DNA of 64,000 nt from Spirosoma sp. SC4-14 (GCF_037201965.1 NZ_CP147518.1:3961001-4025000); one strand, 5' to 3'; shown: positions 1-64,000, counted from the first letter of the stretch. The notes: generated by a model from the letters alone, not told the origin. A program made the numbers and translations.

Positions 1-215
1 TTATTCATTATTGGCTCTGCTTAGTCATTTATCATTTATGAGCTAAAATATCCAACTCACGAATCCCTTTGTCAAATGAGATGTTTTATTTTAAAATTTA
101 CAAAACTGGGCGTTTCCTGAAAGTAAAAGCTCAAACCTGCATAATTGGAGCATTCGCTCTGTCGCCCGAAAGCCACACTTGCAGCAAACCTCATGTTGGC
201 AGCAGGCGATGTACA

Positions 216-512
216 TTACACGACTGGCGGAGAAGGAAATACTGTATTAATTACCTGTTGCAAGGCGTTCACATCAGGTAAAATAAACCACGTTGGATTT
301 CCTGGCCTTACAGTGGGATAACCGATGTCGGGATTGTCCTCATTCCAGTAATTGTAATTATGGCGCAACCCGAAAACTTTTTCTCCATTCTGAAGCTCTA
401 TCTCAGCAATAGAAAAACCGTCTGGTGTACTTTGTGTTCCATCGTGAAGAACTCGAATTACTTTTTTGATACGGTTTTTTGGATAAACAACATCTTTTGG
501 ATTATAAGGCAT
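216..512 (-). CDS. Hypothetical protein, 98 aa
   Basis: I do not recognise this protein. It starts at an ATG, is soluble with no signal peptide or membrane segment, and has a tidy mix of charged and aromatic residues (for example GLRHNYNYWNEDNPD) that looks like real protein rather than a shadow reading frame. It lies in the AT-rich left edge of the window, with the same orientation as the membrane protein upstream (572-1168), 59 bases away. The AT-rich setting and the nearby attC-like repeat suggest an accessory, possibly cassette-borne gene; that is inference. Confidence 0.6.
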   Translation of the reverse strand: MPYNPKDVVYPKNRIKKVIRVLHDGTQSTPDGFSIAEIELQNGEKVFGLRHNYNYWNEDNPDIGYPTVRPGNPTWFILPDVNALQQVINTVFPSPPVV

Positions 513-571
513 AGTGTTTTGGTTTTAGAAAGCATCCCTGATCGAAAATGACTGGATTAGCAGCAGGCGTG

Positions 572-1168
572 TCAATAGTCTTTTTCCTCTTCCTTAATAA
601 AGTGTTTGTCAAATTCTAACGGCTTTTTTGGGTAAATACAAGCTATATAAATGAAGTAGATAAGCATACTGACGCCAACAAATAATAGTAAGCCTTGCTT
701 GGCAAGCGAAGTCTCTACTAAAATTAGGATTGCCCCAATAGTTAAAGACCCAAATGAATAAAAAACAAAAAACTTCCGACTTGGCTTGTTTCGCCATTTG
801 TACAAAAGCAATAAAAGTGGAATGATGGCGATAGAAGATACGCCTACATTGTAGCGTTCCTCTTTTATACTCACAAAAGCACAAAAAAAAACAAAAGGCA
901 TTATTGCGTCAACAAGAATATAAGCAACTGACCTTCGGTCAACAGGTACATTATCGTTCATGTCACCATTCAAGTGCATGTAATCAACAACAGAAAATAT
1001 AGCAATAATAAGACAAGTATAAAAGTCAGGAAAGATAAAGTCGTCTGTTGATAATGAGCGCTTACTCAGAATAAGGTCGTAAACCATATTACCTAAAAAA
1101 GCTGGATAAAGTAGCCCATATATAACGGAGCTAAGTCTTTTCTTCCAATTGTTTTGCTTCTCGTTCAA
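572..1168 (-). CDS. Hypothetical membrane protein, about six TM segments
   Basis: The 198-residue product has about six hydrophobic stretches (roughly residues 14-33, 50-66, 82-100, 110-126, 134-152 and 158-178), a basic N-terminus and a highly charged C-terminal tail ending in KEEEKDY. No family motif is recognisable, so no function is given. Base composition is markedly AT-rich compared with genes after position 1797, which fits horizontal acquisition. An attC-like palindromic repeat lies about 110 bases upstream of its start. Confidence 0.65.
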   Translation of the reverse strand: MNEKQNNWKKRLSSVIYGLLYPAFLGNMVYDLILSKRSLSTDDFIFPDFYTCLIIAIFSVVDYMHLNGDMNDNVPVDRRSVAYILVDAIMPFVFFCAFVSIKEERYNVGVSSIAIIPLLLLLYKWRNKPSRKFFVFYSFGSLTIGAILILVETSLAKQGLLLFVGVSMLIYFIYIACIYPKKPLEFDKHFIKEEEKDY

Positions 1169-1279
1169 GACGATAAATTTTTAAAACGGCGCATTACTTG
1201 CCAGCAATTCGACAATTACAACACTTTCAATAAAAAATACACAATTTACATTTTTATCGCTATAATATTCTAAACCGTT

Positions 1280-1443
1280 GCCTAACGGGGTGTTTATTGT
1301 GTCCCATGCCACGTTGCAAACTCACTTTTGACTGCCGCAAAGGGGGCGTTTCTCATGTTAACCGAAACCGGACCAACAAACATAAACCGCCCTGTCGCGG
1401 GACGGGTAACTTGTCACACGAAGCCCACCAATACGTTATTAGC
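1280..1443. repeat. attC-like / dispersed palindromic element
   Basis: The left end is GCCTAAC (1280-1286) followed by GGGGTGT; the right end is CACACGAAGCCCACC leading to GTTATTAGC (1435-1443). The inner part contains a GC-rich imperfect palindrome around 1389-1406. The GCCTAAC core and the imperfect complementarity of the ends resemble integron attC sites and the large dispersed repeats of some Bacteroidota. No integrase gene is in the window, and the right core does not fit the canonical GTTRRRY exactly, so this stays tentative. Confidence 0.4.
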
Positions 1444-1695
1444 TGTTACGTTCCACCCAACATACTATCATACGCAAGTCCCCTTAAACCAATACCCTAA
1501 CAATTAACCTATTGATAGTAAGCACACCCATTTTTCTCCCCCAACCACAAAGCAAGAATACTCACCTCAACTCATTTAAGCAACTCAACTATCCATTAAG
1601 CTACCAATCCATGCTCTGAATTTATTACACGGCGCAAAGTGCTAACGTAACCTCTAAAACTTACATTTATTCTCCCAAAAGCAGCCCCTATGCCA

Positions 1696-1716
1696 AATAC
1701 TGTAAACAGAAAACCG
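1696..1716. repeat. Half copy of the TTTACGG repeat family
   Basis: This 21-base sequence is identical at 20 of 21 positions to 5964-5984. It contains the TGTAAACAGAAAACCG motif related to the arms of the full palindromes at 10391, 15090, 56148 and 57069. It lies about 80 bases upstream of the Crp/Fnr gene; the other copy lies about 67 bases upstream of a TonB receptor gene. Confidence 0.55.
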
Positions 1717-1796
1717 TCTCCCGTCACCGTAGTAGAAAGACATAAGCGTTTCGCTTTACGGGTTGCTATACCTTAGATTCTTTATTACCCATCGTA

Positions 1797-2372
1797 ATGC
1801 GTCCCGTTGATTGCATCATCAACTATCTGGAAGGCTTTGTGCCGCTACCGGCCGAAGCCAAAGCAGCCTTGAGCGCGATGCTGCACTATAAGCGCATTGG
1901 CCGCAAAGAGCATATCGTGTGGCCCAATCAGGTGCATGAATACATTTCGTTTATTTATACCGGTTGTGTGCGCGAGTACTACATCGACGACCGCGAGCAG
2001 GAAGTGGCCCTTTGGTTCGGCTTTCCCTACGATGTTGTTGTGGCGTTGCCCAGCTTTATTGCGCAGCAAGCCGGTCATACGGGCATTCAGGCGCTGGACG
2101 ACACCGAAGTGCTTCAGATTAACCGCACCGATTTATACGCCCTCTTCGATCAGTTCCACGCCATCGAACGGCTGGGTCGCCTGCTCACCGAGCAATACCT
2201 CATCAACAGCGACAACTACATTCAGAGCCTTCAGACGCAAAGTGCGCAGGTCCGCTACGAGAATCTGCTGGCCCGCCGACCGCAGATTCTACAGACGGTG
2301 CCTCTTTCCATGATTGCGTCGTACCTCGGCATCAGCCAGGAAACCCTCAGCCGGATTCGCGCCAAACGGTAG
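1797..2372 (+). CDS. Crp/Fnr family transcriptional regulator
   Basis: The 191-residue product has the layout of Bacteroidota Crp/Fnr regulators. A cyclic-nucleotide-binding-type beta-barrel covers about residues 25-115 (FIYTGCVREYYIDD, then EVALWFGFP). A dimerisation helix follows at about 120-145, and a C-terminal helix-turn-helix at about 168-190 (MIASYLGISQETLSRIRAK), matching the Fnr-type recognition pattern of these proteins. No 4Fe-4S cysteine cluster is visible, so direct oxygen sensing is unlikely. It is a single gene, and its targets are unknown. Just after its stop begins a cluster of short hairpin repeats (2405-2705). Confidence 0.9.
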   Translation: MRPVDCIINYLEGFVPLPAEAKAALSAMLHYKRIGRKEHIVWPNQVHEYISFIYTGCVREYYIDDREQEVALWFGFPYDVVVALPSFIAQQAGHTGIQALDDTEVLQINRTDLYALFDQFHAIERLGRLLTEQYLINSDNYIQSLQTQSAQVRYENLLARRPQILQTVPLSMIASYLGISQETLSRIRAKR

Positions 2373-2838
2373 CTCCTGTCCGCTTTCCCTGCCCTCACGG
2401 CTACGATTCAACTCCGAAGGAGTACTATTCGTATAGAGCAAGCCTACGCTGTTGAGCGTAGTATTGACTACGCGCTGACGACGGCTTCGTTTGCGAGTGA
2501 ATAAAGCCCTCTTCAGAGCAGGGTTGTTAAGTTCTGTTTTTCAACGCCGAAGGCGTGTCAGGATTATAGCAAAAAAGGCCGTAAGAAGCCATATAGAGCC
2601 CTGAAAGGGCGGCATTATGTCACGGCACCGGCCGCCCGGCCTTTCAGGGCTCTATATGGGTCACTTCCCCTTTTCTACAATACTATCATCCCTACGGGAT
2701 TGGAACTTACCCTGCTGTTTCTCGGATAGACAAAACGAACAGCCGTATGCGGTTCCAGACAATAATTTGATCTTTGTCAAGCGCTTCGCCCAAAAAATCC
2801 TACCATATTGCAGGATAATCCTAAAACCGCCATCCTGT
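2373..2838. repeat. Cluster of short dispersed hairpin repeats
   Basis: This 466-base gap holds at least five short palindromes, each with its own tail: CTCCGAAGGAG with TACTATTCGTATAG near 2413; CTACGCT-GTTG-AGCGTAG near 2451; CGCCGAAGGCG with TGTCAGGATTATAG near 2550; GCCCTGAAAGGGC near 2600, with an inverted partner near 2640; and ATCCCTACGGGAT near 2689. The inverted GAGCCCTGAAAGG / CCTTTCAGGGCTC pair can form a larger stem. Such NCC-GAA-GGN hairpins recur through genomes of several environmental phyla; function unknown. Confidence 0.6.
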
Positions 2839-4119
2839 ATGAAATTGCTGATTTCTGGCATCAGTGCCCTGCTGCTCGGTGTCTGGCTGAGTTCCTGTAA
2901 CTCGTCGACCTCGCAGCAAAGCAAATTAGATGTAGCCACCCTGCCCAAAGCATCGCCCGAACAAATCGAAAAGCTGGTCGAACAGTTTATCGACGCGCAG
3001 GAAGGGCAAACCATCCAGATTCCCGAAGGCTATTTTGAGCTAAACACCCAGTTGATTCTGGACAAGGTCAATAAAGTGACCATCAAAGGAGCCGGTATGT
3101 ACAAATCCGTGCTGTCGTTCAGGAACATCACTACCGGGGGCGAAGGCATGAAAATAGCCGGAAACGGCATTGTGTTGCAGGATTTCACGGTGATGGACGC
3201 TCCCGGCGACTGTATTAAAACCCAGCACTGCGAAGGTCTGACGTTTCGGGCGGTTAATACGACCTGGACCCATCAGGATTTGAGCAAAAGCGGAACCTAT
3301 GGCATCTATCCAGTTCAGTGCAAAAACGTATTGGTCGAAAAATGCGAAGTGTCGCACTCGCGCGATGCGGGCATCTACGTAGGGCAATCCGAAAACATTA
3401 TCGTTCGCGACAATGTCGTGTTTGAGAACGTGGCCGGTATCGAAATCGAGAATTCCGACAACGCCGAAGTCTACAACAACCTGACCGAAAACAACACGGG
3501 CGGCATTCTGGTGTTCAACCTGCCCGGCCTGCCGAAGCCGTTTGGCTCGCGGACGAAGGTGTATAACAACACCATCCGCAATAATAACCACGACAATTTT
3601 GCGGTAGCCAGCGCCGGTCAGAACGGGAACGCCATTACGATGGTGCCACCCGGTAGCGGTATTATTATACTGGCGGGCAACGAGGTCGAAATTTTCAACA
3701 ACAAACTCATCGACCAGAAAACGATCTCGATTGCCATTGCCAGCTATCACATCACCGAACTGCCCATCCCGAACCATCCCGGCTGGTCGCCCTTCACGAC
3801 CAACATATCCGTTCATGATAACACTTTCGAGCATAAATTCGGCGTCCCCGACCTGACGAAAGACCTGGGTAAACTGATCGCGGCCAAGTGCCTGAAATCG
3901 CAGGATATTGTCTATGATGGCATTATCGACGATACCAAAGGGAAAGACGTTACCAAAAACCCGATGAATATCTGCATCGGCGAAAAGCAGAAAGACCTGC
4001 GGTTTTCGCGCCTGCTGATACCCGCCAGTGGCAAGGTCACCGACATCGACGTGTTCAACGATCTCAATACGTTCAATACGTGCCAGGTCGCCGTACAAAC
4101 ATCGCCCCCGGTGATGTGA
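2839..4119 (+). CDS. Parallel beta-helix repeat lipoprotein (partner of diheme cytochrome)
   Basis: I chose the ATG at 2839, not the earlier in-frame codons, because it gives a lipoprotein signal (MKLLISGISALLLGVWLSSC, lipobox LSSC). The mature protein has a right-handed beta-helix pattern over about residues 65-350, with recurrent turns such as GIYVGQSENIIVRDN and VAGIEIENSDNAEVYNN. This matches the beta-helix family (TIGR03805 type) known to occur in two-gene pairs with a c-type cytochrome family (TIGR03806 type), which is exactly the next gene here, 80 bases downstream. The function of the pair is not established; it acts outside the cytoplasmic membrane. Confidence 0.85.
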   Translation: MKLLISGISALLLGVWLSSCNSSTSQQSKLDVATLPKASPEQIEKLVEQFIDAQEGQTIQIPEGYFELNTQLILDKVNKVTIKGAGMYKSVLSFRNITTGGEGMKIAGNGIVLQDFTVMDAPGDCIKTQHCEGLTFRAVNTTWTHQDLSKSGTYGIYPVQCKNVLVEKCEVSHSRDAGIYVGQSENIIVRDNVVFENVAGIEIENSDNAEVYNNLTENNTGGILVFNLPGLPKPFGSRTKVYNNTIRNNNHDNFAVASAGQNGNAITMVPPGSGIIILAGNEVEIFNNKLIDQKTISIAIASYHITELPIPNHPGWSPFTTNISVHDNTFEHKFGVPDLTKDLGKLIAAKCLKSQDIVYDGIIDDTKGKDVTKNPMNICIGEKQKDLRFSRLLIPASGKVTDIDVFNDLNTFNTCQVAVQTSPPVM

Positions 4120-4134
4120 TAGCGCCGTTTTTTT

Positions 4135-4171
4135 AGAACACAGATGACACGGATTAAACAGATTTACACGG
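4135..4171. repeat. Dispersed ACACGGATTAAACAGATTTACACGG-type repeat
   Basis: This short sequence between the beta-helix and cytochrome genes has the form GAACACAGATGACACGGATT followed by AAACAGATTTACACGG. The same kind of sequence is known as a dispersed repeat in many bacterial genomes. Only one degenerate copy is visible in this window. It splits the 80-base gap of an otherwise paired gene set. Confidence 0.4.
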
Positions 4172-4199
4172 CAAAATCAATGATTCACTCAATTACATT

Positions 4200-5294
4200 A
4201 TGTTGAAAAGAAACGGGTTGTTTGTGGCGGTGCTGGTGTTTGTGGCGGTTGTGTTTCATGCCTGTTTTGTGAAGAATCGGGCAACGGTTCACCCCTCGCA
4301 GATCGACTTCTCGGCACTTCCGCTCAAAAAACTTTCGGAGTATGGCTTTTTTACCGGCAATCTGAGTCAGATGCAGCCGAATGAAAAGGTGCTGGCTTAT
4401 GAGCCCGTTGCCACGCTGTTTACCGATTATGCGTTCAAGAAGCGGTTTGTCTGGATGCCTGAAGGCAGCTCGGCTACGGTCGACGCCGACCAGCCCGACG
4501 ATCCGCTGAACTTCCCGGACAAAACCATCCTGATCAAGAACTTCTACTACCCCGCCGACTTCACAAAACCGACGGGAGAAAAACGGATTCTCGAAACGCG
4601 CCTGTTAGTGAAAGACAACGGAAGCTGGAAAGCCTACCCCTACCGCTGGAACGACGACCAGACCGAGGCCGATTATAAAATAACGGGCGAAACGATTCCG
4701 GTTAGCTGGAACGATGAACACGGGCAGCGTCACGCCATTAACTACGCGATGCCCAACAAGAATCAGTGTAAAAGCTGCCATAACCAGCAGGATGCCTTCG
4801 TACCGATTGGCCCGAAAGTAAAGCAGCTTAACCATTCGATTACCTATGCGGATGGTCATACGGAGAACCAGCTAACCCGATGGACGAAGCTGGGCTACCT
4901 GAACGCAACATCCGAAACCATTGCCCGCATTACCCCGCTGGTCAGTATGAACGACGCACAGGCATCGCTCGACGCCCGCGCCCGTTCGTATCTGGATGTG
5001 AACTGCGGCCACTGCCACAATCCGAAAGGGCCTGCCTCTACATCGGGTCTATACCTGAATTATGAACAGAAAGACCCGTTTCACTGGGGTGTCTTGAAGT
5101 CGCCCGTAGCCGCCGGTATCGGAGCCGGAACGTTCAAATTCGACATCGATCCCGGTCAGGGAAAAGCGTCTATCATGACCTACCGCATGAATTCGGTTCA
5201 TCCCGGCATTATGATGCCTGAGCTTGGCCGTGTCAGCATCCACACCGAAGGTGTAGCCCTGATTGAGTCGTGGATCAACAGTTTGAAGAAGTAA
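4200..5294 (+). CDS. Diheme c-type cytochrome lipoprotein (SO2930/HNE_0200 family)
   Basis: The 364-residue protein begins with a lipoprotein signal (VFHAC at about 19-23). It has two heme c attachment motifs, CKSCH at about 191-195 and CGHCH at about 268-272, the second in the context LDVNCGHCHNPKGPAS. The region between them contains a conserved hydrophilic domain. This is the partner family of the beta-helix lipoprotein just upstream; in other genomes the two occur side by side or fused. It is presumably exported and heme-loaded, with electron-transfer or redox enzyme activity outside the cytoplasmic membrane, but the substrate is unknown. A 10-bp hairpin overlaps the stop codon. Confidence 0.87.
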   Translation: MLKRNGLFVAVLVFVAVVFHACFVKNRATVHPSQIDFSALPLKKLSEYGFFTGNLSQMQPNEKVLAYEPVATLFTDYAFKKRFVWMPEGSSATVDADQPDDPLNFPDKTILIKNFYYPADFTKPTGEKRILETRLLVKDNGSWKAYPYRWNDDQTEADYKITGETIPVSWNDEHGQRHAINYAMPNKNQCKSCHNQQDAFVPIGPKVKQLNHSITYADGHTENQLTRWTKLGYLNATSETIARITPLVSMNDAQASLDARARSYLDVNCGHCHNPKGPASTSGLYLNYEQKDPFHWGVLKSPVAAGIGAGTFKFDIDPGQGKASIMTYRMNSVHPGIMMPELGRVSIHTEGVALIESWINSLKK

Positions 5295-5316
5295 GCCTGG
5301 CTCGTTGAGCCAGGCT
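5294..5316. terminator. Hairpin between convergent genes
   Basis: AGCCTGGCTC and GAGCCAGGCT pair perfectly (10 bp) around a GTT loop. The hairpin begins on the last base of the cytochrome stop codon and lies just beyond the end of the convergent PEGA gene. There is no strong U-tract, so terminator function is probable rather than certain. Confidence 0.6.
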
Positions 5317-5323
5317 CAGAACC

Positions 5324-5854
5324 TTACGGCTTTACTTTTTCAAGGTAGCCTATTTTTTCCCAGTCAGCTTTTGGAGTAAGGGTAATCCCAATTAAAATGG
5401 AGTCGTTCGCGCCTTTCTGTAGTGAGGCCGTATTACTTCTTAGTTCGGCTCTAACCTGTTCAGGCGAAAGCTTGTACATAGCCCCATCGGCAGCATCGAC
5501 AATGAGTCCAATTAGGCCTCCAAAGATAATATTACCAGCAATCCAGCCATCTACTTTCCGCGTCAGAACAATTTCATAGGGATTATAGCCTTCCATTTCC
5601 ACTTTGATGGCCTGGGTGTCTTTGCGTAGTAATTTCACAACCATAGGCGTTATACCCATGTTTTGCCCATTGACAGAAATGGAAGCGCCAGTAGGTGTGC
5701 TGGATATACCAATTTGTTGTTTAGAGCCGTGCAGAATGGTAGCACATCCAGTTACAGTGAGCGTAAGCGCAAAGAAAAAAAACGAATCATATAGAACAGT
5801 AATGGTTATGGTGAACAGGCAAGAATAATAGTGTCTACTTGAAAAAGCAATCAA
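5324..5854 (-). CDS. PEGA-domain lipoprotein
   Basis: A hydrophobic N-terminus ends in a lipobox (TVTGC at about residues 34-38), followed by ATILHGSKQ, typical of outer-membrane lipoproteins with a PEGA domain. The PEGA-like segment is at about residues 51-90 (SSTPTGASISVNGQNMG, then KVEMEGYNPYEI). A glycine-rich hydrophobic hairpin follows (GWIAGNIIFGGLIGLIVD, about 105-122), as in related Bacteroidota proteins. The family is thought to bind surface or cell-wall components; no substrate can be given. The called start is a TTG and no ATG precedes the signal segment, so the exact start is uncertain. Confidence 0.75.
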   Translation of the reverse strand: MIAFSSRHYYSCLFTITITVLYDSFFFFALTLTVTGCATILHGSKQQIGISSTPTGASISVNGQNMGITPMVVKLLRKDTQAIKVEMEGYNPYEIVLTRKVDGWIAGNIIFGGLIGLIVDAADGAMYKLSPEQVRAELRSNTASLQKGANDSILIGITLTPKADWEKIGYLEKVKP

Positions 5855-5963
5855 ACAACAAATAAAGTCACCTTTATATAATCCATATTTACTACACGGT
5901 ATTTGGTTCCTGAAAGTACTTCCGCGAAACGTACTTCACTTGTTAATCACAGCGCCTTCACCG

Positions 5964-5984
5964 AATACCGTAAACAGAAAACCG
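5964..5984. repeat. Half copy of the TTTACGG repeat family
   Basis: This 21-base sequence has one mismatch to 1696-1716. It lies in the leader region of the TonB receptor gene at 6052. Only the right half of the palindrome seen at 10391, 15090 and 57069 is recognisable. Confidence 0.55.
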
Positions 5985-6051
5985 CCCACCACTATAGGGG
6001 TATCGGGCAAACTAACTGTCGGGAGAGCAAACCATCATACTCTCCAAACAG

Positions 6052-8427
6052 ATGTTTACTCTATTTCGAAATCTTCTTGTTGTCTTTTTAGCCCTGTCTC
6101 CCCTGTCGCTTTTGGGTCAGGGATTTACCCAAACCATTCGGGGTGTTGTTGTCGACCAGAGTTTACAGGCTCCCCTTCCCGGTGCTACCGTTGTTGTCGT
6201 AAACAGCACCCCGCTCAAAGGCACCAGCACCGACGCAGCGGGCCAGTTTCGGCTCAGTCAGGTGCCGGTTGGGCGGCAAACGCTTCAGGTCAGTGCGGTA
6301 GGTTATAAGAATGTGCTGCTACAGAATATTGCTGTCGATGCCGGAAAAGAACTGGTCCTGAACGTGTCGCTCGAAGAAACCGTGAATCAGCTATCGGAAA
6401 TCAACGTAAAGCCGACCATCGAGAAAGACAAACCACTGAACGAAATGGCGGCAGTGTCGGCCCGTACGTTTTCCGTCGAAGAAACGCAGAAGTTTGCGGC
6501 CGCCGTCAACGACCCCGCCCGAATGGCGACGGCCTATGCGGGTGTTGTAGGTGCCGACGATGGCAACAACTATATCGTTATCCGGGGTAACGCACCCAAT
6601 GGTCTGCTCTGGCGCATGGAAGGCGTTGAAATCCCGAACCCCAATCATTTCGCCAATCTGGGCACCACCGGCGGTGGCATTTCGATTCTGAGTGCGCAGT
6701 TACTGGCCAATTCCGACTTTCTGACCGGGGCTTTTCCGGCCGAGTACGGCAATGCGCTATCGGGCGTTTTCGATCTGCGACTGCGTCGGGGCAACAATAC
6801 CAAACGCGAATACACCATCCAGGCTGGTGTACTGGGCCTGGATGTGGCCGCCGAAGGGCCCATTGCCAAAGGCTATAATGGCTCATTTTTGATTAATTAC
6901 CGCTATTCGACCCTCGGTTTGTTGTCTAAACTGGGCGTAAGTGTCGGCGTGGGCGAGCAGGTATTTCAGGATTTGTCGTTCAATGTCTATCTGCCCACTA
7001 AAAAAGCGGGAACGTTCACCCTTTTCGGCTTTGGTGGTCTGAGCAGCAGTAAAAACAAAGCCCCCGCCGACTCAACAAAGTGGGAATACGACTACGAACG
7101 CTACAACGAAGATTTTCGGTCGAATACGGGAGCCGCTGGCCTGACCCACACGATTCCGTTTAGCCGGAAAGCAGTGCTTAAAACAGTTTTGCTGGCATCG
7201 GGTTTCGGGAATCGGCTGCGCGAGGAACGGCTCGAACCTTCGGACAACTACCGGGCCACGGAGCGCGCCAACGAAAGCTACGTGACCCAGAAACGCATTC
7301 TGTCATCGACGCTAACCTATAAACTCAATCCGCAACACACCATCCGGGCAGGGGTGATTGGTAGTCAGTTGCTGTATGATCTGTCGCAACGGACGTGGGA
7401 AGCGGAGCAGCAGCAGGTTGTGACGCGCATTCAGCTAAGTGATCAGACGAATACGCTACAGGCTTTTGGGCAATGGAATTACCGGGCTTCGGAGCAACTG
7501 ACGTTCAACGCGGGCCTGCACTACCTCCGCCTTGCGCTCAATGGTAGTTCGTCGCTCGAACCGCGCGGTTCTGTTCGCTGGGCATTTCGGCCCAATCAGT
7601 CGCTGAGTTTTGGGTATGGGCTGCACAGCCAGCTTCAGAATCCGGCGACTTATTTTGTGTTGCCGATCAGCGCGTCGGGCGAAACGCCGAGTCAGACTAA
7701 CCAGAAACTGGGCTTCACGCGCTCGCACCACTATGTGCTGGCCTACGACCGCCGGCTCAACACCCGCGCCGATGGGGCTCCGCTGCGTCTGAAAGTTGAA
7801 ACGTACTACCAATGGCTGTTCGATGTGCCGGTTAGTGCCAACCAGCGGGATGCCTTTTCGGTCATCAACAATTTCAGTGGGTTTGCCGACCGCGATCTGG
7901 TCAACTCAGGTAATGGGCGTAATTATGGGCTGGAACTAACCCTGGAACAGTTTCTGCATCGGGGACTTTATTTCCTGCTGTCGTCGTCGCTTTATAATTC
8001 AGAATACCGGGGTTCGGATGGCATCTGGCGCAACACGCGCTGGAACGGACGGTATGCCCAGAGCCTGCTGATCGGGAAAGAATGGACGGCGGGCTCGAAT
8101 GTGTTTGGCCTTAACCTCAAGCTGAGCTACTATGGTGGCTATCGCGATACGCCTATCGATGTCGAAAAATCCCGGCAACTGGACCAAACCGAATACATCG
8201 ATAGTCAGTCGTTTACGACCCAGCTTCCCGATTATTTCCGCCCCGACATCCGACTGAGCTGGAAGCGAAATAAACTCCATTCGACCCGTACGCTCTCGCT
8301 CGATCTACAAAATGCTATAAACCGACAAAATGTCTATGGCCAAACATTCGATCCGCTCAGTGGTACCGTAAAAACATTTTATGGCACGGGCATGATCCCC
8401 GTATTGAGCTATCGTGTTGTGTTCTAA
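6052..8427 (+). CDS. TonB-dependent receptor with carboxypeptidase-regulatory domain
   Basis: The 791-residue outer-membrane protein has a signal peptide (to about residue 22, LLGQGF). A CarboxypepD_reg-like beta-sandwich covers about 25-105 (TIRGVVVDQS, then DAAGQFRLSQVPVG). A TonB plug covers about 120-235 (VIRGNAPNGLLWRMEGVEIPNPNHF, then EYGNALSGVFDLRLR). A beta-barrel follows and ends in an aromatic C-terminus (YRVVF). It imports a large or scarce substrate using proton-motive force. No SusD homologue is adjacent, so it is probably not a classical polysaccharide utilisation receptor; the ligand is unknown. It stands alone, with its own leader holding a half repeat. Confidence 0.93.
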   Translation: MFTLFRNLLVVFLALSPLSLLGQGFTQTIRGVVVDQSLQAPLPGATVVVVNSTPLKGTSTDAAGQFRLSQVPVGRQTLQVSAVGYKNVLLQNIAVDAGKELVLNVSLEETVNQLSEINVKPTIEKDKPLNEMAAVSARTFSVEETQKFAAAVNDPARMATAYAGVVGADDGNNYIVIRGNAPNGLLWRMEGVEIPNPNHFANLGTTGGGISILSAQLLANSDFLTGAFPAEYGNALSGVFDLRLRRGNNTKREYTIQAGVLGLDVAAEGPIAKGYNGSFLINYRYSTLGLLSKLGVSVGVGEQVFQDLSFNVYLPTKKAGTFTLFGFGGLSSSKNKAPADSTKWEYDYERYNEDFRSNTGAAGLTHTIPFSRKAVLKTVLLASGFGNRLREERLEPSDNYRATERANESYVTQKRILSSTLTYKLNPQHTIRAGVIGSQLLYDLSQRTWEAEQQQVVTRIQLSDQTNTLQAFGQWNYRASEQLTFNAGLHYLRLALNGSSSLEPRGSVRWAFRPNQSLSFGYGLHSQLQNPATYFVLPISASGETPSQTNQKLGFTRSHHYVLAYDRRLNTRADGAPLRLKVETYYQWLFDVPVSANQRDAFSVINNFSGFADRDLVNSGNGRNYGLELTLEQFLHRGLYFLLSSSLYNSEYRGSDGIWRNTRWNGRYAQSLLIGKEWTAGSNVFGLNLKLSYYGGYRDTPIDVEKSRQLDQTEYIDSQSFTTQLPDYFRPDIRLSWKRNKLHSTRTLSLDLQNAINRQNVYGQTFDPLSGTVKTFYGTGMIPVLSYRVVF

Positions 8428-8635
8428 AAGGTCGTAGTCGGTTGGAAATAGCCCATCGTTGAGCGTAGTCTAACTAGCAGAAAATCAAAGTCTATGTTAT
8501 CAATAGAAAAGCCCATAGGGTCGACATCTTAGTAGCGGTGTAGAAGAATAGCTACTACGATGACATGCCTACGGCGTTGTTATGAAAAAGCCCTGCACAG
8601 GAAAATAAGTGGCTCGCTTATTTGGTAAAAATCAA
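8428..8635. repeat. Intergenic hairpin repeats
   Basis: The 208-base gap contains GTTGAGCGTAGT (near 8459; also near 2457), a CCCATAGGG core with tail TCGACATCTTAGTAGC near 8513, and a TGCCTACGGCG core near 8567 with an inverted tail containing GCTACTACGATGACA. These belong to the same class of short palindrome-plus-tail repeats as the cluster at 2373-2838, here as an inverted pair. No gene is seen. Confidence 0.45.
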
Positions 8636-9268
8636 CTACGGTGACGATAGCAATGCCAGTCGTTGATCGATCAGTCCGACGATCTGAGCAAAATCGTCGG
8701 ACTGCTGAGCGTAGTCCAGTTGGTTGACATCCACAATCAACAGTTCGCCAATTCGATATGAAGTCACAAATTCTTCATAGAGTTGATTGAGCCGACCCAG
8801 ATAATCATCGCTGATCGATTGCTCGAACGAACGGCCCCGCTTTTCGATCTGCCGCCGGAGTTTATCCAGATCAGCCCGCAGATAGATCATCAGATCGGGT
8901 GGGCGAACCAAACTCATCATATTTTCGAAGACACTCCGGTACGTGTGATAATCGCGATCGCTTAAGGTACCAAGCTGGTGCAGGTTTCGGGCAAAAATGG
9001 CAGCATCTTCATAAATAGTCCGATCCTGTACCACTGTGGTTTGTCCCTCTTCGGCAGCCGTAAGCACCCGACGCATCTGGGCGAAACGGCTATTCAGAAA
9101 AAAAATTTGCAGGTTAAAGGCCCATCGGTGCATATCGCCGTAGAAATCGGCCAGATACGGGTTCCCCTCGACCGCTTCGTATAGAACTTCCCAGCCATAG
9201 TGACTGGCCAGCATCCCGGCTAGTGTTGTCTTGCCAGCCCCAATATTTCCGGTGATTGCGATGTGCAT
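8636..9268 (-). CDS. Deoxynucleoside kinase (deoxyadenosine/deoxyguanosine kinase type)
   Basis: The 210-residue enzyme opens with a P-loop (GNIGAGKTTL, residues 7-16). It then shows the nucleoside-binding region (YEAVEGNPYLADFYGD), a DRTIYEDAAIFA motif at about 82-93 that carries the catalytic acid and specificity residues, and a LID arginine segment (RRQIEKRGRSFEQ, about 137-149). Length and motifs match the bacterial dNK family that phosphorylates deoxyadenosine and/or deoxyguanosine for nucleotide salvage. Substrate preference cannot be fixed from sequence alone. It is divergent from trhO. Confidence 0.9.
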   Translation of the reverse strand: MHIAITGNIGAGKTTLAGMLASHYGWEVLYEAVEGNPYLADFYGDMHRWAFNLQIFFLNSRFAQMRRVLTAAEEGQTTVVQDRTIYEDAAIFARNLHQLGTLSDRDYHTYRSVFENMMSLVRPPDLMIYLRADLDKLRRQIEKRGRSFEQSISDDYLGRLNQLYEEFVTSYRIGELLIVDVNQLDYAQQSDDFAQIVGLIDQRLALLSSP

Positions 9269-9316
9269 AAAAAAAGGGAAAATCTGCTTCTATAACGAAC
9301 TTTGACGATTTGAGTT

Positions 9317-9324
9317 TAATTTTG
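9317..9324 (+). promoter_or_regulatory. -7 promoter element for trhO
   Basis: TAATTTTG matches the Bacteroidota -7 consensus TAnnTTTG. It lies 84 bases upstream of the chosen ATG of trhO, in the gap between the divergent dNK and trhO genes. No good -33 TTG was found at the usual 19-21 base spacing. Confidence 0.4.
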
Positions 9325-9408
9325 TAGTTGAAAAGAGACATCGATAAGCGCCTGATCTGCCCTGCAGACTGTCGGCTCTTTCATACATTCACTCTTTGGC
9401 TGTTTACC

Positions 9409-10383
9409 ATGAAACCGTACCGCGTTCTTCTCTACTATATTTATTCACCCATCGAAAACCCAGAACAATACCGTGAGGAGCATCATTTGCTTTGTTTGGA
9501 ACTGAATTTACTGGGCCGGGTCATTGTTGCCCCCGAAGGATTGAATGGAACCGTTTCGGGGCTGGCGGCCGATTGCGACGCCTACATGGATACGCTCCGC
9601 AACGACCCTCGCTTTGCTGGTATCGAGTTTAAGATCGACGAATCGGACGAGCATACGTTTCAGAAACTGCACGTTCGGGTAAAAAAAGAGATTGTCCATT
9701 CCGATTTGCCCGTCGATCCACTTCGGCAAACAGGTATCCATCTGGAACCTGACGATTTTAAAAGACTGAAAAACGACCCCAATGTGGTGCTGGTCGATAT
9801 GCGTTCCAACTACGAACACTCGGTCGGAAAATTCAAAGGAGCCATTACGTTCGATATGGAAAATCTTCGCGAATTGCCGGAGCATATCCATGAAATTGAA
9901 CACCTCAAAGGCTCGGATAAGAAAATCATTACATATTGCACGGGTGGAATTAAATGCGAAAAAGCCTCCGCTTACTTAATAGCACAGGGCTTCGACAATG
10001 TGTACCAGCTCCACGGTGGCATCATCAAATATGGCATGGAAGCGGGTGGCGAAGATTTCGACGGCGAATGCTATGTGTTCGACAATCGGGTTACGGTACC
10101 GGTCAATCATGTCAACCCGTCCGTTATATCGACCTGTCACCGCTGTGGTACCCCAACCAGCCGTATGGTCAACTGTGCCAGTCCGGCCTGCAACAACCAC
10201 TTCACCCTCTGCGAAGCCTGCGGACTCGACCATCAGGGAACCTGCTCCGACGCCTGCAAAGAAGATCCTGAACTCCGCCCTTACGACGGCACCGGCTACT
10301 ATGGCAAAGAAACACTAAGTTATTCGCCCCTTCAGGGTTTCAAAAGCCGTCAGGGCCAACCGTTGACGGTGGAGATAAAGTGA
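9409..10383 (+). CDS. trhO: tRNA uridine(34) 5-hydroxylase, rhodanese family
   Basis: TrhO (YceA) catalyses oxygen-dependent formation of 5-hydroxyuridine at wobble position 34 of certain tRNAs. I chose the ATG at 9409 (MKPYRVLLYYIYSPIENP) because the preceding 27 codons do not match the family. An N-terminal acylphosphatase-like domain (about 1-100) is followed by a rhodanese domain with the catalytic cysteine in YCTGGIKCEKAS. A C-terminal Cys-rich tail, with cysteines in CHRCG, NCASPACNNHF, CEACG and CSDAC, is also typical of the family. It acts in the cytoplasm. The DNA after the stop carries a full TTTACGG palindrome. Confidence 0.92.
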   Translation: MKPYRVLLYYIYSPIENPEQYREEHHLLCLELNLLGRVIVAPEGLNGTVSGLAADCDAYMDTLRNDPRFAGIEFKIDESDEHTFQKLHVRVKKEIVHSDLPVDPLRQTGIHLEPDDFKRLKNDPNVVLVDMRSNYEHSVGKFKGAITFDMENLRELPEHIHEIEHLKGSDKKIITYCTGGIKCEKASAYLIAQGFDNVYQLHGGIIKYGMEAGGEDFDGECYVFDNRVTVPVNHVNPSVISTCHRCGTPTSRMVNCASPACNNHFTLCEACGLDHQGTCSDACKEDPELRPYDGTGYYGKETLSYSPLQGFKSRQGQPLTVEIK

Positions 10384-10390
10384 GTTTAGG

Positions 10391-10447
10391 GTTTACGGTG
10401 GCTCCGTCTGTCAGCATACATCCTTCTTGTGCGAAGCAACCGTAAAC
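10391..10447. repeat. TTTACGG palindromic repeat, copy 1
   Basis: The left arm GTTTACGGTGGCTCCG (10391-10406) and right arm CGAAGCAACCGTAAAC (10432-10447) pair at 14 of 16 positions around a 25-base loop. The loop contains TCAGCATACATCC, which recurs in inverted orientation in the loop of the copy at 15090-15205. The element lies between convergent trhO and the GT2 gene, where it may also act as a bidirectional terminator. Confidence 0.7.
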
Positions 10448-10470
10448 CGAAAAGTGAATACCGCATACCC

Positions 10471-11400
10471 TCACTCCCGAATCCGGTAGGCAGGTTTACG
10501 GCTGGCTTCGAAATAGGTGCGCATCTGCATCTCACCAATCAATCCGAATGCCAGCAGTTGAAAGCCGCCGAGCAGAAGAACGGCCAGCAGAATCAGCCAG
10601 AGGCTATAATTCAGGTGGGCGTTGTTTAGCTTCTGAACCAGCAGGTATAGTCCGACACTCAGACCAGCCAGTAATGAAAGTGCTGCCAGTGGGCCAAACA
10701 GCCGCATCGGCCGCCGAAAATAGCGTTGCAGGAACAACACCAGCAACAAATCGTTCAGCACTGGCCCGATTCGTCCAAGACCGTATTTCGACACCCCATG
10801 CACACGCGGATGATGCCGTACATCCATCTGGGTCATACGTGCTCCCTGCATGGCGGCCAGCACGGGAATAAAACGGTGCAGTTCGCCATACAGGCCCAAC
10901 TTCTGAGCTACCTCGCGTCGAAATACTTTCAGCGTACAGCCGTAATCCCGCAAGCGAACCCCCGTAAGCCGTCGAATCAAGGCGTTGGCTACCCGGCTGG
11001 GAATTTTGCGAAGCAGTAAACCATCCTGTCGATTCGCCCGGTTTCCAGCCACAACATCCCAGTCGCCGATTTGCGCCAGATTCAGCATGAGCGGAATATC
11101 GGCCGGATCGTTCTGTAAGTCACCGTCGAGGGTAACAACAAATTCGCCCTGTGCGGCCTCGATTCCTGCGGCCAGGGCCGTAGTCTGACCGTAGTTACGG
11201 GCCAGAATAAGCAGTCTTGTCCGGTGATCGGCAAACTGCCGAATCATACTCACCGTATTGTCCATCGACCCATCATCGACTAGAATCAATTCGTAGTTCA
11301 GTTCGGTGAGCGAATCCCGAAATCGCTCCAGCAATGGGCGTATATTACCGGCCTCATTATAGAGCGGCACCACCACCGAAATCAGGGCATCGGTTTTCAT
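10471..11400 (-). CDS. Family 2 glycosyltransferase (polyprenyl-phosphate sugar transferase type)
   Basis: The 309-residue protein has a GT-A catalytic domain at about 1-225: SVVVPLYNEAGNI, LVDDGSMDNT for nucleotide binding, and the DxD-type TLDGDLQNDPADI. Two C-terminal membrane helices lie at about 232-255 and 266-290. This is the layout of DPM1/ArnC/GtrB-like enzymes that move a sugar from a nucleotide donor onto undecaprenyl phosphate on the cytoplasmic face. The sugar and final glycan are unknown. The start codon overlaps the stop of the upstream GNAT gene by 4 bases (ATGA), so the two are translationally coupled. Confidence 0.9.
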   Translation of the reverse strand: MKTDALISVVVPLYNEAGNIRPLLERFRDSLTELNYELILVDDGSMDNTVSMIRQFADHRTRLLILARNYGQTTALAAGIEAAQGEFVVTLDGDLQNDPADIPLMLNLAQIGDWDVVAGNRANRQDGLLLRKIPSRVANALIRRLTGVRLRDYGCTLKVFRREVAQKLGLYGELHRFIPVLAAMQGARMTQMDVRHHPRVHGVSKYGLGRIGPVLNDLLLVLFLQRYFRRPMRLFGPLAALSLLAGLSVGLYLLVQKLNNAHLNYSLWLILLAVLLLGGFQLLAFGLIGEMQMRTYFEASRKPAYRIRE

Positions 11401-11936
11401 TCAGAAACAGGCTTACCGACGGGCATTAGGGGCTTACTCATAATGTAGTCGTTCATCCAGTAAGGTCCAATGGCAATATCTTCCTGACGCAACACCCGAA
11501 ACCCCTGCTTTTCGTAAAACTGGCGCGCTTTGTTGTAGCGATTCACATTCAGCAGCAGTTCCTGGGCACCCAGATCCCGGCACCGCTTTTCTACTTCATT
11601 AATCAGCATTTTTCCATAGCCGCTCCCCTGTGTGGCAGGCAGTACATAAATCTTATGCAGCTTGAACGACTTATTTTCCGGCTTGTAGGGAGCAAAAGCA
11701 GCAAATCCCCACAGCACAGGATTGTCCGTACTTTCCTGAGTTTCGAGTAATACAAAGGTATGCCCCATCGTAGTCATCTGTTCCAGAAGCGCTTCCGGCG
11801 AATACATCGTTAAAAACATATATTCAATCTGATCCTCGGAAAGAATACTACGGTAGGTTGGTTCCCAGATTTGCTCCTGCAAACGGATAATCGTCGGGAT
11901 GTCGTCGGGGGTAGCAGTACGAAGTTTAAGCGGCAC
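11397..11936 (-). CDS. GNAT family N-acetyltransferase
   Basis: The 179-residue protein shows the GNAT fold: an N-terminal strand-helix (LRTATPDDIPTIIRLQEQIW), a central strand (HKIYVLPATQ) and the acetyl-CoA pyrophosphate-binding loop GSGYGK at about 113-118. The motif-B region (NRYNKARQFYEKQGF) is at about 137-151. The acceptor substrate cannot be inferred. It is the first gene of a two-gene operon with the GT2 glycosyltransferase, overlapping it by 4 bases. A -7 element (TATCTTTG on the minus strand, 11965-11972) sits 28 bases upstream. Confidence 0.88.
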   Translation of the reverse strand: MPLKLRTATPDDIPTIIRLQEQIWEPTYRSILSEDQIEYMFLTMYSPEALLEQMTTMGHTFVLLETQESTDNPVLWGFAAFAPYKPENKSFKLHKIYVLPATQGSGYGKMLINEVEKRCRDLGAQELLLNVNRYNKARQFYEKQGFRVLRQEDIAIGPYWMNDYIMSKPLMPVGKPVSE

Positions 11937-11953
11937 GTTCTTGCGTATTTACG

Positions 11954-11961
11954 TAGTTTTG
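11954..11961 (+). promoter_or_regulatory. -7 promoter element towards surE
   Basis: TAGTTTTG fits TAnnTTTG on the plus strand, 80 bases before the chosen surE ATG. It is separated by 3 bases from the minus-strand -7 element of the GNAT operon, giving back-to-back divergent promoters. Confidence 0.4.
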
Positions 11962-11964
11962 CAA

Positions 11965-11972
11965 CAAAGATA
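11965..11972 (-). promoter_or_regulatory. -7 promoter element of the GNAT-GT2 operon
   Basis: Read on the minus strand the sequence is TATCTTTG, a perfect TAnnTTTG. It lies 28 bases upstream of the GNAT start, a usual distance for Bacteroidota promoters. No clear -33 TTG was found at the standard spacing. Confidence 0.5.
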
Positions 11973-12041
11973 GTAGTTGACGGCTAGTTGACGGCCACCG
12001 CTCCTATTGATCAATCACCGCGTTGGCGGTCCACTTTATTT

Positions 12042-12818
12042 ATGAGCGAACAAAAGCCTTTAATTCTGGTAACAAACGACGACGGTATCACATCGCACGG
12101 CATTCGAACCCTCGTTGAGTTAATGAAACAACTAGGCTCGGTGATAGTCGTTGCCCCCAACAGCCCACAGTCGGGCATGGGACACGCCATCACCATTGCC
12201 AATCCTATCCGACTGTACCCTTCCGATATTTTCGGCGATACGCCTGCCTACGAATGTTCAGGAACTCCCGCCGACTGTGTGAAACTGGCGAAACATCATA
12301 TTCTGAAAGATCGGTCACCCGATCTGGTTGTCAGCGGCATCAATCATGGCAGTAATTCATCCATCAGTATTTTATACTCGGGTACCATGTCGGCGGCCAT
12401 CGAAGCGGCTATCGAAGGTATTCCAGCCATTGGTTTCTCGCTGGGCGATTTCACGCGTCAGCCCGATTTCTCGCATACGCATGAGCACATACTGGCCATT
12501 GCCCGAACGGTGCTCGACCGTGGCCTGCAACGCGGAACAGCCCTGAATGTTAACTTCCCCGCCCGAACGGCCGAAGCCCTGAAAGGCATTCGTATCTGCC
12601 GACAGGCCAATGCCAAATGGCAGGAAGTATTCGATGAACGGCGCGATCCACACGGACGGCGTTATTTCTGGCTTGCAGGCGATTTTGTAAATTTCGACAC
12701 CCATGCCGAAGATACCGATGAATATGCGCTGGCTCAAAACTATACGTCTGTCGTGCCGTGTCATTACGATCTCACTTCGTATAGTATGCTGGACGAATTA
12801 AGAAACTGGAAACTGTAA
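12042..12818 (+). CDS. surE: 5'/3'-nucleotidase SurE
   Basis: SurE is a metal-dependent phosphatase that removes phosphate from nucleoside 5'- and 3'-monophosphates. The ATG at 12042 gives the expected N-terminus (MSEQKPLILVTNDDG), with the metal-binding NDDG at about residues 12-15. The in-frame TTG at 11988 adds an unlikely basic extension. Other family signatures are VVAPNSPQSGMGHAIT, CSGTPADCVKLA, VSGINHGSN and YSGTMSAAIEA. Length (258 aa) matches the family. The next gene, a GH3-like enzyme, starts 6 bases after the stop, so the two are likely co-transcribed. Confidence 0.95.
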   Translation: MSEQKPLILVTNDDGITSHGIRTLVELMKQLGSVIVVAPNSPQSGMGHAITIANPIRLYPSDIFGDTPAYECSGTPADCVKLAKHHILKDRSPDLVVSGINHGSNSSISILYSGTMSAAIEAAIEGIPAIGFSLGDFTRQPDFSHTHEHILAIARTVLDRGLQRGTALNVNFPARTAEALKGIRICRQANAKWQEVFDERRDPHGRRYFWLAGDFVNFDTHAEDTDEYALAQNYTSVVPCHYDLTSYSMLDELRNWKL

Positions 12819-12824
12819 ACTATT

Positions 12825-14366
12825 ATGGCACTACTTGGTAGTATGCTCAAAAACGGGATTCGGCTTACGAATGCCGTCCGGCTACGAAAAGGTAACGCGC
12901 TGAAGCAACAGCGTAAAGCCTTCCGGAAACTCATCAGTAAAGCCCGGTTTACGGAGTTCGGCACAACGTACCATTTCGACGACCTGCTGAGTGCTGTCGA
13001 ATTTGGTACCCCTCGTGAGTTTTACGAAAAATTTAAACAGCAAGTCCCCATTCACGACTACAATTCCATGTTCGACAACTGGTGGAAACGGTCGCTGGAG
13101 GGTGGGCGAGACATAACCTGGCCGGGTCGGGTGAAATATTTTGCCCTTAGCTCGGGGACCTCAGAAGCAGCCTCGAAATACATTCCCGTTACGAAGTCGA
13201 TGTCGAAAGCCATTCAGCGCACCAGCATCCGCCAGATTCTGACGCTTGGCTTATATCAGAATCTACCTTCGACACTCTACGAAAAAGGGTATCTGATGCT
13301 GGGTGGCAGCACCCATCTGAATGCGCGGGAAGGTCATTATGAAGGCGATTTGAGCGGTATTACGGCCAGTCAGATTCCGTTCTGGTTTCAGCGGTTTTAT
13401 AAACCGGGTAAAGAAATCGCCCAGGAACGCGACTGGGCGCTGAAACTGGATGAAATTACGGAACAGGCTGGCAGTTGGGATATTGGCTATGTAGTGGGCG
13501 TTCCGGCCTGGATTCAGTTGCTGATGGAGAAAATTATTGCCCGCTATGACGTGAAAACCATTCATGATGTGTGGCCCAATCTGATGGTTTTTTGCCACGG
13601 GGGTGTCTCGTTCGAACCGTACCGAAAAGGATTTGAAAAGCTCCTGGCTCACCCCATCACCTATATCGAAACCTATCTGGCCTCCGAAGGTTTTATTGCC
13701 TACCAATCGCACCCCAATGCCGAAGGGATGCAACTGGTGCTCAACAACGGTCTCTTCTTCGAATTTATCCCGTTCAATGAACGCAATTTTTCGGCCGATG
13801 GGGAGTTGGTTGCCAACCCACAAACCCTAATGATCGACGAAATTGAGGAGGGCAAAGAATATGCCCTCCTGATCTCGACCTGTTCGGGTGCCTGGCGGTA
13901 TCTGATTGGTGATACAATCCGGTTTGTCAGTAAAAAACGATCCGAAATTGTAATTACCGGCCGCACCAAACACTTCCTTAGCCTGTGTGGCGAACATTTG
14001 TCGGTCGACAACATGAATAAAGCCATCGATCTGGTTTCGCAGGATCTGGGCGTTTCAATTCGCGAATTTACGGTGGCAGGCGTCACACACGATACGCTCT
14101 TTGCCCATCACTGGTATATTGGTACCGACGACCAGGTCGATGCCATCGATTTTCGCAACCGGCTCGATGCTAAACTCAAGGAACTCAACGACGATTATGC
14201 CGTTGAACGGAAACACGCCCTGAAAGAAATCACCGTAACCGTCCTACCCGCTAAAACATTCTACAACTGGATGGACTCGAAAGGAAAAATGGGCGGTCAG
14301 CATAAATTTCCCCGCGTCCTGAAAAAGAACCTCATCGCCGACTGGGAAGCGTTTTTGGAGAAATGA
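12825..14366 (+). CDS. GH3 auxin-responsive-promoter family acyl-adenylating enzyme
   Basis: The 513-residue protein belongs to the GH3 family of the ANL adenylating superfamily. Plant members conjugate amino acids to auxin or jasmonate; bacterial members are poorly characterised. Motifs seen: ATP/phosphate-binding SSGTSEAASKYIP at about 105-117, YLASEGF at about 284-290, the ISTCSGAWRYLIGDTIRF segment at about 350-367, and TGRTKHFLSLCGEHLS at about 376-391. It probably activates a carboxylate as an acyl-AMP and passes it to an amine; the substrates are unknown. The stop codon lies at the edge of a TTGAATG-type inverted repeat shared with the convergent LysE gene. Confidence 0.88.
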   Translation: MALLGSMLKNGIRLTNAVRLRKGNALKQQRKAFRKLISKARFTEFGTTYHFDDLLSAVEFGTPREFYEKFKQQVPIHDYNSMFDNWWKRSLEGGRDITWPGRVKYFALSSGTSEAASKYIPVTKSMSKAIQRTSIRQILTLGLYQNLPSTLYEKGYLMLGGSTHLNAREGHYEGDLSGITASQIPFWFQRFYKPGKEIAQERDWALKLDEITEQAGSWDIGYVVGVPAWIQLLMEKIIARYDVKTIHDVWPNLMVFCHGGVSFEPYRKGFEKLLAHPITYIETYLASEGFIAYQSHPNAEGMQLVLNNGLFFEFIPFNERNFSADGELVANPQTLMIDEIEEGKEYALLISTCSGAWRYLIGDTIRFVSKKRSEIVITGRTKHFLSLCGEHLSVDNMNKAIDLVSQDLGVSIREFTVAGVTHDTLFAHHWYIGTDDQVDAIDFRNRLDAKLKELNDDYAVERKHALKEITVTVLPAKTFYNWMDSKGKMGGQHKFPRVLKKNLIADWEAFLEK

Positions 14367-14445
14367 TTGAATGGTTGAATTGTTGAATTGTTGAATTGTA
14401 AAAAATTCAATCATTCAACAATTCAATCATTCAATCATTCAATCC
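14364..14445. repeat. TTGAATGA-type inverted repeat, copy 1
   Basis: Iterations of TTGAATGA / TTGAATTG on the left are mirrored by CAATTCAATCATTCAAT on the right, giving a long AT-rich hairpin around GTAAAAAA. It carries the stop codon of the GH3 gene at its left edge and the last codons and stop (TGA, 14435-14437) of the convergent LysE gene in its right arm. It may act as a bidirectional terminator. A second, more degenerate copy is at 58181-58318. Confidence 0.75.
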
Positions 14446-15076
14446 ATTTAGAAATCGGTCCCAGCAAACGGCTGTAGGTGATGTTTGCCGCACCGATGAG
14501 GAAGACAACCCCGGTTACGCGATTGAAAATCAGCACGACACGAGGGGTGAAAAATCGTTTGAGCCGGTTGGCGTAATAAGCCAGCGCATTTTCGGTGACG
14601 AATACCCCAACGAGGCTGGCCGTCATGAACGCATACTGCTGGCCTTCGCCATAGTGCAGATGTGCCCGAATGTAGGCTACAATGGCTACCCACGAAACGA
14701 AATTGACCGGATTCAGGGCATTCAGGAAAAAACCGGTTGTAAAATAGTAGATAAAATTACCAAAGCGGGTTTTGGGATAGGCAAGCCGGGGTGTTCCTTT
14801 CAGAATATTGACCAGCCCCATAACGACCAGAAAGACAACGCCAACGGCAGCCATTCCGGTCTCGAATCCCTTTATTTTCGGTATAAAGGAAGTTCCCAGT
14901 AAAGCCGCTGCTACAAACAAGGTATCGCCGGTAATAACGCCCAGCACAATCTTGAATCCCGACCGGAATCCATTGTCGACACTGTTCTGAATGAGCGCAA
15001 AAAATACTGTTCCAAAGGTCAGGCAAAGAGCTACCCCGACCAGGAAACCAAAAAGAATAGGTAAAAACACAGACAA
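14435..15076 (-). CDS. LysE family amino-acid exporter
   Basis: The 213-residue integral membrane protein has six hydrophobic segments and the LysE/RhtB N-terminal pattern (GFLVGVALCLTFGTVFFALIQNSVDNGFRSGFK, with the conserved glycine and G-D in VLGVITGDTLF at about 45-55). Related proteins export lysine, arginine, threonine or homoserine lactones; the substrate here is unknown. The last three codons and the stop are formed by the TTGAATG-type inverted repeat, so its C-terminus (KWIE) may be a by-product of repeat insertion. A 25-bp perfect inverted repeat lies just upstream of its start. Confidence 0.85.
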   Translation of the reverse strand: MSVFLPILFGFLVGVALCLTFGTVFFALIQNSVDNGFRSGFKIVLGVITGDTLFVAAALLGTSFIPKIKGFETGMAAVGVVFLVVMGLVNILKGTPRLAYPKTRFGNFIYYFTTGFFLNALNPVNFVSWVAIVAYIRAHLHYGEGQQYAFMTASLVGVFVTENALAYYANRLKRFFTPRVVLIFNRVTGVVFLIGAANITYSRLLGPISKWIE

Positions 15077-15089
15077 TTTGATTTTCGGT

Positions 15090-15205
15090 GTACAGTGTTC
15101 GGTATTCGGTTTATGGTTTACCGTTGCTTTGCATAAACAGGTTGTATGCTGATGGGCGAAACAACAATAAACCCTAAACTATAAACCGAATACCGAACAC
15201 TGTAC
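15090..15205. repeat. TTTACGG palindromic repeat, copy 2 (25-bp perfect arms)
   Basis: The outer arms 15090-15114 and 15181-15205 are perfectly complementary over 25 bases (GTACAGTGTTCGGTATTCGG and onward). Inside them are weaker arms (GGTTTACCGTTGCTTTG / CGAAACAACAATAAACCC) and a loop with TGTATGCTGA, the inverse of the TCAGCATACA in copy 1. The element lies between the Nudix gene end and the LysE start and could end Nudix transcription. Confidence 0.85.
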
Positions 15206-15218
15206 CTATAAACTTGTT

Positions 15219-15767
15219 TTAGATTCCTCGTAAGCGGGCTACAATTAATAAACCGCTGACACTCAGCGAGTCGGTAATCTGACTAGTCATAACCATATTA
15301 ACCGCTTCTGATAACGGTAACTTCCAGATACGCAGGTCTTCGGTTTCTTCAGGTGCATGGTCGCCCTGGGTTAATTCTTCCGCTATGTACAGAAACCCCT
15401 CTTCGTCGGTAGCCGAATTAGACGTATGGATTCGGGCAATTTTTGTCCATTTCTGCGCGATAAGCCCCGTTTCCTCCTGCAGTTCACGCCTGGCCGATTC
15501 GAGCGGGTCGGTCCCAATGGGTGAACCACCCTCCGGAATCTCCCAGGAATATTCGTTCAATGGGTACCGATACTGACCAACCAGATAGGTATTGCCTTCA
15601 CCATCGATTGGGATAACGCCAACAGCTTTATTTTTAAAACTTACAACACCATAAATGCCAGGTGTACCAGCGGGAGTTATCACATCTTCATGCCGGATCG
15701 ATAGCCAGGGGTTTTCATATTTGACCGACGAATTCAGCGTCTGCCAGGGGTTTTCAGTTGTATTCAT
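15219..15767 (-). CDS. Nudix hydrolase (ADP-ribose pyrophosphatase-like)
   Basis: The 182-residue protein carries the Nudix box in the form GGSPIGTDPLESARRELQEETGL (about residues 80-102), with the REx2EE catalytic core intact. The N-terminal region (VKYENPWLSIRHEDVITPAG) and the EIPEGG lead-in to the box resemble the ADP-ribose/NDP-sugar pyrophosphatase branch. It probably hydrolyses a nucleoside diphosphate derivative using Mg2+; the substrate is not certain. It ends 14 bases from a large palindromic repeat. Confidence 0.9.
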   Translation of the reverse strand: MNTTENPWQTLNSSVKYENPWLSIRHEDVITPAGTPGIYGVVSFKNKAVGVIPIDGEGNTYLVGQYRYPLNEYSWEIPEGGSPIGTDPLESARRELQEETGLIAQKWTKIARIHTSNSATDEEGFLYIAEELTQGDHAPEETEDLRIWKLPLSEAVNMVMTSQITDSLSVSGLLIVARLRGI

Positions 15768-16017
15768 CCAGACATTAAACGTTCAAAAAGCTGCTAAGTT
15801 ACCATCTTTCGCTCACACATTGCCCCCCAATTGCATTTCACGCACGAATGGCATGTTGCCAGCCAACTATTTTTTAGCAGCTATCGGGTTACCGTCATTC
15901 AGGAAAATAAAACTATTTCAAGGAACAATAAAGCAAAAAAGCAAAATACGCTATCCGTTTTTAACCTCCTGCCTTAAATTGGTTATCTTCGGGTTACTAC
16001 CCAATCAATTTAATTAC

Positions 16018-17577
16018 ATGCACAACAAACTCTTCTTAACCAGTCTGCTCCTGGGCAGTACGTTACTGGGTTATGGACAGACCGAAAAGCTGGACATGAC
16101 CACCATCCAGAAAATTCGGGAGGAAGGCCTTGAGCACTCCCAGGTTATGGAAACGGCCTTTTATCTGACCGATGTCAATGGCCCTCGCTTACAAGGCCCC
16201 GGCTTTATGAAGGCTGCCAACTGGGCAAAAGGGAAACTTGCCGGCTGGGGTTTACAGAATGCCCGTCTGGAAGCCTGGGGCGAGTGGGGCAAAGGCTGGG
16301 GTGTTGAGCATTGCTACCTGGCCATGACCGCTCCCTACTACAAAACGATCATTGCTGTTCCCAGAGCCTGGAGTGGCAGTACGAATAAACTACAGGCTGC
16401 CGATATTCTCTACATCAGCGCCAACGATACTACGGCTCTGGAAAGTTACCGGAGTAAGCTAAAAAACAAGGTTATTCTGCTGGAACAGAACTATACCATT
16501 TCGCCCACCTATAAGGCCGATGCCACGCGCTTTACGGATGAAGCATTAGCGAAAATGGCCAATGAAGCTGCCAGCCCACGAGCTGGCAACGACACGACCT
16601 ACCGTAGCCGTATTCTGGCTATGCGCACCCAGAATGCCTTTAACCAGAAGATGCGGAAACTGGCCAAACAGGAAGGTGCGCTGGGTATGCTGAATACTAC
16701 CCAGAACAGTGTTGATGGAACTCTCTTTGTTAGTGGCGACTATGCCAATGCTGCCCTGGGTGCTACCCCCGACGATCTGGCCGACCTGTCGATTGCGGCA
16801 GAAGACTACCTGACGCTCTGCCGACTTATGAAAGCGGGGGTGCCCGTAAAACTGGAATTAGAGGTTAAAACGAAATTTTATACCGACGACACCAAAGGCT
16901 ATAACGTGCTGGCCGAAATTCCGGGAACCGACCCAACGCTAAAAGACGAAGTGGTGATGCTGGGTGCCCATTTCGACTCCTGGCATGCAGCCACCGGTGC
17001 CACCGACAATGCAGCAGGCAGTTCGGTCATGATGGAAGCTGTGCGAATTTTAAAAACAATTGGTGTCAAATCGCGCCGTACTATCCGGATCGCTCTCTGG
17101 AGCGGAGAAGAACAGGGCTTGCATGGCTCTAAAAACTACGTTGCCAACCATCTGGTCGATAAGGCTACGAATAAACTTAGCCCCGAAGGCAACAATATTG
17201 CCGCTTATTTCAACGTCGATAATGGCACCGGTAAAATTCGGGGCGTGTATGTACAGGGGAACGACGAAGTTGGGCCAATTTTCACTCAATGGCTAACCCC
17301 ATTCCACGACCTGGGTGCAACAACTGTAACGCCCAGAAATACGGGTGGCACTGATCACCTTTCGTTCGACCGCGTTGGTCTGCCGGGTTTCCAGTTTATT
17401 CAGGACCCCATCGAATACAGCACCCGGACGCACCATACCAACATGGACACTTACGACCATCTGCAACCCGACGATCTGAAACAGGCGGCTACTGTAGTGG
17501 CCAGCTTTGTGTATAACGCAGCCATGCGCGACCAGAAACTGCCTCGCAAAGCACCGGCTACCCAGGCATCGCGGTAA
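16018..17577 (+). CDS. M28 family metallopeptidase (exported)
   Basis: I chose the ATG at 16018 because it gives a clean signal peptide (MHNKLFLTSLLLGSTLLGYG); the longer frame upstream has none and overlaps the divergent Nudix gene. A PA-like insert domain is at about 120-250. The M28 catalytic region carries the zinc and catalytic residues in LGAHFDSWHAATGATDNAAG, WSGEEQGLHGS, NVDNGTG and the final THHTNMDTYDHL. It is a periplasmic or secreted aminopeptidase/carboxypeptidase-type enzyme. It is transcribed alone and followed by a hairpin at 17593-17644. Confidence 0.92.
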   Translation: MHNKLFLTSLLLGSTLLGYGQTEKLDMTTIQKIREEGLEHSQVMETAFYLTDVNGPRLQGPGFMKAANWAKGKLAGWGLQNARLEAWGEWGKGWGVEHCYLAMTAPYYKTIIAVPRAWSGSTNKLQAADILYISANDTTALESYRSKLKNKVILLEQNYTISPTYKADATRFTDEALAKMANEAASPRAGNDTTYRSRILAMRTQNAFNQKMRKLAKQEGALGMLNTTQNSVDGTLFVSGDYANAALGATPDDLADLSIAAEDYLTLCRLMKAGVPVKLELEVKTKFYTDDTKGYNVLAEIPGTDPTLKDEVVMLGAHFDSWHAATGATDNAAGSSVMMEAVRILKTIGVKSRRTIRIALWSGEEQGLHGSKNYVANHLVDKATNKLSPEGNNIAAYFNVDNGTGKIRGVYVQGNDEVGPIFTQWLTPFHDLGATTVTPRNTGGTDHLSFDRVGLPGFQFIQDPIEYSTRTHHTNMDTYDHLQPDDLKQAATVVASFVYNAAMRDQKLPRKAPATQASR

Positions 17578-17592
17578 ACTATACTGGTGCTT

Positions 17593-17644
17593 TTTACAGC
17601 CGTGCTCTGATAGCTTTGATAGCAAACTGTGGCACGGCTGTAAA
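17593..17644. terminator. Hairpin after the M28 peptidase gene
   Basis: TTTACAGCCGTGC (17593-17605) and GCACGGCTGTAAA (17632-17644) form a perfect 13-bp stem, with a shorter GATAGCTTTGATAG element in the loop. It begins 15 bases after the M28 stop codon. No strong U-tract follows, but its position supports terminator function. Confidence 0.6.
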
Positions 17645-17831
17645 CCAGAGGACAGCAAATAAACCTAAAATAAAAATAAGTACACTATAAAATTTATCCT
17701 TTTCAAAGTTTAGCGTTTCTTAACACCAAAATATAAGTACAACAACCTTTTAGTATTTAAAAAGATATATATAAATTACCTCGCGTAACTCGTATTTCCA
17801 CAATTTAGCCTTTTGGCAACAGAATCAGAGG

Positions 17832-20800
17832 ATGAGCATATCATTTGCGACTTCCCGCTTTTTACCCATTTCTGTACTCACCTGGAGTATTCTGCTTTTT
17901 TGTGTCACATCTTCCCATCTATGCTCTGGACAGACACCTGTATTTCAGCATCTGGACAGTAGAGATGGTCTATCCCAAAACACAGTACTATCTATTAGTC
18001 AGGATGATCGCGGATTTATCTGGATAGGCACACCAGAAGGCCTGAACCGGTATGATTCGCATAACTTCCGGATTTATCAGCATACCTCCACAAACTCTGC
18101 CAGCCTTTCTTCCGAATGGGTATCCTGCACCTTGTTCGATAAAAACCACACGCTCTGGGTAGGCACCCACCAAGGGCTCAACAAATACAACCCAAAGACG
18201 GATTCGTTTCAGTCGATATTTCATAATCCGGCCAATAAGCAAACTATAAGTAACAATTTCATTATCTGTATGTTCCAGGATCGGCGGGGACGAATCTGGA
18301 TTGGCACTCAGGCGGGACTCAATCAACTTATCGATCCGAAAACCAATCAGTTCAAACAGTATACGTTTCCGGGGCATACCAACACCATCAACAGCATATG
18401 CGAAGACCAGGTAGGCAACCTCTGGCTGGGGACCGATGACGGGCTTGTTCGGATGACATTCGATCAACATACTGTTCATTCTAAACTATTCCGCAACAAG
18501 TCAGGCACGCCCAATAGTCTTCGGGAAAATACAGTTACGGCTCTGGCTATCGATTCGCAGCAGACGTTATGGATCGGTACTAAACATGGTGAGCTGGACC
18601 GGCTCAACCTTGCCGATGAATCGTTTACTCATTTCCGCCAGGCAATTTTTGGTTTGTCGGGCTCATCGCATGATGAAATTTTCTGCATGTTCACCGACCG
18701 AAACGGTACACTGCGGATTGGAACTCCCGAAGGATTAGTGAATCTGGAAACAAAGTCTCTACAAATTACCCGTTACCAGAATGATGTAGACAATCCCAAT
18801 AGCTTAGGCGACAATAATATCTTTTGTATTTTTCAGGACCAACAGGGGTCTATATGGCTCGGAACCTACTACAACGGTATCAATATTCTTCATCCAGATA
18901 ACACCCCCTTTAAGCTTATTACATCTAAAACACTGGGAATCAAGAATATAAACCAAATCACAGAAGACAAAAAACACAATTTGTGGGTCGGTTCAGATGG
19001 AGGTGGTTTAGATTATCTGGATCGCCGGACTGGGGCTTTAACCCATTACGGTGCGGGTCCGGGAAAGCTGCCGTCGCTCCAGACAAAAGCTATTTTTGTC
19101 GACAAAGCAGGCTACACATGGGCAGGCATGCGTCGGGGAGGTATTAGCCGACTGGATCCCGACCATCGGGAATGGGTTTCGTATCACCATGACCCGAAGG
19201 ATTCCTCCTCTATTAAATCTGATAATGTCTATGCTATACTGGAGGATAGCCAACAACGGCTCTGGGTCTTAACCAGCGATGGGGTTTCTGTTTTCAACAA
19301 CCGGCAAGGCCATTTACAGCCATATACGTTCAACGATCCGGTGCAGAACCAGTTAGATTCTCTGGTGGGTTTCACCATTCAGGAGGATCAGTGGAATAAT
19401 ATCTGGATCGGAAAACGAGGAGGCTCATATCTGCTTAGTTCTGCAACAAACAAGCTAATCTGGCTCCCTTTCACCAAGACCTCCCGTACTCCCAGCCAGT
19501 ATATAACCGCAATACACCAGGATCGCCTGGGTAGAATTTGGGCTGCCACCCGAAGAGATGGGTTGAAACGATTTGACGAACATCAATATAAATTTGTTAA
19601 CTATTCGGCCAAAGACGGCTTCCCAGAAATCTCAATAACTTCCTGCGAAAGTGATCGATTGGGCATATTGTGGCTAACCAGTCCACATGGGCTTATTCGG
19701 TATGACCCTGCCAGAAAAAAAAGCCTCCTATATACCTCTTCGGATGGTATTATTGGCAGTGAATTCGAACCCGGCGCATCGTTCTGCGGGCATGATGGCA
19801 AGCTATATTTTGGCACCAATAATGGGCTGATTTATTTCGACCCAATGGCCATTCGTATCAACAATCAGCCACCAAATGTGGCCTTTACCTCACTCGAAGT
19901 AGCTAATAAACCCGTTCAGATTGGCGATAGTACTAATTTATTGACTACTGAAATAAGTCTTACCAGGCAGTTGACATTTACTTATCAGCAGAACTTTTTT
20001 ACTATCACCTTTGCGGTATTAAATTATTTAAAATCGGAAAAGAACCAGTTTGCTTACAAAATGGAGGGTATAGATAACGAATGGCATTACCTGAAAACGC
20101 CTTCCGTTACGTTTAACAATTTACCTGCCGGCCATTATACGCTGATGGTAAAAGGAGCTAATAATGATGGTGTATGGAGTAAAAAACCAGCGCAGATCGC
20201 TATAACTATTCTGCCACCTCTCTGGAAAACCTGGTGGGCCAGTTGTATCTATTTCCTTTCGGTTTGTGCCTTACTCTATTTTATTTTACGCTCGTTCTGG
20301 CTCCGGGCTACAATTCGGCGCGAGCAGGAACTGCATCAGGCTAAGCTAGACTTCTTCACAAACATCTCCCACGAAATCCGCACACATTTAACCTTAATCA
20401 TTGGCCCAATCGATCTGCTCCTGTTCAGTAAAAAAGAAGACAAGGAGGTTCAGACTCAGCTAACCTATGCCAAAAATAGCTCGAGTAACTTGTTAAATCT
20501 GGTCACTGAGCTACTGGATTTCAGAAAAGCCGAAGCCCAAAAACTCCCCTTATTCATTGAAGAAAATGAATTGGTGAGTTTTGTTAAGAGCATATTACTT
20601 TCATTCAACTATGAATCCGAAAAAAGAAATATTTCGCTTACGTTTACAAGCAATAAAGACTCCGTTCTTCTCTGGTTCGATCCCGACCAATTTGCAAAAG
20701 TGATTTATAATTTACTCTCAAACGCGTTTAAATTTATTCAGGATGGTGGAGAAATAACAGTTCATATTCAGGAAGAACTTAACATTGTTAAGATTAGCAT

Positions 20801-21110
20801 TTCAGACAATGGAAAAGGGATTTCGGAAGAAAACGTCAAAAAACTTTTCACCAACTATTTTCAGGTATACGACTTTGATTCACAAAATACGGGCTATGGT
20901 ATAGGACTCGCGCTCGCTAAAACAATTACCGAACTGCATCATGGAGTGCTGACGGTTGAGAGTTGGGAGGCTAAGCACGGCAAACCTGGCTATACCCGCT
21001 TCTTCATTGTTCTGCTAAAAGGAAACAATCATTTTGCCAAAGAGCTATTACCCAGTCAGCCAGCTAATCCAAAAAACCAAATCAATAAGCCATCGTCAAG
21101 AATCTCATAA
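17832..21110 (+). CDS. Two-component-propeller sensor histidine kinase without receiver/AraC half
   Basis: The 1092-residue protein has a signal peptide, then two seven-bladed propeller domains (two-component regulator propeller repeats with I/LWIGT blades, about 30-690) and a Y_Y_Y domain (about 700-790). One membrane helix lies at about 795-818, followed by HisKA (about 838-905) and HATPase_c (about 945-1065: N-box YNLLSNAFKF, G1 DNGKGIS, G2 GYGIGLALA). The phosphoacceptor is His847 in NISHEIRTHLT, where the usual Pro after RT is replaced by His. Most members with this front end continue into receiver and AraC domains (about 1350-1400 aa). This one stops after the ATPase domain and the next gene starts 41 bases later, so its response regulator must lie elsewhere. 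Confidence 0.9.
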   Translation: MSISFATSRFLPISVLTWSILLFCVTSSHLCSGQTPVFQHLDSRDGLSQNTVLSISQDDRGFIWIGTPEGLNRYDSHNFRIYQHTSTNSASLSSEWVSCTLFDKNHTLWVGTHQGLNKYNPKTDSFQSIFHNPANKQTISNNFIICMFQDRRGRIWIGTQAGLNQLIDPKTNQFKQYTFPGHTNTINSICEDQVGNLWLGTDDGLVRMTFDQHTVHSKLFRNKSGTPNSLRENTVTALAIDSQQTLWIGTKHGELDRLNLADESFTHFRQAIFGLSGSSHDEIFCMFTDRNGTLRIGTPEGLVNLETKSLQITRYQNDVDNPNSLGDNNIFCIFQDQQGSIWLGTYYNGINILHPDNTPFKLITSKTLGIKNINQITEDKKHNLWVGSDGGGLDYLDRRTGALTHYGAGPGKLPSLQTKAIFVDKAGYTWAGMRRGGISRLDPDHREWVSYHHDPKDSSSIKSDNVYAILEDSQQRLWVLTSDGVSVFNNRQGHLQPYTFNDPVQNQLDSLVGFTIQEDQWNNIWIGKRGGSYLLSSATNKLIWLPFTKTSRTPSQYITAIHQDRLGRIWAATRRDGLKRFDEHQYKFVNYSAKDGFPEISITSCESDRLGILWLTSPHGLIRYDPARKKSLLYTSSDGIIGSEFEPGASFCGHDGKLYFGTNNGLIYFDPMAIRINNQPPNVAFTSLEVANKPVQIGDSTNLLTTEISLTRQLTFTYQQNFFTITFAVLNYLKSEKNQFAYKMEGIDNEWHYLKTPSVTFNNLPAGHYTLMVKGANNDGVWSKKPAQIAITILPPLWKTWWASCIYFLSVCALLYFILRSFWLRATIRREQELHQAKLDFFTNISHEIRTHLTLIIGPIDLLLFSKKEDKEVQTQLTYAKNSSSNLLNLVTELLDFRKAEAQKLPLFIEENELVSFVKSILLSFNYESEKRNISLTFTSNKDSVLLWFDPDQFAKVIYNLLSNAFKFIQDGGEITVHIQEELNIVKISISDNGKGISEENVKKLFTNYFQVYDFDSQNTGYGIGLALAKTITELHHGVLTVESWEAKHGKPGYTRFFIVLLKGNNHFAKELLPSQPANPKNQINKPSSRIS

Positions 21111-21139
21111 GGCAGTGTGCCAATAATAGCCTGTGGCTT

Positions 21140-21147
21140 TACTTTTG
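21140..21147 (+). promoter_or_regulatory. -7 promoter element immediately before the M61 gene
   Basis: TACTTTTG fits the TAnnTTTG consensus and ends only 4 bases before the M61 ATG (21152). If used, transcription would begin at or next to the start codon, giving a leaderless mRNA. Confidence 0.4.
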
Positions 21148-21151
21148 CCCT

Positions 21152-22972
21152 ATGAAAACTCCATTCTTCACAGTTTTTGCCTGTTTACTGATTCGCCTAT
21201 GCCTGGCCCAGCCCATTCGGTATGAAATGTCGTTCCCAAACGCCATTCATCACGAAGCACAAATCACCCTCACCGTGTCGCAGTTGCCAAAGCAGCCTGC
21301 CGTATTCCGAATGAGTCGCTCGTCGCCCGGCCGATATGCGACGCACGAGTTCGGAAAAAATGTTTATGATGTAAAGGCCGTTGATGAACAGAACCAACCG
21401 TTAGTCATCAACCGGACCGATGGAGATGTTTATACCGTTCCCAACCATAAAGGTACGGTTAAGGTCTCCTACACGATCTACGGCAACTACCCCGATGGTA
21501 CCTATATGGGCATCGATCCGAAGAGTATCCACCTGAATATGCCCGCTACATTCATGTGGATCAAGGGATTCGATCAGCGCCCCATCGAAGTAAAATTCAA
21601 CCTGCCGTCTGAAAACATAGGGGTTGTGGCTACCCAGCTTGTTCCTGCTGCCGACCGCTACACCTTTACGGCGCCCGGTTTGCAATACTTCATGGATTCA
21701 CCGGTGAAAATCGGCCAGCTTAACGTAAAGGAATGGAAACGAACCAATACCGATGGACAGCCCATTACCTTTCGGGTGGCTCTGGAAGCGGCCGTTGCCG
21801 ACTCGACGGCCGATGGCTTTGCCCAAAAAATTGCCCGGATCGTCGATCAGGCCAAAGCCGTTTATGGCGAATTTCCGGCGTATGACTATGGCAACTATAC
21901 GTTTCTGGCCAGTCTGAACCCCTATGTTCGTGGCGACGGTATGGAACACCGCAACTCAACCATGATTGCCGTTCCCATTGCTTTCACGGGGCCCGAGCGT
22001 GTGCTGGGCGTGTTTGCCCACGAGTTTTTCCATTGCTGGAATGTGGAGCGTATTCGCCCTAAAACGCTGGAACCCTTCAATTTCGAAAAAAGCAACATGA
22101 GCTATGAGCTTTGGTTTGCCGAGGGATTTACTCAATATTATGGCGAATTGCTGCTGGTGCGGGCTGGTTTCACGCCTGTCGACATGTATACCAACACACT
22201 TACCAGTATTGTTTCGGGCAAACAACTCACTCCCGGTGGCACCTACTACTCCCCCATCGATGCCAGTTGCCACGCTGTTTTTGTCGATGCCGGTGTATCT
22301 GTCGACCGCGCGAATTACGTAAATATGTTTACATCGTATTATACCTACGGCGCTGCGGTTGCGCTGGCATTGGACCTGGAGCTACGGCAGCGCAATCTGT
22401 CGCTGGACACCTATATGCAGGCCCTCTGGAAACGGTTTGGTAAACCCGAGCAACCCTATACTGTTGATGGTTTGCAAACGGTACTGGCAGGCCTTACGTC
22501 GCCCGATTTTGCCCGTTCTTTTTTTAGTAAATACATTTACGGTCACCAGCCTATCGATTATGCCTCACTACTTACGAAGGCAGGATTAACGATCAAAAAA
22601 GCGCAGGAAGGGCATGCCTGGCTGGGCAATGTTCGCTATTCGGAGTCCGACAACGGGTTGCAGATAATGACCAATACCGTTCGCGAAACGCCCATTTACC
22701 AGGCAGGGCTGGATGTCGACGACATCATAACGGCTATTGATGGGCAGTCCGTACTAAAAATTTCTGATATGCAGTCAATTCTGGGTCAGCATAAACCCGG
22801 CGATACAATTCGGGTAACCTACATGCATCGGGGCGAATCGCGCACGGCCCCCATTGCCTTAATTGAAAATCCAGCCATTTCAGTTCAACTGTACGAAAAA
22901 GCGGGCCTATCGCTTACGCCAGAGATGCAATCGTTTCGCGACAACTGGCTGAAGGCTAAAGCCGTTAAATAA
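21152..22972 (+). CDS. M61 family metallopeptidase with C-terminal PDZ domain
   Basis: The 606-residue exported peptidase has a signal peptide (to about residue 19). An N-terminal beta-sandwich (about 20-170) precedes the zinc catalytic domain, with HEFFH at 290-294 and the distal ligand glutamate in LWFAEGFTQYY. A PDZ domain is at about 500-590 (LQIMTNTVRETPIYQAGLDVDDIITAIDGQ). Family members cleave N-terminal residues, with preference for glycine or alanine in characterised glycyl aminopeptidases. All catalytic motifs are intact. It lies downstream of the sensor kinase, but a -7 element directly before the ATG suggests its own promoter. Confidence 0.93.
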   Translation: MKTPFFTVFACLLIRLCLAQPIRYEMSFPNAIHHEAQITLTVSQLPKQPAVFRMSRSSPGRYATHEFGKNVYDVKAVDEQNQPLVINRTDGDVYTVPNHKGTVKVSYTIYGNYPDGTYMGIDPKSIHLNMPATFMWIKGFDQRPIEVKFNLPSENIGVVATQLVPAADRYTFTAPGLQYFMDSPVKIGQLNVKEWKRTNTDGQPITFRVALEAAVADSTADGFAQKIARIVDQAKAVYGEFPAYDYGNYTFLASLNPYVRGDGMEHRNSTMIAVPIAFTGPERVLGVFAHEFFHCWNVERIRPKTLEPFNFEKSNMSYELWFAEGFTQYYGELLLVRAGFTPVDMYTNTLTSIVSGKQLTPGGTYYSPIDASCHAVFVDAGVSVDRANYVNMFTSYYTYGAAVALALDLELRQRNLSLDTYMQALWKRFGKPEQPYTVDGLQTVLAGLTSPDFARSFFSKYIYGHQPIDYASLLTKAGLTIKKAQEGHAWLGNVRYSESDNGLQIMTNTVRETPIYQAGLDVDDIITAIDGQSVLKISDMQSILGQHKPGDTIRVTYMHRGESRTAPIALIENPAISVQLYEKAGLSLTPEMQSFRDNWLKAKAVK

Positions 22973-22996
22973 TCCCCTCCAGAATTGTTACCTTTG
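22965..22996 (+). promoter_or_regulatory. Promoter of the CDF transporter gene
   Basis: A perfect -7 element TACCTTTG (22989-22996) is preceded at 21 bases by TTA (22965-22967), a weak match to the -33 TTG. The downstream ATG is at 23024, giving a leader of about 20 bases. Confidence 0.5.
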
Positions 22997-23023
22997 CCGT
23001 TTTAATTGCACCGGACAGGCGTT

Positions 23024-24031
23024 ATGAGTGTAAGTCAACAAACCAAATACCGATGGATGGGCATCTCATTAGGACTGAGTATTGTCCTGCTGATTGTGAA
23101 GTTCACGGCCTATTTTGTAACCTATTCAACAGCCATTCTGTCCGACGCAGTTGAATCTATCGTTAACGTGATTGCCAGCGGATTTGCGTTCTATAGTATT
23201 TACCTGGCTGGCCAGCCCCGCGACCAGAACCACCCCTATGGTCACGGCAAAGTTGAGTTTCTGTCATCGGGGTTCGAAGGGGCCATGATCCTGTCGGCAG
23301 GTCTGGTCATTGTCTGGCAGGCGATCCTCAGCTTTTTCGAACCCAAAGTTCTCTCCAACCTCGATCTGGGTTTTGGCCTGATTGGTATAACTGCCCTTGC
23401 CAATGCGTTTGTTGGCTGGATGCTCGTTCGGGCGGGGCGACAGACCGACTCGCTGGCGCTCATTGCCGACGGGCGGCATCTGCTTACCGACACCATCAGT
23501 AGTATTGTAGTGATGGCAGGAGTAGCATTGGTAGCCTTAACCGGCAAACACTGGATCGATAGCGCGCTGTCGATGCTACTGTCGCTTGTGATTATTTACA
23601 ACGGCTTTCAGCTTATCCGGCAGTCGGTAGCCCGGCTGATGGATGAGACCGATACGCCTACCCTGGCCCGCGTGGTAGCCTTGCTAAACAACCATAAAGA
23701 CAAAAACTGGATTGATGTGCATAACCTTAGGGTCCAGAAATATGGTGCCGATCTGCATATTGATTGCCACCTGACACTGCCGCATTATTGGGAACTAAAC
23801 AAAGTTCACGACGAAGTTCATCACTTTGAAGATATTCTTAAAGAAGGTTTCCCGGCCGAAGTCGAGATTTTTGTTCATGCCGATCCATGCGAAAAAGAAT
23901 GTTGCCACTATTGCCGGGTGTCAAACTGCGCCGTACGGGCATCGGCCTTTATGAATGACGTAGCCTGGACATCTGAAAATCTACCGCTGAATCAGAAGCA
24001 TTTTGTACCGTTGGAACCATCGAGCCTATAA
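23024..24031 (+). CDS. Cation diffusion facilitator metal transporter with Cys-rich tail
   Basis: CDF proteins export Zn2+, Cd2+, Co2+, Fe2+ or Mn2+ from the cytoplasm in exchange for protons. The 335-residue product (from the ATG at 23024) has six membrane helices. The helix-II site reads SDAVESIVN and the helix-V site ADGRHLLTDT; HPYGHGKVEF is also typical. The cytoplasmic C-terminal domain has HxDxH-like segments (DLHIDCHLTL, KVHDEVHHFED). The protein ends with a cluster of cysteines in DPCEKECCHYCRVSNC, an extra metal site that may sense metal. The metal is not determinable from sequence. The next gene (SIMPL) follows by 11 bases, probably in the same operon. Confidence 0.92.
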   Translation: MSVSQQTKYRWMGISLGLSIVLLIVKFTAYFVTYSTAILSDAVESIVNVIASGFAFYSIYLAGQPRDQNHPYGHGKVEFLSSGFEGAMILSAGLVIVWQAILSFFEPKVLSNLDLGFGLIGITALANAFVGWMLVRAGRQTDSLALIADGRHLLTDTISSIVVMAGVALVALTGKHWIDSALSMLLSLVIIYNGFQLIRQSVARLMDETDTPTLARVVALLNNHKDKNWIDVHNLRVQKYGADLHIDCHLTLPHYWELNKVHDEVHHFEDILKEGFPAEVEIFVHADPCEKECCHYCRVSNCAVRASAFMNDVAWTSENLPLNQKHFVPLEPSSL

Positions 24032-24042
24032 TTACTCTTCTC

Positions 24043-24786
24043 ATGATCAACGTTCTTCGCTACGCTCTCAATAGTACCTGCCTGCTGTTTACGCTTATGG
24101 CCGTTTTAGCACAACCCAGGCTGGGGTTAGCTCAATCAACAGAAAATCATTTGACGGTAACCGGAAAAGTTACGGAAGAAGTCCCGGCCGATGAAGCTGT
24201 TCTTACCATTACCCTCACCCATAGCGACGACAAAGACATCACTTTAGTTTATGAACAGAATAAAGCCGCCCGGGAACAGTTGATTGGTATCTTAACGCAA
24301 CTAAAAGTACCCAGCAAAGACATTCAGATTTATCAGGTGCAGGTTCGTAAAGAACGGGACTATTCGATGGGTCCGGGCATGGGGCAATCCAGTGAAAAGC
24401 TTAAAAGTTATCAGCGTATAGCGATCCACTTCAGCGATTTAACCCGGTATGGCCAGGTTCAGCAGCGGCTGGCAGCGGATGGCTTCACCGATTTAAGTTC
24501 TACGTTTTCCGTGAGCAACCCCAAAGACATCGAACTTAGGTTAACCGAACTGGCTGTTGCGAATGCGAAAGAAAAAGCGGATCGGCTCGCGAAGTCATTC
24601 TCCCGATCCATTAAACGGATGGTACGGATTGGCGATATTGAGGAAACAGAACCCATTGGGTTTATGCTTAACAATAATCCCTATCTGAATACGGTATACA
24701 CAATGGACCCCATGCGTCAGGCAGCCATCGTTCCTCAAACGTTTCGCTATACGGCTGTTGTCAAGGTCGTATTTGAACTGAACTAG
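24043..24786 (+). CDS. SIMPL domain-containing exported protein (DUF541)
   Basis: The 247-residue protein has a signal peptide (about 1-30) and one SIMPL/DUF541 domain (about 37-245). Family features are HLTVTGKVTEEVPADEAVLTITL near the start, a central SYQRIAIHF and the alternating strand pattern to the end. Family members form oligomeric periplasmic or membrane-associated assemblies, and some affect stress tolerance; the biochemical role is unclear. It follows the CDF transporter by 11 bases. Confidence 0.87.
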   Translation: MINVLRYALNSTCLLFTLMAVLAQPRLGLAQSTENHLTVTGKVTEEVPADEAVLTITLTHSDDKDITLVYEQNKAAREQLIGILTQLKVPSKDIQIYQVQVRKERDYSMGPGMGQSSEKLKSYQRIAIHFSDLTRYGQVQQRLAADGFTDLSSTFSVSNPKDIELRLTELAVANAKEKADRLAKSFSRSIKRMVRIGDIEETEPIGFMLNNNPYLNTVYTMDPMRQAAIVPQTFRYTAVVKVVFELN

Positions 24787-24841
24787 GCGAGTTGGGTACC
24801 ATATGGCGTTTTTATCGACCCCAGTACGACCTGCCGCGGGC

Positions 24842-25507
24842 TCAGTTGGATTTCAGCAACGTCCGCAAAGTAAGAATATTGACCGACTCATCGAAAATGG
24901 CCCGGACCGGAATCGAAAAGCCTGAAATGGAAAAACTATTGATCGTCTCTTTTACGCCAAACGAGCCCATTAAGGCATATTCCAGTGTATCGGCGTCGAT
25001 CTCGTATTGTTCAACCGTTCGGCGCAGGGGGTCGATGATCCAGTATTCGGCTACACCGTGGGCGGCATAATCGGCAAATTTGGTTTCCCGGTCAATTTTT
25101 TCGGTGCTCTTCGATAACACTTCTACCACAAAATCAGGGGCGGGGTAATAGAGTTGATCCGGCACAATCTGGGCCGCCTTGTCTGCCCCGAAATAGCAGA
25201 TGTCGGGTTCATAGCTGTTGCGGGTTAATTCGACCAACGCTTTCTCGGCCCGGACATATCCTAACTGACGGTCGTTAACATAAACGTTCAGCAGCGTTGC
25301 CAATAATAACATCGCCGAGTTATGACGGTCCAGGGCTGGCGAATGCACCACAACTTCCCCGTTGATGAATTCGGCTTTTTTATCTTCGTCCAGCCATTCA
25401 TAAAAAGCATGACGCTTCTGGCGTTCTTCGTCCAGAATAGCCTGCACTTTTTGCAGGATAAGTGGAGCCTGAGGGGTGTCTAAAATTTGCAGCAATAGTT
25501 CGGACAT
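24842..25507 (-). CDS. Uma2 family putative endonuclease (DUF820)
   Basis: The 221-residue protein belongs to the Uma2/DUF820 group, which has a PD-(D/E)XK nuclease fold and is abundant in Cyanobacteria and Cytophagales. Putative catalytic residues sit in AEFINGEVVVHSP, YEPDICYFG, PDFVVEVLSKST and KFADYAAHGVAEYWIIDP. The N-terminal 45 residues (QKVQAILDEERQKRHAFYEWL) form helices that related proteins use for oligomerisation. The role of the family is unproven and no partner gene is adjacent. It is convergent with the SIMPL gene. Confidence 0.88.
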   Translation of the reverse strand: MSELLLQILDTPQAPLILQKVQAILDEERQKRHAFYEWLDEDKKAEFINGEVVVHSPALDRHNSAMLLLATLLNVYVNDRQLGYVRAEKALVELTRNSYEPDICYFGADKAAQIVPDQLYYPAPDFVVEVLSKSTEKIDRETKFADYAAHGVAEYWIIDPLRRTVEQYEIDADTLEYALMGSFGVKETINSFSISGFSIPVRAIFDESVNILTLRTLLKSN

Positions 25508-25576
25508 GACGTTGATGGGCTTTGATCAAAGATAACGATTTATTGGCAAAGGTTGTATTCTTCACTTAACCGGCCG

Positions 25577-27958
25577 TTACCAGTTAAAATTCCAGCTGAT
25601 CGACGGAATGATGGTGCCGAAAACCGATAGCTGATAGCTTTTGGTAGTGGTATTTATCCGCTGAAAATAAATGGAATAAGGGTTTTTATGAGCATACATA
25701 TTGTAAAAGGAAAACGACCAGTTACTGTATCGACGCTGCCCCGGTGTCCGGCGACCGTCTTTGGTGAATGACACATCCAACCGATGGTAGTCGGGAATCC
25801 GATCGGCGTTGCGCTGCGAATAGTCCAGCACTTTAGTGCCATTGAGTCGATACGTTCCGTCGGGATAGGTAGTTGGCCGACCGCTGGTATACACAAAATT
25901 GGTCCCAAACGTCCAGCCCCGGCCCCATTTCCACTGCGTTGCAATGGTCAGGTTATGCGGCCGGTCGAAGGTTGATGGATACCAGTCACCGCCATTGATT
26001 TGTACGCTGGCGTATGGACTCGGCACCCGCGCCAGTGTCCGCGAATAGGTATACGCTACCAGACCTGTCAATACTCCGCGTGTTTTCTGAATGCTCACTT
26101 CCACGCCATAAGCTCGTCCCTGGGCCCGTAGCAGATCAGCATCGAGAGTCTGATTGAGCAACAACGTGGCTCCGTTGCGGTATTCGACCAGATTTTGCAG
26201 GGTTTTATGATATACCTCAACCGAGGTTTCGTAGGTGTTGTCAGTAAAGTTATGGAAGTAGCCAACGGCAAATTGATCGGCCACTTGTGGAGGCACCAGG
26301 GCATCGCTAACTTTCCAGAAATCGACCGGCGAAATAGCGGTTGTATTGGATATCAGGTGTAGATATTGGCGGGTTCGGTTATAGCTGAACTTCAGTGAGC
26401 TATAGGGCGTAAGCGTTAAACGTAGACTCAGCCGGGGTTCCCACCCGGCGTATTGTGCCAGTGGCTGGCCGCTACCAAAATGCAGGGTATCGGTAATGCT
26501 CTCGCGCGTGCGGGGCTGTCCTTCAGCATAAGCATAGGCGACACCGGGCCCTACATTGGTAAACTGCGCATACCGAATCCCGGCCTGCACCGACAGCACC
26601 CGCGTAGGCGTCCACTCTTCCGACACGTAGCCCGCCCACTCGCGGGCCTGCTCGGAGGGTAAGGTTATGCTGATAATGTTTGAGTTGTTACCCGTTGGGC
26701 TGATGGCTCCCGGAAGCAGCCGATAGCCAGTTAATGAGCCACCAAACTCAATTCGGTGGGCAGCAGCAGGTGCCCAAAGCCAATCGAAGCGGGCGTCGCG
26801 TTGCCGAATACCAGACTGATACCGATAGGTATTGGTCGAAGTGAGTCCATCCAGAAAAAAACGATAATCACTCTGGGTACTATTCAGATTAAAGGAAAGG
26901 TGCGGGTTCAATCGCTGGCTCCAGCGAGCAGTAAACAGCGTCGATTGAGTTGTGTAGAGCGTATCCTGCGGAAATTTGAAGGTATCATAACTCCGATAGA
27001 CCGTAGCCGACAACTGGCTGTTTTCATTGATTCGGTAGGTCAGTCGGCCGTTCAGGTCGTAGAAAAACGCGCGGTCTTTATTGGTTGGTGCCGGAAATAG
27101 TCCCAAAATGAACGATGGATAGGCGATCCGACCACCTGCCAGAAATGTCAGCTTTTTATTTTGGGTCGCTGGCCCCTGTACCAGCAACCGGCTGGTCAAT
27201 AAACCGATTCCTCCATTTACCGTAATTCGCTCGGTTTCGCCCGCTTTGGTATTCATCAGCAACAACGACGATAAACGGCCACCGTATGCGGCCGGAATTC
27301 CGCCTTTATAGAGTGTCACATCCTGAATGGCATCGGCATTGAGATTACTCAACAAACCCAGCATATGGCTCGTATTGAACAACGGAGCCCCATCCAGCAG
27401 AACCAGATTCTGATCGGTCCGACCTCCGCGCACATTGAACCCGCCTGCTCCCTCTCCTACTGTACTGACACCGGGCTGTAGTGTCAACGCTTTCAGAATA
27501 TCGACTTCGCCAAATACGACCGGAATGTTGCGCAGGTTTTTCATGTCGAGCCGCACCACGCTCATCTGCGTAGCCGATACATTAGCATCAGGTGCCCGTC
27601 CCGTTACGTTCACTTCGTCCAGTTGGCGTGTATCGGGGTTGAGGGCCACCTCCATCCGTACATTGCTTTGGCTAATTTCCAGAAAGCGGCTCCGCGAGTA
27701 ATACCCAACTGCCGAAAAGGTCAGGTTATACGGACCGGGCAATACCTGCATACTGAAGGCTCCCGTGCTATCGGTTGTGGTTCCGGCTCCCTGCTTTTTA
27801 TCGTATATCGACACGTTCCCGATGGGTTTTCCGGTTACCCCATCGTTCACCCGACCGTAAATTCGAAACCGAACCTGGCCCAGCAAATTTGGACAGACCA
27901 TCAGCAACAGCAGACAGACAAGCACAGGGCGAAGGTAGACTTGACGCATATTCATCAT
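25577..27958 (-). CDS. TonB-dependent receptor with carboxypeptidase-regulatory domain
   Basis: The 793-residue outer-membrane receptor has a signal peptide (to about residue 28) and a carboxypeptidase-regulatory-like domain (about 30-110: RFRIYGRVNDGVTGKPIGNVSIYD). The plug is at about 125-235 (NIPVVFGEVDILKALTLQPGV, GGFNVRGGRTDQNLVLLDGAPLFN, AAYGGRLSSLL), followed by a long beta-barrel ending in PSISWNFNW. It is the third gene of a minus-strand operon behind a kelch-type lipoprotein and a DUF4249 lipoprotein. TonB receptor plus DUF4249 is a recurrent Bacteroidota arrangement. Ligand unknown. The upstream gap has a small ATTCATC tandem. Confidence 0.93.
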   Translation of the reverse strand: MMNMRQVYLRPVLVCLLLLMVCPNLLGQVRFRIYGRVNDGVTGKPIGNVSIYDKKQGAGTTTDSTGAFSMQVLPGPYNLTFSAVGYYSRSRFLEISQSNVRMEVALNPDTRQLDEVNVTGRAPDANVSATQMSVVRLDMKNLRNIPVVFGEVDILKALTLQPGVSTVGEGAGGFNVRGGRTDQNLVLLDGAPLFNTSHMLGLLSNLNADAIQDVTLYKGGIPAAYGGRLSSLLLMNTKAGETERITVNGGIGLLTSRLLVQGPATQNKKLTFLAGGRIAYPSFILGLFPAPTNKDRAFFYDLNGRLTYRINENSQLSATVYRSYDTFKFPQDTLYTTQSTLFTARWSQRLNPHLSFNLNSTQSDYRFFLDGLTSTNTYRYQSGIRQRDARFDWLWAPAAAHRIEFGGSLTGYRLLPGAISPTGNNSNIISITLPSEQAREWAGYVSEEWTPTRVLSVQAGIRYAQFTNVGPGVAYAYAEGQPRTRESITDTLHFGSGQPLAQYAGWEPRLSLRLTLTPYSSLKFSYNRTRQYLHLISNTTAISPVDFWKVSDALVPPQVADQFAVGYFHNFTDNTYETSVEVYHKTLQNLVEYRNGATLLLNQTLDADLLRAQGRAYGVEVSIQKTRGVLTGLVAYTYSRTLARVPSPYASVQINGGDWYPSTFDRPHNLTIATQWKWGRGWTFGTNFVYTSGRPTTYPDGTYRLNGTKVLDYSQRNADRIPDYHRLDVSFTKDGRRTPGQRRYSNWSFSFYNMYAHKNPYSIYFQRINTTTKSYQLSVFGTIIPSISWNFNW

Positions 27959-27972
27959 TCATCATTCATCAA

Positions 27973-29046
27973 TTACCGGGGCGGCCATCCCTGCGGTGGC
28001 GATAGAATTGGTTGCGGGAAATTAGTAAAACAATCACCAGTAGGCGGTATAAACTGCTTTCCACTGATCAGAAACTTGTCGTAGTTGATAGTATCGCCTG
28101 GTATTGTGAGCCGCTGCTGGCTAACCGCCGAAGCACCAAAGAAACCAAGCGCCAGTTTTGTCGTATCGGACACGGCCCGCACATTTCCCTCGATAGAGGC
28201 TGGTTGCGGATCGAACAAAGAACCCGTTCGCGTTCGCTGCTGCTCATAGAGATTCCAGTACTGATAAGCCGCCCGCGTTATTGAATATTGTCTTACCTGT
28301 ACATAGTATGGGCCCACAGCATAAATCGGTACACTAAACACAACCCGATTACTGATTCGGTTGCCATTGATGAGCGCATCGGAGAGCACATCGGTGGGTG
28401 GTCCAATTATTGGAACCCAACACGAACAGGCACACCGATCATAGCCAAACGGGGTTAGTGGTGGATGCTTCGGATCAAATTTAGTCCAGCGCGGAATATA
28501 CGCCATCGACGACCACCGATAGTAATTGCCAAGCATAGACGGGTCCTGCGTATCGACCAAAATATCATACCAATCAGGCTGTCCCAATTCGCTAAACCCT
28601 TTTCGAAACCGCGCCTGTAGCAAATCAAGGGCTGGAACTGGTGTCAATAATTCGGGTTTCGATTCATAGCGACTGCCGTCTGGCAACGTCACCGCCAATG
28701 TATATAGACGACCAACCTGACCAATGAAGCTACTATCATTTACACCATAATAAGCTGGCGCAAATGGGTCGGGCACCAACCGTACTTTATTACCCCGATC
28801 ATCGCTGATAACCACGAGCGCGTCGCTGATAACCAGTTCGGGCGGGGCTGGATTGGCTGAATTGTACGGCCCCGTATAGGTAAGCCGCACCCAGGGAAAC
28901 GGACCATTGGTTACAAGCCCCTCAACCACCAGCCGTCGTTCGATCTGACGGATGGGCAAACCAACTTCGTCGATACAACCCCATATCAGCAACAACAGGC
29001 CGTAACTTAACCAATGCAGCTTAATTACCCGTAGTACTGGTCGCAT
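27973..29046 (-). CDS. DUF4249 lipoprotein
   Basis: The 357-residue protein has a lipobox (LLLIWGC at about 17-23) and the DUF4249 pattern: an N-terminal RRLVVEGLVTNGPFPWVRLTYTGPYN followed by DALVVISDDRGNKV. It carries paired cysteines in CACSCW at about 207-212 and ends with CFTNFP. DUF4249 proteins are usually encoded next to TonB receptors and are presumed surface lipoproteins that help capture the ligand; that role is an inference from context. It starts 3 bases after the kelch gene stop and ends 14 bases before the receptor start. Confidence 0.88.
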   Translation of the reverse strand: MRPVLRVIKLHWLSYGLLLLIWGCIDEVGLPIRQIERRLVVEGLVTNGPFPWVRLTYTGPYNSANPAPPELVISDALVVISDDRGNKVRLVPDPFAPAYYGVNDSSFIGQVGRLYTLAVTLPDGSRYESKPELLTPVPALDLLQARFRKGFSELGQPDWYDILVDTQDPSMLGNYYRWSSMAYIPRWTKFDPKHPPLTPFGYDRCACSCWVPIIGPPTDVLSDALINGNRISNRVVFSVPIYAVGPYYVQVRQYSITRAAYQYWNLYEQQRTRTGSLFDPQPASIEGNVRAVSDTTKLALGFFGASAVSQQRLTIPGDTINYDKFLISGKQFIPPTGDCFTNFPQPILSPPQGWPPR

Positions 29047-29049
29047 TGG

Positions 29050-30363
29050 TCAATTGCCTTTAAATTCCCAAAAATCAGTACAGCCAATCAGCCGAATGCC
29101 ACCCGCAGCCGTTGCCTGATGTTCATATCCCCAACCCAGATAGGTATGTCCTGGTACTTGACTAACTACCAAATAGGTACTGGCCGCACCCGGATAATCG
29201 GTCAGATAGTGCCAGTGGTCACTGGCAGGGTCATACTGCCATACGTCCCGCAGCGTTTCTTCCGCAGGGGTTATTCCTAGGCCAAAATACCCATTGTCAT
29301 TAAGTTGAAAGCCAATACCCCGGCTACGGATAGCTCCCGGAAAATTAGCCTTTCGGGTCCACTGCTCCGTTTTCGTATCAAAAGCCCACAAATGCGCTAC
29401 CTGATTTGGTCGTTGATTCACTACATAGCCCGTTGTTCCAATCCGAAAGGTAGCCAGTGTGCCGGTTGGCTCGGGCAGATCGGGCGCGCGGTATTGATCC
29501 CAGGTTCCCATCCGAACCCACATCTGCGAAGGCCCACCCTCCACGAGCTGATAGGCCCGGTCGAGAATGGCAAACCAGCGCACTTCACCATCGGGCCCGG
29601 CAAAATCAGGAGTAACCATATCTTTCAGATACTGACGCTGGCCGGGTGCTAATTCACTGATTACAAACCCCAAACCAGACATCTGGTAAACAACCCCTTC
29701 AACGGCCTGTAATTTAAACCGAACAATGCCATGTCGACCAGAATAATAAGAAAGGGTAAAGGGATACCAGCTCTTCGATGTAACGAAATAAGTTAAGGAC
29801 TGAACCGTATTGTCCCGTTTCAACTGCCAAAGCGATAGCTGTCCATTATCAGAATCGGGGATATTATCGGTACTTAATGCACTTCCGGCAAAATCACCTC
29901 CGTCTAGCGGAGCGTGCGGAAGCCGGAGCCAGTACGATTGATCGGGTCGATGATGGTACGAACGCTGGGCGTAGATAGAATCGCCCCCGGCATTTTTAGA
30001 AGCGAATCGCAGTCGATAGGTCTGCCCGGCCACCAACCCAGTGGCCTCATAGGGCATCAGATTGAATAAGTCCAGTTGGCTAACCGAACGGGCATTTATC
30101 AAAACAGGTTTCCCCGTAGTATCGAGCATAGTGAGTTGCCAATCGGGCGGATTAAACTCAATACCTGCCTTAATAATAATTTCGGCCCGATTCGATGCGG
30201 TCGGCTGCACGCTCACCAGCGTTGGCGGAATAATCGTTGATTCGTCCGGAACAATGAAAGGTATATCATTCGATTTACTGCAACTTAATACGCTGGCTCC
30301 AATGAGCAGAAGAGCTAAAATCCATACTCTAAAAAGATATGTTACCCCATATAAGCAACTCAT
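29050..30363 (-). CDS. Kelch-repeat-like lipoprotein
   Basis: The 437-residue protein has a lipobox (ASVLSC) and an N-terminal Ig-like segment (about 45-125: PPTLVSVQPTASNRAEIIIKAG). Kelch-type beta-propeller blades make up the rest, recognisable in TTGYVVNQRPNQVAHLWAFDTKTEQWTRKANFPG, GYFGLG and WQYDPASDHWHYLTDYPG. It is likely a surface-exposed binding protein in the same operon as the DUF4249 lipoprotein and TonB receptor. The ligand is unknown. Separation from the next gene is 3 bases, which supports coupling. Confidence 0.8.
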   Translation of the reverse strand: MSCLYGVTYLFRVWILALLLIGASVLSCSKSNDIPFIVPDESTIIPPTLVSVQPTASNRAEIIIKAGIEFNPPDWQLTMLDTTGKPVLINARSVSQLDLFNLMPYEATGLVAGQTYRLRFASKNAGGDSIYAQRSYHHRPDQSYWLRLPHAPLDGGDFAGSALSTDNIPDSDNGQLSLWQLKRDNTVQSLTYFVTSKSWYPFTLSYYSGRHGIVRFKLQAVEGVVYQMSGLGFVISELAPGQRQYLKDMVTPDFAGPDGEVRWFAILDRAYQLVEGGPSQMWVRMGTWDQYRAPDLPEPTGTLATFRIGTTGYVVNQRPNQVAHLWAFDTKTEQWTRKANFPGAIRSRGIGFQLNDNGYFGLGITPAEETLRDVWQYDPASDHWHYLTDYPGAASTYLVVSQVPGHTYLGWGYEHQATAAGGIRLIGCTDFWEFKGN

Positions 30364-30798
30364 GTATCCAAAATTTCGGGGAATTTACACCTAACATCAC
30401 GATAACTGCAATTCTAAATGCTCTCCGCCGTTGCAGATCAGTCAGGTTCGGATTCTTTGCCGCCAAAGAATGAGCTGTTTTATCCAATCGCAGCCGATAA
30501 AAGTCTGTTCGCTAAATAAAAAGAAGAAACGAATCTTTTTTTACCAAAAAAGTTGTATTAAATCTTTTTATTTACCAATTTTGACCCATTAGCTGATTCG
30601 GAAGATTAGCAAAAACATTGCTTTTTTCAATTCAGGTTGTATTCAAATACCAGCAAAAAACGGCCCTTTCCAGAGAATTGGGGCCGTTTTTTCTTTTGTA
30701 GCTTTATCAATTCAATCCATAGCCATCTCGCTTGATAGGCCCTCTAACCGATTGCATGTATCTCTCACACACGTTTTTTTCACAAATCACCTGTTTTT
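30364..30798. other. Gene-free 435-base region
   Basis: This AT-rich gap separates the kelch operon start from the end of the MFS gene. No open frame with recognisable coding character was found. It contains the terminator-like hairpin at 30655-30692 and, presumably, the promoter of the kelch operon, but no clear TAnnTTTG element was identified on the minus strand. Confidence 0.6.
30655..30692 (-). terminator. Rho-independent terminator after the MFS gene
   Basis: AAAAAACGGCCC (30655-30666) and GGGCCGTTTTTT (30681-30692) form a perfect 12-bp stem around a 14-base loop, with U-rich ends in both directions. It lies about 107 bases past the MFS stop codon and could also act on plus-strand transcripts. 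Confidence 0.7.
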
Positions 30799-32082
30799 TT
30801 AAGACGCCTTTACTTTTCCTGGCTCCACAACGGCAGCAGGAGTTGTCTTTTTTAAAGCGAGTAGTGTTAAAATGGCCGATAGCAACAGGGAAGCTGCCAT
30901 GAACAGATAGGACGCACCGAAGCCGCCCGTACTCCCATTTAAATACCCGACAATGTAGGCGCCAATAAAGGAACCCAGCGCACCGAAGCTGTTGATCAGG
31001 GCCATGGCTCCTCCGGCTACATTCTGCGGTAACACTTCGGGGATAATTGCAAAAAAAGGGCCATAGGGAGCATACATGGCCCCTCCGGCAACAATCAGCA
31101 GGATAAACGACAACCAGAAACTAGACGGGCCTACCAGGTATGACCCATAAAACGCCAACGCACCTACAACCAGAAAGGGCCATACAAAAATTTTCCGTTG
31201 CTGAGATTTATCCGAATAATACGACACACTAACCATCCCGATAATCGCCAGCACATAGGGCACTGCCGATAGCCATCCCGTTTTAACAATATCCATATCG
31301 GGCGCAGCTTTCAGAATGGAAGGTAGCCACATCACAAAGCCGTATACGCCAATACTCCACAGCGCATACTGAAAACTAAGCAGCAGTACTACCTTCGACC
31401 GAAAAGCTTCGCCGTAGTTTCTTACTGGCCTGATTCCCTGTTGTTCGCGCTCCAGTTGCCGGGTCAACGCCTGTTTCTCATCGGGCGTTAACCAGTGGGC
31501 ATCCTGCGGTTTATCGTCGACCAGCCGCCACCAGAAATAAGCCCAGACAATAGCGGGCAGGCCTTCCAGAATAAACATCCATCGCCAACCCACCGCCTGA
31601 ATCAAATAACCCGATAGTACCGACATCCAGAGAATGGTGACCGGATTGCCAAGAATCAGATAGGTATTGGCCTGCGACCGTTCGGCTTTGGTAAACCAAC
31701 GGCTTAAAAACAATAGCATAGCTGGCATAACGGCACTCTCGACCACACCCAGCAGAAACCGAATTACAATGAGAGCATTTATATTACTGATGATGCCCGT
31801 TGCCATGGCCAGTCCGCCCCACAAAATCAGCGACCAGAACACCAGTCGTTTGGCACTCCGCTTTTGGGCATAAATGGCACCCGGCACCTGAAAGAAAAAA
31901 TAACCCAGAAAAAAAAGGGAACTTAGCAGCGACGACATGGCCGGATTGATTTGCAGATCGTCGCCCATGCCACTGGCAGCACCAAACCCGAAATTGGCCC
32001 GGTCAAGATAGGCAAGGCTGTAGGTTATAAAAGCAATGGGTAATAAGCGGTACCAACGGGACTTTGCAAGTTCGTTTTCCAT
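30799..32082 (-). CDS. MFS transporter, anion:cation symporter (ACS)-like
   Basis: The 427-residue protein has twelve membrane segments and the features of the ACS branch that carries organic anions such as sugar acids, tartrate or phthalate. The N-terminus reads LAYLDRANFGFG; RFLLGVVESAVMPAMLLFLSRWFTKAERSQAN is typical of this branch, and a cytoplasmic loop after TM6 contains DAHWLTPDEKQALTRQLE. The exact substrate is unknown. It is divergent from the PfkB kinase gene at 32317; sharing of a substrate would be a guess. Confidence 0.88.
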   Translation of the reverse strand: MENELAKSRWYRLLPIAFITYSLAYLDRANFGFGAASGMGDDLQINPAMSSLLSSLFFLGYFFFQVPGAIYAQKRSAKRLVFWSLILWGGLAMATGIISNINALIVIRFLLGVVESAVMPAMLLFLSRWFTKAERSQANTYLILGNPVTILWMSVLSGYLIQAVGWRWMFILEGLPAIVWAYFWWRLVDDKPQDAHWLTPDEKQALTRQLEREQQGIRPVRNYGEAFRSKVVLLLSFQYALWSIGVYGFVMWLPSILKAAPDMDIVKTGWLSAVPYVLAIIGMVSVSYYSDKSQQRKIFVWPFLVVGALAFYGSYLVGPSSFWLSFILLIVAGGAMYAPYGPFFAIIPEVLPQNVAGGAMALINSFGALGSFIGAYIVGYLNGSTGGFGASYLFMAASLLLSAILTLLALKKTTPAAVVEPGKVKAS

Positions 32083-32316
32083 AAATTGGCTCTCGACTTT
32101 TGAACCACCTGCGTTTTTAAGTGTGTATCAGGTCGGCTACCGAACAAAGGCGGGCGTTCGGGTTTCTCTACTGAACAAGTAACGATAGGCAGGTCGGAAT
32201 TGTCGAAAATCAGACCCCAATCTAACGCCAGTCAGGAAATTCGTTTTGACTATTTCTCATTTTTGCCGTCTAGTAGACTACTGCATTCTACAGAACCCCA
32301 TTCGCCCACGACTATC

Positions 32317-33264
32317 ATGATCGTAACGCTTACTCTCAATCCAGCCGTAGACGTCAGCACCAACGTTGATCGACTGGTTCCTACTCACAAATTACACTGT
32401 GCCCAGCCACAATACGATGCGGGCGGTGGCGGTATCAACGTTTCAAAAGCCATACACCGGCTGGGTGGTCATTCGCTGGCACTGTTTACGGCAGGAGGCC
32501 CCAACGGCCTTACTCTACAAAAGCTGGTCGATACCGAAGCCCTTTCCTATCAACTCATCCACATCGACGGCATGACCCGCGAGAGCTTTGTCGTCACCGA
32601 GACTTCAACCAACCTTCAGTTCCGGTTTGGCACACCAGGTCCCGAAATCACACCTATGGAAGCCGAAAGCTGCCTGACCGCCCTGAGCAAACTCCCGGCC
32701 TCCACCGATTATCTGGTCATCAGCGGGAGTTTGCCTCCCGGCCTGCCCACCGATTTTTATGGCCTTATTACCCGACAGGCCAAAGCACAGGGCATAAAGG
32801 TTATTATCGATACCAGCGGCAAACCACTACAATCAGCCCTTCAGTGTGGAGTCTTTCTGACAAAGCCGAATCTGGGCGAACTGGCCCGCCTGGTCGGGAA
32901 AGAACGGCTCGAAGGCAAACAGGTATCTCTGGCAGCACGGGAGCTGATTCAGGCCCGGTGGTGTGAAGTGGTGGTGGTATCACTAGGTCCACGCGGAGCG
33001 TTGCTCGTTACCAACGACCTGCACGAATACATCCCCGCTCCTATTGTGAAGACAATCAGTACGGTTGGTGCCGGCGACAGCCTGGTTGGCGGCATGGTTT
33101 ATGCGCTCGGTCAGGGCAAAAGTCTGAGCGAAGCGGCTCGGTTGGGAGTGGCCTGTGGCACTGCGGCAACGCAGAACTCCGGCACGCATCTTTTCCAGAA
33201 ACAGGAAGCCGACGAATTACTGGCCTGGATCAACCAACAGTCGGGCAGTGTTAATGAATGGTGA
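32317..33264 (+). CDS. PfkB family hexose kinase (1-phosphofructokinase type)
   Basis: The ATG at 32317 gives MIVTLTLNPAVDVSTNVDRL, the standard start of the LacC/FruK/PfkB branch; the longer frame upstream lacks similarity. Family signatures include GGGGINVSKAIHRLGG at about 34-49 and the PfkB C-terminal motif STVGAGDSLVGGM, with catalytic Asp254. It phosphorylates a sugar phosphate (fructose-1-phosphate, fructose-6-phosphate or tagatose-6-phosphate) using ATP; which one is not determinable. No PTS gene is nearby, which makes a dedicated FruK role less likely. Confidence 0.9.
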   Translation: MIVTLTLNPAVDVSTNVDRLVPTHKLHCAQPQYDAGGGGINVSKAIHRLGGHSLALFTAGGPNGLTLQKLVDTEALSYQLIHIDGMTRESFVVTETSTNLQFRFGTPGPEITPMEAESCLTALSKLPASTDYLVISGSLPPGLPTDFYGLITRQAKAQGIKVIIDTSGKPLQSALQCGVFLTKPNLGELARLVGKERLEGKQVSLAARELIQARWCEVVVVSLGPRGALLVTNDLHEYIPAPIVKTISTVGAGDSLVGGMVYALGQGKSLSEAARLGVACGTAATQNSGTHLFQKQEADELLAWINQQSGSVNEW

Positions 33265-33509
33265 CATGCATACCGACTCATCGGACGCGCGGAAATAGTA
33301 TCCGTCTTTCGTCCCATTTTTAGCCGATTTCACCCCATTTTTTCATTGTGTCTATACTTGTCGGGTATACTTGCAACAGGTTACTCATGTATTCGAAGTG
33401 AACACGTCGAGCGGTATGCCCCATCATCGGGAAGCATTGCGGGAAGTAGCGCTATCGCAGCAATGCTTTCAAGTTCTTCAGAATACGGCACATAGACCAA
33501 AATCGGATC

Positions 33510-36026
33510 ATGATCGGCAGCTACATCAAAACATCGAGACGCAACTTATTGCGCAACAAACTGTTCTCAGCTATCAATATTGTTGGCCTTGCCATCAGTA
33601 TGTCCGTTGGCTTACTACTAATCGCGTTCGTGTTCGACCTGTGTTCGTACGACAGATTCCACCAAAATGGGGAGCGGATCTATCGCATCACCAGCGTATT
33701 GACTGCCAATCAAGAAAAAAGCCGAACGCGGCCCGGCCGAACGCGGCCCATCGGCAAGTTTGCTACCACTTCCATAACGGCCGGCAAGCTTATCCGACAG
33801 AAAGTAACGGGCATTGGCCAAAACGCAGGTGGGGAAGTAGCTATTCTACGCAACGACTTCTCGCAGGACGCGAAGGTTGGCGACAACGTTCTCCCCATCA
33901 AGGGATTCTGGACAGAACCGTCATTCTTCAGGATCTTTACATTCCCGATGCTGGAAGGCAACCCCGAAACGGCCCTGAAAGATCCTTACTCGATCGTTCT
34001 TACGGAAACGGCAGCAAAAAAGCTATTCGGCAGTGCGGATGCGTTGGGCAAGGTGATCAAGTTCGATACGCTCGATTATCAGGTAACCGGTGTTATGAAG
34101 GACGTTCCTTTCTTTTCGCACATCAACTTCGAAGCATTGGTATCGCTGTCGACAGCCGAGCAACTTAACAGAAACAATACTACTTTCGACAAATGGAGCA
34201 GCATGTCGTCGAACTACGTGTATCTCCTGTTGCCGGAGAATGCCAACCTGGCTTCAATTCAGTTGCAGCTCGATGCCCTGGCCAGGGAAGAAAACCGCAC
34301 CGAAGAAAACACGCAGATTCAGCTTGAACTACTTCCTTTATATAAAATTGTAGTTGGAGAGAATCTCCGGCGTTCTGAAGGCGGGCCGGGCTCGGTGGGC
34401 CCTCACATGCCGCCGGTTGTGCTTTGGATACTCGGTGGGCTTGCACTTATTGTTATACTGTCTGCGTGTTTCAACTACACCAACCTGTCGATGGCACGCG
34501 CCATGCGCCGTTTTAAGGAAGTAGGTCTTCGCAAAGCAATCGGTGCCGGAAAAAGCCAGATATGGCAACAGTTTCTGATAGAGGCAATCATGATTTCTCT
34601 GGCAGCCCTTTTTCTTTCTTTTCTCCTGTTTCTGGTACTGCGGCCACAACTGATCAACCTGGCTCCAGAGATGCAACGCACAGTAAAGCTAGAGCTTACG
34701 CCAGCTATGGTTCTAACTTTCATTGCCTTTTCTGTCACGGTGGGGGTTATTGCCGGACTGATGCCTGCCCTATTCTTTTCGAAAGTCAGCGCAATCAATG
34801 CCCTCAGGAATGTATTCGCCCGGAACCACGCTGGCAGACCGGCCGTATCATCGACGTATCGGTTGGGGAATGTATTCAACTACGCAACACTCCGACGCTC
34901 CCTGGTAGTGATTCAGTATACGCTCACGCTGATCTTCATAACCACAACCGCCATTGGTTATGTGCAGTATAAAAACATTCTCGCCTTCGACCTGGGATTC
35001 AACACCGAAAACATCCTCAACATCAATATGCAGGGCAACAAACCTGATGCGCTGCTGAAGGAACTGAGCGAGATGCCCGACGTAACGGCCCTATCGCGGT
35101 CGTTAATCATCACCAGTGTGGGAAATGCCTGGGGTGGCTTTATGAAATACAACGATTCGCGCGACTCTGCGCTGGTCATGACGAACAACGTCGACGAAAA
35201 CTATTTGGCAGTACATGAATACAAGCTCATTGCCGGGGGCAATTTTATGGCACGACCCACTACAGCCGAAGCAGCCACGGAAGTGATTGTTAATCAACAG
35301 TTCTTAAAACGATTTAACATCGCTGCCAACCACCCCGAGAAAGCAATTGGGCAGGAGATCACTTTCAGTAATTTCAAAGTACATGACCGTAAAATGACCA
35401 TTGTTGGCGTAATGAAAGACTTTCATTATGGCAAGGTCGACAACCTCATCGAGCCGGTCGCCTTCATGTTCTGGACGCCCGATGACAGGGCAATCATCAA
35501 TGCCAAACTACAAAGCAAAGACATGCTGTCCACGATGGCCAGCATTGAGTCGGCCTGGAAGAAGATTGATCGTGTTCATCCCTTTCAGGCTAAGTTCTAT
35601 GAGGAAGCCATAGAAGAAGCCTACAGTGAATTTTCTGCCATGATCAAGATTATTGGCTTCCTTTCTTTCCTGGCCATTTCGATTGCATCGATGGGCTTGT
35701 TCGGTATGGTGGCCTATACAACTGAAACCAGGCTGAAGGAAATCAGCATCCGCAAAGTGATGGGGGCAAGCCCAGGCAACCTTGTTTACTTATTGAGCCG
35801 CGGTTTTCTCCTACAGTTGTCGATTTCAGCACTCATCGCGCTGCCCGTAACCTACCTTTTCTTCGAAAACGTTGTGCTTACCCGGTTTCCGTATCACACA
35901 CCCGTGCAGGTTGCTGAGTTGTTTGTGGGGCTGCTGGCCGTATTGTTGATTGCCTTCCTTATGATTGGGTCGCAAACGATGAAGGCAGCGAAAAGCAATC
36001 CGGTAAAGGTCCTCAAGAGTGAATAG
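33510..36026 (+). CDS. ABC transporter permease, MacB/FtsX type (two-domain)
   Basis: The 838-residue protein has two copies of the MacB_PCD/FtsX module. The N-terminal start MIGSYIKTSRRNLLRNKLFSAINIVGLAISMSVGL is typical, followed by a periplasmic domain to about 280. Three helices lie at about 300-430 (with RRFKEVGLRKAIGAGKSQI), then a second anchor at about 465-490, a second periplasmic domain, and a final three-helix FtsX unit (TRLKEISIRKVMGAS). The family works with a LolD-like ATPase in export or mechanotransmission, often under stress or antimicrobial peptide challenge. No ATPase gene is adjacent. A 265-residue overlapping frame at 33371-34168 is a shadow. Confidence 0.92.
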   Translation: MIGSYIKTSRRNLLRNKLFSAINIVGLAISMSVGLLLIAFVFDLCSYDRFHQNGERIYRITSVLTANQEKSRTRPGRTRPIGKFATTSITAGKLIRQKVTGIGQNAGGEVAILRNDFSQDAKVGDNVLPIKGFWTEPSFFRIFTFPMLEGNPETALKDPYSIVLTETAAKKLFGSADALGKVIKFDTLDYQVTGVMKDVPFFSHINFEALVSLSTAEQLNRNNTTFDKWSSMSSNYVYLLLPENANLASIQLQLDALAREENRTEENTQIQLELLPLYKIVVGENLRRSEGGPGSVGPHMPPVVLWILGGLALIVILSACFNYTNLSMARAMRRFKEVGLRKAIGAGKSQIWQQFLIEAIMISLAALFLSFLLFLVLRPQLINLAPEMQRTVKLELTPAMVLTFIAFSVTVGVIAGLMPALFFSKVSAINALRNVFARNHAGRPAVSSTYRLGNVFNYATLRRSLVVIQYTLTLIFITTTAIGYVQYKNILAFDLGFNTENILNINMQGNKPDALLKELSEMPDVTALSRSLIITSVGNAWGGFMKYNDSRDSALVMTNNVDENYLAVHEYKLIAGGNFMARPTTAEAATEVIVNQQFLKRFNIAANHPEKAIGQEITFSNFKVHDRKMTIVGVMKDFHYGKVDNLIEPVAFMFWTPDDRAIINAKLQSKDMLSTMASIESAWKKIDRVHPFQAKFYEEAIEEAYSEFSAMIKIIGFLSFLAISIASMGLFGMVAYTTETRLKEISIRKVMGASPGNLVYLLSRGFLLQLSISALIALPVTYLFFENVVLTRFPYHTPVQVAELFVGLLAVLLIAFLMIGSQTMKAAKSNPVKVLKSE

Positions 36027-36173
36027 GCGTTATTGAACGCTCAGTCATCGGCAGATTCCGGGTGGGCCGTTGCAGCGCCTATGGGCACGTGGGAAAAACG
36101 AACTTAGAAAATTGTGAGTAATCGTATAAAAAGTTGACCGAAACATTCCTTAAAGAAGTTGTTTAGTTTCGCA

Positions 36174-36181
36174 ACATTACC
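36174..36181 (+). promoter_or_regulatory. -7-like promoter element for the DUF1080 gene cluster
   Basis: TAGTTTCG is one base off TAnnTTTG and lies 82 bases before the DUF1080 ATG (36264). Just downstream, ATTACCGT and ACGGTAAT (about 36176-36200) form an inverted pair that could be an operator. Both are tentative. Confidence 0.3.
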
Positions 36182-36263
36182 GTAGGTAACCGACGGTAAT
36201 CGCAAAACCGCTGTCGACATTACCTCAGGCTGTTATGTGCTGGCTGAGTTAACGCCCCTTCCT

Positions 36264-37106
36264 ATGAAATTGCTGCTTCTTTTCCTTGGCTTCAGTCTTC
36301 TTGCCGCATCGTCGCTTCAGGCACAAACCGGTAAAAAATGGCACTCTTTATTTAATGGGAAAGATTTGACCGGTTGGGAAACGTATCTCGACCGCCCATA
36401 TTCGAAGGATAACCCAGGCAATAAAGTCGCACCGCTTGGACTAAACAACGACCCCAACCACGTGTTTTCGGTCGTATCGATCGATGGAAAACCGGCCCTC
36501 CGCATTTCAGGTGAAACTTTTGGCGGTATCAATACCCTCGCCGATTTTGAAAACTATCATCTTCGTCTGGAATTCAAATGGGGCACCAAACAATGGCCTC
36601 CCAAACTCGGCCAACCTCGCGATAGTGGCCTGTTGTATCATAGCGTAGGTGCGCATGGTACGCCAATGCTCTGGATGGAATCCTTCGAATTTCAGATTCA
36701 GGAAGGTGATTGTGGCGACTACTGGGGCGTTATGAATGTACTGGCCGACATTCCGGCTGTTAAAAACGACAACGGAAAATACGTCTACCGTCCCGGAAGT
36801 CCGCTTCTTACATTTCAGGACAAAACGCCCATCGGCCGGTCATGCCTTAAATACCCTGATACTGAAAAACCATCGGGACAATGGAATGTTGTTGAGTTGT
36901 ATTGCGTGGGCGACACCTGCCTGCACGTCATGAATGGCACGGTAAACCTGATGGTTGCCCACGCCCGTCGTCTGGTAAACGGCCAGCCGGAACCCCTCAC
37001 AAAAGGAAAAATTCAATTACAATCAGAAGGGGCCGAAATCTTTTATCGAAACATTCAGGTTCGTTCCATTGATCAGTTACCGGCCGGGCTCCTCTCTGGC
37101 AACTAA
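36264..37106 (+). CDS. DUF1080 (3-keto-disaccharide hydrolase-like) exported protein
   Basis: The ATG at 36264 starts a signal peptide (MKLLLLFLGFSLLAASSLQAQ). The mature part is a concanavalin-like DUF1080 domain: WHSLFNGKDLTGWETYL, FENYHLRLEFKWG, RDSGLLYHSVG, and the final GKIQLQSEGAEIFYRNIQVRSI. Characterised members of this domain family hydrolyse 3-keto-disaccharides. The family is large and functions vary, so the activity is inferred. It is the first of four co-oriented genes (to 40491) that also encode a TolB-like protein, a sugar isomerase/epimerase and an esterase. Confidence 0.88.
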   Translation: MKLLLLFLGFSLLAASSLQAQTGKKWHSLFNGKDLTGWETYLDRPYSKDNPGNKVAPLGLNNDPNHVFSVVSIDGKPALRISGETFGGINTLADFENYHLRLEFKWGTKQWPPKLGQPRDSGLLYHSVGAHGTPMLWMESFEFQIQEGDCGDYWGVMNVLADIPAVKNDNGKYVYRPGSPLLTFQDKTPIGRSCLKYPDTEKPSGQWNVVELYCVGDTCLHVMNGTVNLMVAHARRLVNGQPEPLTKGKIQLQSEGAEIFYRNIQVRSIDQLPAGLLSGN

Positions 37107-37125
37107 CAACTCCCCTTAACGTACT

Positions 37126-38673
37126 ATGGATATGTACTACAACATCCGGTGCCTGTTCGCTCATATTGCGGTCCTGACGGCGCTAAGTCAGTCGGTTTGG
37201 GCACAACAGAAAGCCATTGGCGTATTTGATGGCCAGTCAGATGTTGGCCATGTACTTCATGCAGGCTCCTGCACGTATAACCCTGTTCGTCAGGAATATA
37301 GCATACAAGGATCAGGCACCAACATCTGGGGCACAAACGACGAATTTCATTTCGTCTGGAAACGGATGAAAGGCGATTTCATTCTTTACACTCGCGGACA
37401 CCTGCTCGGCAAAGGCACTGACCCGCACCGCAAAATAGGCTGGATGGCCCGCACCAGCCTGGATGCCCAATCGCCCCAGGTGAGTGTAGCCATTCATGGC
37501 GACGGGCTGACCTCGTTACAGTATCGCCGGAGTGCCGGAGCCATAACCGAAGAAAATCGTTCGAGCCTTTCAGGGGCAGACATCATCCAGCTCGAACGGC
37601 ATGGTAACACCTTCACGCTACGAGCCGCCAACTTTGGCGAACCCTTTCAGGTGCGGGAGATTACAGACATTGATTTAGGCAATGAGGTGTATGTTGGCTT
37701 GTTTGTGAGTGCCCATAATAAAGATGTGGTTGAACAAGCTGTTTTCCAGGATGTTCGAATCACGGTACCCGTTGCAGCCAATGCCCCCACCGGTCAAATG
37801 AAGCTGGGGAGCCGCCTTGAGTTACTGGATATCGCCAGTGGCAAACGCGAGGTTATTTTTACGGCCCCCAATTCCATTCAGGCCCCTAACTGGACCCGCG
37901 ACAACAAAACGCTGATCTATAACAGTGAAGGCCTGATGTACACATTTAATCTGGCCAGTCGAAAAACGAGTGTGCTCAATACGGGCGATGTAAAAAATAA
38001 CAACAACGACCATGTCCTGGCTTTTGATGGTAAAACTCTTGGCCTCAGCAGCGGTGTCCGCGACCTTGGCGGATCGATCATTTATACGGTACCCGCATCG
38101 GGTGGAACGCCAAAGCAAATTACCCCCAAAGGCCCATCGTATCTGCACGGTTGGTCGCCCGATGGCAACGATCTGGTATTCTGCGGATCACGAAATAACG
38201 AATTCGATGTGTATAAGATACCGGCAACGGGCGGCCCCGAAATTCGCCTGACCGACACCAAAGGCCTCGACGATGGCCCCGAATATTCGCCCGATGGCAA
38301 GTACATCTATTTTAATTCGAACCGGACAGGCACCATGCAAATCTGGCGAATGAAACCCGATGGCAGCCAGCAGGAAGCCGTCACCAGTGGCGAATTTCAT
38401 GACTGGTTCGCCCATATTTCGCCCGATGGAAAATGGATTGTGTTTTTGTCGTTCCTCAAAGATGAAGTAGCCCCCGGCGATCATCCTCCCTATAAGCATG
38501 TTTACCTCCGGCTGATGCCTGCTACGGGTGGTCAGCCTAAAGTAATTGCCTATTTATACGGCGGACAAGGCTCAATCAACACACCCTCGTGGTCGCCCGA
38601 TAGCAAACGAATTGCGTTTGTCAGCAATTCGGATGTAAGCGTCATCAGCCCTGCCGATATTAGTCCGAAATAG
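37126..38673 (+). CDS. TolB-like beta-propeller exported protein
   Basis: The 515-residue protein has a signal peptide (to about residue 25, SVWAQQ). An N-terminal beta-sandwich (about 30-215, IWGTNDEFHFVWKRMKGDFILYTRG) resembles DUF1349/LamG-like modules. The C-terminal half is a WD40-like/TolB propeller with repeated WSPDG and SPDGKYIYFNSNRTG blades. Role: probably carbohydrate or protein binding outside the cytoplasm; no catalytic motif is seen. A second in-frame ATG two codons later (37132) is an equally good start. It follows the DUF1080 gene by 19 bases. Confidence 0.85.
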   Translation: MDMYYNIRCLFAHIAVLTALSQSVWAQQKAIGVFDGQSDVGHVLHAGSCTYNPVRQEYSIQGSGTNIWGTNDEFHFVWKRMKGDFILYTRGHLLGKGTDPHRKIGWMARTSLDAQSPQVSVAIHGDGLTSLQYRRSAGAITEENRSSLSGADIIQLERHGNTFTLRAANFGEPFQVREITDIDLGNEVYVGLFVSAHNKDVVEQAVFQDVRITVPVAANAPTGQMKLGSRLELLDIASGKREVIFTAPNSIQAPNWTRDNKTLIYNSEGLMYTFNLASRKTSVLNTGDVKNNNNDHVLAFDGKTLGLSSGVRDLGGSIIYTVPASGGTPKQITPKGPSYLHGWSPDGNDLVFCGSRNNEFDVYKIPATGGPEIRLTDTKGLDDGPEYSPDGKYIYFNSNRTGTMQIWRMKPDGSQQEAVTSGEFHDWFAHISPDGKWIVFLSFLKDEVAPGDHPPYKHVYLRLMPATGGQPKVIAYLYGGQGSINTPSWSPDSKRIAFVSNSDVSVISPADISPK

Positions 38674-38740
38674 CGTAATTTGTCCATAGAATTAGCAAAT
38701 GGCGCCAAAGTCAAATGACTATTTTCTCTATTTTTAAATT

Positions 38741-39577
38741 ATGCAAACAAGACGTACCTTTTTGAAAACTGCAGGTTCGCTGGCGGCAGGAACTCTGTTA
38801 ACGCCGAATCTGGCAAACGCTGAAAAAGTGAACGATGTGGGGATTCAGTTGTATACGGTTCGGAAAGAAATGCTGGAAGATGCTGCCGGAACGCTGAAAA
38901 AACTGGCTCAGATTGGCTACAGGGAACTCGAATCGGCCCGAAGTGCCAAAGGTAATTTTTATGGTTTACAACCCAAAGAAATCAAAAAAATTGCCCATGA
39001 CCTGGGTATGACCGTTCGGAGTGGACACGTCCATATCGACAAAGACTGGGAGCGTTCTATCGACATGGCCGCCGAAGCCGGTCAGTCATACCTGGTCTGT
39101 TCGTCGCTCCCCTCAGAAGGGCAAACGGTTTCTAACTATCAGCGTTGTGCCGATACGTTCAACAAAGCCGCCGAAGCCTGCAAGAAAGCAAAGCTGGTAT
39201 TCGGCTACCACAACCACGAGTATGAATTCGACAAAGTAAATGGCAAACCTTTGTACGACATTCTGCTGGACCGTACGGACCCAAATCTGGTTAAAATGGA
39301 GATGGATTTGGGGTGGGCTATCCTGACAGGCAACGACCCGCTGGCCTATTTCAAAAAATATCCGGGCCGTTTTCCGCTCTGGCACCTCAAAGACATGGAC
39401 AAGACTAAAAAAGAAAGCACCGAGTTCGGAAAAGGCCAGATCAACGTGAAGCAGATGCTCCAGAACATGAACAAGGCAGGTGTAAAATACTTCTTTGTCG
39501 AACAGGAAGAATACCCGAAAACGGCTCTCGAAAGCGCCAAATATGACTTCGATTACCTGGCCAAACTTACTTTCTGA
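38741..39577 (+). CDS. Sugar phosphate isomerase/epimerase, Tat-exported
   Basis: The 278-residue TIM-barrel protein belongs to the xylose isomerase-like (AP endonuclease 2) superfamily. The N-terminus MQTRRTFLKTAGSLAAGTLL is a Tat-type signal. Barrel strands and metal-ligand candidates are visible in VGIQLYTVR, YRELESARS, VRSGHVHIDKD, LVFGYHNHEYEF, LVKMEMDLGWAI, FPLWHLKDMD and YFFVEQEEY. Export and the neighbouring DUF1080 and esterase genes suggest processing of modified sugars outside the cytoplasm; inference. Confidence 0.87.
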   Translation: MQTRRTFLKTAGSLAAGTLLTPNLANAEKVNDVGIQLYTVRKEMLEDAAGTLKKLAQIGYRELESARSAKGNFYGLQPKEIKKIAHDLGMTVRSGHVHIDKDWERSIDMAAEAGQSYLVCSSLPSEGQTVSNYQRCADTFNKAAEACKKAKLVFGYHNHEYEFDKVNGKPLYDILLDRTDPNLVKMEMDLGWAILTGNDPLAYFKKYPGRFPLWHLKDMDKTKKESTEFGKGQINVKQMLQNMNKAGVKYFFVEQEEYPKTALESAKYDFDYLAKLTF

Positions 39578-39615
39578 CCCTTGTTAGCCGTTGGCGTTAA
39601 CGCCGTAGCCTGCTC

Positions 39616-40491
39616 ATGAGAAAACACCTGCTAGTTTGCCATCTGATTGCCCTTGCTCAGTTAATTGGCTATATACCAACGGCTTTCGCACAACATACAC
39701 CAGAAATTATCTCGCTTTGGCCAAACGGCGCCCCTGGTTTTGAAGATCGGCGCAATGAACCCGAACAGGCTAAAGAATATTGGGTTCGTCATATCAACAA
39801 CCCGACGCTAACAGTCTATCTGCCCCCTAAAGAGAAAGCGACGGGCGCAGCGGTGGTCATTTGTCCGGGGGGCGGTCACCGCGAACTGGTTTTTAATGCC
39901 GAGGGGCGCCAGCCCGCCGAGTTTCTGAATAGCCTTGGTATTGCCGCGTTTGTGTTGAAATATCGACTGGCCCGAGAAGAAAACTCACCCTATTCGCTCG
40001 ATAAGCATCCCCGCCAGGATGCCTACCGGGCCATGCGCCTTGTCAGAAGTAAGGCAAAAGAATTTGGTATCGATTCCAATCGGGTGGGTATGCTGGGTTT
40101 TTCGGCAGGTGGCGAAGTGGTTGGCATGGTCGCTTTTTCGCCCGGCAAAGGCCTGGCCGACGCCCCCGACCCAATTGACCGGCTAAACGGCAAGCCTGAT
40201 TTTCTGATGCTGATATACCCCGGCCCGTTGACCGTACCGGAAACGGTTCCGGCCGATGCTCCGCCCGCTTTCATGCTGGCTGCCAACGATGACGCCTGCT
40301 GTTCAGGACCAGTTGTTACGCTGCTTCAGCAATATCGCGCGGCCAAAGTGCCCGTCGAAGTGCATATCTATACGCAGGGAAAACACGGTTTCAACATGGG
40401 CGACCGCTCGAAGCTTAAATCCATCAACACCTGGCCACAACGCATGGCCGACTGGCTAAGCGATACGAATTTACTAAAAAAGAATCCCTAA
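39616..40491 (+). CDS. Exported alpha/beta hydrolase (esterase)
   Basis: The 291-residue protein has a signal peptide (to about residue 26, TAFAQ). It carries an oxyanion segment VVICPGGGHRELVF at about 75-88, a nucleophile elbow GFSAGGEV at about 159-166, an acid in AANDDACC and a C-terminal histidine in GKHGFNMG. It resembles acetyl xylan esterase or carboxylesterase families of Bacteroidota that remove acyl groups from sugars. The substrate is unproven. It is the last gene of the DUF1080 cluster, and its stop lies inside a 16-bp hairpin. Confidence 0.87.
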   Translation: MRKHLLVCHLIALAQLIGYIPTAFAQHTPEIISLWPNGAPGFEDRRNEPEQAKEYWVRHINNPTLTVYLPPKEKATGAAVVICPGGGHRELVFNAEGRQPAEFLNSLGIAAFVLKYRLAREENSPYSLDKHPRQDAYRAMRLVRSKAKEFGIDSNRVGMLGFSAGGEVVGMVAFSPGKGLADAPDPIDRLNGKPDFLMLIYPGPLTVPETVPADAPPAFMLAANDDACCSGPVVTLLQQYRAAKVPVEVHIYTQGKHGFNMGDRSKLKSINTWPQRMADWLSDTNLLKKNP

Positions 40492-40514
40492 CTGGTAGAC
40501 CAGTTAGGGATTCT
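40481..40514. terminator. Bidirectional terminator hairpin
   Basis: AGAATCCCTAACTGGT (40481-40496) pairs perfectly with ACCAGTTAGGGATTCT (40499-40514) around a 2-base loop. An A-run precedes and a T-rich run follows. It contains the esterase stop codon and separates that gene from the convergent NIPSNAP gene. Confidence 0.75.
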
Positions 40515-40542
40515 CTTTCAGGTTGACCTTATTGAGCCTTTC

Positions 40543-41340
40543 TCAAATATCCGAATAGTCGGTTGGATACAGGAAGCGCATATCGTTGCGCGATACGTTC
40601 TTCTGATACTGCGGCATAGCCGACAGTTTTTTCCAGTAATCGTCTTTACCAAAGGCATCCCAGTGCTGATCGCGCGAGGTTTTATTATCGAAGGTGGTGA
40701 GATACATCAGATTAGGCATCCGGCTACCAGCAACTACTTCAGCATAAAAAACAGCATTGAAACCCAGCCGCTTAAATAAGCCTACTTCATCGCCTTTGTT
40801 GAACATGTCTATTTTGTTCTTCGAAATCTTCTCCGTGTGGCTTTCGTAACTGCGCAATTCATAAACACGGTCCTTTTTGGGCGATGTTAATTCCGGCAAC
40901 GTATAATGCGGTGCTTTTTCAAACGCATTCAGCAGAATAGTTTCGATACGTTCGAAAGGTGGATTGGTATAAACAGCATCCAGATACTCTTTGCCATCGT
41001 TCTGGTAGGTTTTGTCACTGGCCAGTTTCTGCTCCAGCTTGAAAAAATCGTCGCTCGACCGAAAAGGGATGAATACGTAAATCAGTTTTTCGGTTGTTGA
41101 ATTAGCATCTGAGCGGGGTTTAAATACGCCCACTTTTGCTATCCCGGCCCGGTGCAGGGCAGGCAAATAGGCTTTTTCCAGAAAATTATCGACCGTTGCT
41201 TCCTGAGCGTCGGATTTTAAATGATATACTTTCAGTTCATAAAACTCACGACTGGCGGTAGGGGCAGAAGCCAACAGAAAAGATACCTGAACAAAACACA
41301 GCAGGCAAACCAGGGCAATTTTTGATACACGCTTCATCAA
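40543..41340 (-). CDS. NIPSNAP family exported protein
   Basis: The 265-residue protein has a signal peptide (to about residue 26) and two ferredoxin-like NIPSNAP domains: about 30-140 (FYELKVYHLKSDAQ) and about 155-262 (VYELRSYESHTE, then KIDMFNKGDEVGLFKRLGFNAVFYAEV). Bacteroidota carry many exported double-domain members; their function is unknown. A -7 element (TAGTTTTG, minus strand, 41369-41376) lies 28 bases upstream. Confidence 0.88.
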   Translation of the reverse strand: MMKRVSKIALVCLLCFVQVSFLLASAPTASREFYELKVYHLKSDAQEATVDNFLEKAYLPALHRAGIAKVGVFKPRSDANSTTEKLIYVFIPFRSSDDFFKLEQKLASDKTYQNDGKEYLDAVYTNPPFERIETILLNAFEKAPHYTLPELTSPKKDRVYELRSYESHTEKISKNKIDMFNKGDEVGLFKRLGFNAVFYAEVVAGSRMPNLMYLTTFDNKTSRDQHWDAFGKDDYWKKLSAMPQYQKNVSRNDMRFLYPTDYSDI

Positions 41341-41368
41341 TTCGACATTTCTAATTTTATTCGTCCTA

Positions 41369-41376
41369 CAAAACTA
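41369..41376 (-). promoter_or_regulatory. -7 promoter element of the NIPSNAP gene
   Basis: Read on the minus strand it is TAGTTTTG, matching TAnnTTTG, 28 bases upstream of the start. No -33 TTG was found at the usual spacing. Confidence 0.45.
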
Positions 41377-41500
41377 GAAACTCCATCCATTACAACTGAA
41401 GCCAATTTTTCATGGCTTTACTCACAATTTTCTTAGTTAGAACCGGCTGGCAGCACGAGCTCTTTCAGTACCGTTGAGCATAGGCCATGAACCAGAAGCC

Positions 41501-41857
41501 TTATGCCGGAAACTCCATTTCATTCTCCGAGAACTTACACATAACGTCCAGCATTTCACTAAGTTTCTCCCCTGTAGTCGTCAGCGCATATTCGACGCGG
41601 GCCGGAACTTCCCGAAAATTATCATTCCGAACAATTAGTTTATGCTGTTCGAGCAGGCGTAAGCGATCGGCCAGAATATTATCGCTGATCAGTTTTAAAT
41701 CTTCTTTCAAACTCGAAAACCGATTATTACCTTCTTCTATGCTAAACAGCACCTCGGTCAGCCAGCGTTTGCTCAATAGGTGAATAAGCTCGTTAAGTGT
41801 ACATTTTTCTTCGAGAAATGTCTGATTAACATAATTCGTGGAGCTTAATTTCCTCAT
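41501..41857 (-). CDS. HxlR family winged-helix transcriptional regulator
   Basis: The 118-residue protein fits the HxlR family in length and layout. A conserved N-terminal cysteine lies in EEKCTLNELIHLLSKRW, followed by the winged helix (LKEDLKLISDNILADRLRLLEQHKLIVRN) and a wing ending in VEYALTTTGEKLSEML. HxlR proteins often sense electrophiles or oxidants through that cysteine and control a divergent oxidoreductase gene. Here the divergent DNA (about 42061-42303) holds only a degraded frame resembling an aldo/keto reductase, so its target may have been lost. Confidence 0.9.
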   Translation of the reverse strand: MRKLSSTNYVNQTFLEEKCTLNELIHLLSKRWLTEVLFSIEEGNNRFSSLKEDLKLISDNILADRLRLLEQHKLIVRNDNFREVPARVEYALTTTGEKLSEMLDVMCKFSENEMEFPA

Positions 41858-42376
41858 AGTTGTACTAATTTATTTAGGAGTAACTCACAAAAACTAAAGA
41901 TATTGACCCACACAGAATTGGGGCGTTTCTTTGTGCTGGCCACTGTATGTATGGTCAGTAAACGGGGGCTTTTGTATCCTAAAGATACAGCTTACGTTTT
42001 AAATTAATCTATATACTATCAGAAATCCGGTAATTCTAATCTCATCATTTCAGAATTACCGTTGGTGCCCGGGCGGCTGGTGGCGGAATGTAGTACGGTA
42101 CCGAAAAACAGAAAGCAGTAAAAGCCATCGAAGCGCCGTATGAGGTAAGCTAGCCCAAAAGCCCTGACACTGGTTGTGTTGGCCTCTATCAACTTCACTG
42201 GCCCAACAAAGCACGCTCTATTCTGGAAACAACGAAGGCCATTTCAATCCCGATCGCCTAACCCACGAGCTAGACCCAACTAACTGAGCGGGAACAAATA
42301 AAGTAAGCACCCCTGACCATCGACTATCTAATTGAAAACCAAAAGCTTATATAAACATTTCAGGTTGCTTTACGAT
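41858..42376. other. 519-base region between regulator and cupin gene
   Basis: No intact gene is present. The first 200 bases are AT-rich and should contain the divergent promoters. The rest holds the decayed aldo/keto reductase-like frame described at 42061-42303. An inverted GGTAATTCT / AGAATTACC pair lies near 42029-42060. Confidence 0.55.
42061..42303 (+). pseudogene. Possible remnant of an aldo/keto reductase gene
   Basis: Frame 1 from 42061 reads through several stops but contains GLYQLHWPN (42181-42207), close to the conserved DLYQIHWP strand of aldo/keto reductases, preceded by KQKAVKAIEA-like helix sequence. Stops are at 42091, 42151, 42259, 42271 and 42304. No start codon, NADPH-binding end or full barrel is left. 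The position divergent from an HxlR regulator fits an oxidoreductase. The match is short, so a chance similarity is possible. Confidence 0.35.
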
Positions 42377-42949
42377 ATGGAGCGAAAAACATTTCTTTCG
42401 GTATTGGGCTTATTGACCGTGAAGGCTGCCCTACCAATCGTTCAATCCATGAAACCAGACCTGTTCTATTTCAAAGACGATGGCATAATTCCGAACAGCA
42501 AATTTCCACTGCTCCGCTACAGCAACGCCTTTGCGGCCCGCAACAATGAAGGAGCCAGGTGGCTGGAAACGAAATTTGCCAATAACAACTGGACAAACTC
42601 CTGGCGAAACGGCATTTATCCCTTTCATCATTATCATAGCACCTCCCACGAAGTGCTGGGTATCTACTCAGGCTCGGCACTACTTCAGTTGGGTGGTGAG
42701 AAGGGAGAAAAAGTGTCCGTTCAGGCGGGCGACATCCTGATTATTCCGGCCGGAGTTGGGCATAAAAAGCTGGAAAGCATCAATCTGGGTGTCGTTGGAG
42801 CCTACCCCGAAGGTCGTGACTGGGATTTAAACCGCGGGCAACCGGGAGAGCGCCCTCAAGTCGATAAAAACATAGCTGCATTGCCTATTCCCTCCACCGA
42901 TCCGCTTCTTGGGACAAACGTCGGGTTGCCAACAATCTGGTTAGCCTGA
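42377..42949 (+). CDS. Cupin domain protein with N-terminal signal
   Basis: The ATG at 42377 gives MERKTFLSVLGLLTVKAALP, a likely signal or anchor; the TTG 15 codons earlier is less plausible. The cupin fold covers about residues 75-155. Motif 1, with metal ligands, reads FHHYHSTSHEVLGIYSG, and motif 2 reads QAGDILIIPAGVGHKKL. The residues for a bound metal (His, His, Glu, His) are present. Substrate and role are unknown. In related genomes similar proteins sit near oxidoreductases; here an HxlR regulator and an aldo/keto reductase-like remnant lie upstream. Confidence 0.8.
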   Translation: MERKTFLSVLGLLTVKAALPIVQSMKPDLFYFKDDGIIPNSKFPLLRYSNAFAARNNEGARWLETKFANNNWTNSWRNGIYPFHHYHSTSHEVLGIYSGSALLQLGGEKGEKVSVQAGDILIIPAGVGHKKLESINLGVVGAYPEGRDWDLNRGQPGERPQVDKNIAALPIPSTDPLLGTNVGLPTIWLA

Positions 42950-43296
42950 GACTAATGGTCCCCGCCCACTGCTATCGTCTCCTTTTCTATTGATCGATAC
43001 AGTAACCATTTCAGGTATTGTCTATCAACCTGACCCACAAACGGGCACTCCCAGTCGTCAGTTAATCTCCCATTTTCGGCAATCCGTTCCTATGTCCTGA
43101 CATAACTATTTTGCCCAGCTATGTCAGGACCATACCATTATTTTAAGCGTCGACCCCAAACCAAGCTTGTTGCTGGCCGTTTTATAAGTTGATCTACCAA
43201 TCAGCCAGCAATTTGTATCTGAATTGAGATCGTAAGACTACTCCCTTCAGGCTTTACAAGTTGCCAGATCTACACACGAAGGAAACCCAACAAATC
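42950..43296. other. 347-base region before the GH13 gene
   Basis: No gene is seen. It contains the inverted repeat at 43094-43130. No TAnnTTTG element was clearly identified, although AT-rich stretches at 43100-43200 could hold a promoter for the GH13-treZ pair. Confidence 0.5.
43094..43130. promoter_or_regulatory. Inverted repeat, possible operator
   Basis: GTCCTGACATA (43094-43104) and TATGTCAGGAC (43120-43130) are perfect 11-base complements separated by 15 bases, about 165 bases upstream of the GH13 gene. The spacing would suit a dimeric regulator, or the element could fold as a hairpin that ends cupin transcription. Confidence 0.35.
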
Positions 43297-44904
43297 ATGG
43301 CAGACAACCAACAACAGTATCTTTGGTGGCAGAAAGAGGTTATTTATCAAATTTATCCCCGATCGTTTCAGGATAGCAACGGCGATGGCATCGGCGATTT
43401 ACAGGGCATTTTACACCGACTCGATTATCTACAGCAGCTTGGGGTGAGTGCGGTCTGGCTTTCGCCCATTTATCCCTCTCCAATGGCCGATTTCGGGTAC
43501 GACATTTCTGACTACCAGGGCATACACCCCCTTTTTGGCTCACTACAGGATTTCGATGCATTAATTACGGCCGTTCATGACCGGGGCATGAAACTTATTC
43601 TGGATCTGGTGCCCAATCACACCTCCGATCAGCATCCCTGGTTTCTGGAGTCCCGATCGTCGCGCGATAATCCGAAACGGGACTGGTATATCTGGCACGA
43701 CCGCCTTCCCGACGGCGGAGAACCCAATAACTGGCTCAGTGTGTTCGGTGGAACAGCCTGGGAATGGGACGAACCAACCCAGCAGTATTATTATCACGCG
43801 TTTCTGAAAGAACAACCCGACCTGAACTGGCGCAACCCTCAAGTGCAGGAAGCCATGCTTAATGTGATGCGTTTCTGGCTCGACAAAGGCGTTGACGGGT
43901 TCCGGGTCGATGTGATGTGGCACATGATCAAGGATGAGAACCTGCGCGATAATCCACCCAATCCCGACTATCAGCCGCACATGGCTACCTATGAGCAACT
44001 GCTACCGGTCTACTCCACCGATCAGCCCGAAGTGCATGAAATTGTACTGAAAATGCGGCAGGTGCTCGATTCATACACCAATCGATTATTGATTGGCGAG
44101 ATCTATTTACCCATTCATCAACTGGTTGCCTACTACGGGATCGACGGAAAAGGGGCCCATTTACCGTTCAATTTTCAGTTGTTGCTGTTGCCCTGGGATG
44201 CCCGGCAGATTGCCTCGGCAATTGACCAGTATGAAGGTTTGCTGCCGCCCCAGGGCTGGCCTAACTGGGTGCTCAGTAACCACGATCAACCCCGAATTAC
44301 CAGCCGGGTTGGGAAAGAACAGGCCCGTATTGCGGCACTATTGCTTTTAACACTTCGCGGCACGCCAACGATTTACTACGGCGATGAAATTGGCATGAGA
44401 GACGTTCCCATTCCTGTTGATGAAGTCCAGGACCCTCAGGGACTGAACATGCCCGACAAAAACCTTAGCCGGGACCCCGCCCGCACACCCATGCAGTGGG
44501 ATAATACCCTCAATGCAGGCTTTTCGAGCGGAAAACCCTGGCTGCGGCTGGCTCGTAATTTCAGTCGCGACAATGTGCAGTTGCAACTAACAGATCCCTA
44601 TTCCATTCTCTCGTTCTACAGGAGGCTCATTAAATTTCGGCAGCAGCAACCCTCTCTGATGGTAGGCGACTACCTGCCGGTGTATGCCGACACGCAGCTC
44701 ATCGCTTATATCCGCCAGTTGGAAGGCCATCCGCGTTTCCTGATCCTGTTAAACCTGAGCCACCGGCCCGGTTATTTCAAAGCGAAAGACAGTTCGCTGA
44801 GGGGCAAGGTAGTGCTGGCAACTCCGCTCGAATGGGAAGGTTCCTTCGTAAATGATAGCATCAGTCTGGGTGGCGACGAAGGCATTATTGTGCAACTAGA
44901 GTAG
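43297..44904 (+). CDS. GH13 alpha-glucosidase (oligo-1,6-glucosidase type)
   Basis: The ATG at 43297 gives MADNQQQYLWWQKEVIYQIYPRSFQD, the usual start of GH13 alpha-glucosidases; the TTG 12 codons earlier is not needed. The catalytic (beta/alpha)8 barrel has DLVPNHTSD, nucleophile Asp205 in GFRVDVMW, acid/base Glu268 in GEIYLP and Asp330 in SNHDQPR. Length (535 aa) fits the subfamily that hydrolyses isomaltose, isomaltooligosaccharides, sucrose or trehalose-type glucosides. No signal peptide is present, so it acts in the cytoplasm. The treZ gene follows by 17 bases, so the two are likely an operon. Confidence 0.92.
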   Translation: MADNQQQYLWWQKEVIYQIYPRSFQDSNGDGIGDLQGILHRLDYLQQLGVSAVWLSPIYPSPMADFGYDISDYQGIHPLFGSLQDFDALITAVHDRGMKLILDLVPNHTSDQHPWFLESRSSRDNPKRDWYIWHDRLPDGGEPNNWLSVFGGTAWEWDEPTQQYYYHAFLKEQPDLNWRNPQVQEAMLNVMRFWLDKGVDGFRVDVMWHMIKDENLRDNPPNPDYQPHMATYEQLLPVYSTDQPEVHEIVLKMRQVLDSYTNRLLIGEIYLPIHQLVAYYGIDGKGAHLPFNFQLLLLPWDARQIASAIDQYEGLLPPQGWPNWVLSNHDQPRITSRVGKEQARIAALLLLTLRGTPTIYYGDEIGMRDVPIPVDEVQDPQGLNMPDKNLSRDPARTPMQWDNTLNAGFSSGKPWLRLARNFSRDNVQLQLTDPYSILSFYRRLIKFRQQQPSLMVGDYLPVYADTQLIAYIRQLEGHPRFLILLNLSHRPGYFKAKDSSLRGKVVLATPLEWEGSFVNDSISLGGDEGIIVQLE

Positions 44905-44921
44905 CTTTTAATCCGCAGCGA

Positions 44922-46775
44922 ATGAAAACAACTGGAGCAACTTACATGGGTACGGGTCATTGCATTTTTACGGTCTGGGCTCCCGAGAAAAAAAACATTA
45001 CCCTGCATATTGTTCATCCCAACGAACGAAAACTGGCCATGAAAGCCGTTGAATTGGGATACTTTCGGATAGAGGTCGATAATGTATATCCAGGCACCCG
45101 CTACTATTACACCCTCGAAAATGGCCAGGATTACCCAGATCCGGCGTCTGATTTGCAACCCGAAGGCGTGCATGGCCCTTCGGAGGTTGTCGATCATACG
45201 GCTTATATGTGGCACGATCAACACTGGCGCGGGCTTCCCTTCCGCGATCTGATCTTCTATCAGCTTCATGTAGGGACATTTACGTCGGAAGGCACATTTG
45301 AAGCCATCATTCCCCGACTGAGCGAGTTGGCACAGCTTGGCATCAATGCCCTGCAATTACTCCCCATCTGCCAGTTTCCGGGGCAGCGTAACTGGGGCTA
45401 CGATGGTGTTTATCTCTACTCCGTTCAGGAGTCATATGGCGGGCCAGCGGGCTTAAAAAAACTGGTCGACGCCTGTCATACCCACGGCATTGCAGTTTTT
45501 CTGGACGTGGTTTATAACCATATGGGCCCCGAAGGAAATTATTACAGTCAGTTCGGGCCTTATTTCACCGAAAAGTACCATACTCCCTGGGGAAACGCCC
45601 TGAATTTTGACCGCGACTGGGCCGATGGAGTTCGCGAGTTTATCGCCAACAACACATTGTTCTGGTTTGAACAGTACCATATTGATGGATTGCGGTTCGA
45701 CGCAATCCATGAAGTGATCGACATGGGAGCGGTTTCCATTTGGGAGTTAATCTACAGTAAGGTTACGTACCTGGAAGAGCAACTCGGCCGGTCGTTATAT
45801 CTGGTTGCCGAATCGGACCTCAACAGCCCACGCGTTGTGAAACCGCCGGAGTTGGGTGGCTATGGTTTTCGTGCTCAATGGCTCGACGATTTTCATCATG
45901 CGCTTCATGTGCTGGTTAACAAGGCCGGAAAAGACAAATACGCCGATTTCAATCGAATCGAGCAGTTGGCCCGGGCTTATACCGATGGGTTTGTATCGAG
46001 TGGCGACTATGTGGCTTTCCGAAAACGCAGGTTCGGAGCCTCATCGGCAGGCATTTCGGGCGACCGGTTCGTTGTTTTCAACCTCAATCATGATCAGGTA
46101 GGAAACCAGTCGGGCCGGGAACGGTTGTCGTTGCTGGTTGGTTTCGAGCGCCAGAAAGTAGCCGCAGCGGCCATGCTACTAGCCCCATACATACCGATGT
46201 TGTTTATGGGTGAAGAATATGCCGATGAGTCGCCCTTTTTCTATTTTGTCAGCCATTCCGATAAAGAGCTGGTCGAAGCTGTCAGAGAAGGACGTAAAAA
46301 AGAATTTGGTGATTTTATTGATCATGCCAATATTCCTGATCCTTTTGAGGATACAACATTTACGAAATCGAAGATCAAGTGGAATCAGCGCACCCAGGGT
46401 AAACATCATATTATGCTAAGATGGCATCAGGCGCTGATTCTGTTGCGCCAAACGACAGCAGCCCTTCGAACTTTCAACAAAAATGATGTTCGGTTTACGA
46501 TTATCGACGACGATGGCTTTGTGCTACACCGGCAAACGCCCGATGGGCTGGAGCATGTTTTCTGCTTGTTTAATTTTTCGGACCATGATCTTACCTATAC
46601 GTTTCCCAAATGGACCCAATCGTGGGATAAATTACTCGATTCGAAAGACCCGGCCTGGCTGGAGTCAGATACAAACGCGAAGCAACCCCTCCCCGACCAG
46701 CTAGCACCCGGTGCTTCGGTTACAATCTATCCCGACAGTGTTGCGGTCTATTCCGGCCGGTTAATCATTGGCTAG
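44922..46775 (+). CDS. treZ: Malto-oligosyltrehalose trehalohydrolase
   Basis: TreZ cuts the bond next to the terminal trehalose unit of maltooligosyl trehalose, releasing trehalose. The 617-residue protein has an N-terminal beta-sandwich (about 1-90: GHCIFTVWAPEKKNITLHIV). The GH13 barrel follows with DVVYNHMGPEGNYYSQFGPYFTEKY, Asp260 in GLRFDAIHEV, Glu297 in VAESDLNS and NHDQVGN. The FTEKYHTPWG and FRKRRFGASSAG stretches are characteristic of TreZ. TreY (maltooligosyl trehalose synthase), the usual partner, is not in this window. A nearly perfect inverted repeat follows the stop. Confidence 0.92.
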   Translation: MKTTGATYMGTGHCIFTVWAPEKKNITLHIVHPNERKLAMKAVELGYFRIEVDNVYPGTRYYYTLENGQDYPDPASDLQPEGVHGPSEVVDHTAYMWHDQHWRGLPFRDLIFYQLHVGTFTSEGTFEAIIPRLSELAQLGINALQLLPICQFPGQRNWGYDGVYLYSVQESYGGPAGLKKLVDACHTHGIAVFLDVVYNHMGPEGNYYSQFGPYFTEKYHTPWGNALNFDRDWADGVREFIANNTLFWFEQYHIDGLRFDAIHEVIDMGAVSIWELIYSKVTYLEEQLGRSLYLVAESDLNSPRVVKPPELGGYGFRAQWLDDFHHALHVLVNKAGKDKYADFNRIEQLARAYTDGFVSSGDYVAFRKRRFGASSAGISGDRFVVFNLNHDQVGNQSGRERLSLLVGFERQKVAAAAMLLAPYIPMLFMGEEYADESPFFYFVSHSDKELVEAVREGRKKEFGDFIDHANIPDPFEDTTFTKSKIKWNQRTQGKHHIMLRWHQALILLRQTTAALRTFNKNDVRFTIIDDDGFVLHRQTPDGLEHVFCLFNFSDHDLTYTFPKWTQSWDKLLDSKDPAWLESDTNAKQPLPDQLAPGASVTIYPDSVAVYSGRLIIG

Positions 46776-46812
46776 AACGCATTCATTTTATTGATACAGT
46801 AGCGTCAACTGC

Positions 46813-46873
46813 TTTATTATCCACAGAGACACCCACGTTTTATTGACAGCGTTGTGCCTCTGTGGATAATAAA
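46813..46873. terminator. Inverted repeat with CCACAGAG motif between convergent genes
   Basis: The arms 46813-46832 and 46854-46873 pair at 19 of 20 positions (TTTATTATCCACAGAGACAC against its complement). The element lies between the treZ stop and the end of the DUF421 gene, where it likely serves as a bidirectional terminator. The CCACAGAGACAC/GTGCCTCTGTGG wording is a known type of dispersed repeat. Confidence 0.6.
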
Positions 46874-46885
46874 ATTTATCAGCTT

Positions 46886-47596
46886 TCATGTTGTAGTAGG
46901 CTTGTAGTCCTTATAGCCAGGTCCCCATTCGTGGTGGCCACAGTTACTACAGTTTTCTTCCTCAAAGGTGGTATTTGCCAGTGGGTTTCCGCAGTAATAA
47001 CAGACCAGTTGGTCATCTACTTTATTTTGTTGCTGAATGAATTCGGTATCCCAGTCAGGAAGAATCAACAGACCGGGTTTAGGCATCGAGTCTTTGATCA
47101 GCGTAAAGGCACCATTTGCCTCCATATACAGTCGTTTCACTTGCCCCAGATGCAAAATACCATGCGACCGTAATTGCGCAAACAGTAGCTCCCGTGTGAT
47201 TCGCGACTGCTTCATATTGAACAGTAGCATAACAGAATTTTCGACCAGAGTTGTGCTTATATCCTGCGAAATCCCTTCGAATCGCGAATTTTTGGCGGCC
47301 CAGTACGACACCAGCCGCTGCGTAAACACAACGACCACCGCAATAATACAGGCAGGCAACAAACCACGACTGGGGTCCAGTATAGGTACACCAATGGCAG
47401 CCGCCAGCGAAATCATAGCCGACATCTCATTCCGGCTCAGTTTCGAAGCCATCCGCCGACCCATCAACCGCATCGATACCACCAGGATGAGGTAAACGGC
47501 AGCGGCCCGAATCAGAATTTCAACGTAAAAACTACCGGGAACTTCGCCAATCAGTATCCGCAGCCAATCGGTCAAATGAATGTCTTCCTTATTCAT
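46886..47596 (-). CDS. DUF421 (YetF-like) membrane protein with C-terminal Cys motif, copy B
   Basis: The 236-residue protein has three N-terminal membrane helices (about 25-45, 58-78, 82-103) and the DUF421/YetF C-terminal domain (MRLMGRRMASKLSRNEMSAMISLAAAIGVPI, then a SQDISTTLVENSVML region). An added zinc-ribbon-like tail carries CYYCGNPL and CSNCGHHEW (about 195-225). DUF421 function is unclear, with reports linking relatives to spore and stress phenotypes. It is a paralogue of the upstream gene, overlapping it by 8 bases. Confidence 0.85.
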   Translation of the reverse strand: MNKEDIHLTDWLRILIGEVPGSFYVEILIRAAAVYLILVVSMRLMGRRMASKLSRNEMSAMISLAAAIGVPILDPSRGLLPACIIAVVVVFTQRLVSYWAAKNSRFEGISQDISTTLVENSVMLLFNMKQSRITRELLFAQLRSHGILHLGQVKRLYMEANGAFTLIKDSMPKPGLLILPDWDTEFIQQQNKVDDQLVCYYCGNPLANTTFEEENCSNCGHHEWGPGYKDYKPTTT

Positions 47597-48293
47597 TTTC
47601 GACGTCGATGGTTGCTTTTACCCACATATGGGCATGACAAACGGAGCATGGTTCAACCGCGGCTTGAGCCTCAGTGGTGAATCCACAATTGCAGCAAACA
47701 ATTATGGATTCCACTGCCTGCTGCTTCATCGTATACATTTCCTGGTCCGATGGTGGCAAGACCGATAAGCCTGGCCTGGGCCTGTCGAAGGGATAAATGC
47801 TAAACATTCCGTACGCTTCCAGATAAAGTCGTTTTACCATCCCAAGGTTATATACATTACCACTCCGCAAAGCGGCATAAACCTGCTGGTGCGACAATCG
47901 ATTTTCGGCCATTTTATCTAACTGAATAATACCATCTTTCACCAACACGGTAGCTGTTCCCTGAATCAATTCTTCGGCCTTATGACTTTTAAAACCCAGC
48001 AGATTAGTACCCCGCAGGAAGGTTAAAGCACACAGAAGCGCCAGCCCCCCCGACAGTAACCCCCGGTCGGGAAGTTGCATGGCAGGCGAAATAATAGCGC
48101 CCATCGTCAGCATTACAGCCAGTTCCAGATTAGTAAGCTGCCCGTTCATCCGCTTTCCCAAAAAACGCATCACAATCAATAGGGCCAGATAAATCAGCAC
48201 AGTCCGAATAAAAACTTCAATCAGAAATTCAGCCGGAGCATTACCGATTAACAGGCGCTGCCAATCATCGAATTGTATGTCTTCCTTTTTCAT
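47589..48293 (-). CDS. DUF421 (YetF-like) membrane protein with C-terminal Cys motif, copy A
   Basis: I chose the ATG at 48293 (MKKEDIQFDDWQRLLIGN), which aligns with the start of the downstream paralogue (MNKEDIHLTDWLRILIGE); the ATG two codons earlier is also possible. It has three N-terminal helices, the YetF domain (MRFLGKRMNGQLTNLELAVMLTMGAIISPAMQ) and a Cys-rich tail with CCNCGFTTEAQ and CSVCHAHMW. It is the first gene of a tandem pair. The paired cysteines suggest a zinc ribbon not typical of the family; this is inferred from the spacing only. Confidence 0.85.
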   Translation of the reverse strand: MKKEDIQFDDWQRLLIGNAPAEFLIEVFIRTVLIYLALLIVMRFLGKRMNGQLTNLELAVMLTMGAIISPAMQLPDRGLLSGGLALLCALTFLRGTNLLGFKSHKAEELIQGTATVLVKDGIIQLDKMAENRLSHQQVYAALRSGNVYNLGMVKRLYLEAYGMFSIYPFDRPRPGLSVLPPSDQEMYTMKQQAVESIIVCCNCGFTTEAQAAVEPCSVCHAHMWVKATIDVENE

Positions 48294-48469
48294 GAGCATC
48301 TAACTTTTCGTTGAGTCGATTTGATTGATCCGGGCTGTAAAATCTTGCTTTTATTATACCTTTCATTTAGTACATATAAAATATATACCAGATAGTCAAT
48401 TAAACACAATCCTGCCAACAGAGCAGGGGACTAATGAGTTGATCAATACTGTACGTTCAACCTCCGTTC

Positions 48470-50209
48470 ATGAAAAAGCTTTGCCTGGTTCTATTCGTTT
48501 GTTTCCTTCTTGCCTGCCAGAACAACACCCCAGACGAAAAGTCAGAAAAAACACCCTCAGCTCCTCTCCCAACCGAATTCATCGAAGAGCTATGGTATAA
48601 AAACAGTCTGCTTTACAGTGTTGATGTTGAAGTATTCAACGATTCAGACAACGATGGCATTGGGGATTTTAATGGCCTTACTCAGCAGCTCGGCTACCTC
48701 AAGCAACTTGGTGTTTCCACCATCTGGCTGGCTCCTTTTCAGCCAACGCCCAACCAGGATGATGGGTATGATATATCGGATTTTTACGGTATCGATCCCC
48801 GGTTAGGCACCGACCGGGACTTTGCCAAGTTTATAGAACAGGCCAAACAGCACAACATTCGGGTTATGATGGATCTGGTTACCAACCATACCTCTAATCA
48901 GCATCCATGGTTTCGGCAGGCCCGGCAACACAAAAACTCCCCTTATCGATCCTGGTACGTCTGGTCGAACGAACGACCCAAAAAATGGGATAAAGGCATG
49001 GTTTTTCCGGGTGTGCAGAAAGAAGTCTGGAGCTACGACTCGGTGGCAGGCCAGTATTTCTATCATCGGTTCTATAAATTTCAGCCCGACCTGAATATGC
49101 AAAACCCAGCCGTTTTGCAGGAAATGCGCAAAATTATCCGACATTGGCTCAACAAGGGTATCGACGGGTTTCGTGTCGATGCAGTTCCTTTTCTGATCGA
49201 AATTGCCAATCCCGATTTCGACCCCGAAAAACCTGCCCATCAGTTCGACATTATCAATCAACTCCACCAGTATATTCAGTGGCATAAGCGTGATGCCATT
49301 TTGCTGGGAGAAGCTAATGTTGATCCAAAGGAACAGGAGCCTTATTTTGGGAAAGATGGGCAGAATATGCAGACGATGTTTAATTTCTTTGTCAATCAGC
49401 ACTTATTCTACGCCCTGGCTACTTCCGAAACCAAACTCCTGCAGAAAGCCCTGCAGGATACCCGCACCATTCCACCCACGGCGCAATGGGCTCATTTTCT
49501 GCGCAACCACGACGAAATTGATCTCGGGCGCCTGAGCGACGATGAACGCCAGAAAGTATATGACCGGTTTGGCCCCGACACCACCATGCAGCTATACGAC
49601 CGGGGAATTCGTCGACGGTTGGCTCCTATGCTTGGCAACCGGCAGTTAATCGACCTGGCCTACAGCCTGTTGTTTTCGTTACCGGGAATGCCCGTGATCC
49701 GCTACGGCGAAGAAATTGGCATGGGCGACGATCTGCGGTTAAAAGAGCGGTTATCGATCCGAACGCCCATGCAGTGGTCCAATGCTCGCAACGGCGGTTT
49801 CACCACCAATTCCAATCCGGTTCGGCCGGTTATCAGTCAGGGGCCCTATGCCTACACAACCGTAAATGTGGCCACTCAACAAACCGATTCAACATCGCTC
49901 CTGAACCTTATCCGTCGGTTTGCCCAGCTTCGGAAAGAATGCCCTGAAATTGGCTGGGGCAACTGGAAATTGCTCGATACGGGCTCACCGCATGTGCTGG
50001 CCATTCGCTACGACTGGCAAGGCCGATCGTTGTTGATGATTCATAACTTCAGCCCACAACCGCAAAATTGTCAGTTAAATACTGGCTACAAAGCTGGCAG
50101 CAAGCTCATAAATCTTCTGACTAAAACGAACTTAATGGTGCAGTCACCAGCATCACAGCACTTACAGCTTCCGGGCTACGGCTATACCTGGTACCGACTG
50201 GCAAAATAG
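48470..50209 (+). CDS. GH13 alpha-amylase family lipoprotein
   Basis: The 579-residue protein has a lipoprotein signal (MKKLCLVLFVCFLLAC), which sets it apart from the cytoplasmic GH13 enzyme upstream. The GH13 barrel starts at about residue 35 (ELWYKNSLLYSVDVEVFNDSDNDGIGDFNGL). It shows DLVTNHTSN, the nucleophile motif GFRVDAVPFL, the acid/base motif GEANVDPKE and FLRNHDEID. The order resembles trehalose synthase/alpha-glucosidase members. It probably acts on alpha-glucans or trehalose-like glucosides at the cell surface or in the periplasm; the exact substrate is unknown. Confidence 0.88.
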   Translation: MKKLCLVLFVCFLLACQNNTPDEKSEKTPSAPLPTEFIEELWYKNSLLYSVDVEVFNDSDNDGIGDFNGLTQQLGYLKQLGVSTIWLAPFQPTPNQDDGYDISDFYGIDPRLGTDRDFAKFIEQAKQHNIRVMMDLVTNHTSNQHPWFRQARQHKNSPYRSWYVWSNERPKKWDKGMVFPGVQKEVWSYDSVAGQYFYHRFYKFQPDLNMQNPAVLQEMRKIIRHWLNKGIDGFRVDAVPFLIEIANPDFDPEKPAHQFDIINQLHQYIQWHKRDAILLGEANVDPKEQEPYFGKDGQNMQTMFNFFVNQHLFYALATSETKLLQKALQDTRTIPPTAQWAHFLRNHDEIDLGRLSDDERQKVYDRFGPDTTMQLYDRGIRRRLAPMLGNRQLIDLAYSLLFSLPGMPVIRYGEEIGMGDDLRLKERLSIRTPMQWSNARNGGFTTNSNPVRPVISQGPYAYTTVNVATQQTDSTSLLNLIRRFAQLRKECPEIGWGNWKLLDTGSPHVLAIRYDWQGRSLLMIHNFSPQPQNCQLNTGYKAGSKLINLLTKTNLMVQSPASQHLQLPGYGYTWYRLAK

Positions 50210-50295
50210 CCTGATTACCTAGCTGTACTGGTTGATAACGTTATAAACTACCCTTTCTATCCCCACCCCTCCCGAATCGTCGGCCCTCGAAATAC

Positions 50296-53200
50296 CTAAC
50301 GCCCACAAATGCCTTTAAAATCGCAGTATTGACACATCTCGATCTGATCGGTTTTGCGGAATGGCTCGTTGGTGTCCAGCAGTCGACGAATTAACAACTG
50401 GAGTATTTCTTCAGAATCCCGAATGTATTGCTGAGGGCTATCGTCGGCACCAAAGGTGACGGGGTTCGACTTAAACCCACCTTTCAGATCCCGAAACGAA
50501 TAAAACCCAGCTTCAACGGGCAGATTAGCGGTTGGATAAATGTTCCGTTTGGCGCGATCGCGCGGCAGCCCACCATGTTCGCTGATATTTTTCAGGGCCA
50601 GATAGCGATAGAGCCACAGCTGCCGCATTTTATCTTCCCGACCATCGTTCAGCAGTTTTTCGGCCAGATCTTTCGGTGCTTTATCGGGCAGTTCGACCCG
50701 ACCGGTTTTGTAATCGACAATGCGAATTCGATCATCTAACCGTTCGATTCGGTCAATTTTACCGGCAATACGCACCCGTATCGACTCCCCATTATCGAGC
50801 GGAACCAGCAGATAGGTTTCGAGCGTTTGCTCCGTACCAATAACCGTCAGCCCAGCCAGTGCATTTTGCTGACGGTGGAAATCGAGCATCAGTTTACGGG
50901 CCAGATCGTATAGCAGCAGATTCATTCCCGATTCGATCACGCGCCCTTTCATGGACGCAGTAAACTCATCCTCCAGCAGTTTCTTTACAATGTCCTCATC
51001 AACCGGCAGATTTTTAAGCCGGTAGTCCAGATCGAGCCGCTCCATCACCTTATGCAGCCAGCTTCCGAACTCAGCCACGCCCATTTTCTCCTCGATTTCT
51101 TCTTCTTCCGCTATTTTAACAATCCGGCTGAAATAAAAGCGCATCGAGCAACTGATAAACTGGTTCAGATATGACGGATATAAACCCTTTGTTGTCAGCA
51201 ACTGAATCAGTTCGGTGCGAATGCTTTCTGTTTTAGGAACGCGCAGATCGGTCAGATCAGCTACCTGGCTCATGCCCGAACGGCCAAACCGAACCGTCGG
51301 ATAGCTAATCCGAATCAGCCCATTGGAGCGAGGAACCAGTTCATGTTCTATTTGCCGGATAAAACGGCTGGGTTCGCCTTTACTGTTGCCATACGCATCG
51401 GTCGATGTGGTATAGAGCAGGGTTATATCGCTCGCCCGCTGTAGCAATCGATAGAAGTGGTATGCCATAACGGCCTCCTGCTCCCGATAGGTTGGCAAAT
51501 GCAGTTCCGATGCGATATCGAACGGTATCAATGAGTTCAGTTTGCGCGACTGGGGCAGACTGCCTTCATTGACCGACAGAATAATAACCCGGTCGAAATC
51601 CAGTGCCCGCGTTTCGAGCATACCCATAATCTGAAGCTGACTTTTACCTTCGCTCGTAAACGGAATACTGGTTTGTCGAATCAGTTCGTAGAGAAACTGC
51701 CGAAAGCTCTTCACCGTAACCGGTGTTGCTTCAATGGCCGTTTCGGCCTGTCGCTCCAGGGTAGCCTCCAGTTGTTTGACTAATGTAAAAAACAGATACA
51801 GGTATTCTATTTCAACGGCATCCTGACTGGCACGATATACATCCCGGAGGAGGTCGATCAGATCGTATAGTGTCTGAATAGCTTTCAGGGGCTCCTCATT
51901 CGGCCAACGGGCAAACAATACCTGAACCAGCGGATCGTTCTGCCCCAGTTCGTTCAGTTCTGACTCGGTCAGGTATACCCGCTGATCTTTGACAATCACT
52001 TTGGCTATCCACTGAAACAACGGCTCTGGCGGCATAACCTCGCCCGATTCCAGTGTTTCTCCGGGCCATTGCAGTGCTTTGATCCGTTCATACTGCCTCA
52101 CAAACGGGTGATTCAATACTTTCACAACATGCCGATGGTGATACTTTGGAATCCGCAGATGGCGCCCGTCTTTCGCCCGAAATTCATGAACGGTCCGTTG
52201 CATTTCAAATAACGTATCGACCAGTGTAAACAGCAATGAACTTCGTAATGAAAGCCCCATTGTCACGTTCAGGTCGGTTACGCTTTCGTCGAGGGCGTAT
52301 AGCACTGGCATCAACAGCGTTTCGTCGGCCAGTACGATGGCGGTGGTACTTCGTGCGGGGTACTCCGTGCGGGGTACTTCGTGCGGGGATGGTGGGGGAT
52401 TCTGTGCGGAGGTATCAGAATCGCCTTCATCCTTAACCAGCCCTCCGCGTGAAACACCCCGCTCCCTGCCCCAAGCCCCAAGCCCCAGGCCCTCAGCCCC
52501 CCAATCCGCATACAGCTTGCCTGCCACTTTTGCCTGCATACTGGCGTTGGGCACACCGATGACCCGAATATTTTTTTCGCTACCGAGCAGATGATTGGAT
52601 AACTGATTCAAATCCTCACGGTTCTGTTTCGAAAATAGCCAGCCATCGTTCAGGTAGCGTCGCAAAAATTCGCCCGACTCCTGCTCCCGATCCCGGATGT
52701 AGTATTGATCAACATCCCAGATCATTTCGGCTTTTTGGGCATCCACTAATACCCGGATAATATGTTCTTCGGCCCGGCTGAGCGCATTGAATCCAACAAA
52801 GTAGATGCGTTCATAAGCCAGATTATCGCGAATTAAGGTTTCAACATTTTGTGCCAGTAACCGATAGGCCATGCCCCGATAGGCCAGCCCCTGCTCGGCC
52901 AGGCGGGTGTGTAGTGCGTGATAGGCCGTGTTGAGGTTTTCGAAAAGTTTAAAATAACGTTTGGTGCCAGGCGTTTCGACAATGGGTTTTGCCGACGATG
53001 GAGCATCGACCTGCCAGCGTTCGAGGGCTTTGGCTGCGGTCAGGTAACTAAACAACTCGTGTGGACTAACCAGATACTGGTCGATTCGGTCGAAGTCGGC
53101 CAGCAATACCGAAGCCCAGCCAATAAATTGCTCAAACTCAACCTGCGGGTCAATTTCCCGGAATACTTCGTAAAGTTCAAACAGTAAACTAACCGTATCA

Positions 53201-53403
53201 ATTAATTGCACGCCCGCGGCATGCGTAATAAAATCGTCGACGGCCAGAGTATGCGGAGCCAGAAATGGCCGGTCGGACTGTTTGGCCAGTTCATCCAGAA
53301 AAACAGAGACGGCCCGGCGGGTTGGCAAAATCACCCAGACATCGCTGAGGCTAGGGCCATGCGTGTCGAAAATTCGTTGAGCCGTTTGTTGAAGAAAAGT
53401 CAA
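50296..53403 (-). CDS. AddB-like PD-(D/E)XK nuclease
   Basis: The 1035-residue protein resembles the AddB/RecB-like nuclease subunit used in double-strand break processing in Bacteroidota. A helicase-like N-terminal half (about 1-560) lacks a Walker A motif. The C-terminal nuclease domain contains DYKTGRVELP. Cysteines at about 760 (FISCSMRFYF) and in the final CQYCDFKGICG fit a 4Fe-4S-type Cys-binding arrangement. Its start is a TTG, and a -7 element (TAATTTTG, minus strand, 53428-53435) lies 24 bases upstream. About residues 296-354 hold a low-complexity insert encoded by tandem repeats that keep the frame. No AddA gene is nearby in the window. Confidence 0.82.
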   Translation of the reverse strand: MTFLQQTAQRIFDTHGPSLSDVWVILPTRRAVSVFLDELAKQSDRPFLAPHTLAVDDFITHAAGVQLIDTVSLLFELYEVFREIDPQVEFEQFIGWASVLLADFDRIDQYLVSPHELFSYLTAAKALERWQVDAPSSAKPIVETPGTKRYFKLFENLNTAYHALHTRLAEQGLAYRGMAYRLLAQNVETLIRDNLAYERIYFVGFNALSRAEEHIIRVLVDAQKAEMIWDVDQYYIRDREQESGEFLRRYLNDGWLFSKQNREDLNQLSNHLLGSEKNIRVIGVPNASMQAKVAGKLYADWGAEGLGLGAWGRERGVSRGGLVKDEGDSDTSAQNPPPSPHEVPRTEYPARSTTAIVLADETLLMPVLYALDESVTDLNVTMGLSLRSSLLFTLVDTLFEMQRTVHEFRAKDGRHLRIPKYHHRHVVKVLNHPFVRQYERIKALQWPGETLESGEVMPPEPLFQWIAKVIVKDQRVYLTESELNELGQNDPLVQVLFARWPNEEPLKAIQTLYDLIDLLRDVYRASQDAVEIEYLYLFFTLVKQLEATLERQAETAIEATPVTVKSFRQFLYELIRQTSIPFTSEGKSQLQIMGMLETRALDFDRVIILSVNEGSLPQSRKLNSLIPFDIASELHLPTYREQEAVMAYHFYRLLQRASDITLLYTTSTDAYGNSKGEPSRFIRQIEHELVPRSNGLIRISYPTVRFGRSGMSQVADLTDLRVPKTESIRTELIQLLTTKGLYPSYLNQFISCSMRFYFSRIVKIAEEEEIEEKMGVAEFGSWLHKVMERLDLDYRLKNLPVDEDIVKKLLEDEFTASMKGRVIESGMNLLLYDLARKLMLDFHRQQNALAGLTVIGTEQTLETYLLVPLDNGESIRVRIAGKIDRIERLDDRIRIVDYKTGRVELPDKAPKDLAEKLLNDGREDKMRQLWLYRYLALKNISEHGGLPRDRAKRNIYPTANLPVEAGFYSFRDLKGGFKSNPVTFGADDSPQQYIRDSEEILQLLIRRLLDTNEPFRKTDQIEMCQYCDFKGICGR
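52347..52496. repeat. Repeats inserted in frame inside the AddB-like gene
   Basis: Three 14-base units (TACTTCGTGCGGGG, TACTCCGTGCGGGG, TACTTCGTGCGGGG) lie at 52347-52388, and four 7-base units (CCCCAAG-type) at 52469-52496. They encode the low-complexity stretch (PHEVPRTEYPARST and GLGLGAWG). The 42-base total of the first array keeps the frame. An inverted relation to CCGCGTGAAACACCCCGC between them suggests a mobile hairpin repeat. Confidence 0.6.
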
Positions 53404-53427
53404 TAGTTCTATTCAGTAATTAGTAGT

Positions 53428-53435
53428 CAAAATTA
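53428..53435 (-). promoter_or_regulatory. -7 promoter element of the AddB-like gene
   Basis: Read on the minus strand it is TAATTTTG, matching TAnnTTTG, 24 bases before the TTG start codon. This supports the TTG as the true start. Confidence 0.4.
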
Positions 53436-53475
53436 ACGTATTGCGAACAGACTATTAGCTTCTTCGTGTTCAAGA

Positions 53476-54327
53476 TTAGCTGTACAGCGCCATAAATTCG
53501 TCAATTAACCGGAGATAACCCGCATTGGTCTCGCCCCGTTTTTCGGCTAACAATTTGATAGCAAGCCACTGTTGTCGATAAAAATCGTTATGCAACAAAG
53601 GGACTCGTAATCGATTAAATTCAGATATAAAATCAATTTCTGGTTTATAATGAGCGAGCCAATTTACGGTAAGCGTCAAACCATCAGTAAGTAGCCGGGT
53701 ATAAATTGCAATCCGATCAAAAAGGCCTTCTTTTTGGGCTCGATTAAGATTAACCGGAATCTGCCTGTAAGCTTCATCATGAACTTCGACAGGAGAAAAA
53801 CGCCCGATTCCTGTTCTTTGTTTATCTCCTTCAAATCGCTGGAATATGCCCAGCCAGCTATCGTTTCGATGAATAGCTAATACGTGAGCTTCGCAATAAA
53901 AACCCGCCTGCTTTATTTGTTGTGCTGTTTTTTGGATAACATCGAAGGAACGCATTGTTCCTTCGATAATAAAATTACAACGTGACCGCAGGCACTCAGC
54001 TTTCAGATGTTCAACTAATGCGTTTGAAAAAGCCTGGGTGTATTTAGGAGCATCCTGCCCAAATGTTTCACTAATTTTTTTGGCTCTTGGATGAAACTGA
54101 CGATATTCATCGCCATTGATAACAATAAATTTAACTTCATTAAATTCCTGCCTTATGTTACGCATCAACGCTGTTTTACCTGAAGCAGGCTGTCCTCCCA
54201 ATAAAATCCCTCTAGGCGTTTCAGATTGATACTGATCATAGGCTCCAATATTTAGAGTAAGGATTAGGTCCTTAGCAATAAAGAGTTCTTCTTCTGTGTA
54301 TAAATCTAGTAGCATTTCTAGAGCCAA
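53476..54327 (-). CDS. Zeta toxin family kinase
   Basis: The 283-residue protein matches zeta toxins/UDP-N-acetylglucosamine kinases. The P-loop GGQPASGKT is at residues 44-52. A conserved NGDEYRQFHP follows (about 71-80, with Asp73 the likely catalytic base), then NFIIEGTMRSFDVI and the LID-like RNDSWLGIFQRFEGDKQRTGIGRF. Zeta toxins phosphorylate the 3'-hydroxyl of UDP-GlcNAc and block wall synthesis. All key residues appear intact, so it should be active. A possible antitoxin gene ends 19 bases upstream on the same strand. An alternative start is the ATG at residue 5. Confidence 0.85.
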   Translation of the reverse strand: MALEMLLDLYTEEELFIAKDLILTLNIGAYDQYQSETPRGILLGGQPASGKTALMRNIRQEFNEVKFIVINGDEYRQFHPRAKKISETFGQDAPKYTQAFSNALVEHLKAECLRSRCNFIIEGTMRSFDVIQKTAQQIKQAGFYCEAHVLAIHRNDSWLGIFQRFEGDKQRTGIGRFSPVEVHDEAYRQIPVNLNRAQKEGLFDRIAIYTRLLTDGLTLTVNWLAHYKPEIDFISEFNRLRVPLLHNDFYRQQWLAIKLLAEKRGETNAGYLRLIDEFMALYS

Positions 54328-54346
54328 TAATTAAATGACGCATACT

Positions 54347-54655
54347 TCATTTAACGATCAAATCACCACTTTTATAATTTAGATAAGGTACATATACAGT
54401 CTCTATTTTTTTATATAATGCTTCCAGTCGTATGCCCGTATATATATCATCTATTTCAGATTTAAACTGCCTTATATTTTTCATTATTTCCTGATACTTT
54501 GGATGGCTCAATACTTCTGGATCATCACGCTCAAATCCTGCCCAATCAAATTCTCTGAGCAAATCATACAGCTGCTCCGTTTGTTCAGCAATCATCTTAC
54601 CGATAATTTCGACTGCTATATCGTCCCTGATCCAGGGAAAAAGTTGCATCTCCAT
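54347..54655 (-). CDS. Small acidic protein, candidate antitoxin of the zeta toxin
   Basis: I chose the ATG at 54655 (MEMQLFPWIRDDIAVEII); the TTG eight codons upstream is less likely. The 102-residue product is soluble, acidic and mostly helical by appearance (EIIGKMIAEQTEQLYDLLREFDWAGFERDD), with YKKIETVYVPYLNYKSGDL at its end. No match to the known epsilon antitoxin is recognised. Its position just upstream of the zeta toxin on the same strand suggests a cognate antitoxin or regulatory partner, inferred from gene order only. Confidence 0.6.
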   Translation of the reverse strand: MEMQLFPWIRDDIAVEIIGKMIAEQTEQLYDLLREFDWAGFERDDPEVLSHPKYQEIMKNIRQFKSEIDDIYTGIRLEALYKKIETVYVPYLNYKSGDLIVK

Positions 54656-54708
54656 TTTGTCCGTTTCTTTTAACAACAACCTAATATAAGCAAAAGATTT
54701 GGCAACGT

Positions 54709-55305
54709 TCAGTGCATTCGGTCGCCCCGAACTTCCAGATTCGCCATAATATCAGCTTCAACGGCCAGAAATTCTTTCCATCGTTCCCGTACGCGGTCAG
54801 CGGGCAGGTAGGTTTCAGCCAGTTCAATAAAGTTGCGGTAATGTCCAGCTTCTGAAATCATCAACTCGCGGTAGAATTTCTGGAGACTTTCGTCGGCAAT
54901 ATGTTCCGATAGCAGCTTAAAGCGTTCGCAACTACGTGCTTCTATAAGCGCATTCATCAATAGGTTGTCCATTAGCTGTTCTTTCGGATCGCCAATGGAC
55001 CGACGCAGCCGACTACGCAGCTGATTCACATACTCATCTTTCCGCTGGCGGCCAAGCGGGATATTCCGCTTTCGCAGCTCTTTCAACACCCGTTGAAAAT
55101 GCCCCCATTCTTCGGCAACAACCGGAGTCAGCACTTCTACCAGTTCTTCCTTGTCCGAATATTGAACAATGAGCGAAATACAGGAAGACGCAGCTTTCTG
55201 TTCACAATAGGCGTGATCGATCAGAATGTCGCCGATATTCATTTCGGCAATGTTGACCCAACGCGGATCAGTCGGCAATTCGAGGCCAAGGGTTGTGAGC
55301 GTCAT
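54709..55305 (-). CDS. miaE: tRNA-(ms2io6A37) hydroxylase-like protein
   Basis: MiaE hydroxylates the isopentenyl group of 2-methylthio-N6-isopentenyladenosine at tRNA position 37. I chose the ATG at 55305 (MTLTTLGLELPTDPRWVNIAEMN), which fits the family; the TTG/other codons upstream add a spurious hydrophobic run. Diiron ligands are visible as glutamates and histidines in DHAYCEQKAASS, EEWGHFQRVL, EARSCERF and SEAGHYRNFIEL. A -7 element TACCTTTG (minus strand, 55330-55337) lies 24 bases upstream. The downstream toxin pair lies 53 bases away. Confidence 0.9.
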   Translation of the reverse strand: MTLTTLGLELPTDPRWVNIAEMNIGDILIDHAYCEQKAASSCISLIVQYSDKEELVEVLTPVVAEEWGHFQRVLKELRKRNIPLGRQRKDEYVNQLRSRLRRSIGDPKEQLMDNLLMNALIEARSCERFKLLSEHIADESLQKFYRELMISEAGHYRNFIELAETYLPADRVRERWKEFLAVEADIMANLEVRGDRMH

Positions 55306-55329
55306 ACAAACTGAGAAAATCGTCGGCAA

Positions 55330-55337
55330 CAAAGGTA
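55330..55337 (-). promoter_or_regulatory. -7 promoter element of miaE
   Basis: Read on the minus strand it is TACCTTTG, a perfect TAnnTTTG, 24 bases upstream of the chosen miaE ATG. This supports that start over the longer frame. Confidence 0.5.
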
Positions 55338-55469
55338 ACGCTTCCAAACGGATGGCGAATGCATTCCGGCATTTTCGTGGCGGCCCAGGCCCGAATTTAA
55401 GGTTGCCAAGAACCAGAGGGAATCCATAAAATTAATCTGTTGTTGTGTTATTGAACGCCGTTTTTGCAA

Positions 55470-56144
55470 ATGACACAGAAACTGATCCTGATTTCGGGCC
55501 TGTTTTTAGGTACTCAACCCCTCAACAGTTGTCAACAGTCGCCTACCACCGCATCGTCTGAAGCAACGAATCCTATTGATACCCGGCTGGCTACTATGCC
55601 ATCGCTACAGCCGGGCGAAGCTGTGGCAACCTTTGGCGGGGGATGTTTCTGGGCCGTTGAAGCCGAAATGAAGTCGCTGAAAGGCGTACGGGCCGTGGTT
55701 TCGGGCTATGCCGGTGGCGACCTCGACTTTCCGACCTACGAACAGGTTGGAACCGATCAGACTGGCCATGCTGAGTCGGTACAGGTTTATTATAATCCAA
55801 AAATTATTCCCTATGCCGTATTGCTGGATGCCTTCTTTGCCGGACACGACGCCACCGAACTCAACCGACAGGGGCCCGACATCGGCAGGCACTATCGGTC
55901 TGTGGTCTTCTACCGGACCCCGGCCGAAAAAGCGGACATTGAAGCCGCCATTAGACGCGAATCGGCAAAGCATAAAGCGCCCATCGTAACGCAGGTAGTT
56001 CCGTTCCCGGCTTTCTATCCCGCTGAACGATATCATCAGAACTATTACAAACTTCATCCGTATAGCCTCTATATTCAGCTTGTTTCCAAACCCAAGGTAA
56101 CTAAATTCCGCAACCGGATGGAAGGCTGGTTGGGAGAAAACTAG
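55470..56144 (+). CDS. msrA: Peptide-methionine (S)-S-oxide reductase, lipoprotein form
   Basis: MsrA reduces the S-epimer of methionine sulfoxide in oxidised proteins. The ATG at 55470 gives a lipoprotein signal (LNSC lipobox at about 19-22), so the enzyme sits in the envelope. The catalytic motif GGGCFWAVEA is at about 51-60, followed by the family stretches VVSGYAGG and EVEYNP-like VQVYYNP; HDATELNRQGPDIGRHYRS is also typical. It has no fused MsrB domain. It is followed by a TTTACGG palindrome and a gene of unknown function. Confidence 0.93.
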   Translation: MTQKLILISGLFLGTQPLNSCQQSPTTASSEATNPIDTRLATMPSLQPGEAVATFGGGCFWAVEAEMKSLKGVRAVVSGYAGGDLDFPTYEQVGTDQTGHAESVQVYYNPKIIPYAVLLDAFFAGHDATELNRQGPDIGRHYRSVVFYRTPAEKADIEAAIRRESAKHKAPIVTQVVPFPAFYPAERYHQNYYKLHPYSLYIQLVSKPKVTKFRNRMEGWLGEN

Positions 56145-56147
56145 GGT

Positions 56148-56222
56148 AGTTGGTTTACGGTTTTCCGTTTTCGGTGCTTCGCCAGTTGGTGCGCTAAATG
56201 AGCGGAGCAACTGAAAACCGGC
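56148..56222. repeat. TTTACGG palindromic repeat, copy 3
   Basis: GTAGTTGGTTTACGGTTTTC with TGCTTCG on the left and CGGAGCAACTGAAAACCGG on the right form an imperfect hairpin. It lies between msrA and the coiled-coil gene at 56361. Confidence 0.55.
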
Positions 56223-56360
56223 ATTACGTTCGGCCTGTCCCAGGACATTTTGTCAGGCCCCGGAACCGTTCGGCCTAATCTGATATTGCGGGATTGCGAC
56301 GAACCTCGTAACATTGTTCAGTATTTCACCTCGGGGTGTCCCCGTCATGACATACCAACT

Positions 56361-57062
56361 ATGCCAGAACCCGACAAATCGCTTGGTCAGAAAATCCTGA
56401 ATTTCTTCATTAAGGAAGAAGGCCCCAACGTTGCAACAGGCACACCGCCAACCGCAGCACCCACCCAACCTCGTCCGGTTGCCAGTGCTCCAACCCCTGG
56501 TCAACCGCAGCCGCAACCGGCCCCTGCTGTTCAAACGGGCGAGATTGACCCGAAATTCGCAGAGCACCTGGCCAATGTGCTTGCCCAGAACAATCCGCCC
56601 GGTCCCGATTATTTCGAGTTTCGCGAAACCCTGCGTAGCCTTTCTAATCTGGGACTGCCCGAGGACAAGCAGTTTCAGGCAGCCTGGGCGAGTTTTAAAG
56701 CACTTGGTGGCTCAACCGATATTTCGACTCTGACCAAAACGGCAAATCAGTATATTGCAGCGTTGAACACAGACCGGGAGGCCTTTACAAAAAGTGTTGA
56801 AGCAGCACTGGCCGAACGGGTTGGCGGTTTGCAGAATGAGCAGAAACGGTTACAGACCGAAAACGAAGCGCTGGCCAGACAATTGGTAGAGATTCAGCAG
56901 AAAATAAGTACCAACAACGATCGGCTGAGTGCAATTGGGGGCGACATTGCCGAACAAAGCACGAAAATTACGCAGAATCGCCAGAGCTATGATGTAACAT
57001 TTGCCCACTTTTCGGAGCAAATCAAAGGCGACATCAACAAAATTTCCCAATACCTGAAATAG
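56361..57062 (+). CDS. Hypothetical coiled-coil protein (gene 1 of three-gene set)
   Basis: I chose the ATG at 56361 (MPEPDKSLGQKILNFFIKEE); earlier codons in the frame fall in repeat DNA. The 233-residue product has an amphipathic N-terminal helix, then a Pro/Ala/Gln-rich linker (about 26-62), a helical middle part (about 65-140) and a C-terminal coiled coil (about 145-233: LAERVGGLQNEQKRLQTENEALARQ). No signal or membrane segment and no enzyme motif are seen. It is framed by TTTACGG repeats at 56148-56222 and 57069-57141. The next gene encodes a membrane-bound coiled-coil protein, so the two may interact. Confidence 0.75.
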   Translation: MPEPDKSLGQKILNFFIKEEGPNVATGTPPTAAPTQPRPVASAPTPGQPQPQPAPAVQTGEIDPKFAEHLANVLAQNNPPGPDYFEFRETLRSLSNLGLPEDKQFQAAWASFKALGGSTDISTLTKTANQYIAALNTDREAFTKSVEAALAERVGGLQNEQKRLQTENEALARQLVEIQQKISTNNDRLSAIGGDIAEQSTKITQNRQSYDVTFAHFSEQIKGDINKISQYLK

Positions 57063-57068
57063 ATACCC

Positions 57069-57141
57069 GGTTTATGGTTTACGGTTGCGCTGCCTCAATG
57101 AAATGTGTGCAACCAGGCGAAGCAACCGTAAATCATAAACC
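57069..57141. repeat. TTTACGG palindromic repeat, copy 4
   Basis: The left arm 57069-57088 and right arm 57122-57141 pair with one mismatch over 20 bases (GGTTTATGGTTTACGGTTGC against its complement). A second AAACCGAAAACCATAAACCG iteration follows. It lies 6 bases after the stop of the coiled-coil gene and 26 bases before the next ATG, so it must be transcribed or interrupt the two genes. Confidence 0.7.
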
Positions 57142-57166
57142 GAAAACCATAAACCGAACACATAAC

Positions 57167-58180
57167 ATGGCTACTCCTGATTTTTCACAACTTGGTGGCG
57201 GTACGGATAAAGACAAACGCTCGTTCTGGAGCCGCCCCGAAGGTATATTTGGCACGATCGTACTGGCTGCGATTGCGGGTTTCGGTCTGTTCCACCTGAA
57301 CGACATCCTGGAATTTCTGATCCGGGCCACATCGAATATTCTGGAATTGTCGCTACTGCTGGGTGCGCTGGGCGTTCTGATTTTCCTGTTCACTAGCAAA
57401 GATGTACGCACGGCTGTTTTCTTCCTGTTCAAGTCGATGATGCGAAGCATAACGGGTACCGTTATCCAGTTGAATCCAATTGCCATCATGAAGATCTATA
57501 TCGATGATCTGAAAGATAAACGGCAGAAAATGCAGGGACAAATCGATACGCTGGCCGGGCAGCTTGTTAAGCTCAACAAACGGATCAACGAAAACAACGA
57601 GTCCATCAAACAAAAGTTTGCCGAAGCCAATAAAGCCAATTCGATGAGCGATAAGCCCGGTATGCGCGAAACGGCTCAACTGGCAACCATTGAAGGAGCT
57701 GGCTTACAGGAAATGAATGAAAAGCTGCTGCCCCTTCAGCGCAACATAAAGCAGGTACTGGCTTTTATGGAGAAGGTAAATCAGAGCGCCGACTATATTA
57801 TCAAGGAAACTGAAATTAAAGTTCGCCTGAAAGAAACCGAATATAAGATCGTAAAAGAAAGCTCCAACGCCCTTAAAACGGCTGTCAGCATCTTCAAAGG
57901 CGATCCTGATAAGAAGTTTTATTTCGACCAGTCGATGGAATACATACAGGACGATATGAGTCAGAAACTTGGGGAAATGAAACGGGCCATGGACCTGTCG
58001 ATGGATTTTATTAATGGAGTTGATATTCAAAACGGCCTCTTGTCCGACAAAGGGCAGGCGTTGCTGGAAGCCTATAACAAAGGGGAATTTAAGATGGTAC
58101 AGTTAGATGCCCCTGCCCAACCAATAAACCTGGGGCCCGCTCCGCAAAAAGACGCCGGATACAAAAACCTGCTTGATTAA
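57167..58180 (+). CDS. Hypothetical membrane-anchored coiled-coil protein (gene 2 of three-gene set)
   Basis: I chose the ATG at 57167 (MATPDFSQLGGGTDKDKRSF). The 337-residue product has two membrane helices (about 27-48 and 56-75), a possible third hydrophobic patch near 80-98, and a long C-terminal helical coiled-coil region (about 108-300: DDLKDKRQKMQGQIDTLAGQL, EMNEKLLPLQRNIKQVLAFMEKV). The general look is that of PspA-like or membrane-scaffold proteins, but no family is recognised. It sits between a soluble coiled-coil protein and a membrane-anchored actin-fold-like protein. Confidence 0.8.
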   Translation: MATPDFSQLGGGTDKDKRSFWSRPEGIFGTIVLAAIAGFGLFHLNDILEFLIRATSNILELSLLLGALGVLIFLFTSKDVRTAVFFLFKSMMRSITGTVIQLNPIAIMKIYIDDLKDKRQKMQGQIDTLAGQLVKLNKRINENNESIKQKFAEANKANSMSDKPGMRETAQLATIEGAGLQEMNEKLLPLQRNIKQVLAFMEKVNQSADYIIKETEIKVRLKETEYKIVKESSNALKTAVSIFKGDPDKKFYFDQSMEYIQDDMSQKLGEMKRAMDLSMDFINGVDIQNGLLSDKGQALLEAYNKGEFKMVQLDAPAQPINLGPAPQKDAGYKNLLD

Positions 58181-58318
58181 GCTTGAATGATTGACTTGTT
58201 GAATGATTGAACTTCGCTACATAAATCATTTAACTGCCACAGCAGACCATACGTCAACAAGTCAATCACTCATCCAGTCAATCATTCAATAACTCTATCA
58301 TTCAACAATTCAATTATT
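58181..58318. repeat. TTGAATGA-type inverted repeat, copy 2
   Basis: TTGAATGATTGACTTGTTGA and following iterations on the left are mirrored by CAACAAGTCAATCACTCATC and ATCATTCAACAATTCAATTA on the right. It fills most of the gap between the second and third genes of the three-gene set. Copy 1, at 14364-14445, is more regular. Confidence 0.6.
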
Positions 58319-58327
58319 CCTACTTCC

Positions 58328-59383
58328 ATGCAACGTCTAACCGTAGCCGGTCGGCTACTCATCACAGCCCTGATTCTGGCTGGCCTTTACTTTGGGTTCC
58401 GTTATTTTGGTGGTAATGAGGCCCTCCGCAAGCTAGCTCCCAAACAGTCTGAAGAATCGGCATCGATGCCCAAAACAGACGACCAGGAATCGTCTGCTTT
58501 AACGCAGGAAACATCAGCTTCCGACAACAGTTCATCGTCGGGCGCTTCTGATGAAGCAACCACCACGGAGTCTCGCCGGTCGTTCACTTATACTCCGCCT
58601 GCTCCAAACGGCGGAAAGTTGAAGGGTGTTGTAGAGCTGGGAGCCAGTGGTTTCAATTCGTTTATTGTTCGAATCGATGAACAGAAGAACTGGAAGCTCG
58701 AAAAAGCAGAGTTCGGCAATAGCCTGGTAATTGAAAACATGGCATCGGACGAAGACATCCGGTCGGGGCTGAAAAGTTATATTGGCAAAATGCTCGATTA
58801 TGGAGTCGGTAGCCGCGACATTCACTTTGTCGTCAGTTCGGGTGCCGTAAAGGCAGAAGGTACTCAGAAGATCATCAAAGCACTGAAATCACTGAATTAC
58901 TTTGTCAATACGGTAACGCCCGAACAGGAAGGGTCGCTGGGCTTACGCTCGGTATTACCGGCCGATTATTACAGCAATTCATTTGTTGTAGACATTGGTT
59001 CGGGAAATACGAAGATTTCGTGGAAAGATGGTAGTTCGACCAAATCGCTGGAAACCTATGGAGCTAAATATTACCAGAACGGAACCAGCGACGAAACCGT
59101 TACGTCTGAAGTCAAAGCAAAAGCCAAGCAGATTCCGGAAGATCACCGCAAAACCTGTTTCATCATTGGCGGGGTTCCGTTCGAACTGGCCAAAGCTGTT
59201 CGGAATGGAAAAGAACGGTATACCGTTCTCGATGCGCCATCGGCCTACAAACTCGACAATGCCAAATCAAAAGCGGGTTTAAACATTTATAAAGCGGTAG
59301 CAGATGCCACCGGATGCGATCAGTTCGTTTTCGACTGGGACGCTAACTTCACCATCGGCTTCCTGCTGAATTTATCGAAATAA
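58328..59383 (+). CDS. Membrane-anchored protein with actin-fold-like motifs (gene 3 of three-gene set)
   Basis: The 351-residue protein has one N-terminal membrane helix (about 8-28) and a Ser/Thr-rich linker (about 40-85). The globular domain (about 95-351) has two segments resembling the phosphate-binding loops of the actin/Hsp70/Ppx-GppA superfamily: VVELGASGFNSF (101-112) and VVDIGSGNTKI (220-230). VVSSGAVKAEGTQK and TPEQEGSLGL, as in Ppx/GppA-type proteins, lie between them, and FIIGGVPFELAKAV near the end. It may bind ATP or act as a polyphosphate/ppGpp-type phosphatase homologue. This is inferred from motif order, with no full-length family match. Confidence 0.7.
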   Translation: MQRLTVAGRLLITALILAGLYFGFRYFGGNEALRKLAPKQSEESASMPKTDDQESSALTQETSASDNSSSSGASDEATTTESRRSFTYTPPAPNGGKLKGVVELGASGFNSFIVRIDEQKNWKLEKAEFGNSLVIENMASDEDIRSGLKSYIGKMLDYGVGSRDIHFVVSSGAVKAEGTQKIIKALKSLNYFVNTVTPEQEGSLGLRSVLPADYYSNSFVVDIGSGNTKISWKDGSSTKSLETYGAKYYQNGTSDETVTSEVKAKAKQIPEDHRKTCFIIGGVPFELAKAVRNGKERYTVLDAPSAYKLDNAKSKAGLNIYKAVADATGCDQFVFDWDANFTIGFLLNLSK

Positions 59384-59404
59384 TTCTTGTAGGGGAATTC
59401 ATTT

Positions 59405-59462
59405 TCTAGAATATAACGAAGGGCCTGCGGCAGTTGCCGCAGGCCCTTCGTTATATTCTAGA
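59405..59462. terminator. Long perfect hairpin after the three-gene set
   Basis: The arms 59405-59432 and 59435-59462 are perfectly complementary over 28 bases, around a 2-base loop, with a central GGGCCTGCGGCA core. It begins 21 bases after the stop of the actin-fold-like gene, so it is probably its terminator. Its length is unusual for a simple terminator. Confidence 0.75.
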
Positions 59463-59654
59463 CTTCAATATCCGTAGCCCTTTGCATACTAATGCCATTT
59501 TTTGCTTTAGTGACGCCGATTCGGCAAAAACCAAGACCAATCTAGCCGAATAGAAAACTTAGATAACGATTAATAAATAAACTATCATATTAAGAACACT
59601 CTTTATTTCTTTGGAGTCTTATAATATCCACGACCATTCTAAAGACAACATACC

Positions 59655-60800
59655 TTGAAAACGTCTAGAATCATCAGTTTAGACGGGCTTCGGGCGTTAT
59701 CGATTTCGATGGTATTGCTGGCGCACGGCAGCTATACCATGCCCGGTTTTATTAGCAATAGCCCGATTTATGTCGGTGCTTCAAACGGAGCACTGGGCGT
59801 AAAAATTTTCTTCGTAATCAGTGGTTACCTCATCACCCGGCTTTTATTGGCGGAAGCGGATAGAACAGGGTATATCCATATCAGGAAGTTTTATCTGCGT
59901 CGGTTTCTACGCATATTCCCGGTCTTTTACTGCTACATAGCGGTCGTCCTGATTTTGAAGTGGTTTTTCATTCCCGATATCCTCAGTAGTTACTACCCGC
60001 CCCTGTTTGCCGGTTTATATCTGTGGAACTATCAGGACTTTTTCAACTACCCGATTATTCCAACCGATAAGGGCTACTGGTTTTTTGGTCATTGCTGGTC
60101 GTTATCGATGGAAGAGCAGTTTTATCTGCTTTGGCCGTTTATTATGAGCCGCTACAGTCGCAGCACCGTTAGTAAAATTTGTCTGGTTCTGATTATAGGT
60201 ATGCCACTGCTCCGGGCTGCATACTATGTTGTTTATCCTGGTATGCATTTGCAGCTTCGAATGATGCTTCATACCGGAGGAGATGCCATTCTGATGGGCT
60301 GCCTGGGCGCACTGCTCGAAACAAAGCTTCTACAGCATCGATTAACTCAGTGGCTGCTAAAAAACCCGGTTTTCGTCGGCTTATGCGTTGTGATGCTCTT
60401 TTTTATCTCGCCCAAACTCGCCATCATGTACAAAGGCTCGTATGGAATGACCATTGGCATGAGCCTCGACAACGCACTCATTTTAATCCTGCTGCTGTGG
60501 AGCGTTCATGTATCTTCAGTTGTAGCCACGTTCTTAAATAACCGATGGCTGGTTAGGCTGGGTATGATGTCTTATTCCATCTACATCTGGCAGCAATTGT
60601 TTCTGACCTACCAGCTCGATGGTTGGGCAACCAAATTTCCGCAGAATTTTATTGTGGTGGCTGGAGTAGCTTATCTGTCTTACCGCCTGATTGAAAAGCC
60701 AATTCTGGATCGCAGACAGGCCATCGAAACCTGGGCCCAACGGCAGGTTATGCCTCAGTTGGATCAGCTAAAAAGACGAGTTCTATACGCTGAACGGTAG
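59655..60800 (+). CDS. Acyltransferase 3 family membrane protein (OafA-like)
   Basis: The 381-residue protein has about ten membrane helices and the acyltransferase-3 signature. It starts with MKTSRIISLDGLRALSISMVLLAHGS, carries the catalytic histidine in LLAHGS and shows the GHCWSLSMEEQFYLLWPF motif at about 151-168. It transfers acyl (often acetyl) groups to sugars of O-antigen, exopolysaccharide or peptidoglycan. The start is a TTG; no ATG lies between it and the conserved first helix. It is monocistronic by spacing. Confidence 0.9.
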   Translation: MKTSRIISLDGLRALSISMVLLAHGSYTMPGFISNSPIYVGASNGALGVKIFFVISGYLITRLLLAEADRTGYIHIRKFYLRRFLRIFPVFYCYIAVVLILKWFFIPDILSSYYPPLFAGLYLWNYQDFFNYPIIPTDKGYWFFGHCWSLSMEEQFYLLWPFIMSRYSRSTVSKICLVLIIGMPLLRAAYYVVYPGMHLQLRMMLHTGGDAILMGCLGALLETKLLQHRLTQWLLKNPVFVGLCVVMLFFISPKLAIMYKGSYGMTIGMSLDNALILILLLWSVHVSSVVATFLNNRWLVRLGMMSYSIYIWQQLFLTYQLDGWATKFPQNFIVVAGVAYLSYRLIEKPILDRRQAIETWAQRQVMPQLDQLKRRVLYAER

Positions 60801-60806
60801 GCAAGC

Positions 60807-61511
60807 TTAGCGACTGGGTTTTCGCTCCCAATTGCCTTTTTCGGGTTGGGGCCGAAGTACATATACATCGAGCAGCGCGTATGGGCGGGCCAGATACTCA
60901 CGGACGAGTGTACGAAGAGAATAACCGTCGGGAACATCCTGTGCGGCAAATGCAATGGCTTCCATTCCTTCATGATTGCCAATGTAGAGCGCACGGGCAT
61001 TATGGAAGTTTTGAGAGATGATCGTGATTTTTTCCTGATTGAAAACGTCTTTGCAGCGAACGACCGAATCGAATGTACGGTAGCCAGCATAATCGAGGGT
61101 CATAACCGAAGCCGGAACGCCCAGCTTTACTAAAGCCCGCTGCATATCGACGGGTTCATTGTAATACTCAGAGTCATTATTGCCACTCAGAATCAGGTAC
61201 TTCACTTTCCCTTCTTTCCAGAGCCGGGCCGTAGCTTCCATGCGGTACCGGAAAAACAGGTTTTCCTTGCCCGAGCGCACAAACTTACTCGTACCGAGCA
61301 CTAACCCAACATCGTTGGCTGGGAGTTCGTTGATGTCGAAATAGATTTGGTCCTGCGTGTTATAGACGACCCACCAATTACTAATGAGCACAATCATAGC
61401 CCCCACAAACGAAAGTGCAATTGTCGTTTTAATGGTCCATTTGACCACCCGAACGCTTACTGCTTCATGGGGCATGTCGTCACTATAATCGGTGGTTAAC
61501 GTCGTATTCAT
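60807..61511 (-). CDS. SanA-like (DUF218/YdcF) membrane protein
   Basis: I chose the ATG at 61511 (MNTTLTTDYSDDMPHEAVSV), directly after the VOC gene stop. A single membrane helix (about 26-46) is followed by the DUF218 domain: VGLVLGTSKFVRSG, LILSGNNDSEYYNEP, DYAGYRTFDSVVRCKDVF and SQNFHNARALYIG. SanA-type proteins influence envelope permeability and vancomycin sensitivity; the biochemical activity is not defined. The VOC gene upstream on the same strand ends 1 base before this ATG, so translation is probably coupled. Confidence 0.87.
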   Translation of the reverse strand: MNTTLTTDYSDDMPHEAVSVRVVKWTIKTTIALSFVGAMIVLISNWWVVYNTQDQIYFDINELPANDVGLVLGTSKFVRSGKENLFFRYRMEATARLWKEGKVKYLILSGNNDSEYYNEPVDMQRALVKLGVPASVMTLDYAGYRTFDSVVRCKDVFNQEKITIISQNFHNARALYIGNHEGMEAIAFAAQDVPDGYSLRTLVREYLARPYALLDVYVLRPQPEKGNWERKPSR

Positions 61512-61512
61512 T

Positions 61513-61878
61513 TCATTGCTTAAAATGCGGATTTTCAATTAATCCAACAACATTACCAAATGGATCTTTCAGGGCTGCGGTTTTAATGCCGTCGCCTACA
61601 TCGTCAATATCTGTATGTAGTGTTGCACCTAAATTAAGCAATCTTTCTTTTACTTCAGCAATATTGGCAACACCCCAATAGGTTATCGTACTACCTTCTA
61701 CAATGGGCGCATCAGGAATCAGCCCCAGTTCATAGCCGCCAACATTGAAGCCCACGTAAAATGGCTCATCAAAATAAGGCGCAATGGCCAGCGCTTTTGC
61801 ATACCACTCTTTGGTTTCTTCGAGCCTGGGTGCCGCATAGATTACGGTACGTAAGCCTAAAAATGGTTTTTCTTCCAT
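61513..61878 (-). CDS. VOC superfamily (glyoxalase/bleomycin resistance-like) protein
   Basis: The 121-residue protein has the paired beta-alpha-beta-beta-beta modules of the VOC superfamily: LGLRTVIYAAPRLEETKEWYAKAL, GFNVGGYELGLIPD, ITYWGVANIAEVKERLLNLGA and LKDPFGNVVGLIENPHF. Possible metal ligands are in VIYAAP, GYELGL and NVVGLIENP. The substrate is unknown. It is coupled to the SanA-like gene downstream, and a terminator for the topoisomerase gene lies just upstream at 61887-61930. Confidence 0.87.
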   Translation of the reverse strand: MEEKPFLGLRTVIYAAPRLEETKEWYAKALAIAPYFDEPFYVGFNVGGYELGLIPDAPIVEGSTITYWGVANIAEVKERLLNLGATLHTDIDDVGDGIKTAALKDPFGNVVGLIENPHFKQ

Positions 61879-61886
61879 CGGGTCAG

Positions 61887-61930
61887 AAAAACCTTACAGA
61901 ACATACGTTGGCAGGTTCTGTAAGGTTTTT
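61887..61930 (-). terminator. Terminator of the topoisomerase subunit A gene
   Basis: AAAAACCTTACAGAAC (61887-61902) pairs perfectly over 16 bases with GTTCTGTAAGGTTTTT (61915-61930) around a 12-base loop. Read on the minus strand it ends in a U-run. It lies 4 bases after the stop of the large gene 61934-64000. Confidence 0.8.
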
Positions 61931-61933
61931 TTT

Positions 61934-64000
61934 CTATGAAAATAAGCCTAACTGAACAGATTCTTTTTCTTCAGATTCCGTTGTATCAGTTGCGGCAATG
62001 GCTGCTTTTTCGGGCTTGCCAATGCCACCTCCGGTAGGCACAGGAACCACTTTGGGCGGCAAAAGTTTTACTTCTTTGACTTTTGCAAACGGCAACTTAT
62101 TGCCCAGCGCTTTCCAACCCCGAACTTCAATAAACCCTTCTGGCTCCAGCACCATTTTTTCAACAGGGCCCCGGTCTTTTACCTGGTGTATGATCTCGAT
62201 ACGTGGGTAACGGTCGGCCGTTACGGCCAGGCTTTTCGATCCTTTCCCATCACCGATGAAACTAAACTTTTTATCGAGCGATGTGGTCTCAACCTTAAAT
62301 CGTTTCACATACCATGCTTTCTGATTGGCTTCGTAATATATGGCCGACAAAACCACTTCCGGATCGAACTTCTCCAGCACCACCACGTCGTTCGGCTCAT
62401 AGCGGTTGGTTAAATCAAAGTTCGTCAGCTCATACTGCCCGTCTTTATAAACAACCAGAATGCTATCTTTTGCATCAAAATTACCCAATAGCCGCCCCCG
62501 TTCGTCGCGGTTCAGGCGACCAAGGTGATCGTCGTACCAAATGTCGACCCCACCCAGTGTGGATACACCACCGGTTTTCTGGGTAATTTTACGAACCGGA
62601 TATTTCGTCAGAATATTACCCTGAGCGCCCCGGTTTTTGATGCTTACAGTAGCAAAGTCGAAATCGAATTGCTTGATTTTTGCCGAAGACTGAGCCGTCA
62701 GGTTAATTGTTACGACTTCGGCTTCGCCATTATCGTTTGCACTGAAATACGTAATTTTCGACTTAGGATTGCCCATGGTCAGGTCATACTCGCGATCGCG
62801 GGTAACCCCCGTGACCGGAAACCGTTTCACCATCGAAATTCCCGACTTGCCATCCAGATAGATCAGATTGTAAATTTTCCGTTCGTCGTTTTTCTTGAAA
62901 ACAGAAACGTACAACAGATCTTTGCCGACAAATATTTTATCCTGAACTTTCGTGACCAGACATTTGCCATCGCGCCGGAACACGATGATGTCGTCAATGT
63001 CAGAACAGTCGCTGACATACTCGTCTTTTTTCAGTCCATAGCCAATAAAGCCACCTTCGCGATCGACATACAGTTTCTGGTTGGCAGCGGCAACTACATT
63101 GGCCGCAATGGTGTTAAACGCCCGAATTTCGGTTTTGCGCTCACGCCCTTTGCCGTATTTCTTTTGCAGCTCTTTGTAGTAGGCAATGGCGTAACGGGTA
63201 ATGTTTGCCAGATTGTCTTCCGTTTCGGCCAGGTCCTGTTCCAGCTTTCGCATCAGCTCTTCGGCCTTAAAACCGTCGTACTTCGAAATTCGCTTGATTT
63301 TGATTTCGGTTAGCCGAATTATATCATCCTCCGTTATTTCGCGATAGAACTGTTTTTTAAATGGCTTGAGTGCCTTATCGATCGTTATCAGAACGGCCTC
63401 GAAGGTTTCGCACTCCTCGATTTTACGGTAAATCCGGTTTTCGATGAAAATCTTCTCCAGCGAACTATAGAGTAGTCGCTCCATCAGTTCGCCCCGTCGG
63501 ATTTCCAGTTCGCGTTGCAGCAGGTGAACGGTCTGATGTGTGTTGACCCGCAGGATATCGGTAACGCTAACAAAATGCGGTTTATCGCCAATGATCACAC
63601 AGGCATTGGGCGAAATAGAAACCTCGCAATCCGTAAAGGCATAGAGCGCATCAATTGTCACATCGGGCGATACTCCGGGTTGAAGATGCACCAGAATTTC
63701 GACGTCTTTGGCCGTATTATCGACCACGGCAGCTACATTTCGGCTGGGCGCTTTGATCCGGATTTTACCCAGTTCGGCTGCTTTTACGATGGAATCGATC
63801 AGCTGCGAGGTTGTAACGCCATAAGGAACATCGCGAATGGCCAGCGTTTTCTTATCAATTTCTTCGATATGAGCCCGTACCCGCACTTTGCCACCCCGCA
63901 ACCCATCGTTGTAGTTACTAACGTCGATTAGGCCACCCGTCTGAAAATCAGGAAAAAGCGAAACAGGCTTATCTTTCAGTATCTGAATCGAGGCTTCAAT
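61934..64000 (-). CDS. Topoisomerase IV/DNA gyrase subunit A, partial (5' end outside window)
   Basis: The frame continues to the window edge: 33 codons upstream of the first internal start candidate read IEASIQILKDKPVSLFPDFQ and onward, so the true start lies beyond 64000. The visible part begins in the subunit-A core near PVSLFPDFQTGGLIDVSNYNDGLRGGKVRVRAHIEE, continues through a long coiled-coil region (HLLQRELEIRRGELMERLLYSSLEKIF) and ends with a C-terminal beta-propeller-like domain (for example DRDYELT and GKSGISMVKRF). It belongs to the Bacteroidota GyrA/ParC-type proteins that cut and pass DNA. It ends in a charged tail (ESEEKESVQLGLFS). Confidence 0.9.
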   Translation of the reverse strand: MEASIQILKDKPVSLFPDFQTGGLIDVSNYNDGLRGGKVRVRAHIEEIDKKTLAIRDVPYGVTTSQLIDSIVKAAELGKIRIKAPSRNVAAVVDNTAKDVEILVHLQPGVSPDVTIDALYAFTDCEVSISPNACVIIGDKPHFVSVTDILRVNTHQTVHLLQRELEIRRGELMERLLYSSLEKIFIENRIYRKIEECETFEAVLITIDKALKPFKKQFYREITEDDIIRLTEIKIKRISKYDGFKAEELMRKLEQDLAETEDNLANITRYAIAYYKELQKKYGKGRERKTEIRAFNTIAANVVAAANQKLYVDREGGFIGYGLKKDEYVSDCSDIDDIIVFRRDGKCLVTKVQDKIFVGKDLLYVSVFKKNDERKIYNLIYLDGKSGISMVKRFPVTGVTRDREYDLTMGNPKSKITYFSANDNGEAEVVTINLTAQSSAKIKQFDFDFATVSIKNRGAQGNILTKYPVRKITQKTGGVSTLGGVDIWYDDHLGRLNRDERGRLLGNFDAKDSILVVYKDGQYELTNFDLTNRYEPNDVVVLEKFDPEVVLSAIYYEANQKAWYVKRFKVETTSLDKKFSFIGDGKGSKSLAVTADRYPRIEIIHQVKDRGPVEKMVLEPEGFIEVRGWKALGNKLPFAKVKEVKLLPPKVVPVPTGGGIGKPEKAAIAATDTTESEEKESVQLGLFS

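Follow-up and report, generated by a model that had tools for sequence, protein, structure and literature searches.

The window, which is the whole 64,000-nucleotide stretch of DNA that was analysed, belongs to a genome of 8.1 Mb, the close relatives of which are Spirosoma. Three consecutive genes, designated A, B, and C, lie on its plus strand at 56361-59383, as the initial annotation had claimed. Their start codons were set by comparison with homologues, and all coordinates below are on the plus strand. Gene A (56361..57062, ATG at 56361) encodes a soluble coiled-coil protein of 233 aa, composed from the N- to the C-terminus of an amphipathic-looking segment, a Pro/Gln-rich linker, a helical region, and a coiled coil. 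Gene B (57167..58180, ATG at 57167) encodes a protein of 337 aa with two transmembrane (TM) helices followed by a long helical PspA/IM30-like domain. The product of gene C (58328..59383, ATG at 58328) has 351 aa and consists of an N-terminal TM anchor, a Ser/Thr linker, and a Ppx/GppA-fold domain at about residues 96-351. Hydropathy analysis found no TM helix in A, two in B (residues 26-44 and 58-76; 57242..57394), and one in C (residues 4-22; 58337..58393). The three products had been described in the same terms from the sequence, including the segments VVELGASGF and VVDIGSGNTKI of C, and hydropathy, the motifs themselves, and the model helices of B bear this description out. In a comparison with Spirosoma terrae, dN/dS was 0.16/2.9 for A, 0.04/2.4 for B, and 0.06/1.7 for C; dS was saturated, and the ratios were far below 1. 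These results indicate that all three genes are under strong purifying selection and are therefore not chance open reading frames.

The envelope MsrA said to precede the set was found as an MsrA-like open reading frame with a lipoprotein-like N-terminus, and this neighbour recurs in only 12 loci, in Spirosoma and Fibrisoma. The palindromic repeats reported in the gaps do exist. For the one between A and B, however, about 49 matches were counted genome-wide, which marks it as a dispersed repeat with no particular tie to this locus, and the gap palindromes were ruled out as part of the A-B-C system.

We examined the fold of C with an AlphaFold model (pLDDT 83.6, pTM 0.73). In a Foldseek search of this model against the PDB, the best 37 matches were all Ppx/GppA proteins (1t6d, E 2.4e-14), followed by NTPDases. 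VIA-align superposed C on H. pylori PPX/GppA with a Z of 22.4 (3.2 A over 247 residues) and on NTPDases with a Z of 16-18; the matches listed for C were Ppx/GppA and NTPDase only, and any to actin, MreB, ParM, or Hsp70 would rank lower. Profile comparison also gave matches to Ppx in the PDB. PF02541 was matched by 29 of 31 C family members at E <= 1 (best 1.4e-6), with the window protein itself below the curated cut-off (14.1 bits vs 27). In hhalign, C reached 95% against an alignment headed by the Ppx of the host genome itself. Searches of PHROGs, NCBIfam, and PADLOC with A, B, and C yielded weak coiled-coil-type or partial matches only, save for a weak match of C to the NCBIfam exopolyphosphatase family TIGR03706 (E 0.0045). 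An actin/Ppx-GppA fold had been proposed for the third protein, with a structure-based search named beforehand as the check on it; that search returned Ppx/GppA matches, and the Foldseek, VIA-align, PF02541, and PDB profile results all agree. These results demonstrate that C has the Ppx/GppA fold of the actin superfamily. The host genome also contains two ordinary Ppx/GppA genes in addition to C.

The pocket of C was compared with that of E. coli Ppx. In the alignment, E201 of the EQE segment (residues 199-201; 58922..58930) corresponds to the catalytic Glu E121, and D222 of the phosphate-2 motif DIGSGNTK (residues 222-229; 58991..59014) corresponds to D143, while K229 of the same motif stands at the position of E150. 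The catalytic set E121/D143/E150 is therefore incomplete in C, with two members kept and the third replaced by Lys. The TPEQEG segment is shared with the Aquifex Ppx/GppA enzyme. The phosphate-1 loop is altered, its counterpart being the motif ELGASGFN (residues 103-110; 58634..58657), and so is the TSAxR segment, whose Arg is lacking. Among 111 distinct sequences, E103, N110, S170-G172, K175, E201, D222, N227, K229, and K247 were identical in all, so that Lys occupies position 229 in 111 of 111 C homologues; G105 and G108 of the phosphate-1-like motif were likewise invariant. The same pocket residues were identical in 49 of 49 sequences found without the motif as search bait. The changed site sets C, a Ppx/GppA homologue, apart from standard members of the family. 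That the pocket is invariant yet altered suggests ligand binding or changed chemistry and not decay, and the retention of E201 and D222 leaves room for an enzyme of altered chemistry. Because its active site is altered, C resembles a sensor more than it does an ordinary enzyme, and its most likely role is to receive a ligand that is anionic or carries phosphate, not to work as a normal exopolyphosphatase. A change at the E150 equivalent has a parallel in yeast Rtg2p, a signalling protein whose Ppx-type ASKHA domain carries Gln at this position (PMC5417653). Rtg2p is unlike C in being eukaryotic and cytoplasmic and in acting in an unrelated pathway, and the parallel is an analogy only.

The location of the C domain was predicted from three lines of evidence. 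Two flavobacterial C homologues (L129) have a lipobox-like N-terminus. The anchor of C in L032, MKNLTIPGRILITLLFVGFLYGIKWLVLDSGYVLNKEA, aligns with the anchor of a solute-binding protein in L175, MKRLTPLGRITIVALILAGLWGLKWLIMDSGYVMTKQL, which bears an OmpA domain (E 1.7e-19); the alignment score of 107 was reached by 0 of 5000 shuffles. This type of anchor, to which that of the window protein is related, is common to OmpA-domain proteins and, in L178, to a protein with an NMT1-type solute-binding domain, all of them proteins that act outside. Sec-type signal sequences also stand at the start of other NTK-motif Ppx-like proteins from Bacteroidota; most of these cluster with C and away from canonical Ppx, and the tree calls for caution in that its canonical rows are long branches. 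From these features, the domain of C is most likely outside the inner membrane, a prediction that is supported but not proven. Ppx/GppA phosphatases thus differ from C not only in the pocket but also in lacking a membrane anchor and a predicted extracytoplasmic domain. The initial idea of a nucleotide- or polyphosphate-binding protein, if read as an enzyme of cytoplasmic type that simply binds these compounds, fits neither this predicted location nor the family-wide replacement of a key catalytic Glu by Lys.

NTPDases belong to one superfamily with Ppx/GppA and work outside the cytoplasm. The ecto-NTPDases (GDA1/CD39) resemble C in superfamily and setting and were its second-best structural match, although their structural scores were lower and no sequence match to them was found. 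C could be read as an active extracytoplasmic phosphohydrolase of polyphosphate, nucleotides, or diphosphates, like these enzymes, which A and B would hold or regulate as a membrane scaffold. Its closest folds, Ppx/GppA and then NTPDases, and the invariance of E201 and D222 favour such an enzyme. However, the phosphate-1 loop and the TSAxR segment are changed, and K229 takes the place of E150, mutation of which cuts E. coli Ppx to residual activity; mutants at the sites of E121 and D143 keep residual activity as well (PMC5417653). We consider an active enzyme unlikely, though it is the strongest of the alternatives.

The likeness of B to PspA was examined by structure and by profile. The model of B was of low confidence (pLDDT 64.6, pTM 0.42), with helices at residues 104-159, 166-240, and 248-284. 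Residues 103-240 of this low-confidence helical model (57473..57886) superposed on residues 24-157 of VIPP1 with 1.3 A over 134 residues and a Z of 10.5. BAR domains scored as well as VIPP1; since their Z was similar and no sequence match supported them, they were taken as helical background, and a BAR-domain identity of B was rejected. PF04012 (PspA_IM30) gave no match to B of the window but was matched by 3 of 22 B family members, best at 9.4e-9 (A3). Matches were also obtained with the B homologues of L090 (7.3e-7; 29.4 bits vs a cut-off of 33.9) and L179 (8.7e-4), and in G047 (9.5e-8). Wherever a range was listed, the matches of these divergent homologues began at profile position 23, which is the same register as in the VIPP1 superposition. 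In hhalign, B against Cytophagales PspA reached a probability of 20% (P 0.001), no better than the coiled-coil control of B against A, and A gave no decisive match with PspA. On this moderate evidence, in which the missing match of the window protein, the poor model, the equal BAR-domain scores, and the weak hhalign result count against it, B is probably homologous to PspA/IM30 of the ESCRT-III superfamily. No canonical PspA above the cut-off was found in 36 of 36 genomes of the genus, and B may therefore be the PspA-type protein of the genus.

We then investigated whether the three genes are kept together. A search of 59 relatives recovered C in 39, among them every one of the 36 genomes of the genus. 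Relatives of C are encoded on 433 genome-contig stretches, of which the best 80 were kept, a sample biased to close relatives; 66 of these 80 loci carry A-B-C in order on one strand. A further gene, D, encoding a hydrophobic protein of about 167 aa, directly follows C in many of the best 80 loci and is not adjacent to C in the window. Where C stands apart from A and B, B was located elsewhere in the genome in 11 of 11 such loci tested, directly behind A in the genomes retrieved. Among 194 genomes of the order, B was found in 35, C (strong matches) in 29, and both in 21, giving an odds ratio of 28 and a Fisher p of 7e-13 when relatedness is ignored. Against the three acting as one module, C without B occurred in TerY-P-like operons and in G144. 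The co-location of the trio across related genomes, which had been put forward as a check, was thus found, and A, B, and C are conserved together in most of the relatives studied.

The operons around these genes are exchanged among relatives, and five arrangements were seen. The first is A-B-C(-D), as in the window. In the second, found in one genome only (L032), A-B-C is followed by genes for YqiJ-like and flotillin-like proteins. The third combines the trio with a transporter, as A-B-C-solute-binding/OmpA-permease-ATPase in L175 and as A-B-binding protein-permease-ATPase-C in L114. The fourth lacks C and reads A-B-solute-binding protein-permease-ATPase in L157, L178, L180, and L181, and in L179, where it is incomplete at the contig end. 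In the fifth, C and A follow VWA, PP2C, and kinase genes (L033, L184, L185, and L186; four genomes of three families). Gene A recurs in nearly every operon type, and its family alignment spans all of them.

Previous work described TM-bearing PspA/Snf7 homologues in operons with an ABC ATPase, a permease, and a PBPB-OmpA protein (main text of Ravi et al. 2024, PMC11237479), and the fourth arrangement is therefore of a known kind. Loci L157, L175, L178, L180, L181, and L114 share with those operons the ABC ATPase, the permease, and an OmpA-bearing or homologous binding protein, together with the TM-anchored PspA-like protein and a coiled-coil partner. The window trio differs in that it lacks a transporter, a binding protein, and an AAA+ ATPase and includes a Ppx-fold protein with a TM anchor. 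The second arrangement resembles the YqiJ/YqiK (YuaF/FloT) and PspA-band-7 operons (Ravi et al. 2024; PMC9239133), with YqiJ_N-like and flotillin-like proteins after the trio, a likeness confined to L032 and not seen in the window. Ppx, exopolyphosphatase, and VWA are not mentioned in the main text of Ravi et al., and neither a link between Ppx and PspA nor an exported Ppx pseudoenzyme was found in the open-access literature. Neither that main text nor this literature was found to describe C as a partner in such operons.

The transporter-bearing operons also admit the reading that A and B are accessories of NitT/TauT-type ABC uptake, with C capturing solutes in place of the OmpA-bearing binding protein and no role in stress. 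However, the window genome gave OmpA-domain matches only and no such solute-binding protein beyond that domain, and no ABC transporter or solute-binding protein flanks A-B-C in the window, nor is there a transporter in the TerY-P-like operons. A pure transport role is thus improbable.

We rate just as low the possibility that the module belongs to Ter-type (TerY-P) signalling of metal, oxidative, or phage stress, in which a VWA/PP2C/kinase phospho-switch would have C and A as its effectors and the resemblance of B to PspA would be incidental. TerY-P triads consist of VWA, PP2C, and STK (PMC11090510). The fifth arrangement, with C and A directly after such a triad, favours a connection, as does G405, where a homologous kinase (57%) adjoins TerD- and VWA-type genes. 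Against it, the kinase was found in no more than 5 of the order's 194 genomes and had no match in the window genome, which has no triad, or in the sampled genomes of its family; no Ter proteins adjoin C, and PADLOC gave no clear match for A, B, or C. The suggestion that the trio is an actin-like scaffold, cytoskeletal or shape-giving, in which coiled coils take part is very improbable, as C has an actin-superfamily fold but is closest to Ppx/GppA and NTPDases with a domain predicted to be extracytoplasmic, and no evidence of cell-shape control by the trio was found.

On balance, we favour the reading that A-B-C is a PSP-type (phage-shock) envelope-stress module with an exported Ppx-fold sensor. 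An envelope or membrane-stress setting had been suggested from the outset, and it gains support from the resemblance of B to PspA and from the neighbours in relatives, YqiJ-like and flotillin proteins or the VWA-PP2C-kinase triad. In the proposed module, B would be a PspA/IM30-like helical protein held in the inner membrane by its TM hairpin, with the long helices in the cytoplasm, and the soluble coiled coil A would be its partner at the cytoplasmic face. C would be held by its single TM anchor with the Ppx/GppA-fold domain outside the inner membrane, where polyphosphate, a nucleotide, or a lipid or cell-wall diphosphate are candidate ligands. Binding of the ligand by C may be relayed across the membrane to B and A, and a PspA-like assembly with a stabilising or remodelling effect on the membrane would change in response. 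In some of the related operons, the OmpA-bearing solute-binding protein and its ABC transporter would take or share the place of the sensor, and in others C and A would be tied to the VWA/PP2C/kinase switch. Sensing, ligand, direction of signalling, and membrane remodelling are all inferred here.

A more far-reaching and rather doubtful extension is that an exported Ppx-fold receptor with the Glu to Lys replacement detects phosphate-rich compounds in Bacteroidota and switches a tethered ESCRT-III-like repair machine. The signals might include polyphosphate or nucleotides that leak from damaged cells and are met outside the inner membrane, and the receptor would be exchangeable with an OmpA-type solute-binding protein through the common N-terminal anchor. 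How PspA-type proteins receive envelope-stress signals is poorly known beyond a few model systems. The trio offers a concrete candidate, in which a PspA-like protein tethered to the membrane is joined by a conserved partner in the cytoplasm and by a sensor-like Ppx-fold protein predicted to be exported. C would also mark an exported group of Ppx/GppA proteins in Bacteroidota, recognised by the NTK motif, with a changed pocket that points to a ligand different from the usual substrates.

The fourth gene, D, encodes a conserved hydrophobic protein of about 167 aa, for which no Pfam match was found. It lies directly 3' of C, the gene for the membrane-anchored Ppx/GppA-fold protein, in L037 (9121-9624) and likewise in 44 other loci. 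In L206, D (5332-5838, minus strand) adjoins a divergent B, the membrane gene with PspA/IM30-like helices. D is likely to be a further component of the A-B-C module, in which A is the soluble coiled coil. The window has no D directly after C. Just 3' of C (59405-59462), a perfect inverted repeat has 28-bp arms separated by a 2-nt loop, and its sequence resembles a strong, possibly two-way terminator. The palindromic element in the A-B gap (57068-57142), with about 49 matches genome-wide, is a dispersed intergenic repeat.

Canonical PspA (PF04012 over cut-off) was found in 0 of the 36 genomes of the window's genus. In contrast, a PF04012 match was present in 12 of the 23 sampled genera of the order. 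In another family of this order, a PspA-like protein (35.3 bits to PF04012) adjoins a TerD-like gene (L155 408-2124, minus strand). L215 (15-7800, plus strand) holds an operon of the Ter type, in which TerD-like, PP2C and kinase genes occur together with several VWA genes; its kinase is 57% identical to that preceding C-A in L033.

Exported Ppx/GppA-like proteins with Sec-type signals, other than C, were present in Bacteroidota: L034 (2155-3639, minus strand), L121, L123, L124, L126, L133 (7379-8437) and L134 (6790-7866, minus strand). These proteins share the Glu-to-Lys change of C and the motif D[IV]G[SG]GNTK, and some, with a total length of about 490 aa, carry a long N-terminal extension. 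The Sec-signal, NTK-motif proteins appear to form an extracytoplasmic branch of the Ppx/GppA family that has received little description.
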